A stretch of DNA of 48,568 nt from the NCBI GenBank assembly GCA_012519705.1, contig JAAYPR010000043.1, forward strand, positions 1 through 48,568. The letters are read 5' to 3'. The notes under the pieces are model-generated. The model made no database searches. It saw nothing but the letters and a program-made list of their open reading frames with translations, and was not told the DNA's origin. Origin of the DNA: Campylobacteraceae bacterium. Lineage in GTDB: Bacteria; Campylobacterota; Campylobacteria; Campylobacterales; Campylobacteraceae. Position numbers and translations under genes: made by a program. Positions 1-48,568 of this stretch are shown in pieces (within the stretch, counting starts at the first letter, position 1; each line of letters begins with the position of its first letter).

Positions 1-172
1 ATCGTTTTTAACACTATCATTAAGAGTTCAAATTTTGCTTATTTTATATTTCAATTAAATTTCCACTACAATATCTACGCATTTTTATGAACAAAACTTT
101 TAAAATAAAATTTACTGAGATTTTTAATCGCTTGATGTTCCTTTGTTTTTATATATTTAATCTATTTTTAGA

Positions 173-178
173 TATAAT
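173..178 (+). promoter_or_regulatory. Probable sigma70 -10 box of the solute-binding protein gene
   Basis: TATAAT lies 29 bases before the ATG at 207, in a very AT-rich leader, and a clear AAGGAG ribosome binding site follows at 196-201. I see no convincing -35 box, which is usual for Campylobacter promoters. The rest of bases 1-172 shows no gene. Confidence 0.6.
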
Positions 179-206
179 ACCACTTAATATTTTTTAAGGA
201 GTATTT

Positions 207-1016
207 ATGAAAAAAATGTTTTTCTTATTTTTGGCTCTATGTAGCCTTGTTTTTGGAAAATCTCTTAGTGAGATAAGGAATAGTGGCGTTATAAGAATAG
301 GTGTTCTTACAGAGCATGCTCCCTTCAGTCAACTAAAAGATGGAGTGTTTGAAGGCTTTGAAATCGAGTTTTCCAAAAATATAGCAAAAGGTTTATTTGG
401 AGAAAAGGGTGGCAAAGTAGACTTCATCGCAACAGATATGAATCAAAGGATGGAGTTTTTAGAAAACAACAAAGTTGATTTAGTTGTTGCGATTCTATCA
501 ATAACGGAAGAAAGAGAAAAAAGGATTGATTTTTCTATGCCTTATTTCTCGGTTAACTTAGGTGTTTTAACAAGAAAAAATGATAGTGTTAATAGCATAG
601 CTAGCCTAAGAAGCAAAACCATTCTAGTAGAGGATGGAACCATTGCACAAGATTACCTAAACAAAAATGGATATAATACTACACCGTGCTTTCATTCTGG
701 GGAGTGCTATAAAATGCTTAAAGATGGCAAGGCTGATGCATATGCAAACGATAACATTATAGTTCTTACATATCCTGTTGTCGATAGAACAGTAGAGGTC
801 AATATTAAAAACTTGGGAAATTATGACTTCTTAGGTATAGGTGTTCAAAAAGGCAATAGTGAGCTCCTAGCAGAAGTTAATAATCAACTTATCAGGCTGA
901 GCAAAGAGGGATTTTTCAAAAAAGCATTTGAAGAGACTCTTGATCCTTTTTATAAAGGAACTGCTGAGAGAAAATATTTCCTACTTGATGATATTTATAA
1001 CTCATTTACTAGATAA
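207..1016 (+). CDS. Periplasmic amino-acid-type ABC solute-binding protein
   Basis: This is a type II periplasmic binding protein (SBP_bac_3 family, like PEB1 and CjaA of C. jejuni), which captures a polar amino acid for an ABC importer. It opens with a signal peptide (MKKMFFLFLALCSLVFG). A Cys in the hydrophobic core lacks a good lipobox, so signal peptidase I cleavage is more likely. The first lobe starts IRNSGVIRIGVL, and the ligand-contact pattern is seen in SITEEREKRIDFSMPYF (about residues 97-113). The length of 269 aa is normal. No permease or ATPase gene is adjacent on the right; the left side is cut by the window edge. The ligand cannot be told from sequence. Confidence 0.85.
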   Translation: MKKMFFLFLALCSLVFGKSLSEIRNSGVIRIGVLTEHAPFSQLKDGVFEGFEIEFSKNIAKGLFGEKGGKVDFIATDMNQRMEFLENNKVDLVVAILSITEEREKRIDFSMPYFSVNLGVLTRKNDSVNSIASLRSKTILVEDGTIAQDYLNKNGYNTTPCFHSGECYKMLKDGKADAYANDNIIVLTYPVVDRTVEVNIKNLGNYDFLGIGVQKGNSELLAEVNNQLIRLSKEGFFKKAFEETLDPFYKGTAERKYFLLDDIYNSFTR

Positions 1017-1038
1017 TAAGGGGGCTCCCCTTATTATC
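1012..1038. terminator. Bidirectional hairpin between convergent genes
   Basis: A perfect 12-bp stem (GATAATAAGGGG / CCCCTTATTATC, loop GCT) lies exactly where the binding-protein gene and dnaJ converge. It contains the stop codon of the first gene and reaches into that of dnaJ. T-runs after the stem are weak in both directions. Confidence 0.65.
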
Positions 1039-2137
1039 ATTTAAACCACCCTTTTATCTTATCTAAAAGCTTCTCTTCCATCATTTCATCGCTTTTTATA
1101 CCAAAGCTTTCACCTAACTCTTTTATAAGTTTTTCTTGACTTTCATTTAGCTTTTTAGGCATTTTTATATCAACTATAGCTATGAAATTTCCAGCTCTTT
1201 TAGTTCTGATATTTTCTATCCCTTTACCGCTAAAGACAAACTCTTCCCTATCTTTTGTGCCAACATGGAGTTTTAAATCCATCTCGCCGTTTAAAATAGG
1301 AATTTTGATGGTTGAGCCTAAAAGTGCTTGAGTTATAAAAATAGGAACTTCTAAGTAAACATCATCGCCGTGTCTTTCAAAAATTTCATGATTTTTAACT
1401 GACATCACGACATAGAGGTCGCCGTATTCGCCACTTTTTGAGAGGTTTCCTTTGCCAGCTATTCGTATCCTGATGCCATTATCAACACCTTTTGGTATAT
1501 CAAACTCAAAACTAACTTCCTCTTCTTCATAGCTAGAGCCCCTACAAGTTTCGCATTTTTCCTCTATTATCTCGCCCCCTCCAGCACAATACGGACAAGT
1601 TTGCACAAAACTCATAAAACCTTGTCTTTGACTTATCTGCCCTCTCCCACCACAGTGTGAGCAGGTTTTTTTAGTCCCGCCTGTGCCATCACAAGTAGAA
1701 CATGGTTTTTTGATTTTATATTTTAGCTCTTTTTTAACCCCATTTACAGCGTCCATAAACTCTATCACAACGCCCGTTTCAACATCTAGTGGATAGTTGT
1801 CAAGGTTTCTTCTCTGCCTTCTAGCTCCACCGCCAAATCCACCACCAAAAAATGAGCTAAATATATCTCCTAAATCGATATCTTCAAACCCGCCAAATCC
1901 ACCGCCGCCGTTTAGTCCAGCTTTGCCGTATCTATCATACATAGCTCTTTTTTCTTTATCACTTAAGCACTGGTAAGCTTCGTTTATCTCTTTAAATTTC
2001 TGCTCAGCTTCTTCGTCGCCTTGGTTTCTGTCTGGGTGGTATTTAAGAGCAAGTTTTCTATAAGCTTTTTTTATCGTATCTGCGTCCGCAGTTCTTTCTA
2101 CGCCTAAAATTTCGTAATAACTAATCTCAACTGCCAA
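1037..2137 (-). CDS. dnaJ: Chaperone protein DnaJ (Hsp40)
   Basis: This is the J-domain co-chaperone that stimulates DnaK ATPase and delivers unfolded clients. The N-terminal J domain (about 1-72) carries the HPD signature in KYHPDRN. A Gly/Phe-rich linker follows (about 75-105), then a zinc-binding region with four cysteine pairs ([32 protein letters not shown]; the last departs slightly from CxxCxGxG). The C-terminal substrate-binding domains end the protein. At 366 aa it is of normal length. The start is TTG, supported by AGGAAAGG upstream. It is divergent from racR, as in C. jejuni (Cj1260c/Cj1261). Confidence 0.96.
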
Positions 2138-2220
2138 ATTTAACCTTTCCTAAATTTTATATTAATTCGTGATTTTACCAAAAAATACTAAAGCATTGAT
2201 AAATCTTTAGAAAGTTAAGG

Positions 2221-2226
2221 TATAAT
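2221..2226 (+). promoter_or_regulatory. Probable -10 box of racRS
   Basis: TATAAT sits 28 bases before the racR ATG, with an AAAGGA ribosome binding site at 2242-2247. It lies in the 117-bp divergent gap between dnaJ and racR. Confidence 0.6.
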
Positions 2227-2254
2227 GAAGCCTAAAAAATGAAAGGATTTATAA

Positions 2255-2926
2255 ATGATAAATGTTTTAATGATAGAAGATGATACAGAGTTTGCGGAAA
2301 TTCTCTCTGAGTATCTATCTCAGTTTAACATCCATATAACAAACTACGAAGACCCATACTTAGGACTAAGTGCTGGGATTAAAAACTACGATTTAGTTAT
2401 ACTTGACTTAACTCTTCCAGGGCTTGATGGGCTTGAGGTTTGTAAAGAGATAAGAGAGAAGTATGACATTCCTATCATCATAAGCTCAGCTAGAAGCGAT
2501 GTTAGCGATAGAGTTGTTGGACTTCAAATCGGAGCTGATGACTACCTACCAAAGCCTTACGATCCAAAAGAGATGCACGCTAGAATCATGAGTCTTATAA
2601 GAAGATACAAAAAAACAGCTCAAACTGAAGAAGAAGAGGTAGATAGTGCATTTAGAGTGGATGCTAGAAGACATGAAATTTACTTCCACGGTGAGCCTTT
2701 AACTCTAACTCCTGCTGAGTATGAAATTCTCGACTATCTTATCCAGCAACACAGCTTTTCAGTCTCAAGAGAGCAGCTTGTTTACCACTGTAAAAGCTTA
2801 AAAGATAAAAACTCAAAAAGCTTGGATGTTATCATCGGAAGACTTAGAGCAAAAATAGGTGATAACTCAAAAAATCCTACTCATATCTTTTCAGTTCGTG
2901 GAATAGGATATAAGTTACTAGGATGA
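2255..2926 (+). CDS. racR: Two-component response regulator RacR (OmpR family)
   Basis: This is an OmpR/PhoB-type DNA-binding regulator. The receiver domain (about 1-118) has the acidic pocket E8/D9/D10, the phosphoacceptor D51 in VILDLTLPG, and K100 in LPKPYD. A winged-helix output domain follows (about 130-223), ending in FSVRGIGYKLLG. The name rests on context: dnaJ, a response regulator, a histidine kinase and recR occur in this order in C. jejuni (Cj1260c-Cj1263), where RacRS affects growth temperature response, chick colonisation and anaerobic respiration control. The gene overlaps racS by 4 bases (ATGA), so the two are translated together. Confidence 0.9.
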   Translation: MINVLMIEDDTEFAEILSEYLSQFNIHITNYEDPYLGLSAGIKNYDLVILDLTLPGLDGLEVCKEIREKYDIPIIISSARSDVSDRVVGLQIGADDYLPKPYDPKEMHARIMSLIRRYKKTAQTEEEEVDSAFRVDARRHEIYFHGEPLTLTPAEYEILDYLIQQHSFSVSREQLVYHCKSLKDKNSKSLDVIIGRLRAKIGDNSKNPTHIFSVRGIGYKLLG

Positions 2927-4215
2927 GATACTCACTAAATACTAAAATAAGCGTTGTTTTCGCTATCGCTTTTGGTTTGGTTTGTCTGCTGTTTTTGACA
3001 TTTGGCAAAATTCAAATAAACCAAGCTCTTGATAGGATGACTTTTTCACAAGTAAACTCTATAAATTATCTTTTAAATTTATATGAAAAAGCTACTCCTC
3101 CAACAGACATAGAGGAGTATTTTCAAAACTTCGGACTAGTCATCGCTAAAGATAAAAACCTAGTTTCAAACGTCTTAACAAGCGGAGATGTGGTCTTTAC
3201 CCAAACAACTCCGCTTGGGGAGCTAACTTCTCTAAAGTATCAAAACACTCTGTTTTTACATATAGAAAACCCAGCTTTTAACGTCACTTTTGAAAGCTTA
3301 GGTTCTAGAAATTTAAACGACCCTTTATGGCTTGGGTTTTTTATAACCATCATTTTGCTTGGCTCTTTATACTACTCAGTTTTAAAAAGCCTTGCGCCAC
3401 TAAAAACTCTAAATAGCAATATCCAAAAATTTGCCGCTGGGAATTTAGAAATGCCTTCTTTAAAAGTAGAGGGAAATGATGAGATAGCCGAAGTTGCAAA
3501 AGAGTTTGACAAAGCAGTTTTAAAGATAGATGAGCTAGTTCGCTCTCGCCAGCTTTTTTTAAGAACTATAATGCATGAGTTAAAAACTCCTATTGGAAAG
3601 GGTAGAATCGTTGCTGAGATGATACAAAGCGAGACTCAAAAAGCTCGTCTTATAAACATCTTTGAAAGACTTGAAATTCTCATAAATGAGTTTGCTAAAA
3701 TCGAGCAACTCCTCTCTCGCTCTTATTCTATAAACTATCAAGAGTATCATTTTAGCCTTATAGTTGAGCAAGCAAAAGATTTGATGATGCTGGATGACTG
3801 GGATAAAAAAGTTGAGATTGAATACATCGACGACCCTGTTATAAATGTTGATTTTCAGATGTTTTCACTAGCGATTAAAAACCTGATAGACAACGCTTTG
3901 AAATACTCAAGCGACAACAGAGTAAAAATCACCTCATCAAGTGAACAAATCACTGTCTCAAACAAAGGAAAAGCCCTTCCTATGTCGATAGACCACTACA
4001 AGCAAGCTTTTGTTAGAGATAGAGGTGAGACAAAGTCAGGAATGGGACTAGGACTTTATATCATAGATAAAATTTGCTCTATGCATAAATTCCACCTAGA
4101 CTACAACTACTGCCAAGATACTCACAACTTTTATATTGTCTTTAAAGAAAACCAAACTAGTTGTGCTCTGCCTAAAAAAAGAGGCTCTATAAGAGCAAAG
4201 AGAAACTCTCAATGA
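2923..4215 (+). CDS. racS: Sensor histidine kinase RacS
   Basis: This is the membrane partner of RacR. A first TM helix lies near residues 9-28, a periplasmic sensor loop of about 110 residues follows, and a second TM helix lies near 137-153. After a HAMP-like linker comes the dimerisation helix with the phosphoacceptor His in MHELKTPIGKGR. The HATPase domain shows the N box (NLIDNALKYS) and G box (GMGLGLYIIDK). The C-terminus ends in a basic tail. It overlaps racR by 4 bases and is followed 13 bases later by the preferred recR start. The signal sensed is not evident from sequence. Confidence 0.9.
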   Translation: MRYSLNTKISVVFAIAFGLVCLLFLTFGKIQINQALDRMTFSQVNSINYLLNLYEKATPPTDIEEYFQNFGLVIAKDKNLVSNVLTSGDVVFTQTTPLGELTSLKYQNTLFLHIENPAFNVTFESLGSRNLNDPLWLGFFITIILLGSLYYSVLKSLAPLKTLNSNIQKFAAGNLEMPSLKVEGNDEIAEVAKEFDKAVLKIDELVRSRQLFLRTIMHELKTPIGKGRIVAEMIQSETQKARLINIFERLEILINEFAKIEQLLSRSYSINYQEYHFSLIVEQAKDLMMLDDWDKKVEIEYIDDPVINVDFQMFSLAIKNLIDNALKYSSDNRVKITSSSEQITVSNKGKALPMSIDHYKQAFVRDRGETKSGMGLGLYIIDKICSMHKFHLDYNYCQDTHNFYIVFKENQTSCALPKKRGSIRAKRNSQ

Positions 4216-4228
4216 AGTGGGTGTTTTA

Positions 4229-4798
4229 GTGAAAGGTATCACTAAATTTGACGAACTCGTGGAGGCTTTTATGAAGCTTCCAGGGGTTGGGAAAAAGTCA
4301 GCTCTTCGCTATGCTTATCATGTAAGTTTAGTTGATCCTTTTAGTGGCTCAAACTTAGCTCACTCCATCGAAGATGCTATTAAATTTATCAAAAGATGCT
4401 CCAAATGCAGAAGCCTTAGTCAAAATGAAATTTGTGATGTTTGTGCTGATAGCGAGAGAGATAGAGAAATGCTTTGTTTAGTCGAGAGTCCAAAAGATGT
4501 TTTGATTATAGAAAAAAGTGGAACTTTTGACGGACTTTACTTTGTGCTTGATGATATAGATGGCGATATTATCGACAAACTTAAAATCAACATCTTAGAA
4601 AATGAAACCAAAGAGATAATTTTCGCCCTAACTCCAGGCATAAATAGCGACGGGATAATGCTCTATATCGAAGATAAACTAAAAGAGATGGATGTTAAAT
4701 TTACCAAAATCGCCCAAGGAATTCCAACTGGTGTAACACTTGATAATATCGACATGCTCTCACTCACAAAAGCACTTGATAATAGGATGAAAATTTAA
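4229..4798 (+). CDS. recR: Recombination mediator protein RecR
   Basis: RecR works with RecO/RecF in loading RecA during gap repair. The N-terminal helix-hairpin-helix is KLPGVGKKSALR. A four-cysteine zinc finger (CSKC...CDVC) and a Toprim domain beginning LCLVESPKDVLII follow. I place the start at GTG 4229, giving MKGITKFDELV, which resembles the family N-terminus. An in-frame GTG at 4217 adds four residues and cannot be excluded. The gene directly follows racS and is probably in its transcript. Confidence 0.93.
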   Translation: MKGITKFDELVEAFMKLPGVGKKSALRYAYHVSLVDPFSGSNLAHSIEDAIKFIKRCSKCRSLSQNEICDVCADSERDREMLCLVESPKDVLIIEKSGTFDGLYFVLDDIDGDIIDKLKINILENETKEIIFALTPGINSDGIMLYIEDKLKEMDVKFTKIAQGIPTGVTLDNIDMLSLTKALDNRMKI

Positions 4799-4801
4799 CT
4801 C

Positions 4802-6013
4802 TTGCCAATAGCACTATTTTTATTTACGATTTTCTTTATCTTTACAAAACCTTTTAACCTTAAATTTGGAACTATTAGTTTTATTGGAGCTGTTTTGGCT
4901 CTACTCTTAGGATATGCTAAATTTAGTGATTTAGCGATGATAACTAACCTTATTAGCGGGGCTATGATAACATTTTTTGCTCTTATAACGCTCTCTTTTA
5001 TCTTTGAGAAAAACAACTCATTTGAGTATTTGGCTATAAAGATTTTCTCTTTTAACAAAACCTCTTTTAGCTTTTTTATCTCTATGCTTATATTTACAGC
5101 GGTTTTAAGCATTGTCTTTGCAAATGATGGGGCGATTTTAGTTATTACACCGCTTTTAATAGTAGTTATAAAAATGAGCAGGCTTGATATAAAAACAGCA
5201 ACCGCCCTACTTCTAAGTGCCTCATTTATGGTGGATGCGGCAAGTTCGTTTTTAATAACATCAAATTTAACAAACATCATAACCGCAAGTTATTTCAACA
5301 TCAGCTATACTAAATTTGCAAAAGAGATGTTTCTGCCAAGTCTTATCTCTGTAGTTTTGTCGATATTTTTCCTATGGCTTTACTTTAAAAAGAGTTTGAA
5401 ATTTGAGTTTAGGCTTGAAAAAGAGGCGAGTTTAAAAGATAAAAGATTTTTTATCATCTCAAATTTAGTTGTTTTTATAGCCCTAGTTTTTTCATTTTTA
5501 GGGGTGGATGTAGTAATTTGTTTTAGTATGGCAGCTGTGATTTTACTCATCTTAGGGAAAAATCTCTACTCTTTTAAAGAGTTTATTTTAGGACTTCCTT
5601 ATCAGATAGTATTGTTTAGTTTTTCTATCTATGTGCTAGTGTTTTCCATGCAAGACACGGCGGATTTGATAGCCAAATTTATAGGTGAGATTTATGAAAT
5701 TTCAAACACTCTAGCCATAGTTTCAACAGCGTTTATAAGTGCTATTTTAAGTTCGCTTTTAAACAACCTTCCTTCTGTTACTTTGATGAACTTATCTTTG
5801 CAGAGCTTAAATATAGAAAGCCTTATTTATGCAAATTTACTTGGTTCAAATTTAGGCACTAAACTTAGCCCACTTGGCTCGCTCGCTACACTTTTATGGC
5901 TTCATATTTTGGAGAAAAACTCTCTTAAGATAAGCATAAGAGAGTTTATGAAATGTGGTTTTGCTATAACTTTTATAGTGCTTTTTTATAGCTCCATCGC
6001 TATAGCTCTATAG
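4802..6013 (+). CDS. ArsB-like arsenite/anion efflux permease
   Basis: This is a polytopic inner-membrane protein of about 403 aa with 10-12 predicted TM helices, in the ArsB/NhaD (ion transporter) superfamily. Two ArsB-type signatures stand out: FANDGAILVITPL (about 110-122), and near the C-terminus the conserved NLGTKLSPLGSLATLLWLH. No arsR or arsC is beside it, so arsenite as substrate is inferred from family only. The start is TTG, 3 bases after the recR stop, with a poor ribosome binding site. The 3' end overlaps the convergent pyk gene by 28 bases. Confidence 0.75.
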   Translation: MPIALFLFTIFFIFTKPFNLKFGTISFIGAVLALLLGYAKFSDLAMITNLISGAMITFFALITLSFIFEKNNSFEYLAIKIFSFNKTSFSFFISMLIFTAVLSIVFANDGAILVITPLLIVVIKMSRLDIKTATALLLSASFMVDAASSFLITSNLTNIITASYFNISYTKFAKEMFLPSLISVVLSIFFLWLYFKKSLKFEFRLEKEASLKDKRFFIISNLVVFIALVFSFLGVDVVICFSMAAVILLILGKNLYSFKEFILGLPYQIVLFSFSIYVLVFSMQDTADLIAKFIGEIYEISNTLAIVSTAFISAILSSLLNNLPSVTLMNLSLQSLNIESLIYANLLGSNLGTKLSPLGSLATLLWLHILEKNSLKISIREFMKCGFAITFIVLFYSSIAIAL

Positions 6014-7434
6014 TAGTTTATCTGATCTTTTTTGATGATTCTTATATAGTTCGTACTTCCTTGTGAGCCCGTTGGGAAACCTGCTGTCATAACATAAGTC
6101 TTTTCTGTATCGATATAGCCATCTTTGTACGCTGAGTTTAATATATCAGCCACAAGCAGTGAAATTGGAGCTATATCTCTAACCATTACCGGCTCTACTC
6201 CCCAAGCAAGAGTTAGGTAGTGAGCTGTTGCTTCGTCGTGAGCGATAGCGTAAATCGTCATCTCAGGTCTGTTTCTAGCCATTTTTATAGCTGACTTTCC
6301 AGAGCCTGTGATTGAAAGAATCGCATCAGCCTGAATATCTTTTGCCAAACTAACTGTACTAAATGCAACCATATCTGTCTCATCGTGTGAGTCAAATCTT
6401 TTGTAGTATGGATACATTTTCTCAACTTCTCTAATGGTATTACACATCGCCTCAACCACCTTGTCAGGATGCTTCCCAACCGCACTCTCTTCACTTAGCA
6501 TTACAACATCAGTTCCATCAATCACCGCGTTTGCCACGTCACTTATCTCAGCTCTTGTTGCTCTTTCGTTTTGAGTCATTGAAAGCATCATCTGAGTTGC
6601 TGTAATGACTGGCTTTGCATGTTCATTTGCTTTTTTGATAATCATTTTCTGGATATTTGGCACTTCATAGTAAGGAACTTCTATCCCTAAGTCCCCTCTT
6701 GCTACCATTATCCCATCGCTTACTTTTATAATCTCATCTATATTTTCAACAGCGTCAAATTTCTCAATCTTTGCAAAAACCCTAGCCTTGCTTCCAAAAC
6801 CCTCTAGTATCCTTTTAACTCTTAAAATATCATCAGCTCTTTGGACAAATGAAACAGCTACAAAATGAACGCCGTTCCTAGCTCCCCACTCTAAATCTCT
6901 CTCATCTTTATCGGTGATAACGTCGATATTTAGCTTAGTGTTTGGGAAATTTACACCCTTGTTTGAAGTTAGTATTCCACTATTTTCAAGTACTGCTTCA
7001 ACTATATCAGCATTTGCACTAACAACTTTTGCTCTTATAGCTCCGTCGCATAGATAGATATACTCGCCCTCTTTCATAAGAGCTAAAATTTCAGGGTGAT
7101 TTATACAAAGTTTATAAGTTTTTTCATCAACTCTCTCACCAATGATTTTTTCTTTCACAAAGACAAGTTTATCGCCAGACCTTAAACTAAACATCTCACT
7201 AAGCTCGCCAACTCTAACCTTTGGACCGCTTATATCTTGGAAAATTCCTATCCTTGTTTTTAGTTTTTCTTCAACTGCTTTGATTTTCTCAAGGTTTTCT
7301 TTATGATACTCGTGAGTTCCGTGGCTAAAGTTCATCCTAAACGCATTTGCCCCAGCTCTAACTAAGCTCTCTATCATAGAGACACTGTCACTTGCTGGCC
7401 CGATAGTTGCTAAAATTTTTGTTCTTTTTTGCAT
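5986..7434 (-). CDS. pyk: Pyruvate kinase
   Basis: It converts PEP and ADP to pyruvate and ATP. The barrel domain begins RTKILATIGPASDS. It shows the substrate/Mg region around VFAKIEKFDAVENIDEII and MVARGDLGIEVP, and the family signature near KPVITATQMM. The C-terminal regulatory domain starts near residue 345. I place the start at ATG 7434 (482 aa), behind an AAGGAG ribosome binding site; the upstream in-frame ATG adds seven unlikely residues. Campylobacter lacks a complete glycolysis, so the enzyme is likely to feed PEP from amino and organic acids into pyruvate. Confidence 0.95.
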   Translation of the reverse strand: MQKRTKILATIGPASDSVSMIESLVRAGANAFRMNFSHGTHEYHKENLEKIKAVEEKLKTRIGIFQDISGPKVRVGELSEMFSLRSGDKLVFVKEKIIGERVDEKTYKLCINHPEILALMKEGEYIYLCDGAIRAKVVSANADIVEAVLENSGILTSNKGVNFPNTKLNIDVITDKDERDLEWGARNGVHFVAVSFVQRADDILRVKRILEGFGSKARVFAKIEKFDAVENIDEIIKVSDGIMVARGDLGIEVPYYEVPNIQKMIIKKANEHAKPVITATQMMLSMTQNERATRAEISDVANAVIDGTDVVMLSEESAVGKHPDKVVEAMCNTIREVEKMYPYYKRFDSHDETDMVAFSTVSLAKDIQADAILSITGSGKSAIKMARNRPEMTIYAIAHDEATAHYLTLAWGVEPVMVRDIAPISLLVADILNSAYKDGYIDTEKTYVMTAGFPTGSQGSTNYIRIIKKDQINYYRAIAMEL

Positions 7435-7488
7435 CTGTGCTCCTTTAAATTTCAAAGAGTATATTAGCTAAAATTTATAACTTTTTGA

Positions 7489-8829
7489 TTACATTAGTTC
7501 AAGTGTACTTTTTTCTTCGTTAAACTCTTTTCCTAAAAACTCACACGCTTTTCTAGCATCATTTAGTGCATTTCTTAGTGAGCTTGTCGCACCTGGACTT
7601 GGAGTCATGTTAAAAATAATGCCTTCTTTTGTATCTATGCTTGCTTCGCCTAATTTTAAAACTTTATTTGTTTTATCTATAACTTGTGGTCTAACTCCGC
7701 CAAAACCTTTAGCATAGTAGATATCTTCAACCTTTAAAGATGGAACTATCTTTCTAGCATCTTTTACAAAAAGCCTTTTATTTATATATGGAACTTCAAA
7801 AAGTATATTTCTTCCAACATAGTTTCTAATATCTTTGTCTTTTAAAAGTCCTAAAAGAACACCTATGGTAATAGTGTCTAAATTTAGTGTTTTTAGATAC
7901 TCTGGAAAGCTTTTTAACCCTCTATATCTCTCAAGTTTTAGCAAAGGAAGAGCTGTTGGACCAAAGCGAGTTTGAAAGCTATAGTTTATATCAGGGTCGC
8001 CGTGAAGTGCGGCAAAAGGAAGCTTTGGGTTTTGAACCATATAAACTTTCCCTTTTAAAACATCTTTTTTTGCAAAGTAAAAACTCCCTGCTATAGCAAG
8101 ACAGGCTAAGTCTTTCCCATGTCCCATTTTATGAGCAAGGTAGAGTGAGTGAGCACCTGCATTTACTACTATAAAATCAGCCGATATAGTTAAGTTTTGA
8201 TTTGTTTTGATAAAAAACCTATCTCCAACTTTTTCTATCTCTAAAACTTCGTTGTTTAGATATAAGTCACAAATTTTATCCTCTTTTTTAGCATTTTCTA
8301 TAAAGCTCACACTCATAGCTCCAAAGTCAGCCGTTGTATAAACACCGCCTTTTGTTCCCATAGCAACGATGTTTTCTTTTCTATCGTTTCCGTTTTTGTC
8401 TAGCACAACATTTGGCTCGATACTTCTTAGAGTCTCTTTATCAAAAAGCTCAAGATAAGGATATAGGGTTACAAATTTCTCAAACCTTTGTTTAATGCTT
8501 TCAACTTCCTCATCCCCAACACCTAAAACCATCTTTTGCATCTCAAAAACAGAGTTGTTTATAAGTCCGTTTTTAACAGCGTAGTTTACAAGCATATCGG
8601 CACTTACTTTAACATCTTTTGCTTTTTCATAAGTGTAGTTTGTCTCGATATCTCCTGAATGGATGGTTTGGGAGTTAGAGGCTGCGTTTGAGTTTAAAAG
8701 AGATGGTGCACTATATTTTTCAACTAAAGCTATCTTTTTTATATCTGTGTATCTTGACAGAGCATAAAAAAGAGCAGTTCCACTTATACTACCTCCAACA
8801 ACCGCAACTTCGTAGTGTTTGTTTGCCAT
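7489..8829 (-). CDS. mqo: Malate:quinone oxidoreductase (FAD-dependent)
   Basis: This is a peripheral membrane flavoprotein that oxidises malate to oxaloacetate and passes electrons to menaquinone. The N-terminal Rossmann motif for FAD is VAVVGGSISGTALFYAL. A second FAD-contact segment (DFIVVNAGAHS) lies mid-protein, and the C-terminal part shows KGFGGVRPQVID. The length of 446 aa fits the Campylobacter type, which is shorter than E. coli Mqo. The AGGAAG ribosome binding site precedes the ATG. It lies 54 bases upstream of pyk on the same strand and is divergent from pycB, whose reaction has the same product. Confidence 0.85.
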   Translation of the reverse strand: MANKHYEVAVVGGSISGTALFYALSRYTDIKKIALVEKYSAPSLLNSNAASNSQTIHSGDIETNYTYEKAKDVKVSADMLVNYAVKNGLINNSVFEMQKMVLGVGDEEVESIKQRFEKFVTLYPYLELFDKETLRSIEPNVVLDKNGNDRKENIVAMGTKGGVYTTADFGAMSVSFIENAKKEDKICDLYLNNEVLEIEKVGDRFFIKTNQNLTISADFIVVNAGAHSLYLAHKMGHGKDLACLAIAGSFYFAKKDVLKGKVYMVQNPKLPFAALHGDPDINYSFQTRFGPTALPLLKLERYRGLKSFPEYLKTLNLDTITIGVLLGLLKDKDIRNYVGRNILFEVPYINKRLFVKDARKIVPSLKVEDIYYAKGFGGVRPQVIDKTNKVLKLGEASIDTKEGIIFNMTPSPGATSSLRNALNDARKACEFLGKEFNEEKSTLELM

Positions 8830-8916
8830 GGCTACTTCCTTTTATATAAGTTGTAATATTGTATCTCAAATAACTATAAATTTGCTTATTTCAGCATTTT
8901 TAATGCTTAGCTTTGG

Positions 8917-8922
8917 TAGAAT
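8917..8922 (+). promoter_or_regulatory. Probable -10 box of pycB
   Basis: TAGAAT lies 31 bases before the pycB ATG, in the 124-bp divergent gap with mqo. A GAAGGG ribosome binding site sits close to the start. Confidence 0.45.
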
Positions 8923-8953
8923 TTAGCAAATTTATACGAAGGGTAAATTTAAA

Positions 8954-10744
8954 ATGGCAAAGAAATTTATAGATGTTATGGATACCACTTTTAGAGATGG
9001 TTTTCAGTCTGTTTTTGGAGCAAGAGTTTTAGCAAAAGACTTCATGCCAGCAGTTAGTGCGGCGAAAGAAGCGGGCATTACTCATTTTGAGTTTGGCGGT
9101 GGAGCAAGGTTTCAAAGTCTGTTTTTCTACCTAAATGAAAACGCATTTGATATGATGGATGAGTTTAGAAAAGTTGTCGGTGATGATGCAAACCTACAAA
9201 CTCTAAGCCGTGGGGTAAATACGGTAACCCTAGATACCGGAAGTAAAGAGATAGTTGATCTGCACGCTAAGCTTTTTAAAAAGCACGGCACTACAACCAT
9301 TAGAAACTTCGACGCTCTAAATGATGTTGAAAACTTAAAATATAGTGGCGAAAGAATCACCCATCACGGTTTAAAACATGAAATCGTGGTAACTATGATG
9401 GACTTACCACCAGGATGTGTGGGCGCTCATGATGCTGAGTTTTATAAAAAAACCTTAAAAGAAATTCTTAAAAAAGAGATACCTTTTGATAGCGTCTGTT
9501 TTAAAGATGCAAGTGGAACTTCAAGTCCTGTAAAAGTCTATGAAACTATAAAAATGGCTAGAAAGTTACTTCCTGAAAATACCCACATCAGACTTCATAC
9601 TCACGAAACTGCTGGAGTTAGTGTAGCGTGCTATTTGGCGGCACTTGAGGCTGGAGTTGATGGTATCGACCTATCAGCTTACCCTGTAAGTGGTGGAACA
9701 AGTCAACCAGATATCTTAACAATGCTTCACGCTGTTAAAGGCAGAAACTATGACTTAGGTGGGCTTGATGCGGAAAAAATCTTAAAATATGAAGACGTTC
9801 TATATGACTGCCTAAAAGAGTATTTTATCCCACCTGAAGCAACACAAGTTAGCCCGATAATCCCGTTCTCACCTATGCCAGGTGGTGCTCTTACGGCCAA
9901 TACCCAAATGATGAGAGATAACAATATCTTAGATAAATTCCCAGAAGTCATTAGAGCTATGAGAGAAGTTGTAGAAAAAGGCGGATACGGCACAAGCGTA
10001 ACTCCGGTAAGCCAGTTTTACTTCCAGCAAGCATTTAACAACGTAATGTTTGGCGACTGGAACAAGATAGCTGAAGGGTATGGCAGAATGGTTCTTGGAT
10101 ATTTTGGAAAGACTCCGGTTAAACCAGATGATGCGGTCATTGAGCTAGCAAGCAAACAACTAAACTTAGAACCAACTAAAAAGTCAGCCATTGAGTTAGC
10201 AGATGAAGATAGCACAAAGTCAATCGCTTACGCTAAAAAGCTTTTAAAACATGCAAACATAGAGACAACTGAAGAAAATATCTTCATCGCTTTAGCGTGT
10301 AAAGAAAGAGGCATTACTTTCCTAAAAGGCGAAGCAAAAGTAAATGTTAGAAAAGGAAAAGCTCCTGAAGTTGCTGCAAAACCTATCAAACAAGGCGACT
10401 ACACCATCATCGTAAATGGAGAGAAATTTAACGTTCAAGTCGCAAGAGGGCATAATCAAGAGTTAAATATCACAAATTTACAAAAAGTTGGCGAAAAAGC
10501 GACAAATGGTGAAAAACCAAAAGAGATAAGCGAAAACGATATCGTGGCTGAACTTTCAGGAAATATCTATAAAGTTCTTATCAAAAATGGCGAAGAAGTT
10601 AAAAAAGGTCAAGTTATAATTGTCCTAGAAGCTATGAAAATGGAGATAGAAGTTCTAGCTCCAAAAGATGGCGTTATAAAAGAAGTTCTAGCAAAAGTTG
10701 GCGGAAGCGTCCAAACTGGCGAAGTTCTAGCGACTTTTAACTAA
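8954..10744 (+). CDS. pycB: Pyruvate carboxylase subunit B (biotin-carrying) / oxaloacetate decarboxylase alpha-type
   Basis: This is the carboxyltransferase subunit of two-part pyruvate carboxylase. It moves CO2 from biotin to pyruvate to make oxaloacetate. The N-terminal barrel has DTTFRDGFQS, the metal-binding lysine region VCFKDASGT and the His pair in RLHTHETAG. The C-terminal biotinyl domain has EAMKME with the biotinylated lysine near residue 562. A PycA (biotin carboxylase) subunit is needed but is not in the window. The same architecture is found in the alpha subunit of oxaloacetate decarboxylase; the carboxylase role is preferred because the beta and gamma pump subunits are absent here. 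Confidence 0.88.
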   Translation: MAKKFIDVMDTTFRDGFQSVFGARVLAKDFMPAVSAAKEAGITHFEFGGGARFQSLFFYLNENAFDMMDEFRKVVGDDANLQTLSRGVNTVTLDTGSKEIVDLHAKLFKKHGTTTIRNFDALNDVENLKYSGERITHHGLKHEIVVTMMDLPPGCVGAHDAEFYKKTLKEILKKEIPFDSVCFKDASGTSSPVKVYETIKMARKLLPENTHIRLHTHETAGVSVACYLAALEAGVDGIDLSAYPVSGGTSQPDILTMLHAVKGRNYDLGGLDAEKILKYEDVLYDCLKEYFIPPEATQVSPIIPFSPMPGGALTANTQMMRDNNILDKFPEVIRAMREVVEKGGYGTSVTPVSQFYFQQAFNNVMFGDWNKIAEGYGRMVLGYFGKTPVKPDDAVIELASKQLNLEPTKKSAIELADEDSTKSIAYAKKLLKHANIETTEENIFIALACKERGITFLKGEAKVNVRKGKAPEVAAKPIKQGDYTIIVNGEKFNVQVARGHNQELNITNLQKVGEKATNGEKPKEISENDIVAELSGNIYKVLIKNGEEVKKGQVIIVLEAMKMEIEVLAPKDGVIKEVLAKVGGSVQTGEVLATFN

Positions 10745-10764
10745 TCAAAACTTAACTAAATTTA

Positions 10765-10787
10765 GAGTGTGGTTTATAACCACACTC
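10765..10787. terminator. Hairpin between pycB and the NosL-operon end
   Basis: A perfect 10-bp stem (GAGTGTGGTT / AACCACACTC, loop TAT) separates the convergent genes. As at 1012-1038, the stop codon of one gene lies within the hairpin. It should stop transcripts from both sides. Confidence 0.65.
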
Positions 10788-11733
10788 CATTTCTTATATA
10801 GTAACTTACTGGGTAGTAAGTTAAAACCGCAACTAGCAAAGTATTTCCCACTAAAGAGAGTCTATACCAAAACTTTGGAACTTTCCTATCTAAAATATCC
10901 ATAACAAAAAGAAAAAACCCTGGCAGAGTCCCTACAAAGATGAGTATATAAATCACATATCCTATGTAGTAGTAATCCCCCTGAAGCATACAAAACGGGC
11001 ATTTATGAACAGGCAACTCATAGATATATGATGAGAAAAATCTAATAATTGCATAGATTGAGCTTAGCATAAACGAAAGCGACAGCATCCCGATAGCTAA
11101 GTCTAACTCATAATAAGCCGATAAAAACAGAAGCACAAAAAGAGTATAAAACACAACTAAAATAAACTCATTTGTATGCCAAAACTTCATCTGGGTAAGT
11201 CCTGTTTGTCTAAAAATGTCACTACAGCACTGAACTGGCTCATCTAAAGGGATAGAACTAAAATGGATAAACTCTAAAATAAACTCCGCAAATAAAAAGA
11301 AAAATAAAAATATAAAAAGTTTAAATTTAAGCTTTAAAAATATCGAGGTTTTAGTCTTTGCATCTTCGTGATTTATAAGCATCCAGCCACTTAGCAAAAA
11401 TAGGTTTAGTATCTTTAAGAAAAACATATATGCACCCTGCTCGGTTGCATCCACTATACCTGCTGCACACATCGCCCCTGGCACAATAGCTGAGGCTGTA
11501 TCCATAGCCCAAACGAAAAACAAAAATAGTGGAATTTTAACAGCTAGGATAAAAAATATAATAGTTGAAACTAAATATCCCTTTTTTGCTAAATCAAACT
11601 GTGACTCAACACAAGCTTTTTCATCATAGTTTTTCACTATATTAAAAGCAAAAAACAGTGCGATAAAGCTAAAAAATATAATTAAGCTCTCAACAACTAA
11701 AAAGGTTATGATATATGGCGACATTAAAAGCAT
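10774..11733 (-). CDS. Polytopic membrane protein with conserved-looking cysteines, NosL/ABC operon
   Basis: I do not recognise this protein with confidence. It is 319 aa with about eight hydrophobic helices. Three cysteine sites lie at or near membrane edges: C89 in PGAMCAAG, a CC pair at 169-170, and a CxxC at 245-248 in HKCPFCMLQ. Such an arrangement would suit thiol redox chemistry or metal (copper) or heme handling, but this is inference. It is the last gene of a five-gene minus-strand operon, 2 bases after the ATPase gene. Its position suggests it is the membrane effector or extra permease of the NosL-linked system. Confidence 0.6.
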   Translation of the reverse strand: MLLMSPYIITFLVVESLIIFFSFIALFFAFNIVKNYDEKACVESQFDLAKKGYLVSTIIFFILAVKIPLFLFFVWAMDTASAIVPGAMCAAGIVDATEQGAYMFFLKILNLFLLSGWMLINHEDAKTKTSIFLKLKFKLFIFLFFFLFAEFILEFIHFSSIPLDEPVQCCSDIFRQTGLTQMKFWHTNEFILVVFYTLFVLLFLSAYYELDLAIGMLSLSFMLSSIYAIIRFFSSYIYELPVHKCPFCMLQGDYYYIGYVIYILIFVGTLPGFFLFVMDILDRKVPKFWYRLSLVGNTLLVAVLTYYPVSYYIRNGVWL

Positions 11734-11735
11734 TT

Positions 11736-12380
11736 TTACACCTTTTTAAGATCAAATCTACTATCAGCCAAGCCACTCTCTAGTAAAAAACTATCGTGAG
11801 TTGAGATGATGATAGTTTTATCTTTCATCATAGAGAAATACTCAAGTAGTTTTTCGCTTAGCCCTTTATCTAAATTCGCCGTTGGCTCATCTGCTAAAAT
11901 GACATCTGGATCATTTATCAAAGCTCTGATTATCGCAACACGCTGTTGCTCTCCACCACTCAAAAACTTAGCCAAAGTATTTTTTCTATGAGTTAAATGT
12001 AAATTTTCTAACATCTCCATAGCTCTATCCCTTCTATCTACCATATCTGGAAGCGTTGGAAGTAAGATATTATCCATAACAGTTAAAGTTGGTATAAGGT
12101 TAAAGCTTTGGAAAATTATGCCGATATTTTCTCTTCTAAATTTACTAGCATATTTTAGTGAGAGTTTTGTCATACTCTCGCCATTTATGATGATATCCCC
12201 GCTTGTTGGCTTGTAAAGACCAGCTATGAGAGCAAGAACTGTACTCTTTCCACTCCCGCTAACTCCCGTTAGAAAAAAAGTCTCTTTTTCTTTTACGGTA
12301 AAGCTTAAATCTTTTAGTATGGTAACTTCTCTATTAGTTCCTTCGTTAAAAATCTTTGTAATGTTTTTTACTTCTATCAT
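11736..12380 (-). CDS. ABC transporter ATP-binding protein (LolD/MacB type)
   Basis: This is a 214-aa ATPase of the MacB/LolD/FtsE class. The Walker A is GVSGSGKS, the Q-loop lies near IFQSFNLIPTLTVMDNI, the signature is LSGGEQQR, the Walker B is VILADEPTANLD, and the switch His is in IISTHD. It should power the FtsX-type permease encoded 21 bases upstream. Proteins of this class usually drive mechanotransmission (lipoprotein release or export from the periplasm) rather than import through the membrane. Confidence 0.88.
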   Translation of the reverse strand: MIEVKNITKIFNEGTNREVTILKDLSFTVKEKETFFLTGVSGSGKSTVLALIAGLYKPTSGDIIINGESMTKLSLKYASKFRRENIGIIFQSFNLIPTLTVMDNILLPTLPDMVDRRDRAMEMLENLHLTHRKNTLAKFLSGGEQQRVAIIRALINDPDVILADEPTANLDKGLSEKLLEYFSMMKDKTIIISTHDSFLLESGLADSRFDLKKV

Positions 12381-12401
12381 TTTACTACCTTTATTAACCT
12401 A

Positions 12402-13571
12402 TTATCTCATTACTTCGCCAGCATCCATTGTAGCGATTCTCCACGCTGGGATAATCGACACTGCTATATAAAGTGGCACCGTTAGGAAAAATATCATAGC
12501 TATAGTTTTTATATCAAGCCTGAAAACTAGCTCAAAAGGTTGTTTTAAGTCGCTATAGCCAGCAAAAACGTATTTTAAAACAGGAGCGTCTAAAACATAG
12601 ACATAAAATATCGCTAAAGCAAGAGCCACGATAAACGCTGAAAGTGATAAAATCAAAGCTTCCATAAGTTTATAGTTTATGATGTGAGAAATTTCCCAGC
12701 CGATTGCTTTTAGAATTCCTATTTCTCTTTTCTCTTCACTTCTTAGCCCGCTTGCTTTGTCGTATAAAATAACACCAAAGCTTACAAAACAAATTATCAT
12801 AAGAAGTAGGAAAATTCCGCTCTCATAGTCGTATAAAAGCTGATACTCTTTAACCATATCCTCTTTTGTGATAGTTTTTAAAGATGGATGAGACATAGCT
12901 ATTTTACCAGCCACAAACGAAGCTTCATTTGGGTTTGCTACTCTTACAACTCCGTCTGTATAAAGCCCCTCTCCAACTCCTAAAATTCTCCTAGCGATAT
13001 CTTCATCGAGTAAGATAATGTCGTTGTTTTCTAAAGAGTGGTTAAATTTAAAAGTTCCGCCTTTGTTTACATTTATCATAGTTCCATCAGGGGTAAAAAA
13101 TGGGATACTTCCATAAAGTTTTAAGTCATCGCCTAGTACATCTAGCACACTTTGTGATGTCACAAACATAGGCGGTCTTTGGTTCTCAGGGAAGTTTTCA
13201 GCGATTTCTTTTATCTCATTTTGATAATAATCAGTAAAACTTTTGACCCCAAAAATTGTTAGATAAATTCTATTTCTTTCAAAATAATACTGCCCCCAAA
13301 CTCTTCCCTCAACAGATGAAACGCTTGGCATACTATAAAACTCATCTAAAATTTCCTCTTCTATCCAGTGAGTTCTACCTCCGTAGTTTTTCTGAACTAA
13401 AATATCAGGAAAACTCTCTGAAATTGCCCTATACTCACTACTTAATGAGTTCGTTATCATCGTAACACAGGCGATTAGCCAAACCAAAACACCAAAAATT
13501 ATCGCTATAACTAAGTTTTTATATCCATGTCTAGTAATGGACGCTAGTGTATAGTCAAAAATATTTCTCAT
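12402..13571 (-). CDS. FtsX/MacB-type ABC permease
   Basis: This 389-aa protein has one N-terminal TM helix (about 20-42), a large periplasmic domain (about 45-245, MacB-PCD-like), and three C-terminal TM helices. The cytoplasmic coupling segment after the second helix reads SEEKREIGILKAIGW, a typical FtsX-family motif. It overlaps the small upstream gene by 4 bases (ATGA) and is followed by its ATPase. The association with NosL suggests a role in periplasmic metal or cofactor handling; this is inferred from context. Confidence 0.82.
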   Translation of the reverse strand: MRNIFDYTLASITRHGYKNLVIAIIFGVLVWLIACVTMITNSLSSEYRAISESFPDILVQKNYGGRTHWIEEEILDEFYSMPSVSSVEGRVWGQYYFERNRIYLTIFGVKSFTDYYQNEIKEIAENFPENQRPPMFVTSQSVLDVLGDDLKLYGSIPFFTPDGTMINVNKGGTFKFNHSLENNDIILLDEDIARRILGVGEGLYTDGVVRVANPNEASFVAGKIAMSHPSLKTITKEDMVKEYQLLYDYESGIFLLLMIICFVSFGVILYDKASGLRSEEKREIGILKAIGWEISHIINYKLMEALILSLSAFIVALALAIFYVYVLDAPVLKYVFAGYSDLKQPFELVFRLDIKTIAMIFFLTVPLYIAVSIIPAWRIATMDAGEVMR

Positions 13572-13888
13572 AACCCCTCCCCATTTTCTGTTTTTTCATC
13601 ACTGTTTATATTTCCGTGTAGAAACTTTTTCGCATAGCCAGTATTTATAAAAGAGCCTATTTTGCTCTCTCTAAAAGATGGGTGGTATCTGTAAATTTCA
13701 TCCACTCCGTGCAAATACTGATGTCTTAGATAAGGCGTATCTACATAAAATGCAAAGCTAGTAGTTCCCGTTAGCTCTACAAATTTACGCCTTCCTTCAA
13801 AGTTATAATCTTTTAAGCCTAGGTAGATAATCTCACCTACCAAAAAAACCGCCACCAACACACAAAAAACATAAAATCTCTTAGTCAC
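13568..13888 (-). CDS. Small membrane-anchored periplasmic protein of the NosL operon
   Basis: I do not recognise the family. A single N-terminal TM helix (FYVFCVLVAVFLVGEIIYLG) is followed by about 80 periplasmic residues rich in aromatics and His (DTPYLRHQYLHGVDEIYRYH). I prefer the GTG start at 13888 (106 aa) because GGAGAG lies five bases before it; an in-frame ATG at 13900 is the alternative. It overlaps the NosL gene end by a few bases and the permease start by 4 bases. Translational coupling with both neighbours makes it an integral part of the system. Confidence 0.65.
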   Translation of the reverse strand: MTKRFYVFCVLVAVFLVGEIIYLGLKDYNFEGRRKFVELTGTTSFAFYVDTPYLRHQYLHGVDEIYRYHPSFRESKIGSFINTGYAKKFLHGNINSDEKTENGEGL

Positions 13889-14933
13889 AAACTCTCCCAT
13901 CCAAAGCACAGATTATAGAAGTTGTAATCTCATCAAATTTATAAATTTCAGTTCCACCGTGCTCTAATTTAAATGTCCTAGCATTGCTTTCTTTCTCAAA
14001 CGGAATAAGCTCATTTCCCATAGGCCCAAAGATATTACTTCCTACTACATAGTAAGCTGTTTTTGCCTCAATCGCGTTTTGAGTGTAGTAGTCAGTCACA
14101 TACATATCCCCAAAAACACTATCCTCTTTTATATACTGATCTCTATAAAAAAGAAATTTCATCATATCTTTTACCCCGTCAAATGAGTAGTACTCGCCCT
14201 CATCATCATAGTAAACTATCGCCGCCCATCTTGGATATTTATAAACAAACATCCCACAAACTGGGCATTTATCATCATGAGTTACCTCTATGACAAATCT
14301 ATCTTTATTCTCATCAAACCAGATAAAATTTGCTATTAAATCCGCTTTTCTCTCATCCATATTTTCACATTTTTTAAAAATATCAGCTTTTAGTTCATTT
14401 ATAAAACGGTAGTCTGACTTTTCTAAAGGCTCACAGAGTTTCTCATAAGCTCTTCTTCCCATAGGAAAAAACTTTTTTTCATTTTTATGGACATTTTTTT
14501 CAAGCTCTTTTTCTACTCTAAAATATCCTTTTAAATACGCATCATCAAAGTCTGTTATCTCGCCTCCAAACTCTTTTTGATGCTTTAAGGCTTCCGCCTC
14601 ATCTTTAAAAGCCATTTCTAAAACTAAAGATGAGTTAATTAAATAAAATGCATTTTCTGAAGTTTTAGTATCCATGAGTTCTCCGCTTGAGTAATCAACC
14701 GCTTGAAAAGTGCTAAATAACACGTCTTGTGTCATACTATCAAAAGCAAGGTCGCCTAGGCTACAATACTGCATAACCACATCATCGTCTGTATTTATAA
14801 CGTGAGAGAATTTATAATAAGTTTTTAAATCTTTTGCTGTAAGCGAGCACCAGTTTTTCTTGTCGCCCTCTTGAACTAGAGTGTCTGCAAAAGAGAGATT
14901 AAAAAGTAGAAATAAAGCAAATATAAATTTCAA
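13881..14933 (-). CDS. Secreted protein with tandem NosL-like domains
   Basis: The protein has a signal peptide (about 1-16) and no lipobox. The second half is a clear NosL domain: CPVCGMFVYKYP with C223, C226 and M228 as the copper-type ligands, then FDGVKDMMKFLF, VTDYYTQNAI and HGGTEIYKFDEI. The first half (about 30-135) has the same layout (a CSL segment, AVDYSSGELMD, EFGGEITDF) but no CxxCGM, so it looks like a diverged second copy. Usual NosL is about half this length and is a lipoprotein that delivers copper to nitrous oxide reductase. No nosZ lies in the window. The start is TTG behind GGAG. Confidence 0.8.
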   Translation of the reverse strand: MKFIFALFLLFNLSFADTLVQEGDKKNWCSLTAKDLKTYYKFSHVINTDDDVVMQYCSLGDLAFDSMTQDVLFSTFQAVDYSSGELMDTKTSENAFYLINSSLVLEMAFKDEAEALKHQKEFGGEITDFDDAYLKGYFRVEKELEKNVHKNEKKFFPMGRRAYEKLCEPLEKSDYRFINELKADIFKKCENMDERKADLIANFIWFDENKDRFVIEVTHDDKCPVCGMFVYKYPRWAAIVYYDDEGEYYSFDGVKDMMKFLFYRDQYIKEDSVFGDMYVTDYYTQNAIEAKTAYYVVGSNIFGPMGNELIPFEKESNARTFKLEHGGTEIYKFDEITTSIICALDGRVCD

Positions 14934-14960
14934 TATGTAACTCCTATTTTTAATTTACTT

Positions 14961-14966
14961 ATTATA
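14961..14966 (-). promoter_or_regulatory. Probable -10 box of the NosL operon
   Basis: On the minus strand TATAAT lies 28 bases before the TTG start of the tandem-NosL gene. It is in the 128-bp divergent gap shared with the tenA-like gene. Confidence 0.5.
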
Positions 14967-15061
14967 TATGAAAAGTTTTTAAAAAAGACTGAAATTTACA
15001 AATAACCTTAACAATTATTTAATAAAAAATAGTAATATCAGTTTTATATTTAGGAGAAGAC

Positions 15062-15805
15062 ATGACCTTACAGAATTTAATAGAGACAAATCAAGACGTT
15101 TGGCAAGAGTTTATTTACCATGATTTTGTGAAAAATCTCTCAAACTCAAAGCTAAAACCTGAGGCATTTGAGCATTTTTTAATCCAAAACTACCTTTTTT
15201 TAAGACACTTCACAAGGCTTTTTGCACTTGGGATGTATAAGAGTAGAAACTACGCTGATATGGGCTTTTTCTTAGACTTAGTAAAAGAGCTTATTGACTT
15301 TGAGATAGCTCACCACTTAGACTACTGTGAGAAATTTAACATCTCAAGAGAAGAGATGAACCAAATAGATGAAGAACTTGGCACAATCGCTTACTCAAGA
15401 TACATCATAGATGTTGCAAACACCTACTCAGTTCCTGAAATTTTAGTAGCAATCACTCCGTATGCGATAGGATTTTATGATATAGCAAGATCAGCAGGGG
15501 AGAGTATGAAGTTTAAAGAGAGAAATCCTGACTTTGCTGAGTGGATAAAGATGCATAGAAGTAGAGAGTATGTGGAGACTTCAAGGAAAATCGAGGACTT
15601 TTTAAACGAAAATATTAAAGATATTCCTATGGAGTCAGAAACCGGAAGAACTATGCTTAAAATTTTTAGAGTTGCGACAATCGCCGGAACCGGACTTTTC
15701 GAGCAAAGTTATAATAACTTCTACCAAAGAGGTGCTTTAAGAAGTAGGCTTTTAGGGGGAATTTTTAACAGAGCCGTCCCCCAAATCGGCACTAATAAGC
15801 TTTAG
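15062..15805 (+). CDS. TenA-family (heme-oxygenase-fold) protein lacking the catalytic Cys
   Basis: The all-helical TenA/thiaminase II fold is recognisable over 247 aa: HFLIQNYLFLRHFTRLFALG, EIAHHLDYCEKFNI, ILVAITPYAIGFYDI, and E214 in GLFEQSYNNFY. In classical TenA the second helix reads QDY and the active site reads PC. Here these are QNY (N43) and PY (Y134), so both the amino-binding Asp and the nucleophilic Cys appear replaced. Aminopyrimidine hydrolysis as in thiamin salvage is therefore doubtful. I see no TPP riboswitch upstream, and no thi genes are adjacent. AGGAG precedes the ATG. Confidence 0.7.
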   Translation: MTLQNLIETNQDVWQEFIYHDFVKNLSNSKLKPEAFEHFLIQNYLFLRHFTRLFALGMYKSRNYADMGFFLDLVKELIDFEIAHHLDYCEKFNISREEMNQIDEELGTIAYSRYIIDVANTYSVPEILVAITPYAIGFYDIARSAGESMKFKERNPDFAEWIKMHRSREYVETSRKIEDFLNENIKDIPMESETGRTMLKIFRVATIAGTGLFEQSYNNFYQRGALRSRLLGGIFNRAVPQIGTNKL

Positions 15806-16166
15806 CGATTAGCTCTATCTCAACCAAAGCACCTTTTGGAAGTTTTGCTACTTCTATGGTGCTTCTTGCAGGTTTGTGCTCACCAAAAGCCTCAGCGTAA
15901 ATTTTGTTTACTATATCAAAATCACCCATATCTGCTAAAAATATAGTTGTTTTAACTACGTCTTTAAACTCCAAATCAGCAGCTGATAAAATAGCTTTTA
16001 AATTTGCTAAAGACTGTTTAGTTTGAGCCTCGATTCCGCCCTCTACAAACTCGCCTTTTGAGTTTAAAGGAACTTGTCCTGAAACAAACAAAAACCCATT
16101 TGCCAAAATTCCTTGTGAGTAAGGACCAATCGCCTGTGGTGCACTATTTGTTGCTATAACTTTCAT
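15792..16166 (-). CDS. ridA: RidA/YjgF-family enamine/imine deaminase
   Basis: This is a 124-aa cytoplasmic enzyme that hydrolyses reactive 2-aminoacrylate and related imines formed by PLP enzymes. The start ATNSAPQAIGPYSQ and the C-terminal PARSTIEVAKLPKGALVEIE, with the substrate-binding Arg, are typical. It converges on the tenA-like gene with a 14-base overlap and lies 27 bases downstream of the dapE-like gene, probably cotranscribed with it. Confidence 0.93.
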   Translation of the reverse strand: MKVIATNSAPQAIGPYSQGILANGFLFVSGQVPLNSKGEFVEGGIEAQTKQSLANLKAILSAADLEFKDVVKTTIFLADMGDFDIVNKIYAEAFGEHKPARSTIEVAKLPKGALVEIELIAKAY

Positions 16167-16193
16167 TTTCTCTCCTTTTGTTAAAATGTTTTA

Positions 16194-17258
16194 TTAATTA
16201 AAACTCTCTATTAAATCTTTAAATACCTTGTATAAACTTTCTACCTCATCCACACTAACTATCTCATCATCCCCTTTAACCCCAAACTCAACAGTCTCAA
16301 TGCCCTGCTCACTAAGGTAGTTTGCACTGCTTACTTTTGAGTCCATACTCAAATTTGGCTCTATATCGCAAACTCTTTTAATGCTCTCTTTTAAATTCAA
16401 AATAAGTTTTGAGTTATTCGGCGTCACATACGGCTTTGCTAAGTAGTCTATACTCATATCAGCCTCGCTAAATTTAGACTTTATATAGTCATAAACATCT
16501 TCTTTTGAAGTAAGGCTTGAGTTTCTTACGCCAAACATCACACTAACTTCATTTGGCAAACTACCCACTTCAAAAGAGTTGGTTTTTATCCCGCTTATAA
16601 AAAACTTGCTTGGAGCTAAATACTCATCACCGCTATCTAGTTCATACTCTATCAACTCATTTAAACTTAAAGCTAGAGTTTTGACTGGGTTTTCATCTTT
16701 TAGAGTTAAAACTCCACTTATCAAGCCCTGTTTTCCTATATTTATAGTATCGCCAAACAAGTTTTTACTACTTGGTTTGGCTAGCATAGCGTAGTCTGGT
16801 TTAAAGCCTGTTTTTAAAACCTCTTTTATGCCTTTTTCTTCATCACTTGTAAGTAAAATGCTAATGGTTCCATTAAACTTCTTAGTCTCTAAAACAGCTC
16901 CTAAAAAAGCAGCCACTCCGCTTTTCATATCTACAGCACCATCTCCATAAATAAGACCATTTTCTACATAAGGCTTTGCTATTTTTAACGGCTTTTTAAT
17001 GCCTATATTTCCCACAAAACAAAGATGCTTGCCATCTCCAAATTTTTTCGTTATAAGAAGGTTTTTTGTGCCATTTTTCTCTATAAACTCACTCTCAAAC
17101 TCTACAAACAGTAAAGCTATGAAATTTAGTGCTCCATCGTCATCTGGCGTTATGCTTTTAAACTTTAAAAGTTCTAAAAGTAAGTTTATAACTTTAGAGT
17201 GTTGCTCTTTTTGAAGTGGGTTTTTTAAAATTTTTGGCTTTATATCTTTTAGGTTCAT
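16194..17258 (-). CDS. DapE-like M20 peptidase homologue with lost metal ligands
   Basis: Position (next to a LysE-type exporter and mutS2, as in C. jejuni) and overall sequence make this the dapE-locus homologue (N-succinyl-diaminopimelate desuccinylase, lysine/peptidoglycan synthesis). YGDGAVDMKSGVAAF (D110) and LTSDEE (E140/E141) are kept. The other sites are not: the GHxDVVP ligand His is N84 in GNIGIKKP, the third-ligand Glu of the usual EP motif is K161 in AKPS, the GHVAYP segment is missing, and the C-terminal ligand His is V334 in DEIVSVDE. The frame is intact over 354 aa, so this is a maintained pseudoenzyme or a protein with a new role. It overlaps the LysE gene by 4 bases. Confidence 0.75.
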   Translation of the reverse strand: MNLKDIKPKILKNPLQKEQHSKVINLLLELLKFKSITPDDDGALNFIALLFVEFESEFIEKNGTKNLLITKKFGDGKHLCFVGNIGIKKPLKIAKPYVENGLIYGDGAVDMKSGVAAFLGAVLETKKFNGTISILLTSDEEKGIKEVLKTGFKPDYAMLAKPSSKNLFGDTINIGKQGLISGVLTLKDENPVKTLALSLNELIEYELDSGDEYLAPSKFFISGIKTNSFEVGSLPNEVSVMFGVRNSSLTSKEDVYDYIKSKFSEADMSIDYLAKPYVTPNNSKLILNLKESIKRVCDIEPNLSMDSKVSSANYLSEQGIETVEFGVKGDDEIVSVDEVESLYKVFKDLIESFN

Positions 17259-17869
17259 AGCACACCTTTAATAAAATAAACATACAGAAGTCTTATAGCA
17301 AAAAATAGCAAAATAAGTGCTGAGAGATACGAAACTGTTATCTTAAATTTTTCACTTAGAGCGTTTCTATTTTTATAAACGATGAGCGGGAAAACTGTTA
17401 TCCAGCTTAAAATTCCCACAACTAAACCAACTAAAGTTATTAAAAAATAGCCTTGATTTGCCGTCATAACCGCTGTCATACTTAGCCAAAAGAGAATTAC
17501 ATAAGGGTTTGCTAAATTTAACAAACACCCTTTTATGAAAATCTTAGTGTAGCTCTCAGGCTTAATATCAACTTCTTTTACGACTATCTCTTTTTTCGCA
17601 TCTTTGATAAGTCCAAACGCCATATATGAGAGATAACTTGCCCCAAAAATAGCTATAAACTTCATAATCATAGGCTTATCTAAAAACTGAAGCACACCAA
17701 AACTAAGAAGCGTTAGATAAAACATATCAGTCGCCATCGCTCCGATACCGATAGTTAGAGCTCTTTTATAGTCTTTAAAAGCATATGTCATTATAAGTAC
17801 ATTTAATGGACCTATGGGAACTGCAACTCCCCAACCAAGTAAAATTCCTTGAATCAACGAACCAAACAT
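17255..17869 (-). CDS. LysE/RhtB-family amino acid exporter
   Basis: This 204-aa inner-membrane protein has about six TM helices. It has the family N-terminus (WGVAVPIGPLNVLIM, matching the G-x-x-x-GP-x-N pattern) and a conserved mid-protein stretch LLNLANPYVILFW. It should export an amino acid or analogue; the substrate is not evident. Its stop overlaps the start of the dapE-like gene (ATGA). The gene before it is mutS2, 15 bases away. Confidence 0.87.
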   Translation of the reverse strand: MFGSLIQGILLGWGVAVPIGPLNVLIMTYAFKDYKRALTIGIGAMATDMFYLTLLSFGVLQFLDKPMIMKFIAIFGASYLSYMAFGLIKDAKKEIVVKEVDIKPESYTKIFIKGCLLNLANPYVILFWLSMTAVMTANQGYFLITLVGLVVGILSWITVFPLIVYKNRNALSEKFKITVSYLSALILLFFAIRLLYVYFIKGVL

Positions 17870-17884
17870 TTTATTTTTTCCTTT

Positions 17885-20083
17885 TTATAAACTTACAACT
17901 TTTGAGCCATATCCACCCTCATTTGGGGCTCCATCTCTAAAAGCTTTAACATTTGGATGAGAGCTTAAAAACTCTTTTACAGCAGCTGCCAGCTTTCCAG
18001 TGCCGATACCATGCTTTACAACAACTTCATCAAAGCCCATAAGAAGACTATCTGAGATAAATTTATCTAAATTATTGAGAGCTTCTTCAACTCTTTGACC
18101 GTGCAAATCAAGAGTGAAATTTGGCGAAGTTGGCTTTGAGACGCTTATTTTAACACTCTGTTTTTTAGGCACTATCTCTCCGCTACTTTTTTTAAGTAGT
18201 TTTGTAGCAACTCTTAGACTTAGTCCATCAGCTAAAACAAGAGCTTCGTTTTTGGTTAAATTTATGATTTCGCCCTTGATATTTCCATATTTTACGATAT
18301 CGCCAACTTTAAACTCCTCTGGCTTGATTTTGGGTTTTTTGATAGAAGTTTTTAGCTCATTTGCTTTGTTTATGCTTCTTTGTTTCTCTTTTGTATCTTT
18401 TAGCCTAACGCCTTTTTTAGCCTCTTCGATTGCTTTATAATACTCAAGCTCAAGCCTTTTCATGAGTGCAATTTGCTCATCTTCATGTTTTTGTTTTTGG
18501 TTTTTAAGACTTTCTAAGAGCGAGTCAAGCTTAGCCTCTTTTTTCTCAGTTTCACTTAGTCTTTCTTTTAATTTCATCTCTAAATTTATAGCTTTACTTA
18601 TAGCTTCGTTTAGGCTTTCTTTATCTTCGCCGTAAACACTCTTTGCACTTGCTACGATATTTGGTGCGATACCATACCTTAGAGCTGTCTCAAAAGCGTA
18701 TGATTTGCCAATCACGCCTTCCAAAAACTCAAATTTAGGAAGCCCAGCGTTTTCATCATACAAAGCTGCCACCAACTCAACATCACTGTTTTTAGCTAGT
18801 AGCATGGCAAGGCGTTTGTGGTGAGTTGTGATTATCATCTTAACATCACTTTTTATTAAGTGCTCTATCATCACGCTATACAGACTTGCCGCTTCTTCAA
18901 AGTCAGTTCCTAGCTCTATCTCATCAACGCCAAGAAGGATGTTTTTCCTCCCAAAAAGTTTGCTAAAACTAAGCATCCTACCTGCAAAAGTTGAGATGTC
19001 ATTTTTAGCATTTTGTTCATCTTCCATAATAAGTTCAAACTCTTTAAAGGTGCCAATTTTACTTTTGCCTGCGTTTATTTTCATAGGAAGAAGGTATTTT
19101 GAGAGAATGGAAGCTGAGACAATGGACTTTAAAAGCATACTTTTTCCACCAGCGTTTACACCTGTGATTAAAAGTACTTTTTTGCTAAAGTTTATGCTAA
19201 CAGGTTTTGGGTTTTTTAAAATAGGATGAGAGAAGTCTTTTATAACTACTTCATCCCCTCTGTCAGCTAAAACAAACTCTAAGTCTTTACTTCTAGCAAA
19301 CATCGCCCTTGCTATAAGGCTGTCAAGCTTGTCAAAAGCTTTGTTTATAAACTTTAAAAACAGCAGATGTTTGTTAAAACTAAGGCTTATTTTTTTACAA
19401 TGCTCATAAATAATCTCTTCTTTTTTATCTAGTATTTCGCTTTGCTCACTCTTAAGCTTAGAGATAGAACTTGGTACTATATAAAAATACCCAGAACTAC
19501 TTCTTCCAACCACACTTCCTTTTAAAACATGGTTAAACCCGCCTCTTACAAGCAAAGTCTCAGTCTCGTTTATATAGTGAATTTGCGTATCAACAAGATA
19601 AGGCGTTATGCTTTTTGTATAAATTAGCTTTCTAAGAGTGTCGTTAATCTCGTTTTTCTTTATCTCATAAGCTTGTTTTAGGCTGTAAAACCGCTCATCA
19701 ACGCTGTCTTTAAACTCGCCATTTTCATCAAAAAGGGTTGGTAGTTTTGAAATTTCATCAGGAATTTCTATCTTTAAAAGCCAGTTATTTAAGCTTCCCT
19801 CAAAAGGCAGGGTTTTAATGTATTTAAAGTATTTTATTATCTTAGAAAACTCATAAATTTCACTTATATGCAAAACTGCGAATTTAGAAATTCTCATCAA
19901 CGCATCATCTAAATTTGCTATATTTCCAACTAGCTCTATGTCAAATTTAGCTAACTCTAAAATTTGCTCATAATTAACCCTGCTATCACCCTCTAAAAAA
20001 AGCGGTTTTTCTCTAGCGAGATATGAGTTAAACTCACTTAAATACTCGTCTAAATCAAGTCTTTCAAAGATATCTTTTTTCAC
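17885..20083 (-). CDS. mutS2: Endonuclease MutS2
   Basis: This 732-aa ATPase/nuclease suppresses homologous and homeologous recombination and, in other bacteria, splits collided ribosomes. The MutS-type ATPase has Walker A ITGVNAGGKSMLLKS and Walker B LLGVDEIELGTDFEE. A coiled coil follows (about 495-565), and the C-terminal Smr domain has LDLHGQRVEEAL and HGIGTGKL. The start is GTG with an AAGGA some distance upstream. Gene order LysE-mutS2-membrane protein-murC matches C. jejuni, but without the restriction gene found there between LysE and mutS2. Confidence 0.93.
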   Translation of the reverse strand: MKKDIFERLDLDEYLSEFNSYLAREKPLFLEGDSRVNYEQILELAKFDIELVGNIANLDDALMRISKFAVLHISEIYEFSKIIKYFKYIKTLPFEGSLNNWLLKIEIPDEISKLPTLFDENGEFKDSVDERFYSLKQAYEIKKNEINDTLRKLIYTKSITPYLVDTQIHYINETETLLVRGGFNHVLKGSVVGRSSSGYFYIVPSSISKLKSEQSEILDKKEEIIYEHCKKISLSFNKHLLFLKFINKAFDKLDSLIARAMFARSKDLEFVLADRGDEVVIKDFSHPILKNPKPVSINFSKKVLLITGVNAGGKSMLLKSIVSASILSKYLLPMKINAGKSKIGTFKEFELIMEDEQNAKNDISTFAGRMLSFSKLFGRKNILLGVDEIELGTDFEEAASLYSVMIEHLIKSDVKMIITTHHKRLAMLLAKNSDVELVAALYDENAGLPKFEFLEGVIGKSYAFETALRYGIAPNIVASAKSVYGEDKESLNEAISKAINLEMKLKERLSETEKKEAKLDSLLESLKNQKQKHEDEQIALMKRLELEYYKAIEEAKKGVRLKDTKEKQRSINKANELKTSIKKPKIKPEEFKVGDIVKYGNIKGEIINLTKNEALVLADGLSLRVATKLLKKSSGEIVPKKQSVKISVSKPTSPNFTLDLHGQRVEEALNNLDKFISDSLLMGFDEVVVKHGIGTGKLAAAVKEFLSSHPNVKAFRDGAPNEGGYGSKVVSL

Positions 20084-20117
20084 TTTTTATTAAATTTCCT
20101 TTTTATTTTTTATTTTA

Positions 20118-20465
20118 TTATTTTTTGATTTGGCAATCTATGGCTTTAAAAATTTGATTTCTAAACTCGCTTGGTGCGTCTCTTTTTGCTGTAAAGCTAT
20201 CAGTTGCATCTGAGAAGTCAAAATTTGAGCTATTTACATCCACACCTTTGCAATTTAGAGTCTTTCCTTGCAAAAAACCATCGGTTATCTCTTTTACTTC
20301 TAAGCTATGTTTTTTAAACCCTTCTTCATAGAAATATGCAAAACCAAAGATTAAAAAACCACCAACTAAGATAAAGATTTTATCTCTTTTACTAAGCTTC
20401 TCATCACTTATGCTTAGCAAAACCGCAACTAAAACAAGACCTAAAATGATAATGACAAATCTCAA
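20118..20465 (-). CDS. Small membrane protein between murC and mutS2
   Basis: This is a 115-aa protein of unknown function. It has two hydrophobic helices (about 2-17 and 29-46) joined by a short polar loop, then a soluble C-terminal domain of about 65 residues with two cysteines (TLNCKG, AIDCQIKK) that could pair in the periplasm. A protein of similar size holds the same place in C. jejuni (Cj1053c, from memory). It starts 3 bases after the murC stop, so it is very likely in the murC transcript. Confidence 0.75.
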   Translation of the reverse strand: MRFVIIILGLVLVAVLLSISDEKLSKRDKIFILVGGFLIFGFAYFYEEGFKKHSLEVKEITDGFLQGKTLNCKGVDVNSSNFDFSDATDSFTAKRDAPSEFRNQIFKAIDCQIKK

Positions 20466-20468
20466 ATC

Positions 20469-21770
20469 CTATCCCCTAATCTGTTTTGAAATATCCCCAG
20501 CACCAAAAGCTATCACGATTCCTTCATCTAAAACGTGGCGAACAGAGTAAATATCATCAAACTCAACATGAGAGTTGACTCTCTCGACTTCTTTAGCAAA
20601 CAAAGGATTTAGATGTTTAAACTCTTTTTGTAAATCTACACCGTTATCACTCTCGCCAGCTGAATATACAGGTAAAACCACTAAATCATCACAGTCGCTA
20701 AAGCACTCTTTGAAACCTTCTAGGTTCGCCTTAAGTCTAGTGTAACGGTGAGGCTGGAAAATAGCTGTGATTTTATCTATGCCCATTAAATTTGCATACT
20801 CTCTAACGCTTTTTAGAGTCGCTTTTATCTCTGTTGGGTGGTGTCCGTAGTCATCGATTAAAACAAAATCTTTAGTCGCAGTTAAAATATCAAAGCGTCT
20901 TTTGATGCCTTTATACTGGGCTAAGTTCTCTCTAACTCTCTCTAGTCCAATTTCTGAGTTTGCCGCTAAAATAGCAAGGCTTGCATCTATAGCGATATGT
21001 TCGCCGATACCAAAAATTTCAAATCTTCCTAAATTTTTAAGGTTAAAACTCATATATGGCTCGTAGTTTCTTAAAACCAACCTAACATCAGTTATATCCT
21101 TGCTTGGAAAAAGCTTAATACACTCCATTTTTATGCTTGATAAAAACTCATCTTCAGCATTTATCACACAAATTTTAGCCCTTTCCAAAAAGCCCCTATA
21201 AGCAGCGTGGAATTTCTCTATATCAAAGTCATAATGCTCCATATGTTCAGGCTCAGCGTTGGTAACTAGGGCTAAATAGGGGTTTGAGTTTAAAAAGCTA
21301 CTATCGCTCTCATCAGCTTCAAAGATGATATTTTCACTCTCAAAATACTTCATATTTGAGCCAAACTGCTTTGAAATCGCCCCTATGATAACGCTCCCGT
21401 CCATCAGGCTTGCAAGCATCGCTGAAGTTGTGCTTTTACCATGAGCCCCTGCTACTGCAAAAACTCTTTTATCTTTTAAAACAAGTGGCAAAGCCTCTTT
21501 TCTAGATAGGCATTTAATGCCCTTTTTCCTAGCCTCCACAAGCTCTACGTTATCAGGCTTAATAGCAGCTGAGTAAACTACAAAATCTTGATCTTTGATA
21601 ATCTCTTTTGAGTGAGGCGTTACAACTTCCATCCCCTCATCTCTTAACTCTTTTATAGTTTCGCTCTCTTTAATATCAGAGCCACTTATGATAAAATCTC
21701 TCTCTTTTAAAAACCTAGCTAACGCAGAAATCCCAATCCCGCCAATGCCTATAAAATGAACTTTTTTCAA
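20469..21770 (-). CDS. murC: UDP-N-acetylmuramate--L-alanine ligase MurC
   Basis: It adds L-Ala to UDP-MurNAc in peptidoglycan synthesis. The N-terminal Rossmann motif is HFIGIGGIGISALARFL, the ATP-binding loop is AGAHGKSTTSAM, EADESDSSF provides the Mg/ATP contact, and IDDYGHHPTEI marks the C-terminal domain. The length of 433 aa is normal for the group. The start codon is TTG. A decayed second copy of its first 45 codons lies 400 bp upstream at 22173-22301. Confidence 0.95.
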   Translation of the reverse strand: MKKVHFIGIGGIGISALARFLKERDFIISGSDIKESETIKELRDEGMEVVTPHSKEIIKDQDFVVYSAAIKPDNVELVEARKKGIKCLSRKEALPLVLKDKRVFAVAGAHGKSTTSAMLASLMDGSVIIGAISKQFGSNMKYFESENIIFEADESDSSFLNSNPYLALVTNAEPEHMEHYDFDIEKFHAAYRGFLERAKICVINAEDEFLSSIKMECIKLFPSKDITDVRLVLRNYEPYMSFNLKNLGRFEIFGIGEHIAIDASLAILAANSEIGLERVRENLAQYKGIKRRFDILTATKDFVLIDDYGHHPTEIKATLKSVREYANLMGIDKITAIFQPHRYTRLKANLEGFKECFSDCDDLVVLPVYSAGESDNGVDLQKEFKHLNPLFAKEVERVNSHVEFDDIYSVRHVLDEGIVIAFGAGDISKQIRG

Positions 21771-21887
21771 ATTTGACCTTTTAAAAATTTATAACTTTGT
21801 ATTTTATCAAAATGTTCTTTAGCATTCAATGAGAGATGGGGAAGTTTTTTGTTTTATATGTTTTTTACGTTGCCAAACATAAAAAAA

Positions 21888-22172
21888 TCAGATGGTTTTT
21901 GGGGTTAGTTTTATCTCTGCTGTAAACCCACACGCTTCTAGATATTTAAACAGAGTTGAAAGCTTAGTATCGCTTGAGTTTGTCTCAAGTCTAGCAACAG
22001 CACTTTGTTTAACCCCCATCTTTTTAGCTAACTCTTCTTGAGTTAAATCTGCTGATTTTCTAGCTTTGGCTAAAGCATCTATGACTTTATACTCGGCATC
22101 GAGTCTTTCATACTCTTTTCTAAACTCTTCGTTTTGCATAAGTTTTTCTTTTACTTGGCTAAATGATATCAT
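21888..22172 (-). CDS. Orphan HTH (Xre/HigA-like) regulator
   Basis: This 94-aa protein has an N-terminal helical part and an Xre-type helix-turn-helix at about 43-65 (LTQEELAKKMGVKQSAVARL), like HigA antitoxins. No RelE/HigB toxin gene is adjacent: upstream is the GmrSD-like gene, downstream is murC. Its ATG (22170-22172) and the AAGGAG seven bases before it lie in, or exactly at the edge of, a duplicated murC fragment. So the translation start was probably built from murC sequence. It could repress its own operon, including the GmrSD-like gene. Confidence 0.78.
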   Translation of the reverse strand: MISFSQVKEKLMQNEEFRKEYERLDAEYKVIDALAKARKSADLTQEELAKKMGVKQSAVARLETNSSDTKLSTLFKYLEACGFTAEIKLTPKTI

Positions 22173-22301
22173 CTCTTAACTCCTTTATAATTTCACTCTC
22201 TTTGATGTCAGAGCCACTTATAATAAAATCTCTCTTTTAAAAATATATTTAATATAGAAATTTCAAGCCTGACAATACTTATAAAATGAATTTTCAAATT
22301 T
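22170..22301 (-). pseudogene. Decayed duplicate of the murC 5' end
   Basis: This stretch aligns by eye with 21638-21774, the first codons of murC plus the TTG start: 112 of 132 aligned bases match (about 85%), with a 2-base and a 3-base gap. Most changes are C-to-T or G-to-A on the plus strand, as expected for drift in an AT-rich genome. The 2-base gap breaks the frame. The fragment fills the whole gap between the stop codon of the GmrSD-like gene and the start of the HTH gene, and the HTH gene lies between this and the intact copy as direct repeats. Confidence 0.9.
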
Positions 22302-24147
22302 AATCTATTTCCCATACTATTTTTACTAATTGATAAAGTAATCTAGTCCTATATTCTATGGCATCTTTATCAAATTTATCTATACTTTTAAATTGCAAAT
22401 CCGTCTTATCTTGAAATGCCATATTAAAATCTTTAAAATTTGGATTAGTATGATAAAAGTCACTACATAAAGTTTGACCCCAAACTAAATCTTTAATATA
22501 AGTTTTTAACTTATCTTCATATGTCTCATTTCCCGAGCTAATGTTGGAACGACCATTTAAAAGAAGTAAGGCACCTAGTCGATTTCTTTTTTCATCAAAT
22601 TCATCATCAGAATCAAATAACTGTCTATTATCGTCATTATATGATAAAATATGTTCCACATGATATCCAGTTTTTTCTCCTGTTTTTGTAGATATATGTT
22701 GAACACTATTTTTCATACTTTGATTTAATTCACTACAAATATACTCTTCAATTCTAGAAAAAAGATACCTTATAAATTTTACATTAAGATTGCGATAAGA
22801 GTTTGAATTAAAAACAGAATACCCTAAAATATTTTTTATATCATCTTTGTTTGTATTTTTGCCTAGCTCATCCAAAATTAAATTATTAAAAATATTACGA
22901 TATCTACCAATTTCTTCATTTTTTAACAACTCATTAAGCCTATATGATATTTCCTGAAAAGTATTACTATTGTAAGCTTGATTTAACATTAATATTACAT
23001 ATAGTCTATCATACTCTTTTGCTATTTTTGTTATTTTTATATCTTCATTAATATCATTTAATTCGCAAGCAGATAGTATATTTTGATAAACTCCGCTAAG
23101 TCCGTTTATTGTATTGTTATACATTAAATACTTATCTTCATTTTTTGTTATTTTTCCATAAAGATTAGCATAATAAACAAGTTTCTTTTCAATGAAATTT
23201 TTAATATTTTTTATTTTATTGTTGTTTGTTTTTTGAAAGCCAAAAAAATTTGCAATATCATTGTTTTCAAATAAGTAACGATGATATTCATTATTAATTT
23301 TATTTTCTATAGAAGAGTTTTTTTGAAATATGGTTTGACTTTTAATATAGTCTATAAAAAAAATATCCTCTTTGTTGCTAACATTACTTAAAGCATCAAT
23401 CCATAATGCATTGTATTTTTCTATATCATCTTTATCTAAAATTCCTATTAATTTACCTTTTAAAATTTCAAAAGATAATAGTTTTTCACCCCTATCATTT
23501 ATGGCTTCAAATATCATGGGCACATCATTTTGCTTATCAATAGAAAGCTCAACTAAAATAAGCCTATACAAAAAATAAAGACAAAATACTTTCAATTTTT
23601 TATCATCCATATCCTGCTTATCAAAAAAATTCTCTACATCTTTATATCTGTCTAATATGTTTTTTTCGGTTGTGTTTTTATATTGAAATTTATCGCCTTC
23701 AAGCAAATGCCTCATAACATTTTCTCTTTTATTGTGATCAATATTAAACAACTTATCACCATCAGGATTTATATCAAGAACGCACTCTTTAAGTGTTTTT
23801 TCTAAACCATCGAAACCTTTTAATTTTGCTTTTTTATAAAGGAAAAGTGCTATTAGTGTTAAACTTGTGAGACGTTGTTGCCCATCTACTATAAAAATTG
23901 TGCTATCTACTTTATTTGTTATAAAAACATTAAGATAATACCAATTAAATTTATCTATGTTTTTGCTATCAATATCGCTATCTTTATGTTCAAAGTAAGA
24001 AGTATCAAATGCATAAAATATATCATTTAATAGAGTTAATATGGTATCTTTTTCCCAAACATAATCTCTCTGATAAAAATCCACTCCGTAATTTCTATTT
24101 TTTAAACTTCGCATAACATTTGATTTATCAGGTGTTATATCTCTCAT
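22300..24147 (-). CDS. GmrSD-like DUF262/DUF1524 protein, probable anti-phage nuclease
   Basis: The N-terminal DUF262 (ParB/Srx-like NTPase) domain shows FYQRDYVWE (about 24-32) and IVDGQQRLTSL (86-96), the nucleotide-binding/hydrolysis motif. The C-terminal DUF1524 His-Me finger shows HVEHILS (496-502) and, about 20 residues on, NRLGALLLLNGRSN. Fused proteins of this type include the GmrSD type IV restriction enzymes, which cut modified (glycosylated hydroxymethyl) phage DNA, and related defence proteins such as BrxU. The 615-aa frame is intact. The gene is much more AT-rich than its neighbours and breaks the usual murC neighbourhood, so it was probably acquired. Confidence 0.88.
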   Translation of the reverse strand: MRDITPDKSNVMRSLKNRNYGVDFYQRDYVWEKDTILTLLNDIFYAFDTSYFEHKDSDIDSKNIDKFNWYYLNVFITNKVDSTIFIVDGQQRLTSLTLIALFLYKKAKLKGFDGLEKTLKECVLDINPDGDKLFNIDHNKRENVMRHLLEGDKFQYKNTTEKNILDRYKDVENFFDKQDMDDKKLKVFCLYFLYRLILVELSIDKQNDVPMIFEAINDRGEKLLSFEILKGKLIGILDKDDIEKYNALWIDALSNVSNKEDIFFIDYIKSQTIFQKNSSIENKINNEYHRYLFENNDIANFFGFQKTNNNKIKNIKNFIEKKLVYYANLYGKITKNEDKYLMYNNTINGLSGVYQNILSACELNDINEDIKITKIAKEYDRLYVILMLNQAYNSNTFQEISYRLNELLKNEEIGRYRNIFNNLILDELGKNTNKDDIKNILGYSVFNSNSYRNLNVKFIRYLFSRIEEYICSELNQSMKNSVQHISTKTGEKTGYHVEHILSYNDDNRQLFDSDDEFDEKRNRLGALLLLNGRSNISSGNETYEDKLKTYIKDLVWGQTLCSDFYHTNPNFKDFNMAFQDKTDLQFKSIDKFDKDAIEYRTRLLYQLVKIVWEID

Positions 24148-24188
24148 TTTTTCGCTCCAAAATTTCTATATGCTAAATAAAAATAATA

Positions 24189-24194
24189 TTCTAT
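24189..24194 (-). promoter_or_regulatory. Possible -10 box of the GmrSD-like gene
   Basis: On the minus strand TAGAAT lies about 40 bases before the ATG, with TTGGAG as ribosome binding site. It gives the accessory genes their own promoter rather than read-through from the ThiF-like gene. Confidence 0.4.
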
Positions 24195-24219
24195 CGAAAA
24201 AACACTAAATCTTATCTAG

Positions 24220-24882
24220 CTATATTAGGTTAAATTTACTAACTTTTAATTCGCCACTATGGATATCAAGATAATGAAGTATGTCAAATTTAACAGGAAG
24301 CTCGGCAAGATAGCGAAGTGCTAAATTTGCCTCAAATGCAGCTATAAACATAACTATTGGAGCGGTTAAGCCTTTTGGCTTAAGGCTTTCATTAGCTAAA
24401 GGCTTAAAATTTGCATCTTTTATAAAACAAACTTGTCCATGAAAGCTCTCAACCGCTGAGTAAATCCAAGGCGTGTTGCTAAGTTTAGCGAAATTTGCTA
24501 TCTCGCTTCTTGTTTTGTCGTTATCCGTTGCATCTAAAATAAGATCAAACTTAACATTATTTGAGTTTACAAACTCACTAAATTTAACCTTATGAGTTAC
24601 AACTTTAACGCCATTGTATCTACTCTCTACAACACTTTTAAAAACATCGGCTTTAAATTTACCTTCGTCTTTTAGAGTAAAAAGAATTTGTCTATGGATA
24701 TTATGAAGCGAAACCGTGTCAAAGTCCACTACGTGAATTTCCCCTATCCCACTTCCTCCAAGTGCCAAAGCCAAACTACTTCCAAGCCCACCACTTCCAA
24801 CAATCAAAACTTTTTTACTCTCTAAACTCTTTTGGGTCTCCTCGCCCCAAAGTTCTATCTGTCTATGGAAGTAGTTTTTCAC
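24220..24882 (-). CDS. ThiF/MoeB/HesA-family adenylyltransferase-like protein without zinc cysteines
   Basis: This is an E1-like fold protein of 220 aa. The ATP loop is IVGSGGLGSSLALAL, followed by the conserved VDFDTVSLHNIHRQIL (acidic and Arg contacts) and ILDATDN. ThiF and MoeB usually adenylate the C-terminal Gly of ThiS or MoaD and carry two CxxC zinc pairs. Here only one Cys is present in the protein (QVCFIKD), so zinc binding in that form is lost. No ThiS/MoaD-like gene is next to it. It overlaps the nitrilase-like gene by 20 bases. Confidence 0.75.
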   Translation of the reverse strand: MKNYFHRQIELWGEETQKSLESKKVLIVGSGGLGSSLALALGGSGIGEIHVVDFDTVSLHNIHRQILFTLKDEGKFKADVFKSVVESRYNGVKVVTHKVKFSEFVNSNNVKFDLILDATDNDKTRSEIANFAKLSNTPWIYSAVESFHGQVCFIKDANFKPLANESLKPKGLTAPIVMFIAAFEANLALRYLAELPVKFDILHYLDIHSGELKVSKFNLI

Positions 24883-25663
24883 TCAAAGCCTCTCTAAATT
24901 TCCAAAGACTTCTCTCTAGTTTAAGCTCTTCATTTGAGAGTTCAAAGAGTAAAATTCCCTCTTCGTCTTTTAATCTACTGCTAATTAAGCCATTTGGCGA
25001 GATAGCAAAACTATCACCATAAAAGTCAAAGCTACTCTCTTCAATTTTAGTTTTGCCGATTCTATTTGCCCTTAAGATATAGACTAAATTTGTAAAAGCT
25101 CTAGTTTTTAGCATACTCTCCCATCTGTGATTTGACTCAAAAGTCGAAGCAGTCGGCACGAGCACTGCGTCCACTTCAGCTTCAAACATCTTTACCCAGC
25201 AGATATCAAAGTGCATATCAAAGCCGTTCATCACACCAAATTTAAACCCATCATGCTCAAAAGTAGCGATTTCTAGCTCTTTTTTGGAGTTTTTAAAAAA
25301 CTCTTTTTCGTTCCAGTGGCTGTAGTTTATAAGGAAATTTTGCTCCCAAAACTCAAACTCGCCATTTTCAAACTTGGCTATTCCTTTTATATATCCATTT
25401 TCACACTCTTTTATAAAAGGTGAAACTATTACGATGCTGTGTTTAACTGATAGCTCTTTCATAAGCTCAAATTTATGTGAAATTTGCTCATTTATCATAG
25501 AGTTTGGCATCTTAACAAGCTCAGCAAAAAAGCTATTTAAAACATACTCTCCTAAAAGTGTAAGACTTGCACCGCTCTCTTTTGCGATTCTTAGATAATA
25601 ATCAATCCTTGCACCACTCATCGAAAGAGTTGGAAGCTGAAGCAGAGCTACTTTACTACTCAT
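24863..25663 (-). CDS. Nitrilase-superfamily (carbon-nitrogen hydrolase) protein lacking catalytic Lys and Cys
   Basis: The 266-aa alpha-beta-beta-alpha sandwich fold is recognisable. The catalytic Glu (E39 in LLGEYVLN) is kept. The Lys position usually in KxHL reads NYSHW, and the Cys position of the usual CYDxRFP reads GFDMHFD (G147). So two of three catalytic residues seem absent. A similar gene lies beside xseB and guaB in C. jejuni (Cj1056c); I believe the substitution may be shared there but cannot check. The gene sits within a tightly overlapping operon between the ThiF-like gene and xseB. Confidence 0.75.
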   Translation of the reverse strand: MSSKVALLQLPTLSMSGARIDYYLRIAKESGASLTLLGEYVLNSFFAELVKMPNSMINEQISHKFELMKELSVKHSIVIVSPFIKECENGYIKGIAKFENGEFEFWEQNFLINYSHWNEKEFFKNSKKELEIATFEHDGFKFGVMNGFDMHFDICWVKMFEAEVDAVLVPTASTFESNHRWESMLKTRAFTNLVYILRANRIGKTKIEESSFDFYGDSFAISPNGLISSRLKDEEGILLFELSNEELKLERSLWKFREALSEKLLP

Positions 25664-25865
25664 TATCCATCTCTATAACTTCAAGTTTTGCTTTTTCAAG
25701 GTCAGTTTTACACTCTTTTAGAAGTGAGTTTGCGACTTTATAAACCTCAACGCTTTTGTCTAAACTCAAATTCTCATCTTTTAGTTTTTCTAACAAAGAG
25801 TCTAGTTTTTTTAGTTTTTCTTCAAAGCTAATTTGTTCTAAATTTTCTGCTAATTCTTCTGCCAT
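25656..25865 (-). CDS. xseB: Exodeoxyribonuclease VII small subunit
   Basis: The 69-aa acidic helical protein has the family core SFEEKLKKLDSLLEKL followed by LSLDKSVEVYKVANSLLKEC. It assembles with XseA to degrade single-stranded DNA. It overlaps metX by 16 bases and the nitrilase-like gene by 8, so it is translated as part of a compact operon. XseA is not in the window. Confidence 0.9.
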   Translation of the reverse strand: MAEELAENLEQISFEEKLKKLDSLLEKLKDENLSLDKSVEVYKVANSLLKECKTDLEKAKLEVIEMDNE

Positions 25866-26955
25866 TCTAACGCTTCCTTTACATAAAAATCAAATTTATC
25901 ATACTCAACCAAAAACGCATCATGCCCGTAATCACTGTCTATATTATAAAACTCGCTCTCTTTTCCAAGTTCGTTCATAACATCGTGAATTTCTTCCATC
26001 TCACTTGGCATGAACAAAATATCACCCTTAAAAGCTATCAATGTAAGCTTTGCTTTTACACTTGATAAAGCGTCTTTTAAATCATCAGCATTTCTTGTAG
26101 CATCGAAGATATTCATCATTTTTGTTATATAGAGATAGCATAAGGGATCAAACCTTTTAGCGAAGTTTGATGCGTTGTATTCTAGGTATCTATCGACCTC
26201 AAAGCGACCTTTTAACTCATAAAGCCCGTCCGTTGAGACATAGTTTCTACCAAATTTAGAGTCCGTTGAACTAGGACTTAAAAAGCTGATATGCCCAGCC
26301 ATCCTACCTATCTCCATACCAACAAGCCCGTGAGTTTTGACTAGGTTTTTATCATAATTTCCGTTATCAAAAATAATATCGTTTAAAATTCCATGGATTG
26401 CTATTTTATTAAACGCTATCGCCCACGCTCTAGTTGCGTAAGTACTAGCAAGTATTATAACTCTATCGCTAAAGTCACTATGTTCTACCGCAAAGCAAAG
26501 AGCCTGCATCCCACCTAAACTCCCGCCGATTACTGCGTGAGCTTTTTTGATGCCAAGGCGTTTAAAAAGTCTCATCTGTGCATTTACAACATCGCTTATC
26601 GTAAGAACTGGGAATTTCATCCTGTATTCACTACCTGTACTCTCATCCACATCAAGCGGACAAGTTGAGCCAAATGGGCTTCCTAGGATGTTTACACATA
26701 TTACAAAGTATTTGTTAGTATCTATAACCTTACCATCTCCAATCATAGGATCCCACCAGCCAGGCTTTCTATCGCCTTCATAAAACCCAGCTGCGTGGTG
26801 AGAGCCGGTTAGTGCGTGGCAAACAACTACAACGTTGCTTTTATCAGCATTTAGTTTGCCGTAAGTCTCATATTTAAGTTTAAATTTAGAGAGAATTCGA
26901 CCACTCTCTAAATGGAGTGGTTCGTTAAAAATCTCTACTTTTGTTTGAATATTCA

Positions 26956-26956
<1 letters not shown>
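25850..26956 (-). CDS. metX: Homoserine O-acetyltransferase MetX
   Basis: This alpha/beta-hydrolase enzyme acylates homoserine from an acyl-CoA in methionine synthesis. It shows CHALTGSHHAAG (oxyanion region), the nucleophile Ser in IGGSLGGMQAL, and the C-terminal His in YGHDAFLVE. At 368 aa its length is normal. The start is GTG, overlapping the guaB stop by one base (TAGTG). The acyl donor (acetyl or succinyl) cannot be decided by eye. Confidence 0.92.
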
Positions 26957-28407
<1,451 letters not shown>

Positions 28408-29751
28408 CTACTCCTTGACTAAATTTTCTACTATTAAAGCACCGTTTAACACACTCTCATCATCAAAAGCCTTGCCTAAAAACTGCATACTTATATTCAA
28501 ACCATCTTTGTTTTTACTAATTGGAACAGATATCGCTGGAAGTCCTGCTAAATTCGCACCGATTGTAAACATATCGCCTTTAAATGAGTCCACATTTTCA
28601 TCAAATTTATGTGAAACACTTGGCGTTACAGGCATAAGAACTAAATCTGCTTCTTTAAAAACTCCATTATATTCGTTTTTAATCATCTCTTTTGCTTTGT
28701 GAGCTTTTATGAAATATTTATCATAAAACCCTTTGCTTAAAAACAGACTTCCTAAAAATAGTCTTTTTTGAACCTCATCGCCAAAACCTTGACTTCTAGT
28801 TTTAACATAAAGTTCATCTAGGTTTTTGCACTCAGCTCTTTGTCCATATCTAACACCATCAAACCTGCTTAAATTCGCACTTGCTTCGGCATTTGCTATC
28901 ACATGATAAGCCGCAACGCTATACATTGGGTTCATTAGCTCTTTATAAACTATCTCATGACCGGCTGATTTTAGCTTTTCTACTAAATTTAAAAGAGCGT
29001 TTTTTACATCTTCGTCACATAACTCAATATAGTTTTTAATAACTGCTATTTTAAATTTTCTATTTGCATCTAAATTTGTAGGTTTATACTCGCCGTTATA
29101 ACTTGTGCTATCTTTTGCGTCATGTCCTTTTATGATGTCGTAAAGAATCGCCGCATCTTCTACATTTTGAGTAATTGGTCCGACTTGGTCTAAACTACTT
29201 GCATATGCACCTACACCGTATCTACTAACCGTGCCGTAACTTGGCTTAAACCCAACACATCCGCAAAATGCCGCAGGTTGTCTAATACTTCCACCAGTGT
29301 CACTTCCTAAAGCTGCAACCGCAAGTCCAGCCCCAACTGCCGCCGCACTTCCGCCACTACTTCCACCAGGAACTCTTGAGCTATCTAATGGGTTTAAAGT
29401 TTTTCCATAAGCTGAAGTTGCTGTCGTTCCACCCATGGCAAACTCGTCCATATTTGTTCTGCCAAATGGGGAAAGTCCAGCATTTTTTAGTTTTTCAATA
29501 ATAGTCGCATCATATGGAGCAACATAGCCTTTTAAGATGTTTGACGAACAAGTTAGCTCCCAGCCATTTACGCTAATATTGTCTTTAATCGCTACTGGAA
29601 CGCCCGTTCCACTCTCATTAAGCTCTGATGATGTTAGTTGCTCAACATAAGCACCTATCTCTTTGCTTGCTTTAATTTTCTCTTTTAAGTCAGCTCTTAA
29701 ATTTGCTATCTCACTCTCTGGTAATTTTAGAGCCTCTTTTAAGCTTATCAC
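28408..29751 (-). CDS. gatA: Glutamyl-tRNA(Gln)/aspartyl-tRNA(Asn) amidotransferase subunit A
   Basis: This is the amidase subunit of GatCAB, which makes Gln-tRNA and Asn-tRNA from misacylated precursors. The Ser-cis-Ser-Lys triad is visible: Lys in PVAIKDNISV, Ser in SSGGSAAAVG, and Ser in GSDTGGSIRQPA. The length of 447 aa is slightly short of many GatA proteins but complete. The start is GTG, overlapping the stop of the small upstream gene by 4 bases (GTGA). gatB and gatC are not in the window. Confidence 0.95.
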   Translation of the reverse strand: MISLKEALKLPESEIANLRADLKEKIKASKEIGAYVEQLTSSELNESGTGVPVAIKDNISVNGWELTCSSNILKGYVAPYDATIIEKLKNAGLSPFGRTNMDEFAMGGTTATSAYGKTLNPLDSSRVPGGSSGGSAAAVGAGLAVAALGSDTGGSIRQPAAFCGCVGFKPSYGTVSRYGVGAYASSLDQVGPITQNVEDAAILYDIIKGHDAKDSTSYNGEYKPTNLDANRKFKIAVIKNYIELCDEDVKNALLNLVEKLKSAGHEIVYKELMNPMYSVAAYHVIANAEASANLSRFDGVRYGQRAECKNLDELYVKTRSQGFGDEVQKRLFLGSLFLSKGFYDKYFIKAHKAKEMIKNEYNGVFKEADLVLMPVTPSVSHKFDENVDSFKGDMFTIGANLAGLPAISVPISKNKDGLNISMQFLGKAFDDESVLNGALIVENLVKE

Positions 29752-29858
29752 ATACTCTCCTTATGTTTGTTTACAAAATAAACGCCAACGGCAACTAAAA
29801 CAGCTAAAATCACAAAAGTTATCACAACTATAGAGTTTGGTAAAGGATTACTCAGCAT
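29748..29858 (-). CDS. 36-aa single-TM protein between ileS and gatA
   Basis: The frame encodes MLSNPLPNSIVVITF and continues through one hydrophobic helix (VILAVLVAVGVYFV) to a basic end, NKHKESM. It fits exactly between ileS (2 bases away) and gatA (4-base overlap), which strongly supports translation. C. jejuni has a small gene at the same place (Cj1060c, from memory). The function is unknown; a small membrane peptide is the most that can be said. Confidence 0.75.
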   Translation of the reverse strand: MLSNPLPNSIVVITFVILAVLVAVGVYFVNKHKESM

Positions 29859-29860
29859 AA

Positions 29861-32626
29861 TTAAAACCTAGCGTCCACGACTTTTCTACATCTTGGGCAG
29901 ACATCATCTTCCTTGCTAGAGTTAAACTTCCAGCATCTTGGACATTTAAACTTAGTTGATTTAACCAGCTTAAACACCTCATCATCAACGCTAAACTGAG
30001 CCAAACACTCATCACTTTGGATGCTTCCAACCTCACTTACCAAATACCAATCAACTATCGCATGCATATCGTGAGAAAGAATTTCATTTGAACTTGTCTC
30101 CAAAGTTAGTTCTAGAGTTGATTTTATAACTTTATCTTTTTTAAGAGCGTCGATGATTTCAAAGAATTTCTCTCTTGATTTTACAAAAATTTCATCTTCT
30201 ATCTCGTAGTTATACTCAAGCCCATGATACTCTAAGTCAAACGCATCGGTTTTACCGTTTTTAATGATATCTGGAGCATACTCCATAACCTCATCAACTG
30301 TGTATGTTAGAGTTGGAGCGATGAGAGGTAGAAGTTCTCTTGTGATTATCACCATAACGCTTTGTGCACTTCTTCTTCTGTTTTCTTCTAAATCATCGCA
30401 GTAAAGCCTATCTTTACAGATATCAAGGTAAACCCCGCTTAAGTCCGCACTTAGGAAATTTAGCAAGGTATTAAACCCTTTTGAAAAGTCATACTCTTTA
30501 AATGCTGTGCTTACTTCTTTAAATGTTTTTGTCGCTTTTGCAAGTATCCATTTATCTAAATTTGTGAAATTTGAAGTTTCTAACTCTTCTAAGTCGCTTG
30601 TATTTGCAAGTAAAAATCTTATCGTGTTTCTTATCTTTCTATACTGCTCGCTAACTTGTTTTAAAATGTTATCGCTGATTTTCAAGTCACTTGAGTAGTC
30701 ACTTAACCCAACCCAAAGTCTTAAAATCTCAACTCCGTATTTCTTAGCAACTTCGTCAGGATTAACCACGTTTCCGATAGATTTACTCATTTTTTGACCT
30801 TTTCCATCAACGGTAAATCCATGAGTTAAAATTCTCTCATAAGGAGCGTGTTCGTTTATAGCACAGCTTACTAAAAGTGAGCTTTGGAACCATCCACGAT
30901 GCTGGTCGCTTCCTTCTAAATACATCCCCGATGGAAACGCTCCAGCGTCATACTCATCGCTTTTTAAAACTGCTCTCCACGTTGAGCCACTATCAAACCA
31001 AACATCTAAAATATCCATAACTTTTTCTAAGTTCTCAGGCTTGTATTTTGAACCCTCTGGAAGCAGGTCTTTTATCTCTAAATCCCACCAAACATCAGCA
31101 CCTTTTTCTTCAAAGATATCTGCCACGTGGTCTAAAATCTCACTATCAAAAATAATTTCTTTTGTTGATTTGTCTCTAAAAAATGCTATTGGAACTCCCC
31201 ACTCTCTCTGTCTTGAAACACACCAGTCAGGGCGGTTTTCTATCATAGAAAGAAGTCTGTTTTTTCCACTTTCTGGGTAGAATTTGATGTTGTTTTTTAT
31301 CTCATTTACAGCTACTTCTCTTAGAGTTTTTCCACCACTTAGTTTTGGCTCATCCATTGAGATAAACCACTGTTTTGTAGCTCTATAAATTACAGGTTTG
31401 TGAGTTCTCCAGCAGAATGGATATGAGTGAGTAAATTTACTCACACTTAGTAAATTCTCACCTAAAATTTCTAAAATTCTCTCATTTGCTTTAAAGATGT
31501 GCATCCCAACTAGCTCATCTACAAACTCATCTTTTACAAGTTTTTTAGACTTTAGCGTCTCGTCAAAAAGCCCACCGTCATCCACAGGCATGATAACTTC
31601 GATGTCGTATTTTAAACTTACAAAATAGTCATCCTCGCCATGCCCCGGAGCTGTGTGAACAAGTCCTGTTCCACCGTCCATCAAAACGTGTTCGCCCAAA
31701 ATAAATCTTGAAAGTCTATCATTTAACGGGTTTATAGCGTTTAAGTTCTCTAGTAGTTTTGAGTCAAACTCTTTTAAAATCTCGCCTTTTGTAAGCTCTT
31801 TTTGAACCATAACTTCTAAAAGTGGCTCCGCAAAAATAAGCCCTTCTGTTGTAACTACATATTTTTCATTAGGATTTAAAGAAATGGCTTGGTTAGCTGG
31901 GAGAGTCCATGGAGTCGTAGTCCAGATAACTGCACTAGCCTTTTCTACTCCTATCTTCTCACACGCTTCTTTTGTTAAAGGAAAGCCTACATAGACGCTG
32001 TAGTCTTCCTTGTCTTTATACTCAACTTCAGCTTCAGCTAAAGCTGTCTTTGCCGCCCAGCTCCAAAAAACAGGCTTGCTTCTCTCGATTAAAAGCCCTT
32101 TTTTAGCTATGTCACAAAGGTTTCTATAAATATCTGCTTCAAATTTAGGCTTCATCGTAAGATAAGGATTATCCCAGTCGCCGATGATTCCCATAGTTTT
32201 AAACTCATCTCTTTGGATGTTTATAAACTCTCTTGCGTGAGCTCTACACATCTCTCTTAGCTGGCTTTTTGAAACACTATCTTTTTTTCCGCCCAAGTTC
32301 ATTTCAACTTGCTGTTCTATCGGAAGTCCGTGGCAGTCCCAACCTGGAACATATCTAATATCCTCACCGAAAAAATAGTGAGTTTTAACTATCATATCTT
32401 TTAAGATTTTATTAAGAGCGTGTCCTATGTGAAGGTGTCCGTTTGCATATGGTGGTCCATCGTGAAGTGCAAAACTAGCCTTTGCACCCTCTCTTTTTTT
32501 CTTCATTTTTCCATAAACATCTCTTTCGTTATACCAAGAATCCAACCTTTTTGGCTCGTTTTCTGGTAAATTTCCTCTCATTGGAAAATCTGTTTGTGGT
32601 AAAAAAAGTGTATCTTTATAATCCAT
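29861..32626 (-). CDS. ileS: Isoleucyl-tRNA synthetase
   Basis: This is a class I synthetase of 921 aa. It shows the HIGH motif in [12 protein letters not shown], the KMSKS loop in [12 protein letters not shown], an editing domain between them ([24 protein letters not shown]), and a C-terminal zinc finger CPRCWKF...CPRCRK. I place the start at ATG 32626 ([11 protein letters not shown]), the usual N-terminus; the longer frame adds 19 unlikely residues. It is divergent from cinA. Confidence 0.96.
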
Positions 32627-32716
32627 ATAATCTCGCCTCATATTTAAAAATTTGTAAATTTTATCTAATAAGGGCTGAAACAATGATAAAACAACAGGTG
32701 TTAACTCAAAAAAAGG

Positions 32717-32722
32717 TATAAT
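32717..32722 (+). promoter_or_regulatory. Probable -10 box of cinA
   Basis: TATAAT lies 26 bases before the ATG at 32749, followed by a TTAAGGAAA ribosome binding site. It is in the divergent gap between ileS and cinA. Confidence 0.55.
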
Positions 32723-32748
32723 ATTTTAAAAATTTGTTAAGGAAATTT

Positions 32749-33861
32749 ATGAAAGAGTTGATCTTAATAATCGGCGATGATATTAAAATAAATAGAGTTT
32801 TTCTAAGTTATCTATTTAATACTTACATCTCTAAATTTGGGAGCTTGACTGATGTTAAATTTATAGATAGAAGCGATAAAGATATCTTTAAAGATATAAA
32901 AAACTTAAGCGAAGAGTATAGTTATATAACTATTTTTGCATCAAATGAAAACTACCCTCTGATAGCCAAAGTTCTAGCTAGTATGAATGATGACTTTTTA
33001 GAGCTTAAATTTGATGACACGCTAGCTCCGTCATTATCAAAAAAAGTTGATAATAAAAGTTTTTTAATAACTCTAAACAAATGTGAAATAAATTTAGTAG
33101 AAGCAAATCCACTACAAAAAATCCCAAATTTACTTATCGAAAAATCACTTGATGAAAAGAGCTTTTTTATCTACGGTTTTGACTATGATGAAAGTGTGAA
33201 TATGTTAAATTTAATAGCAAATAAATTTGATATAGAAATTTCATTTAGTAGATATAGTAAATTTATCCTAATTGTAAATGCTAAAAAGCGTAAATTTAGT
33301 GATTTAGATGGGTTTATAAAAGAGCTAAAAATAGTGTTTTTAAATAGAGTTATTTTTGATGAGAGTGTTGCTGAGTTTATAGTTAGAAAACTTAAAGAAA
33401 AAAACCTTAAAGTTAGCTTTGCTGAGAGTTGCACAGCTGGGCTGGTTGCCTCTAAAATAGGCGAAGTAAGCGGTGCAAGCGAAGTGTTTGACGGTTCACT
33501 TGTGACTTACTCAAACGAGATAAAACATCTCTGGCTTGATGTAAGCGTAAATACCCTAAATGAGCACGGAGCTGTGAGCAAAGAGTGCGTTAGTGAAATG
33601 CTAAGTGGGGCTTTGAAGATGAGTGGAGCGGACTTTTCTATGGCAGTAAGTGGCATAGCTGGACCAACTGGGGGGAGTGAGAGAAAGCCCGTGGGGACTA
33701 TATTTATCGGTGCAAGAGACAAAGAAAAAGAGATAGTTAGGGAGTTTCACTTAAGCGGGGATAGAAACTATATAAGAGAAGAGAGTGTAAATATCGCATT
33801 TAGCCTGCTTTTAGAGATAGGAAATTTTTTTGAAGGAGAGATGGATGAAAAAGATTTTTAG
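32749..33861 (+). CDS. CinA-family protein (C-terminal PncC-type domain with an unusual N-terminus)
   Basis: The C-terminal domain (about residues 208-365) is a clear CinA/PncC nicotinamide-nucleotide amidase: VSFAESCTAGLVASKIGE, DGSLVTYSNEIK and AVSGIAGPTGGSERKPVGT. The N-terminal 200 residues do not show the MoaB-like motifs of full CinA and are unassigned. The PncC domain would convert NMN to nicotinate mononucleotide in NAD recycling. I place the start at ATG 32749 behind AAGGA; the longer TTG start is rejected. The 3' end overlaps the next gene by 17 bases. Confidence 0.82.
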   Translation: MKELILIIGDDIKINRVFLSYLFNTYISKFGSLTDVKFIDRSDKDIFKDIKNLSEEYSYITIFASNENYPLIAKVLASMNDDFLELKFDDTLAPSLSKKVDNKSFLITLNKCEINLVEANPLQKIPNLLIEKSLDEKSFFIYGFDYDESVNMLNLIANKFDIEISFSRYSKFILIVNAKKRKFSDLDGFIKELKIVFLNRVIFDESVAEFIVRKLKEKNLKVSFAESCTAGLVASKIGEVSGASEVFDGSLVTYSNEIKHLWLDVSVNTLNEHGAVSKECVSEMLSGALKMSGADFSMAVSGIAGPTGGSERKPVGTIFIGARDKEKEIVREFHLSGDRNYIREESVNIAFSLLLEIGNFFEGEMDEKDF

Positions 33862-34447
33862 TTTTTTAGTGGTGGTAAATTTGGCTTTTGGATTTAACTT
33901 TAACTCAGATGAGGCGAATAACACGATAGATAGCCTTGCTTACAAAGGCAAAATCCTAACCCAAATGTTTGATATGTTTTTGCAAGATAACAAGCCTAAA
34001 ATGCAGGCTTTGGAGCAGAACTTAACAGTGGCTTTCAGCGATATGAATGAGAGTTTAAGTAAATTTAGTAATGAGCTTTTGTTTATCCAAAACACTATTA
34101 TGAATAGCTTTATGGATGCAAACTTTAGCTTAGATTCTTTTAATAACCAAAGTTTGCTTTCTGCTTTTTTTAATGATGATAATGCCACACTTTCTACCAA
34201 AACTCCTAAAAATAGTGAGATAAGAGACATCGTAAATTTAGATAGGAGCTTAATCGACTCGGTTAGCATTTTAAATGTGGACGGTGAGCTTGAAGTTGAA
34301 ATTTGGGGTGAGAGAGCGATAGAAGGAAAAGAGTTTAGAAAACTAGCCTCAAAAAGTGCTGATATAGTTAGAAAATATAATAGTAGCTCTAAAAAAGTAA
34401 GAGTTTATTACTTCCACGAAAATAGTAAATTTAGTGGGAGATTTTAG
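33845..34447 (+). CDS. Secreted protein of unknown function
   Basis: The protein has a signal peptide (MKKIFSFLVVVNLAFGF), then 180 residues with no family I recognise. The central part is rich in Asn, Phe and Ser, and the C-terminal part (VDGELEVEIWGERAI; SSKKVRVYYFHENSKF) looks like two beta strands around a helix. I place the start at ATG 33845, behind GAAGGAGAG; it overlaps the end of cinA. It is predicted to be periplasmic. Confidence 0.7.
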   Translation: MKKIFSFLVVVNLAFGFNFNSDEANNTIDSLAYKGKILTQMFDMFLQDNKPKMQALEQNLTVAFSDMNESLSKFSNELLFIQNTIMNSFMDANFSLDSFNNQSLLSAFFNDDNATLSTKTPKNSEIRDIVNLDRSLIDSVSILNVDGELEVEIWGERAIEGKEFRKLASKSADIVRKYNSSSKKVRVYYFHENSKFSGRF

Positions 34448-34452
34448 TAAAC

Positions 34453-35022
34453 TTACTCCCTCGCATCAGCCAAAGTTAGAGCAAAAAGCACTCTAACTCC
34501 GGCTTCTTTGCAGGCTTTGTTTGCCTCAGCTAGAGTTGTTCCCGTTGTGATAATATCATCAACTAAGATAACAGGACAGTCGATTTGCTCTAAAATCTTA
34601 AAACCCCTTTTATGTTTCTGCCTAAACTCCAAACTTTTTCCACTATATTTTACTTTTGAACTAGCCCTTAAAATGCCGTACTTTGGTTTTATCTCTTTGT
34701 TTTTTAAAGACCTAGCTAAAATGGCAGTGTGAGAGTAGCCAGTTGTGATGTCATCATCGATTGGCAAAGCTAAAATTTGCTCTCCAAACTTAAACTCTTT
34801 GGCAAACTCTTTAAAGCTCAAATTTGCTAAAGCTCTGTATACAAAAAGTCCGTGAAGATGGTGTTTAGAGTGGATGAGATGTTTTACCTCATCATAGCTG
34901 TAAAAACTATAAACGTTCAAATCATCCACCACTCTTTTTGAAGGGCTTTTTATGCTTAGCCGTTTTTTACACTCTTTGCAAAATGTAAAAAAGCTTAAAT
35001 TTGCACAATTTAAGCATCTCAT
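34453..35022 (-). CDS. ComF-family phosphoribosyltransferase-like protein
   Basis: This is a 189-aa protein of the ComFC/GntX group. The N-terminal zinc finger is MRCLNC...CKEC, and the C-terminal PRPP-binding motif is VILVDDIITTGTTLAEA. In naturally transformable bacteria ComFC is needed for uptake or integration of transforming DNA, and Campylobacter species are often competent. It overlaps the lipoprotein gene at ATGA. Confidence 0.88.
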   Translation of the reverse strand: MRCLNCANLSFFTFCKECKKRLSIKSPSKRVVDDLNVYSFYSYDEVKHLIHSKHHLHGLFVYRALANLSFKEFAKEFKFGEQILALPIDDDITTGYSHTAILARSLKNKEIKPKYGILRASSKVKYSGKSLEFRQKHKRGFKILEQIDCPVILVDDIITTGTTLAEANKACKEAGVRVLFALTLADARE

Positions 35023-35576
35023 CAGATGGCGTTGCTTATCTCTCTAGCTGTTTTTGCAACTACATCTTTTAGTAAGTTTTGCATAAATGGCTCAAACGCT
35101 GTTCCGTTGTGGATCACAGCAAACTCGCTTTGATTTTGTGAGACTTGTTTGGTTGTGGTTTTTCTTCCCTCAAGAATTTCTAAAGTTACACTAGCTCTTG
35201 CTTGCATATTATCCTTCGCGTAGCCTTGTAGGTTTCCACTAAACTCTTTTATAGCTATGTTTACGACAATGTCTTCTGCGTAGTTGTCAACGCTTATGCC
35301 GTTTGCGGCAAGCTCTTTAACTAAAGCATCTCTAAACCACGAAGTAAGACTTTGGTTTAAAATAACATACTCATCTACACTCCCTGCTCTATCTTTAACC
35401 GTAGCGACGATATCAGGGCGAGCTCTTTCATCTCTAATGTCAGCTATATAGACGCTTTTGTTCATAGTAGAAGATTTAGCGTAAGTGTTGTACTCATAAA
35501 GAGTTAAAACTCTATTTTTCCCAGAACATCCTGCGATGGCAAAAACAACCAACATCAAATAAAACAATTTTCTCAT
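35022..35576 (-). CDS. YajG-like lipoprotein
   Basis: This is a lipoprotein with lipobox AIAGC at residues 13-17. The mature part resembles the YajG family: VYIADIRDERARP, then LTSWFRDALVKELAANGISV. It is expected to be anchored in the outer or inner membrane facing the periplasm; function is unknown. It is 184 aa and complete, upstream of comF on the same strand. Confidence 0.72.
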   Translation of the reverse strand: MRKLFYLMLVVFAIAGCSGKNRVLTLYEYNTYAKSSTMNKSVYIADIRDERARPDIVATVKDRAGSVDEYVILNQSLTSWFRDALVKELAANGISVDNYAEDIVVNIAIKEFSGNLQGYAKDNMQARASVTLEILEGRKTTTKQVSQNQSEFAVIHNGTAFEPFMQNLLKDVVAKTAREISNAI

Positions 35577-35623
35577 AATAATCCTTTGTAAAAAATCGCC
35601 TAATTCTACCTAAATTTTATAAA

Positions 35624-36397
35624 CTAAAGCACCAGAAGTGAAACCGCCATGATAAACATCCCTAAAATAAACCCTGCAATGCTTACATGGTGTTTTCCAT
35701 ACGCTCTTGCGGCTGGTAAAAGCTCATCTATCGAGATATAAACCATAATCCCAGCAACAAAGCTTAGCACTCCTGCCAAAACAAGTTCGTTTAAAAAAGG
35801 TGCTAAAACCAAAAAGCCCACAAGCCCACCAACTGGCTCAGCAAGCCCTGATGTAAACGAGTAAAGAAAAGCTTTTTTCTTATCTCCAGTTGCCCTGTAA
35901 ATAGGAGCTGCTACTCCAACTCCTTCTGGGATGTTATGAAGTGCGATAGCTACGGCGATAGGAAAAGCTAGCTTTGGGTCGCTATAAGAGGCGATAAAAG
36001 TTGCAAGTCCTTCTGGGAAGTTGTGGATGGCTATCGCAATGGCGGTAAAAACGCCAACTCTCATTAGCTTTTTATCCTCCACGCCATCACTAAACTCATG
36101 CGGGTTGCTCTCTTCGGGAATCATCCTATCTATAAATGCGATAAATAAAATCCCTGCGAAAAACAGCAAGGTCGAGAGAGCCTCGCCAAGCTTTGGGTAG
36201 GCTTCTGTAGCGATATCTGAACTACTTGGTAAAATCTCCACAAAAGAGACATATATCATAACCCCAGCCGAAAATCCAAGGCTAAAAGTTAGGAAATTTG
36301 GGTTCTCTTTTTTGGTGGAAATGGCGATAAGCCCGCCAATGCCTGTGCTTAGTCCAGCTAAAGTTGTGATAAGAAGTGCAAAGGAAAAATCGCTCAT
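35624..36397 (-). CDS. zupT: Zinc transporter ZupT (ZIP family)
   Basis: This 257-aa inner-membrane importer for zinc and other divalent metals has about eight TM helices. The two ZIP signature helices are HNFPEGLATFIAS and HNIPEGVGVAAPIY, with the His/Glu metal ligands. It starts near MSDFSFALLITTLAGLSTGIGG. The tautomerase gene lies 18 bases upstream on the same strand. I see no Fur or Zur box that I would defend. Confidence 0.93.
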   Translation of the reverse strand: MSDFSFALLITTLAGLSTGIGGLIAISTKKENPNFLTFSLGFSAGVMIYVSFVEILPSSSDIATEAYPKLGEALSTLLFFAGILFIAFIDRMIPEESNPHEFSDGVEDKKLMRVGVFTAIAIAIHNFPEGLATFIASYSDPKLAFPIAVAIALHNIPEGVGVAAPIYRATGDKKKAFLYSFTSGLAEPVGGLVGFLVLAPFLNELVLAGVLSFVAGIMVYISIDELLPAARAYGKHHVSIAGFILGMFIMAVSLLVL

Positions 36398-36415
36398 TTT
36401 TTATCTTTCATTTTT

Positions 36416-36904
36416 TTATTTTTTATCTTTTTTGGTTTTTATATTTTTAGGTTTTGGCTCTTTTGTGATTTTGGTTTTTCTGTTTTTAGTTTTTGAGTCT
36501 TGTATTAACTCTTTGGTTTTTAATTCTTTATCTTTTAGCTTTTGATTTTTTGACTCACTACTGCCTAGCTTTTCTTGTTTTTTTATTTGATTTAGTTTTT
36601 CTTGTTTTGGTGTTTTTTGTGATTTTTCTTGTTTGGTTTCTTTTTCTTTTTTTGCTATTTTTGCTTTTTCTTGCTTAGTTTCTTTTTTAGCTAGCTTTGC
36701 TTGCTCCTGCCTAACTTTAGTTATACTTTTACCACCAAGTCCGTAGCTGTCCATCTCCACCTCATCTATCACAACTACGGTTGAAGCTTTGTTTCTACCT
36801 AAAATTTCGCTAACTAAATTTGTAACGCCTTCAATTAATTTAGCTTTTTGCTCCGCCGTTGGCTCACCGTTTTCTTTTGTAACTTTTATATTTATGTATG
36901 GCAT
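36416..36904 (-). CDS. 4-oxalocrotonate tautomerase-family protein with long lysine-rich tail
   Basis: Residues 1-65 are a 4-OT-family subunit of the DmpI type: catalytic Pro after Met (MPYINIKVTKENG), VIDEVEMDSYGLGGKS. Such proteins are normally 60-70 aa. Here a further 95 residues follow, made almost only of Lys, Glu, Gln, Thr and Asn, with internal repeats (KKETKQEKAKIAKK, KEKETKQEKSQK). The tail is strongly basic and presumably disordered. It could bind nucleic acid or be a by-product of a lost stop codon; the frame is nevertheless open across the whole stretch. Confidence 0.78.
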   Translation of the reverse strand: MPYINIKVTKENGEPTAEQKAKLIEGVTNLVSEILGRNKASTVVVIDEVEMDSYGLGGKSITKVRQEQAKLAKKETKQEKAKIAKKEKETKQEKSQKTPKQEKLNQIKKQEKLGSSESKNQKLKDKELKTKELIQDSKTKNRKTKITKEPKPKNIKTKKDKK

Positions 36905-36943
36905 TTCATCCTCACAATAAATTTTATGTAATTGTGTTATAAT

Positions 36944-37708
36944 TCAGCAAATATTCTCCATTGAACGATACTCTATTATCTGTTTTTGCTGAACTGGAAC
37001 TTCTTCAAATTTCAAATTCTCCGCTGGGTTTTTTATAATTACAAATCTAGGTAAATCATTTAAATTTAACACTACCGCAACAAAATAATTATCTTTATAT
37101 TTTTTCGCTTTTTTATATTCATTTTGTGTAAATCTAAATCTCCCTTTTTTATCTTTAATGCCTTTTACTTCAACTAAAAATGAATTACTTCCAATACTTA
37201 ATTGAAAATCATACCCATCACCATAAAGCCTTGCATCTTCTAAAACAGCATTTTTAAACTCGGGAATTTTATTAAAATTTTTCATAAAATAAAGCTCGGC
37301 TTTAAGTCCTGTCTTTTGAAGTTTTTTAAATTTTGATTCCACAATTGGCTTTATGTCTTTAAGTGTTTTTTTTGGTTTAAAATTTTTATTAATATATAGT
37401 TTCACGATATCTGCGTATTTAGAAACATCTTCTTTTTCTTCTTCGTATAAACTCTCAATTAATTGTTTTCTACCAATATATGCATTTCCTTTCTGATACC
37501 AGCCTTTTTTAGAATTAAAGAATGGAGCAAATAAATCCATTCTATTTTTTATAACATTGTTTGTTTCGGCGATTTTTAAATTTACAAAATACTTATACAA
37601 ATCAACTTTGGTATCATAGCCAAACTCTTTTATAAAGGCCTTATCAAATTTAGCCAATCCATAACCAATTAAGTTGAGTATTTCATAATTTTTATGTTTA
37701 TTAGACAT
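36944..37708 (-). CDS. DUF3883-like protein with PD-(D/E)XK nuclease features
   Basis: This 254-aa AT-rich accessory gene has a C-terminal half with the layout of DUF3883/restriction-endonuclease-like folds: GLKAE (134-138), GDGYDF (163-168), FLVEVKG (178-183) and then FTQNEYKKAKKYKDNYFVAVV. The Glu, Asp and ExK trio fits a PD-(D/E)XK metal site. The N-terminal half (1-130) is unassigned. No methyltransferase or helicase partner is next to it. It lies between the tautomerase gene and lepA, 22 bases after lepA start-to-stop spacing on the same strand, so it may ride on the lepA transcript. Confidence 0.68.
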   Translation of the reverse strand: MSNKHKNYEILNLIGYGLAKFDKAFIKEFGYDTKVDLYKYFVNLKIAETNNVIKNRMDLFAPFFNSKKGWYQKGNAYIGRKQLIESLYEEEKEDVSKYADIVKLYINKNFKPKKTLKDIKPIVESKFKKLQKTGLKAELYFMKNFNKIPEFKNAVLEDARLYGDGYDFQLSIGSNSFLVEVKGIKDKKGRFRFTQNEYKKAKKYKDNYFVAVVLNLNDLPRFVIIKNPAENLKFEEVPVQQKQIIEYRSMENIC

Positions 37709-37730
37709 TAAATTTTCCTTTATTTTTATA

Positions 37731-39524
37731 TTAGTCTATCTTCAACACACTCAAAAACGCTTCACTTGGTAAATTTACTTTACCGATAGACTTCATTCTT
37801 TTTTTACCCTCTTTTTGTTTTTCAAGTAGCTTTCTTTTTCTTGAGATGTCCCCGCCGTAGCATTTTGCAGTAACGTTTTTACCCATTGATTTCACAGTCT
37901 CACGTGCAACGATTTTATTTCCGATACTTGCTTGAATAGCCACTTCAAAAAGCTGTCTTGGAACGATGTCTTTCATCGCTTTTACCAAGTCTCTGCCCTT
38001 ACTTTGAGCTCTATCTCTTGGCACGATGATAGATAACGCATCCACCGTCTCGCCTGCTACTTTTATATCAAGCTTGATTAAATCACCCTCTTTATATCCG
38101 CACGGCTCGTAGTCAAAGCTTGCGTATCCTTTAGTGCATGATTTTAGCCTATCGTAAAAGTCCATGACGATTTCGTTCATTGGAATTTCATACTCTAAAA
38201 GCACTCTTTCAGGTGTGATATAGTCCATCTTTGTCTGAATTCCACGGCGATTATTTACTAAAGTTATGATATTTCCCAAAAACTCGTTTGGCGTTATGAT
38301 GGTTGCCTTTACATACGGCTCTTCTACTCTATCTATCTTGCTAACATCTGGTAGTTCGCTTGGGTTTTGCACCTCAACCATCTCGCCATCTGTCATATAA
38401 ACTTCATAAGTTACAGTCGGTGCGGTCGCTATAAGATCTAAGTTAAACTCACGCTCTAACCTCTCTTTTACAACCTCCATGTGAAGTAAGCCTAAAAACC
38501 CAACTCTAAACCCAAAGCCAAGTGCCGCCGAAGTCTCAGGCTCGTAACTGATAGAGCCATCATTTAGTTTAAGCTTATCTAAAGCGTCTCTTAAGTCTTC
38601 AAATTTATCAGTTTCTATCGGGTAAAGCCCAGCAAAGACAAATGGTTTTGCTCTCTCAAAGCCTCCAATCGCTTCTTTTGCTTTGTTTTTAGCTAAAGTT
38701 ATAGTATCGCCAACTTGAATATCTCCGATGTTTTTTAGCCCTAAAACTATGATGCCAACTTCACCGCTTTTGATTTCATTAGTCTTTATCGGTGCAACTG
38801 GGTTTGGAAACATTAGGTCTAATACTTCGTGACGCTCGCCTGTGCTCATGATAAGCACTTCATCGCCCTTTTTGACAGTCCCATCATATACTCTGGTTAG
38901 TGCTAAAGCTCCTAAGTAGTTATCAAACCAACTATCATAAATCAAAGCTTTAAGAGGCTTTTCGGTATCTACTTCAGGGGCTGGGATTCTCTCGATTATA
39001 GCTCTTAAAAGCTCGTCAATACCTTGCCCAGTTTTAGCACTAACTTCAATCGCGTTTGATGTATCAAGCCCGATGACGTGCTCTATCTCATCCTTAACTC
39101 TCTGTGGGTTTGCTGCTGGAAGATCTATTTTGTTTAAAATAGGTATGATTTCAAGGTCGTGTTCTAGTGCAATATAGACGTTTGCGATGGTTTGAGCTTG
39201 GACGCCTTGGCTTGCATCAACTATAAGTAGTGCCCCCTCACAACTTGCCAAACTTCTACTGACCTCATAACTAAAGTCAACGTGACCTGGGGTGTCAATT
39301 AAATTTATAATGTATTTTTCGCCATCAAGTTCGTAGTTAAGCCTAACAGACTGAGCCTTTATCGTGATGCCACGCTCTTTTTCTATGTCCATATTATCCA
39401 TAACTTGAGAACTCATCTCTCTATCACTCACCGCTCCACACTCTTGGATAATGCGGTCAGCCAAAGTACTCTTTCCATGGTCGATATGGGCTATAATGCT
39501 AAAATTTCTAATATTTGCGTTCAT
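37731..39524 (-). CDS. lepA: Elongation factor 4 (LepA)
   Basis: This translational GTPase back-translocates ribosomes or helps 30S maturation. G1 is [10 protein letters not shown]2 is RGITIKAQ, G3 is DTPGHVDF and G4 is NKIDLP. The LepA-specific C-terminal domain is seen in [25 protein letters not shown]. The length of 597 aa is normal. Confidence 0.97.
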
Positions 39525-39586
39525 AAAATTCCTAAAAATTGTTTTTTAGGATATATTCTAGCAAAAATTGTTTAAAATAAGGTTTT

Positions 39587-40456
39587 TTATCCTAATGTAT
39601 CGCTAAGTTCAGCATTTACACGCATACCTATATCTTTTAATTGGCTATACTGTTGTATAAGTCTTGGGGCATCATCCAAACTCATTGCAAAAGTCCATAG
39701 ATAAGTTATTACCGCATAAATATGTCCTGCATCGTGCGGTGAATTAGAGAGAATAAAAATAGCAGTCCCAAAAACAAAAAAGGCACTAAGCTCTAGCACA
39801 AAATACCCAAAAGCTTCTTTGTTTGAGATAGAAATTCTAAGCATCGATGTTAGCTCGTAGTGTCTTTTTAGCGTGTATTTCCCAGAATTTGAGATGATAT
39901 CCACATCTTTTTCTATTCTGTTATTTAGCCTATTGTAAAGCCCATCATTTATCTGACTAAATTTCTTTATATTACAAACAAAAAACAGAAGTGCCAAAAT
40001 ACAGATAAGTCCAACATAAAACTCAATTATCAAAAGCATCAAACAAGCACCGAAAATAGAGACAACAGAGGTAAAAAATATAGGAAAATCTTCTTCAAAA
40101 AAATTTATAAACTCTCTTGATAACGCTACGTGAGCAGCTGTAGCAGAGCTACTTTTTTGCATACTTCTTTCATTTAGCACTACTTTTATAACCAAATTTG
40201 CATAAATTTTAGCAAAAACTTGAGTGTCGATTTTACGCCTTAGAGAACCAACCATCCAAACAACAAGAACTAAAAAAGCATAACTTAGTGCTAGTAAGGT
40301 CTCGCCTTCTAGAATTTTGTTTATAGCAAAACCTGCGATTATTGGATAGACTAAAAGCAGAGCATTTTCAACTATTACTAAAGAAAAAGTTAAAAATATC
40401 TTTTTTAAATTCTCTTTTGCGATTGATTTTAATATTTTAAATGTATTGTCTTTCAC
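39587..40456 (-). CDS. Stand-alone six-TM domain of an ABC-exporter type protein
   Basis: This 289-aa membrane protein matches the type-1 ABC exporter membrane domain: about six hydrophobic helices with long cytoplasmic extensions (AKIYANLVIKVVLNERSM; NRIEKDVDIISNSGKYTLKRHYEL). There is no nucleotide-binding domain and no ATPase gene adjacent. The frame ends naturally, so it does not look like a recent truncation. It could use an ATPase from elsewhere or act as a regulator; unknown. Confidence 0.7.
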   Translation of the reverse strand: MKDNTFKILKSIAKENLKKIFLTFSLVIVENALLLVYPIIAGFAINKILEGETLLALSYAFLVLVVWMVGSLRRKIDTQVFAKIYANLVIKVVLNERSMQKSSSATAAHVALSREFINFFEEDFPIFFTSVVSIFGACLMLLIIEFYVGLICILALLFFVCNIKKFSQINDGLYNRLNNRIEKDVDIISNSGKYTLKRHYELTSMLRISISNKEAFGYFVLELSAFFVFGTAIFILSNSPHDAGHIYAVITYLWTFAMSLDDAPRLIQQYSQLKDIGMRVNAELSDTLG

Positions 40457-40491
40457 TGAATTCCTAAAGGGTGGCTTGAAGATATGAGATA

Positions 40492-40529
40492 AAACTCTAA
40501 GGTAAATCTGAAAATTTACCTTAGAGTTT
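40492..40529 (-). terminator. Strong hairpin downstream of prs
   Basis: A perfect 16-bp inverted repeat (AAACTCTAAGGTAAAT / ATTTACCTTAGAGTTT, loop CTGAAA) lies 12 bases after the prs stop. On the minus strand it is followed by only four T residues, so termination may be partly factor-dependent. Confidence 0.75.
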
Positions 40530-40540
40530 AAGCTAAAATT

Positions 40541-41479
40541 TTATAAAAACAAACTATTCACACTCTCATCGTGATAAACTCTTCTTATAACCTCGCCAAA
40601 TAGTGGTGCAACGCTGATAACTTTAACTTTATCCATCTCTACAAACTTCTCACTTAAAGGTATGGTATCGGTTACAACTAGCTCATCAAGAGCATCTGAT
40701 GAGAGGTTTTCACACGCTTTTCCGCTTAGAACTGGGTGAGTACAAAACGCCATAACGCTAGTTGCACCTCTTTCTTTAAACGCTGCTGCTGCTTTTACGA
40801 TAGTGCCACCCGTATCAATGATGTCATCAACTAAGATAACATCTTTTCCTTTAACATCACCGATGACGTTCATAACTTCGCTTTTGTTTGCTTCTTCTCT
40901 TCTTTTATCCACGATAACCATATCAAGACCAACGCCCTTAGCAAAACTTCTAGCTCTTGCTACGCCGCCAACATCAGGGCTTGCAACGATAGGGTTTTTA
41001 AGATTTTTAGCTTTTAAGTAGTCGTTAAACACAATTGAGCCGTAAAGGTTGTCAACAGGGATGTCAAAAAACCCTTGAATTTGTCCAGCGTGTAAGTCCA
41101 TAGTCACAACTCTGTCAATTCCTGCAACTTGCATGATATCAGCAACTAACTTTGCGGTAATCGGCACTCTTGGAGCTGCTTTTCTATCTTGTCTTGCGTA
41201 TCCAAAATAAGGCATTATCGCTGTTATACTACTTGCACTACTTCTTTTTAAAGCATCTGTTAATATTAAAAGCTCCATTAAATTTGAGTTAGCCGGAGCA
41301 CAGGTTGGCTGGATGACAAAAACATCTTTCCCACGAACACTCTCGCCCACCTGAACGCTTATCTCCCCATCACTAAATCTTTTTATCGCACACTCACCCA
41401 AAGGAAGAGATAAGTATTTAGAAATTTTTTTAGAAAACTCAACATTTGCACTACCTGAAAAAATTTTATATCCACGCAT
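40541..41479 (-). CDS. prs: Ribose-phosphate pyrophosphokinase
   Basis: It makes PRPP from ribose 5-phosphate and ATP for nucleotide, His and Trp synthesis. It shows FSDGEISVQVGESVRGKDVF, YARQDRKAAPRVPITAK, the metal site DLHAGQIQGFF, and the PRPP loop VILVDDIIDTGGTI. The length of 312 aa is normal. It is probably monocistronic, ended by the hairpin at 40492-40529. Confidence 0.97.
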   Translation of the reverse strand: MRGYKIFSGSANVEFSKKISKYLSLPLGECAIKRFSDGEISVQVGESVRGKDVFVIQPTCAPANSNLMELLILTDALKRSSASSITAIMPYFGYARQDRKAAPRVPITAKLVADIMQVAGIDRVVTMDLHAGQIQGFFDIPVDNLYGSIVFNDYLKAKNLKNPIVASPDVGGVARARSFAKGVGLDMVIVDKRREEANKSEVMNVIGDVKGKDVILVDDIIDTGGTIVKAAAAFKERGATSVMAFCTHPVLSGKACENLSSDALDELVVTDTIPLSEKFVEMDKVKVISVAPLFGEVIRRVYHDESVNSLFL

Positions 41480-41530
41480 AAAAAATAACCTTTATCTGAA
41501 ATTTCACTTATTTTACCAAAAATAGCTTTA

Positions 41531-42550
41531 TCATACTATAAATCCACTAGCTAAAACTCTACTCTCATCATCATAAAAAACCGCAAGCTGTCCCGCTGCT
41601 ATCCCACTAACTGGGCTTTCTAGTCTAACTTTTGCTCCAAACTCCGTTTTTGTAACTTTTGCTTTTACTAAGCTTGAGCGGTATCTCACCTTTGCAAAGC
41701 ACTCAAACTCGCCATCCAAATCTAAAAACTCATTTAAACTCTCAGTCTCGAAATAAGACCTTAAAAGCTTCTCTTTTGTACCAACAACTATCTCATTATT
41801 TTTAGCATTTATGCCTAAAACATAGTGTGGCTCATGTGCCCCGCTTACTGTAAAGCCCCGTCTTTTACCGATAGTGTAGTGCATATAGCCGTTATGTGAG
41901 CCGACAACTTTGCCATCCACATCTTTTACCACGCCTTTTTTATCTGTATCAAAATGCCTATTTAAAATATCTATGTAAGTTTTTTCTACAAAGCAGATTT
42001 CACTGCTTTCTTTCTGCCCTGCTATTTTTATAAGTTCTGGGTATTTTAAAGCTTCTTCTTTGATATCACTTTTTAGCTTATCACCAAGCGGAAAAAGAAG
42101 ATGTTTTAAACTCTCTTTTTTAACATTTGCTAGAAAATAACTTTGGTCTTTGCTCTCATCAACAGCTACTTTTATAAGTCCTTCTTCAATGCGGGCGTAA
42201 TGCCCAGTAGCAAGCTTATCAAAGCCTAAGCTTAAAGTATGTTCTAAAAGTGCTCCTAGCTTTATAGTTCTGTTACAAAGTGCACATGGGTTTGGAGTTT
42301 TTCCAACTCTATAAGTCTCAACAAAAGGCTCATAAACCTCTTTTTTAAAGCTCTCTTGCAGGTCTAAAACATGAGTTTTTATACCTAAAAACTCGCCCAC
42401 TTCTTTAACTCTTACTATGTTTTTTTTATGATATTCGGGGCTGTCATGAAGCATCATATAAACCCCTTCTATGTAGTGACCCTCGTCTTTTAGGGCTTTT
42501 GCTACCATAGAGCTATCCACCCCGCCACTCATAGCGACTAAAACTCTCAC
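41531..42550 (-). CDS. mnmA: tRNA-specific 2-thiouridylase MnmA
   Basis: It thiolates U34 of tRNA(Lys, Glu, Gln). The P-loop is AMSGGVDSSM, the first catalytic Cys is in PNPCALCN and the second in SSEICFVEK. The length of 339 aa is slightly short of E. coli MnmA, as in other Campylobacter. The start is GTG, overlapping the LOG gene stop (TAGTG). Confidence 0.95.
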   Translation of the reverse strand: MRVLVAMSGGVDSSMVAKALKDEGHYIEGVYMMLHDSPEYHKKNIVRVKEVGEFLGIKTHVLDLQESFKKEVYEPFVETYRVGKTPNPCALCNRTIKLGALLEHTLSLGFDKLATGHYARIEEGLIKVAVDESKDQSYFLANVKKESLKHLLFPLGDKLKSDIKEEALKYPELIKIAGQKESSEICFVEKTYIDILNRHFDTDKKGVVKDVDGKVVGSHNGYMHYTIGKRRGFTVSGAHEPHYVLGINAKNNEIVVGTKEKLLRSYFETESLNEFLDLDGEFECFAKVRYRSSLVKAKVTKTEFGAKVRLESPVSGIAAGQLAVFYDDESRVLASGFIV

Positions 42551-43146
42551 TAAATGCCTTTTAAAATTTCATTATAGATAAACTCTATATCATCAGTTAG
42601 AGTATAAATTTCCAAATCTTTTTTTGATATAGTGCCTTCAGCCAGCAAAGAATTTTCTAAAAACTCCACTAATGGAGCGTAAAATTTTGTCCCATACAGA
42701 AAAACTTTAGCGTCATAAAGTCCGTTTTGAACCAAAACTAAAAGCTCAAAAAGCTCATCCAATGTCCCATATCCACCTGGGAAAATCACAAAATATTTTG
42801 ACTTTTCTATCAAGGCTACTTTTCTTAAAGCTAAATTTGAAAAAACAGTTCCCTCAGTTACAAACTCATTTATTCTTTGTTCGTTTGGTAAAATTACATT
42901 TATACCAACATTGCTCTGTTTTGCATCAAAAGCCCCTTTGTTTGCGGCTTTCATGATGCCGCCACCACCACCTGTTACGATGATATAGTTTTTTAAAGCA
43001 AGTCTTTTAGCTAAAGTATAAGCCTCGTAGCAGTGCTCGTGAGTATCTTCAAACCTAGCTGAACCAAAGATGGTAACACATCTATTTGGGTCACTAGAGT
43101 TGATTCTCATTTTTTCTATATCATTTATCATATTTTCAAATTTCAT
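42550..43146 (-). CDS. LOG-family (TIGR00730) nucleotide phosphoribohydrolase-like protein
   Basis: This is a 198-aa Rossmann-like protein with the two LOG motifs: VTGGGGGIMKAANKGA and FPGGYGTLDELFEL (the PGGxGTxxE signature). Members release bases from cytokinin-type or purine nucleoside 5'-monophosphates. It is one base after flhG and overlaps mnmA, so the three are in one operon. Confidence 0.88.
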   Translation of the reverse strand: MKFENMINDIEKMRINSSDPNRCVTIFGSARFEDTHEHCYEAYTLAKRLALKNYIIVTGGGGGIMKAANKGAFDAKQSNVGINVILPNEQRINEFVTEGTVFSNLALRKVALIEKSKYFVIFPGGYGTLDELFELLVLVQNGLYDAKVFLYGTKFYAPLVEFLENSLLAEGTISKKDLEIYTLTDDIEFIYNEILKGI

Positions 43147-43147
43147 T

Positions 43148-43936
43148 CTAAATCCTGTCTAAAAGTTTTCTAAATATTCCATTTACGGACTCTAGCTTAA
43201 GCCCCTTGTGTCCAAAACTCTCAAGCAAGTTTGAAGCTATAACTTTTATATCATAAGTCACTAAAGCATCACTATACTCATCACAAAGCATCTCTCTAGA
43301 TTTTACGCTAAGACTTACTTTTTTATCCTCTCTAATGCTTCCTAAAAATTCTAATCCAAACTCTTTTTGGATATTGTTTTTTAAAATTTGCTCTAAACTT
43401 TTTGAGACTGTTTCGGAATTCGAGTTAAAATTTAAAAGGTGTAAAACCTCATCTTTATGACTCAACACTAACTTCATCATAGTATAAGAGTCCATTATAG
43501 AAGTTGGCTCTGGTGTAGTTACAACGATACTCTTATCACTTAATTTTACAAAGTGACCAACCATGGAGTTAATGCCCGTTGGAGTGTCGATGATGATAAA
43601 GTCGAAATTGTTTAGGTTTTTTAGCTCTGTTTCAAAAAGCTCTTTTTGCTCATAGCTATAAAAAGTTAAAATTTCTCTCCCGCTATGGCTTGAGATAAAG
43701 TGTAAATTTGGGCTTATGTGAAGTAGAGTTTCACTCAAACTTGCTATCCCACTAAAAAAATCAAATGCTGTTTTCTCAGCCTTTACATTTAGTATGATAT
43801 CTAAATTTCCAAGGGTAAAGTCGCCATCAACTAAGCAAACTTTATATCCCTCTTTTGCTAGAATGGAAGCTAAATTTGCTGATATTACGCTTTTTCCAAC
43901 TCCGCCTTTTCCACTTAAAACTGAGACTATATTCAT
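43148..43936 (-). CDS. FlhG/MinD-type P-loop ATPase, orphaned from flhF
   Basis: This is a ParA/MinD-class ATPase (262 aa) with deviant Walker A SGKGGVGKS, the A' motif VDGDFTLGNLD, and FIIIDTPTGI. Its place beside folK, aroQ, the amidohydrolase and sppA is that of flhG in C. jejuni, where it controls flagellar number with FlhF. Here flhF, fliA and fliM are absent. The protein starts right at the P-loop strand (MNIVSVLSGKGG), without the N-terminal helix that activates FlhF. An in-frame stop (the folK stop) prevents any longer start. Confidence 0.8.
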   Translation of the reverse strand: MNIVSVLSGKGGVGKSVISANLASILAKEGYKVCLVDGDFTLGNLDIILNVKAEKTAFDFFSGIASLSETLLHISPNLHFISSHSGREILTFYSYEQKELFETELKNLNNFDFIIIDTPTGINSMVGHFVKLSDKSIVVTTPEPTSIMDSYTMMKLVLSHKDEVLHLLNFNSNSETVSKSLEQILKNNIQKEFGLEFLGSIREDKKVSLSVKSREMLCDEYSDALVTYDIKVIASNLLESFGHKGLKLESVNGIFRKLLDRI

Positions 43937-43945
43937 CTTTTTTCC

Positions 43946-44443
43946 TTATAACATCGCACCCAATGGCAAAACCACACTCGCTCTTTTATCCACCCCAGGA
44001 TGAGGCAAAATAAGCTTTTTCGTTTTCCTAACTTTAGTGTTAAAATATAAAATGTCCAAATCAAGCGTTCTAGGAGCATTTTTAAAACTTCTTTTTCTTC
44101 CAAAGATGTTTTCATAATGCTGCATGATTTTAAGCACCTCATTTGGACTTTTTGAACTTTGAACTAACAAAACAGCGTTTAAAAAATCAGGCTGATTTCT
44201 GTAACCAAAAGCCTTGTTTAAAAGCAGTGGCGAGGTTTTAACTACAAAAAACCGCCTATCTTTTTGAAGCTTATTTAAAAAAACTTCAAACCTTTTTTTA
44301 CTGTCGCCTAAATTTCCGCCAATCCCCAAAACAAACTCATACTTAAAAAACTCTTTTTTAGCTCTAACTTGCGGGTAAAAGCTACTTTTTTTAAAGCAAA
44401 TCGCATCGTTTACTTTATAAAACCCATTACCCAGCAAATTCAT
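43946..44443 (-). CDS. folK: 2-amino-4-hydroxy-6-hydroxymethyldihydropteridine diphosphokinase
   Basis: This is the HPPK of folate synthesis. The core starts at about residue 35 with LGIGGNLGDSKKRF. The substrate and metal region reads RTLDLDILYFN, followed by LPHPGVDKRASVVLPL. An N-terminal extension of about 33 residues precedes the usual start, as in other Campylobacter. Its stop codon is in frame with flhG and 9 bases before it. Confidence 0.92.
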   Translation of the reverse strand: MNLLGNGFYKVNDAICFKKSSFYPQVRAKKEFFKYEFVLGIGGNLGDSKKRFEVFLNKLQKDRRFFVVKTSPLLLNKAFGYRNQPDFLNAVLLVQSSKSPNEVLKIMQHYENIFGRKRSFKNAPRTLDLDILYFNTKVRKTKKLILPHPGVDKRASVVLPLGAML

Positions 44444-44477
44444 TTCTAAAACATTTCCATTTCAGAGTATTTTCACT

Positions 44478-45503
44478 TCAAAGTATTTCGCATCCATCAT
44501 CAGTTACCACGACAACATCTTCTATCCTAACTCCAAACTCATTTTCTAAATAAATCCCCGGCTCAACACTAAAAACCATTCCTTTTTTTAAAATAGTTCT
44601 GTCTTTTGTGTTGATGTTTGGAAGTTCGTGGATATCAAGCCCAACGCCGTGTCCTGTGGAGTGAAAAAACTCTTTTCCAAAGCCGTTTTTTGCTATAAAC
44701 TCTCTTGCAACTCTGTCAACCTCACATGCCATCATACCTGGCTTAACCGCCTTTAAAGCTAAGCTTTGAGCCTCTTTTACGATGTGATAAACTTCGTTCA
44801 TCTTGCTATCTTTAAAACTCTGCTCTTTACCAAACTCCAAAGAGCCGTCAAAAAGTGCTGTTCTTGTTCTATCAGAGCAGTATCTCTTAAATTTAACTCC
44901 AGCGTCCATTAGTAGTAAATCACCGTTTTTTAAAGTTTTAGAAGTTGGAAGTGCGTGAGCTTTGGCAGCGTTTTCGTTGATAGCGATTATCGGGCTAAAT
45001 GAGAGTTCTAAGCTACCTTTTTGCTTTAGGATAATTTCAGAGTTATGATAAATTTCACTCTCGCTCATTCCTAGACCGTTATCAGAGATAAATTTAGCCA
45101 CCTCATCAAAACACGCTTCTCCTAAACTAGCAGCTTTTTTTAAAAGTTCTATCTCATCAGCACTCTTTACCATTCTCTTTTTTTTAGAAAAAAATGGTTT
45201 AGAGATGAAATTTATACGTAAGTTTTCACTTAGTTTTATAAAGTCAGCGTAACTAAAGTCATTAGGGTCAAAAACTAAACTTTTAACCCTAAATTTACGA
45301 AGCAGAGTTCTAGCTTCACTTATAAGTGAGTTTTTTATCTCTATAACTTCGGTATTTTGGACTAAATTTCTAGCTTCGATACTATACCTAGCATCAGTGA
45401 GAAGAAATTTACGCCCGTTTATATTTAAAAAAATTTGATTATCACAGCTGTAATTACACTCATAATATACAGCGTTTTCATCTTTTAAAATGTAATTATT
45501 CAT
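44478..45503 (-). CDS. pepP: M24-family aminopeptidase (Xaa-Pro type)
   Basis: This is a cytoplasmic metallopeptidase that removes the residue before proline. After an N-terminal creatinase-like domain (1-110) comes the pita-bread domain with all five metal ligands: Asp in LLMDAGVKF, Asp in SDRTRTAL, His in HSTGHGVGLDIHELPN, Glu in SVEPGIYLE and Glu in VRIEDVVVV. It has 341 aa. It sits between aroQ and folK in one minus-strand operon. The exact pepP/pepQ label is uncertain. Confidence 0.87.
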   Translation of the reverse strand: MNNYILKDENAVYYECNYSCDNQIFLNINGRKFLLTDARYSIEARNLVQNTEVIEIKNSLISEARTLLRKFRVKSLVFDPNDFSYADFIKLSENLRINFISKPFFSKKKRMVKSADEIELLKKAASLGEACFDEVAKFISDNGLGMSESEIYHNSEIILKQKGSLELSFSPIIAINENAAKAHALPTSKTLKNGDLLLMDAGVKFKRYCSDRTRTALFDGSLEFGKEQSFKDSKMNEVYHIVKEAQSLALKAVKPGMMACEVDRVAREFIAKNGFGKEFFHSTGHGVGLDIHELPNINTKDRTILKKGMVFSVEPGIYLENEFGVRIEDVVVVTDDGCEIL

Positions 45504-45512
45504 TACTGTTTT

Positions 45513-45992
45513 TTATTCGTTTTCCGATTGTTGTTTTTGTGCTGCTTTGAAAGCTTCAATTTGATTAAAAATTTGAAGCATACCTATCATAGCAAGATGG
45601 TAGCCAACAGGTCCAAACCCACTAATTTGTCCCGCTGTTACAGCAGATATTAGACTTTTTTGTCTAAACTCTTCTCTTCTTGCTGGGTTGCTTACGTGAA
45701 CTTCGATAACTGGCAAATTTACTGCTGCGATTGCATCTCTTATCGCGATTGATGTGTGAGTATAAGCAGCTGGGTTTATGATAATACCATCAGCGTCCCC
45801 TAAGCACTCTTGAATTTTATCTACGATTTCACCCTCTAAGTTGCTTTGAAAAAACTCGATATCTATTTTGTTTTGGTCAGCTACAACTTGCATTTGCTTA
45901 TGGATATCTTCCATACTCATAGCACCATAAATATTTCTCTCTCTAACACCAAGCATATTGATATTTGGTCCTTGAATAACTACTATTTTCAT
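45513..45992 (-). CDS. aroQ: Type II 3-dehydroquinate dehydratase
   Basis: This is the third step of the shikimate pathway. It shows [16 protein letters not shown] with the catalytic Tyr, [15 protein letters not shown] and the His in [15 protein letters not shown] prefer the second of two ATG codons (start 45992) because it lies 5 bases from AGGAG, while the first lies only 2 bases from it. It has 159 aa, the normal length. Confidence 0.95.
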
Positions 45993-46053
45993 CATTTCTC
46001 CTATGTAAATTTAAAATAACTTTTGATTATAGCAAAAACTAACTAAATTTTGC

Positions 46054-46059
46054 TACAAT
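46054..46059 (+). promoter_or_regulatory. Probable extended -10 box of the amidohydrolase-sppA operon
   Basis: TGCTACAAT, an extended -10 (TACAAT), lies 20 bases before the ATG at 46080, with AGGAG at 46069-46073. It is divergent from aroQ. Confidence 0.5.
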
Positions 46060-46079
46060 TTGGCTCATAGGAGATAATA

Positions 46080-47297
46080 ATGTATATATTAAAAGCAAAA
46101 TATATTATAACTTGCGATAAAAACTTTACTATTTTAGAAGATAAATCAGTCGTTTTTGATAAAGAAATTTTAGAAATCGGTGATTTTGAAACTATGTGCA
46201 ACAAATACAAAGACGCTAAAATTCTACTATTTAATAACGATATTATAATGCCAGGATTTATAAATCCTCATACTCACTTAGAGTTTAGCTCAAACAAAAC
46301 AACTTTAGTTTATGGAGACTTTATAGAGTGGGTTGGAAGCATAGTAAAAAACAGGGTTGAACTCTCAGACGCTGCAAAAGAAAAAGCTATCTATGATGCT
46401 ATTTTTGAGATGCTAAACTCAGGTGTTACAACCATAGGGGAGATTTCAAGCTTTGGAAGTGAGCTAGAGGAGTGTGTGAAAACTCCAGCAAGAGTTGTGT
46501 TTTTTAACGAACTTTTAGGAGCAGATGAAAGCGTAGTAGATAAAAACTGGAAGAGCTTTATCTCTAGGTTTAACAAAAGTTACAAACATAAAAGCGACCT
46601 TTTTATCCCAGCCGTCTCTGTTCATGCGACCTACTCAACTCATCCAAAACTAACTAAAAAGCTTTGTGATTACGCTAGAAGAAAAAACCTTTTAGTCTCA
46701 ACTCATTTTATGGAAAGCGATCACGAAGAGAGATGGTTAAGAGAGGGAGAAGGAAAGTTTAAAGAGTGGCTTAAAAACTTTAATCCAAATCCAAAGCCTT
46801 TTTATACGGTGGACTCTTACATAGAAAACTTTAAAGATGTAAGGACTCTTTTTACCCACTGTGTCTATCTAGACGAGCTTGAAAAGCTTGATAAGAGCTT
46901 GCACTCTATAACTCACTGTGCTTACTCAAACAGACTTCTTAGCAAAAAAAGCTTAGATTTAAAAAAAGTTCTTGACAGTGGTGTTAATCTAAACATCGCA
47001 ACTGATGGACTTAGCTCAAATATAAGTCTAAATTTCTTTGATGAGTTAAGGGCAAATTTACTAATTCACGACGAGTTTGACTTGCAAGAGTTAGCAAAAA
47101 CCCTACTTCTTAGCTCAACTCTAAACTCAGCAAAAGCTTTAGGGTTAAACCTAGGAAGTATCGAGAGTGGAAAGCTAGCAGACATAGCTGTTTTTAAAGG
47201 GTTTGATGTGGGAAGCAAGGATGAACTAGCACTTCAGCTAATCCTTCAAACAAAAAGTGTGAAATCACTATTTATTCAAGGTAAAAGGTGGAAATAA
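46080..47297 (+). CDS. Amidohydrolase, probable aminofutalosine deaminase
   Basis: This is a metal-dependent deaminase of the ATZ/TRZ amidohydrolase group (405 aa). The metal site HxH is in FINPHTHLEFSS. VSVHATYSTHP and STHFMESDHEE follow, then LFTHCVYLD and the catalytic Asp in ATDGLSSN. In Campylobacterota the gene at this locus (Cj0067 in C. jejuni) is annotated as an aminofutalosine deaminase for the futalosine route to menaquinone; the assignment here is by position and fold. It is followed immediately by sppA. Confidence 0.78.
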   Translation: MYILKAKYIITCDKNFTILEDKSVVFDKEILEIGDFETMCNKYKDAKILLFNNDIIMPGFINPHTHLEFSSNKTTLVYGDFIEWVGSIVKNRVELSDAAKEKAIYDAIFEMLNSGVTTIGEISSFGSELEECVKTPARVVFFNELLGADESVVDKNWKSFISRFNKSYKHKSDLFIPAVSVHATYSTHPKLTKKLCDYARRKNLLVSTHFMESDHEERWLREGEGKFKEWLKNFNPNPKPFYTVDSYIENFKDVRTLFTHCVYLDELEKLDKSLHSITHCAYSNRLLSKKSLDLKKVLDSGVNLNIATDGLSSNISLNFFDELRANLLIHDEFDLQELAKTLLLSSTLNSAKALGLNLGSIESGKLADIAVFKGFDVGSKDELALQLILQTKSVKSLFIQGKRWK

Positions 47298-48139
47298 TGA
47301 AATTTATAGGAGATTTGGTTAAGTTTTTTATAAAAGGCTTTATTGTTATGTTTTTAATAGTGGTCGGGCTTATGGTTCTTTTTGACGATACATCAGACAC
47401 AGGGACGGCGAATTTAGTTGAGATAAAACTAAGCGGAGCGATAATGGATGAGAGTGCTGTTTTAAAAGAAATTTATAAAGCTCATGATGATACAAACATC
47501 AAAGGAGTTTTGCTAAATATCGATAGTCCAGGTGGAGCTCTAAGCCCAAGTGTTGAGATATCAAACGCTATAAAAGAGCTAAATAGCATTAAGCCAGTTG
47601 TCGCCTATGCAAGCGGGATGATGACAAGTGGAAGCTACTTAGCAGGGATAAATGCTAGGAAAATTTATGCAAATGAAGGTAGTTTTATCGGCTCAATTGG
47701 CGTTATAATCCAAGGAGTAAACATAGAAGAACTCTCACAAAAGATAGGCTTTAAAGAGCAAACCGTAAGTGCAGGAGAATATAAACAAGCTGGAACTATG
47801 ATGAGAGAGTGGAGTGAAAAAGAAAGAGAGAGTTTGCAAGAACTTGTGGATAAAAGCTATGATTTGTTTACTTCAAAAGTCGCTATTGCTAGAAATTTAA
47901 GTCTAGATAAAAAAGATGAGTGGGCAAACGCAAGAGTGTTTTTAGCAAGCGATGCTCTAAATTTAGGACTTATAGATGGGATAAGCTCATATAGAGACGC
48001 TAAATTTGAAGTTATAAAACTATCAAATGTAAGCGAGCCGATCTGGAGAGAAAAAAGCAAATATGATATGTTTATAGACTCTCTTTCAACTAAGCTTGGA
48101 AATTTAATCCTTAGTGAGATGGGTTTAAAGGTAAGGTAA
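47297..48139 (+). CDS. sppA: Signal peptide peptidase SppA (S49 family)
   Basis: This is an inner-membrane serine peptidase that degrades released signal peptides. One N-terminal TM helix (about 12-30) is followed by the protease domain: LLNIDSPGGALSPS, the nucleophile Ser in GMMTSGSYLAG, FIGSIGVI, and the general-base Lys in SAGEYKQAG. This is the short (half-size) form. The start at ATG 47297 overlaps the preceding stop by one base (TAATG) and has AGGTGG upstream. Confidence 0.92.
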   Translation: MKFIGDLVKFFIKGFIVMFLIVVGLMVLFDDTSDTGTANLVEIKLSGAIMDESAVLKEIYKAHDDTNIKGVLLNIDSPGGALSPSVEISNAIKELNSIKPVVAYASGMMTSGSYLAGINARKIYANEGSFIGSIGVIIQGVNIEELSQKIGFKEQTVSAGEYKQAGTMMREWSEKERESLQELVDKSYDLFTSKVAIARNLSLDKKDEWANARVFLASDALNLGLIDGISSYRDAKFEVIKLSNVSEPIWREKSKYDMFIDSLSTKLGNLILSEMGLKVR

Positions 48140-48172
48140 ATTTATAAAGCTTGGAATTTTACACTCTCTACA

Positions 48173-48202
48173 CGTCATTGCGAACGCTAGTGAAGCAATC
48201 TA
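48173..48202 (+). repeat. Palindromic repeat copy 1 (forward)
   Basis: It begins CGTCATTGCGAACGCTAG and ends GAAGCAATCTA. It is the first of four copies in the 429-bp gene-free end of the window (48140-48568). It pairs with copy 2 in inverted orientation across an AT-rich palindromic centre. Confidence 0.85.
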
Positions 48203-48282
48203 GTTTTTGAAGTTCTAGAGTTAAATTTAGTAAATATATTTACTAATAAATTTGGCTCTAAAGTTTTTTTAAATTCAATATC

Positions 48283-48320
48283 TAGATTGCCACGTTTGCT
48301 ATCGCAAACTCGCAATGACG
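48283..48320 (-). repeat. Palindromic repeat copy 2 (reverse)
   Basis: This is the reverse-oriented copy: TAGATTGCC at the left and CGCAATGACG at the right. Its middle folds as its own hairpin, GTTTGC-TATC-GCAAAC. Copies 1 and 2 form the ends of a 148-bp imperfect inverted repeat. Confidence 0.85.
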
Positions 48321-48332
48321 GCATGGAAAGTA

Positions 48333-48370
48333 TAGATTGCCACGATTTTCTACGAAAATCTCACAATGAC
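48333..48370 (-). repeat. Palindromic repeat copy 3 (reverse)
   Basis: This is a reverse-oriented copy starting TAGATTGCCACG and ending CACAATGAC. The middle is a perfect hairpin, GATTTTC-TAC-GAAAATC, different in sequence from copy 2 but kept as a stem. Confidence 0.85.
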
Positions 48371-48443
48371 TAGTGGTAGGTGTTTTGTGAATTTATGGAC
48401 AAAGATTGTTTAAATGGAAATCTTATAAATTTACTCTCCACGC

Positions 48444-48477
48444 CGTCATTGCGAGGAACGAAGTGACGAAGCAATCC
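48444..48477 (+). repeat. Palindromic repeat copy 4 (forward)
   Basis: This is a forward copy, CGTCATTGCGAGGAACG, ending GAAGCAATCC. With copy 3 it makes a second inverted pair. Nothing else is seen up to the window end, apart from a small hairpin (TTTCTAC-GAA-GTAGAAA) near 48537-48553. Confidence 0.85.
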
Positions 48478-48568
48478 ATTTGGATAAAGGCTTAGTTAAA
48501 TTTAAGATATTTTTGTTGTTAAATTTAGAGATAAAATTTCTACGAAGTAGAAACTTATAAATTTATCA

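Follow-up and report, generated by a model that had tools for sequence, protein, structure and literature searches.

HigBA-like type II operons encode a Gp49 toxin (PF05973) first and an XRE antitoxin second. Orphan antitoxins are also known, and many have been described as remnants of degraded toxin-antitoxin systems (PMC7354431). Two further kinds of described system bear on the locus considered here: the GmrSD (DUF262-DUF1524) type IV restriction-like proteins, and microhomology-mediated deletion with templated insertion, or homology-facilitated illegitimate recombination, in which short matches at the joints are accompanied by filler copied from nearby DNA. The literature searched held general reviews of orphan antitoxins and no published account of the present locus. 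Here, we describe a stretch of 48,568 nt (the window) from a Campylobacteraceae bacterium, in which a helix-turn-helix (HTH) gene follows a decayed duplicate of the first codons of the neighbouring murC. On sequence grounds, and at a probability of roughly two in three, we read it as a Gp49/HigB plus XRE/HigA operon whose toxin gene was replaced by the murC start at short matches, the antitoxin surviving with its start signals.

The thiF-murC interval and its setting in relatives

Along the minus strand, thiF is followed by the GmrSD-like gene, the murC fragment, the HTH gene and murC (Table 1), with murC, HTH, GmrSD and thiF the only genes between 20469 and 24882. The intact murC, 72-83% identical to the murC of 13 relatives, keeps a promoter-like stretch directly upstream that is similar to theirs, and a promoter scan, in which consensus-like sites came to about twice the shuffled mean, placed such a site at 21829-21801, in the spacer before murC. 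No promoter is claimed for the HTH gene, and the scan gave no minus-strand consensus-like site inside the copy. The GmrSD-like gene has GmrSD_N and GmrSD_C both above their cut-offs and therefore contains the domains of the GmrSD type IV restriction family.

Table 1. Features of the locus, with positions in the window.
Feature	Positions	Strand	Evidence
Intact murC, TTG start	20469..21770	-	NCBIfam TIGR01082 murC, E 1.4e-117, above cut-off
Spacer with murC promoter-like stretch TTTTGATAAAATA, resembling the murC upstream region of relatives	21771..21887	-	Sequence comparison with relatives
XRE/HigA-like antitoxin gene (HTH gene), orphan, 94 aa; assignment most likely	21888..22172	-	Pfam, PDB matches, Gp49-paired homologues
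Junction AAAGGAGTTAAGAGATGA, ribosome binding site and HTH start	22170..22187	-	Found both in murC codons 40-45 and where toxin 3' and antitoxin 5' ends overlap in homologues
Decayed copy of murC codons 1-45, at the place of the toxin gene in homologous operons	22170..22304	-	Alignment, tree
GmrSD-like gene (GmrSD_N and GmrSD_C), 615 aa	22300..24147	-	PF03235 E 6.7e-23, PF07510 E 1.7e-9
thiF, left neighbour of the accessory block	24220..24882	-	PF00899 E 4.3e-43

All 14 genomes of the genus Campylobacter contain murC, and the stretch upstream of it (24220-21770 here; loci L016-L028) is a variable spot in the genus, being empty or occupied by a multihaem cytochrome gene, a DNA glycosylase or, in this case, GmrSD and an orphan antitoxin. 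In L017 and L035, thiF is followed by murC after 61 nt with nothing between them; many relatives have the multihaem cytochrome gene, on the opposite strand, and L021 the DNA glycosylase. A close GmrSD homologue was found in no other member of the genus, and HTH homologues within it were confined to one other member and not near murC. As relatives thus differ at this place, GmrSD and the HTH gene count as an accessory block in a variable site, and none of the relatives searched has this block between thiF and murC or in the stretch upstream of murC. No other genome of the same species turned up in the collections searched, the viral contigs had no relatives of HTH or GmrSD, and E. coli genomes gave no match. 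A GmrSD with 51% identity occurs roughly 8 kb away from murC in a different genus of the family (L075, G387), a proximity that is probably a coincidence of accessory spots.

The HTH gene matches HTH_3 (E 6.6e-14, 52.1 bits against a cut-off of 23) and HTH_37 (34.2 bits against 27), the relatives of its product in the PDB are HipB and HigA (HigA match 6af3), and it has the XRE-type HTH domain of the antitoxins of Gp49/HigB - XRE/HigA systems. A Gp49/HigB-like toxin lies directly upstream in 33 of 35 homologues tested within the Campylobacterales (PF05973 for the three homologue toxins tested). Directly upstream of the HTH gene here there is no toxin gene, and tblastn with five toxins detected neither a toxin nor a toxin remnant in the window, which bears out its description as an orphan in the first-pass annotation. 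Across the genome that toxin has a single relative, located on contig C36 next to its own antitoxin, in an intact Gp49 toxin/XRE antitoxin pair (L012, 1166-1773). The HTH gene is thus most likely, judging by domains and gene order, a member of the XRE/HigA-like antitoxin family that was orphaned by toxin loss. Toxin loss by other routes is seen in L044, L047 and L048, where homologous pairs have a truncated or frame-shifted toxin with the antitoxin match still present; the antitoxin of L047 also carries a stop.

The murC copy: extent, lineage and decay

Local alignment of the copied stretch to the start of murC, from just before its TTG through codon 44-45, gave 112 identities in 133 positions with gaps of 3 and 2 bases, and the thiF-murC interval scored 80 against murC, where the best of 200 dinucleotide-preserving shuffles reached 22. 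These results confirm that the partial duplication is real and far above chance, as had been proposed from a match of the first 45 codons with two short gaps. The pair is also the longest direct repeat of the region in a repeat search (88% over 75 nt, spacing 532); the copy has the same orientation as the intact gene about 530 nt away and is the only extra murC copy of this length in the whole genome. Among 150 genomes of the family no other partial murC copy of such strength was seen. The boundaries lie exactly where they had first been placed, that is, at the ATGA with which the HTH gene starts (22172) and at the stop codon of GmrSD (22300-22302).

The HTH gene is accordingly flanked by two directly repeated murC segments, as would be the case if these were attL and attR of a mobile element integrating in the 5' end of murC. 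The repeats enclose only the 285-bp HTH gene, with no integrase between or next to them, they leave GmrSD outside and so do not flank the whole inserted block, and the two copies differ by 16%, all of which makes this reading very improbable. We also do not retain the suggestion that the copy marks how the block entered the locus: the outer edges of the block are thiF/GmrSD and antitoxin/murC promoter, whereas the copy lies inside, between GmrSD and the antitoxin.

A tree built on 133 columns places the copy as sister to this genome's own murC (support 95/86), with a branch length of 0.3 on the copy and none on murC, values that are rough given the short alignment, and relatives agree with murC against the copy at 17 of 24 substitutions. 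The copied fragment comes from the murC of this lineage and has since decayed; conserved glycines are lost and two gaps are present, so it is not a functional part of MurC. Faster decay in its first half (15 changes per 66 bases) than in its second (7) was considered and dropped at a Fisher p of 0.10.

The way in which the changes are distributed is relevant to a close rival of replacement by the neighbouring murC start. In this alternative, thiF-GmrSD-murC donor DNA recombined by transformation into a strain with thiF-toxin-antitoxin-murC. One of the crossovers would have fallen within homologous DNA at or before thiF and the second at the short stretch where murC matches the toxin, making the murC fragment the end of the import. 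Campylobacter species are commonly naturally transformable, a single event would account for fragment order, orientation and toxin loss, and five of the seven changes in the second half of the copy fall at third codon positions, as for a once-functional murC. This excess fails over the whole copy (10 of 23), the copy is nearest to this genome's own murC, and the required donor fusion of GmrSD to murC without the murC promoter was seen in no relative. We regard the merger as quite unlikely.

The two joints and the start of the antitoxin

At the right-hand joint, AAAGGAGTTAAGAGATGA in the copy corresponds to AAAAGAGTTAAGAGATGA in murC, with a single A/G difference before the ATG (AAAAGAG in murC, AAAGGAG in the copy), just as first described; viral contigs do not contain this exact junction sequence. 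In the HTH frame, the two codons that precede the ATG are TAA GAG, so that this ATG is the first possible start, with nothing earlier. The first-pass annotation had taken an ATG internal to murC to have become a new start by one A-to-G change. Put more fully, the HTH gene would have arrived without a start, its ATG and most of the binding site would stem from inside murC, and the one change would have finished the site. The junction does equal murC at 17 of 18 bases up to the ATGA, GGAG replacing AGAG, and codon 40 is AAA in most relatives keeping this lysine and AAG in one. Against this, antitoxin homologues carry GGAG and ATG in the same arrangement anyway: GGAG-N4-9-NTG precedes the antitoxin start in 28 of 35 homologues, and in the closest homologous operons GGAG-N7-ATG sits inside the toxin 3' end. 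In the closest set (L046, L045, L047, L002 and L011) the antitoxin starts within the last toxin codons, giving overlaps such as AAAGGAGTTTAAAGATGAG; the toxin of L046, for instance, ends in AGA TTA AAG GAG TTT AAA GAT GAG AAC CGT TAA, and its antitoxin begins within GATGAG. Identity to the antitoxin here is no more than 45-50% even for its closest homologues, whose starts lie two or six codons further upstream.

The idea of a newly made start also leaves it to coincidence that the duplication ends at the murC site most like a toxin/antitoxin overlap. When the 20-nt overlap of five homologues was compared with the murC coding sequence, the junction site was the single best fit, with 16 of 20 positions and the next at 14, and in the 48.6 kb of the window, on both strands and outside the duplication pair, one site tied with it, an unrelated one at 18322. 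We therefore consider the start-from-coding reading unlikely. A bolder form of it, in which duplication and one base change turned coding sequence of an essential gene into the start of a regulator, and an orphan antitoxin cut off from its own toxin-antitoxin promoter took on a new role beside a GmrSD defence gene, is given little chance.

The peptides at the joint are IKELRDEG in murC and LKEFKDEN or LKEWKDEN in the toxins, a chance likeness of two unrelated proteins in a short peptide and in the DNA that encodes it. At the joint murC is read in the frame of the toxin, and a TAG in this frame four codons further on produces the ending KELRDDII*, which resembles that of a toxin, as expected for an overlapping toxin stop. 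Since homologues have GGAG-N7-ATG at this place and murC resembles the overlap best at the junction, the HTH ATG and GGAG can be the antitoxin's own, and its translation start is most likely its own rather than newly made from murC. Part of the start region may be murC-derived, the 18 joint bases matching murC (17) slightly better than the nearest toxin end, that of L046 (16), and the lone A/G difference may be either the antitoxin's own G or a later change.

At the left-hand joint, GmrSD homologues (51-54% identical) end in WEVDR or similar followed by a stop, and the gene in the window ends in WEID*, its TAA being directly followed by ATTTG, which is common with murC. The GmrSD C-terminus may thus be native minus about one codon, with one codon lost and the stop formed at the joint.

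Probable course of the toxin loss and comparison with known systems

The replacement model starts from a site with GmrSD, toxin, antitoxin and murC in this order. Short sequence matches would then have guided a rearrangement, by template switching or microhomology (end) joining, in which the toxin gene was lost and about 135 nt of the neighbouring murC start took its place, in the same orientation. The right-hand joint would have formed where murC codons 39-45 (ATAAAAGAGTTAAGAGATGA) look like the 3' end of the toxin gene, for example TTAAAGGAGTTTAAAGATGA; since these last toxin codons also hold the ribosome binding site and ATG of the antitoxin, the usual start signals of the antitoxin would have been retained or immediately restored. 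On the left, the GmrSD end would have been fused to the murC start region, and the copy would have decayed afterwards while the antitoxin frame stayed open. Such a microhomology-guided exchange would explain toxin loss and an intact antitoxin start together. A strain with a toxin still between GmrSD and murC was not found, and the toxin's former presence is read from the gene order of the family. If the decay of the copy and the loss of the toxin date from one event, as the simulation presumes, a 94-codon frame evolving under the copy's own substitution and indel rates escapes both stops and indels in about 0.04% of simulations, and the antitoxin is therefore probably still under selection.

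The scar is readable and suggests how a single step can remove the toxin of a toxin-antitoxin pair while the antitoxin is still translated: the start signals of the antitoxin are located in the final codons of the toxin gene, and the neighbouring gene offered a chance match that allowed the exchange. It also cautions that a gene start lying within duplicated coding sequence is not necessarily a new one. For the cell, the effect is probably small.

The locus is an ordinary case of a known kind, an orphan antitoxin through toxin loss, and tells more when the HTH gene is recognised as an antitoxin. It shares with HigBA-like operons the antitoxin family, the GGAG-N7-ATG placed as in the last toxin codons and the in-frame TAG just after the antitoxin ATG, but has a murC fragment in place of the toxin gene. 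Like GmrSD proteins, the GmrSD-like gene has GmrSD_N and GmrSD_C in a single polypeptide, but it merely adjoins the duplication, outside the copied stretch. The short joint matches and filler copied from nearby DNA recall microhomology-mediated deletion or illegitimate recombination, here read from one old, decayed scar and not from the event itself. As with the orphan antitoxins of degraded TA systems (PMC7354431), an antitoxin is present without its cognate toxin; in contrast to those, both the replacing sequence and the joint are readable here.
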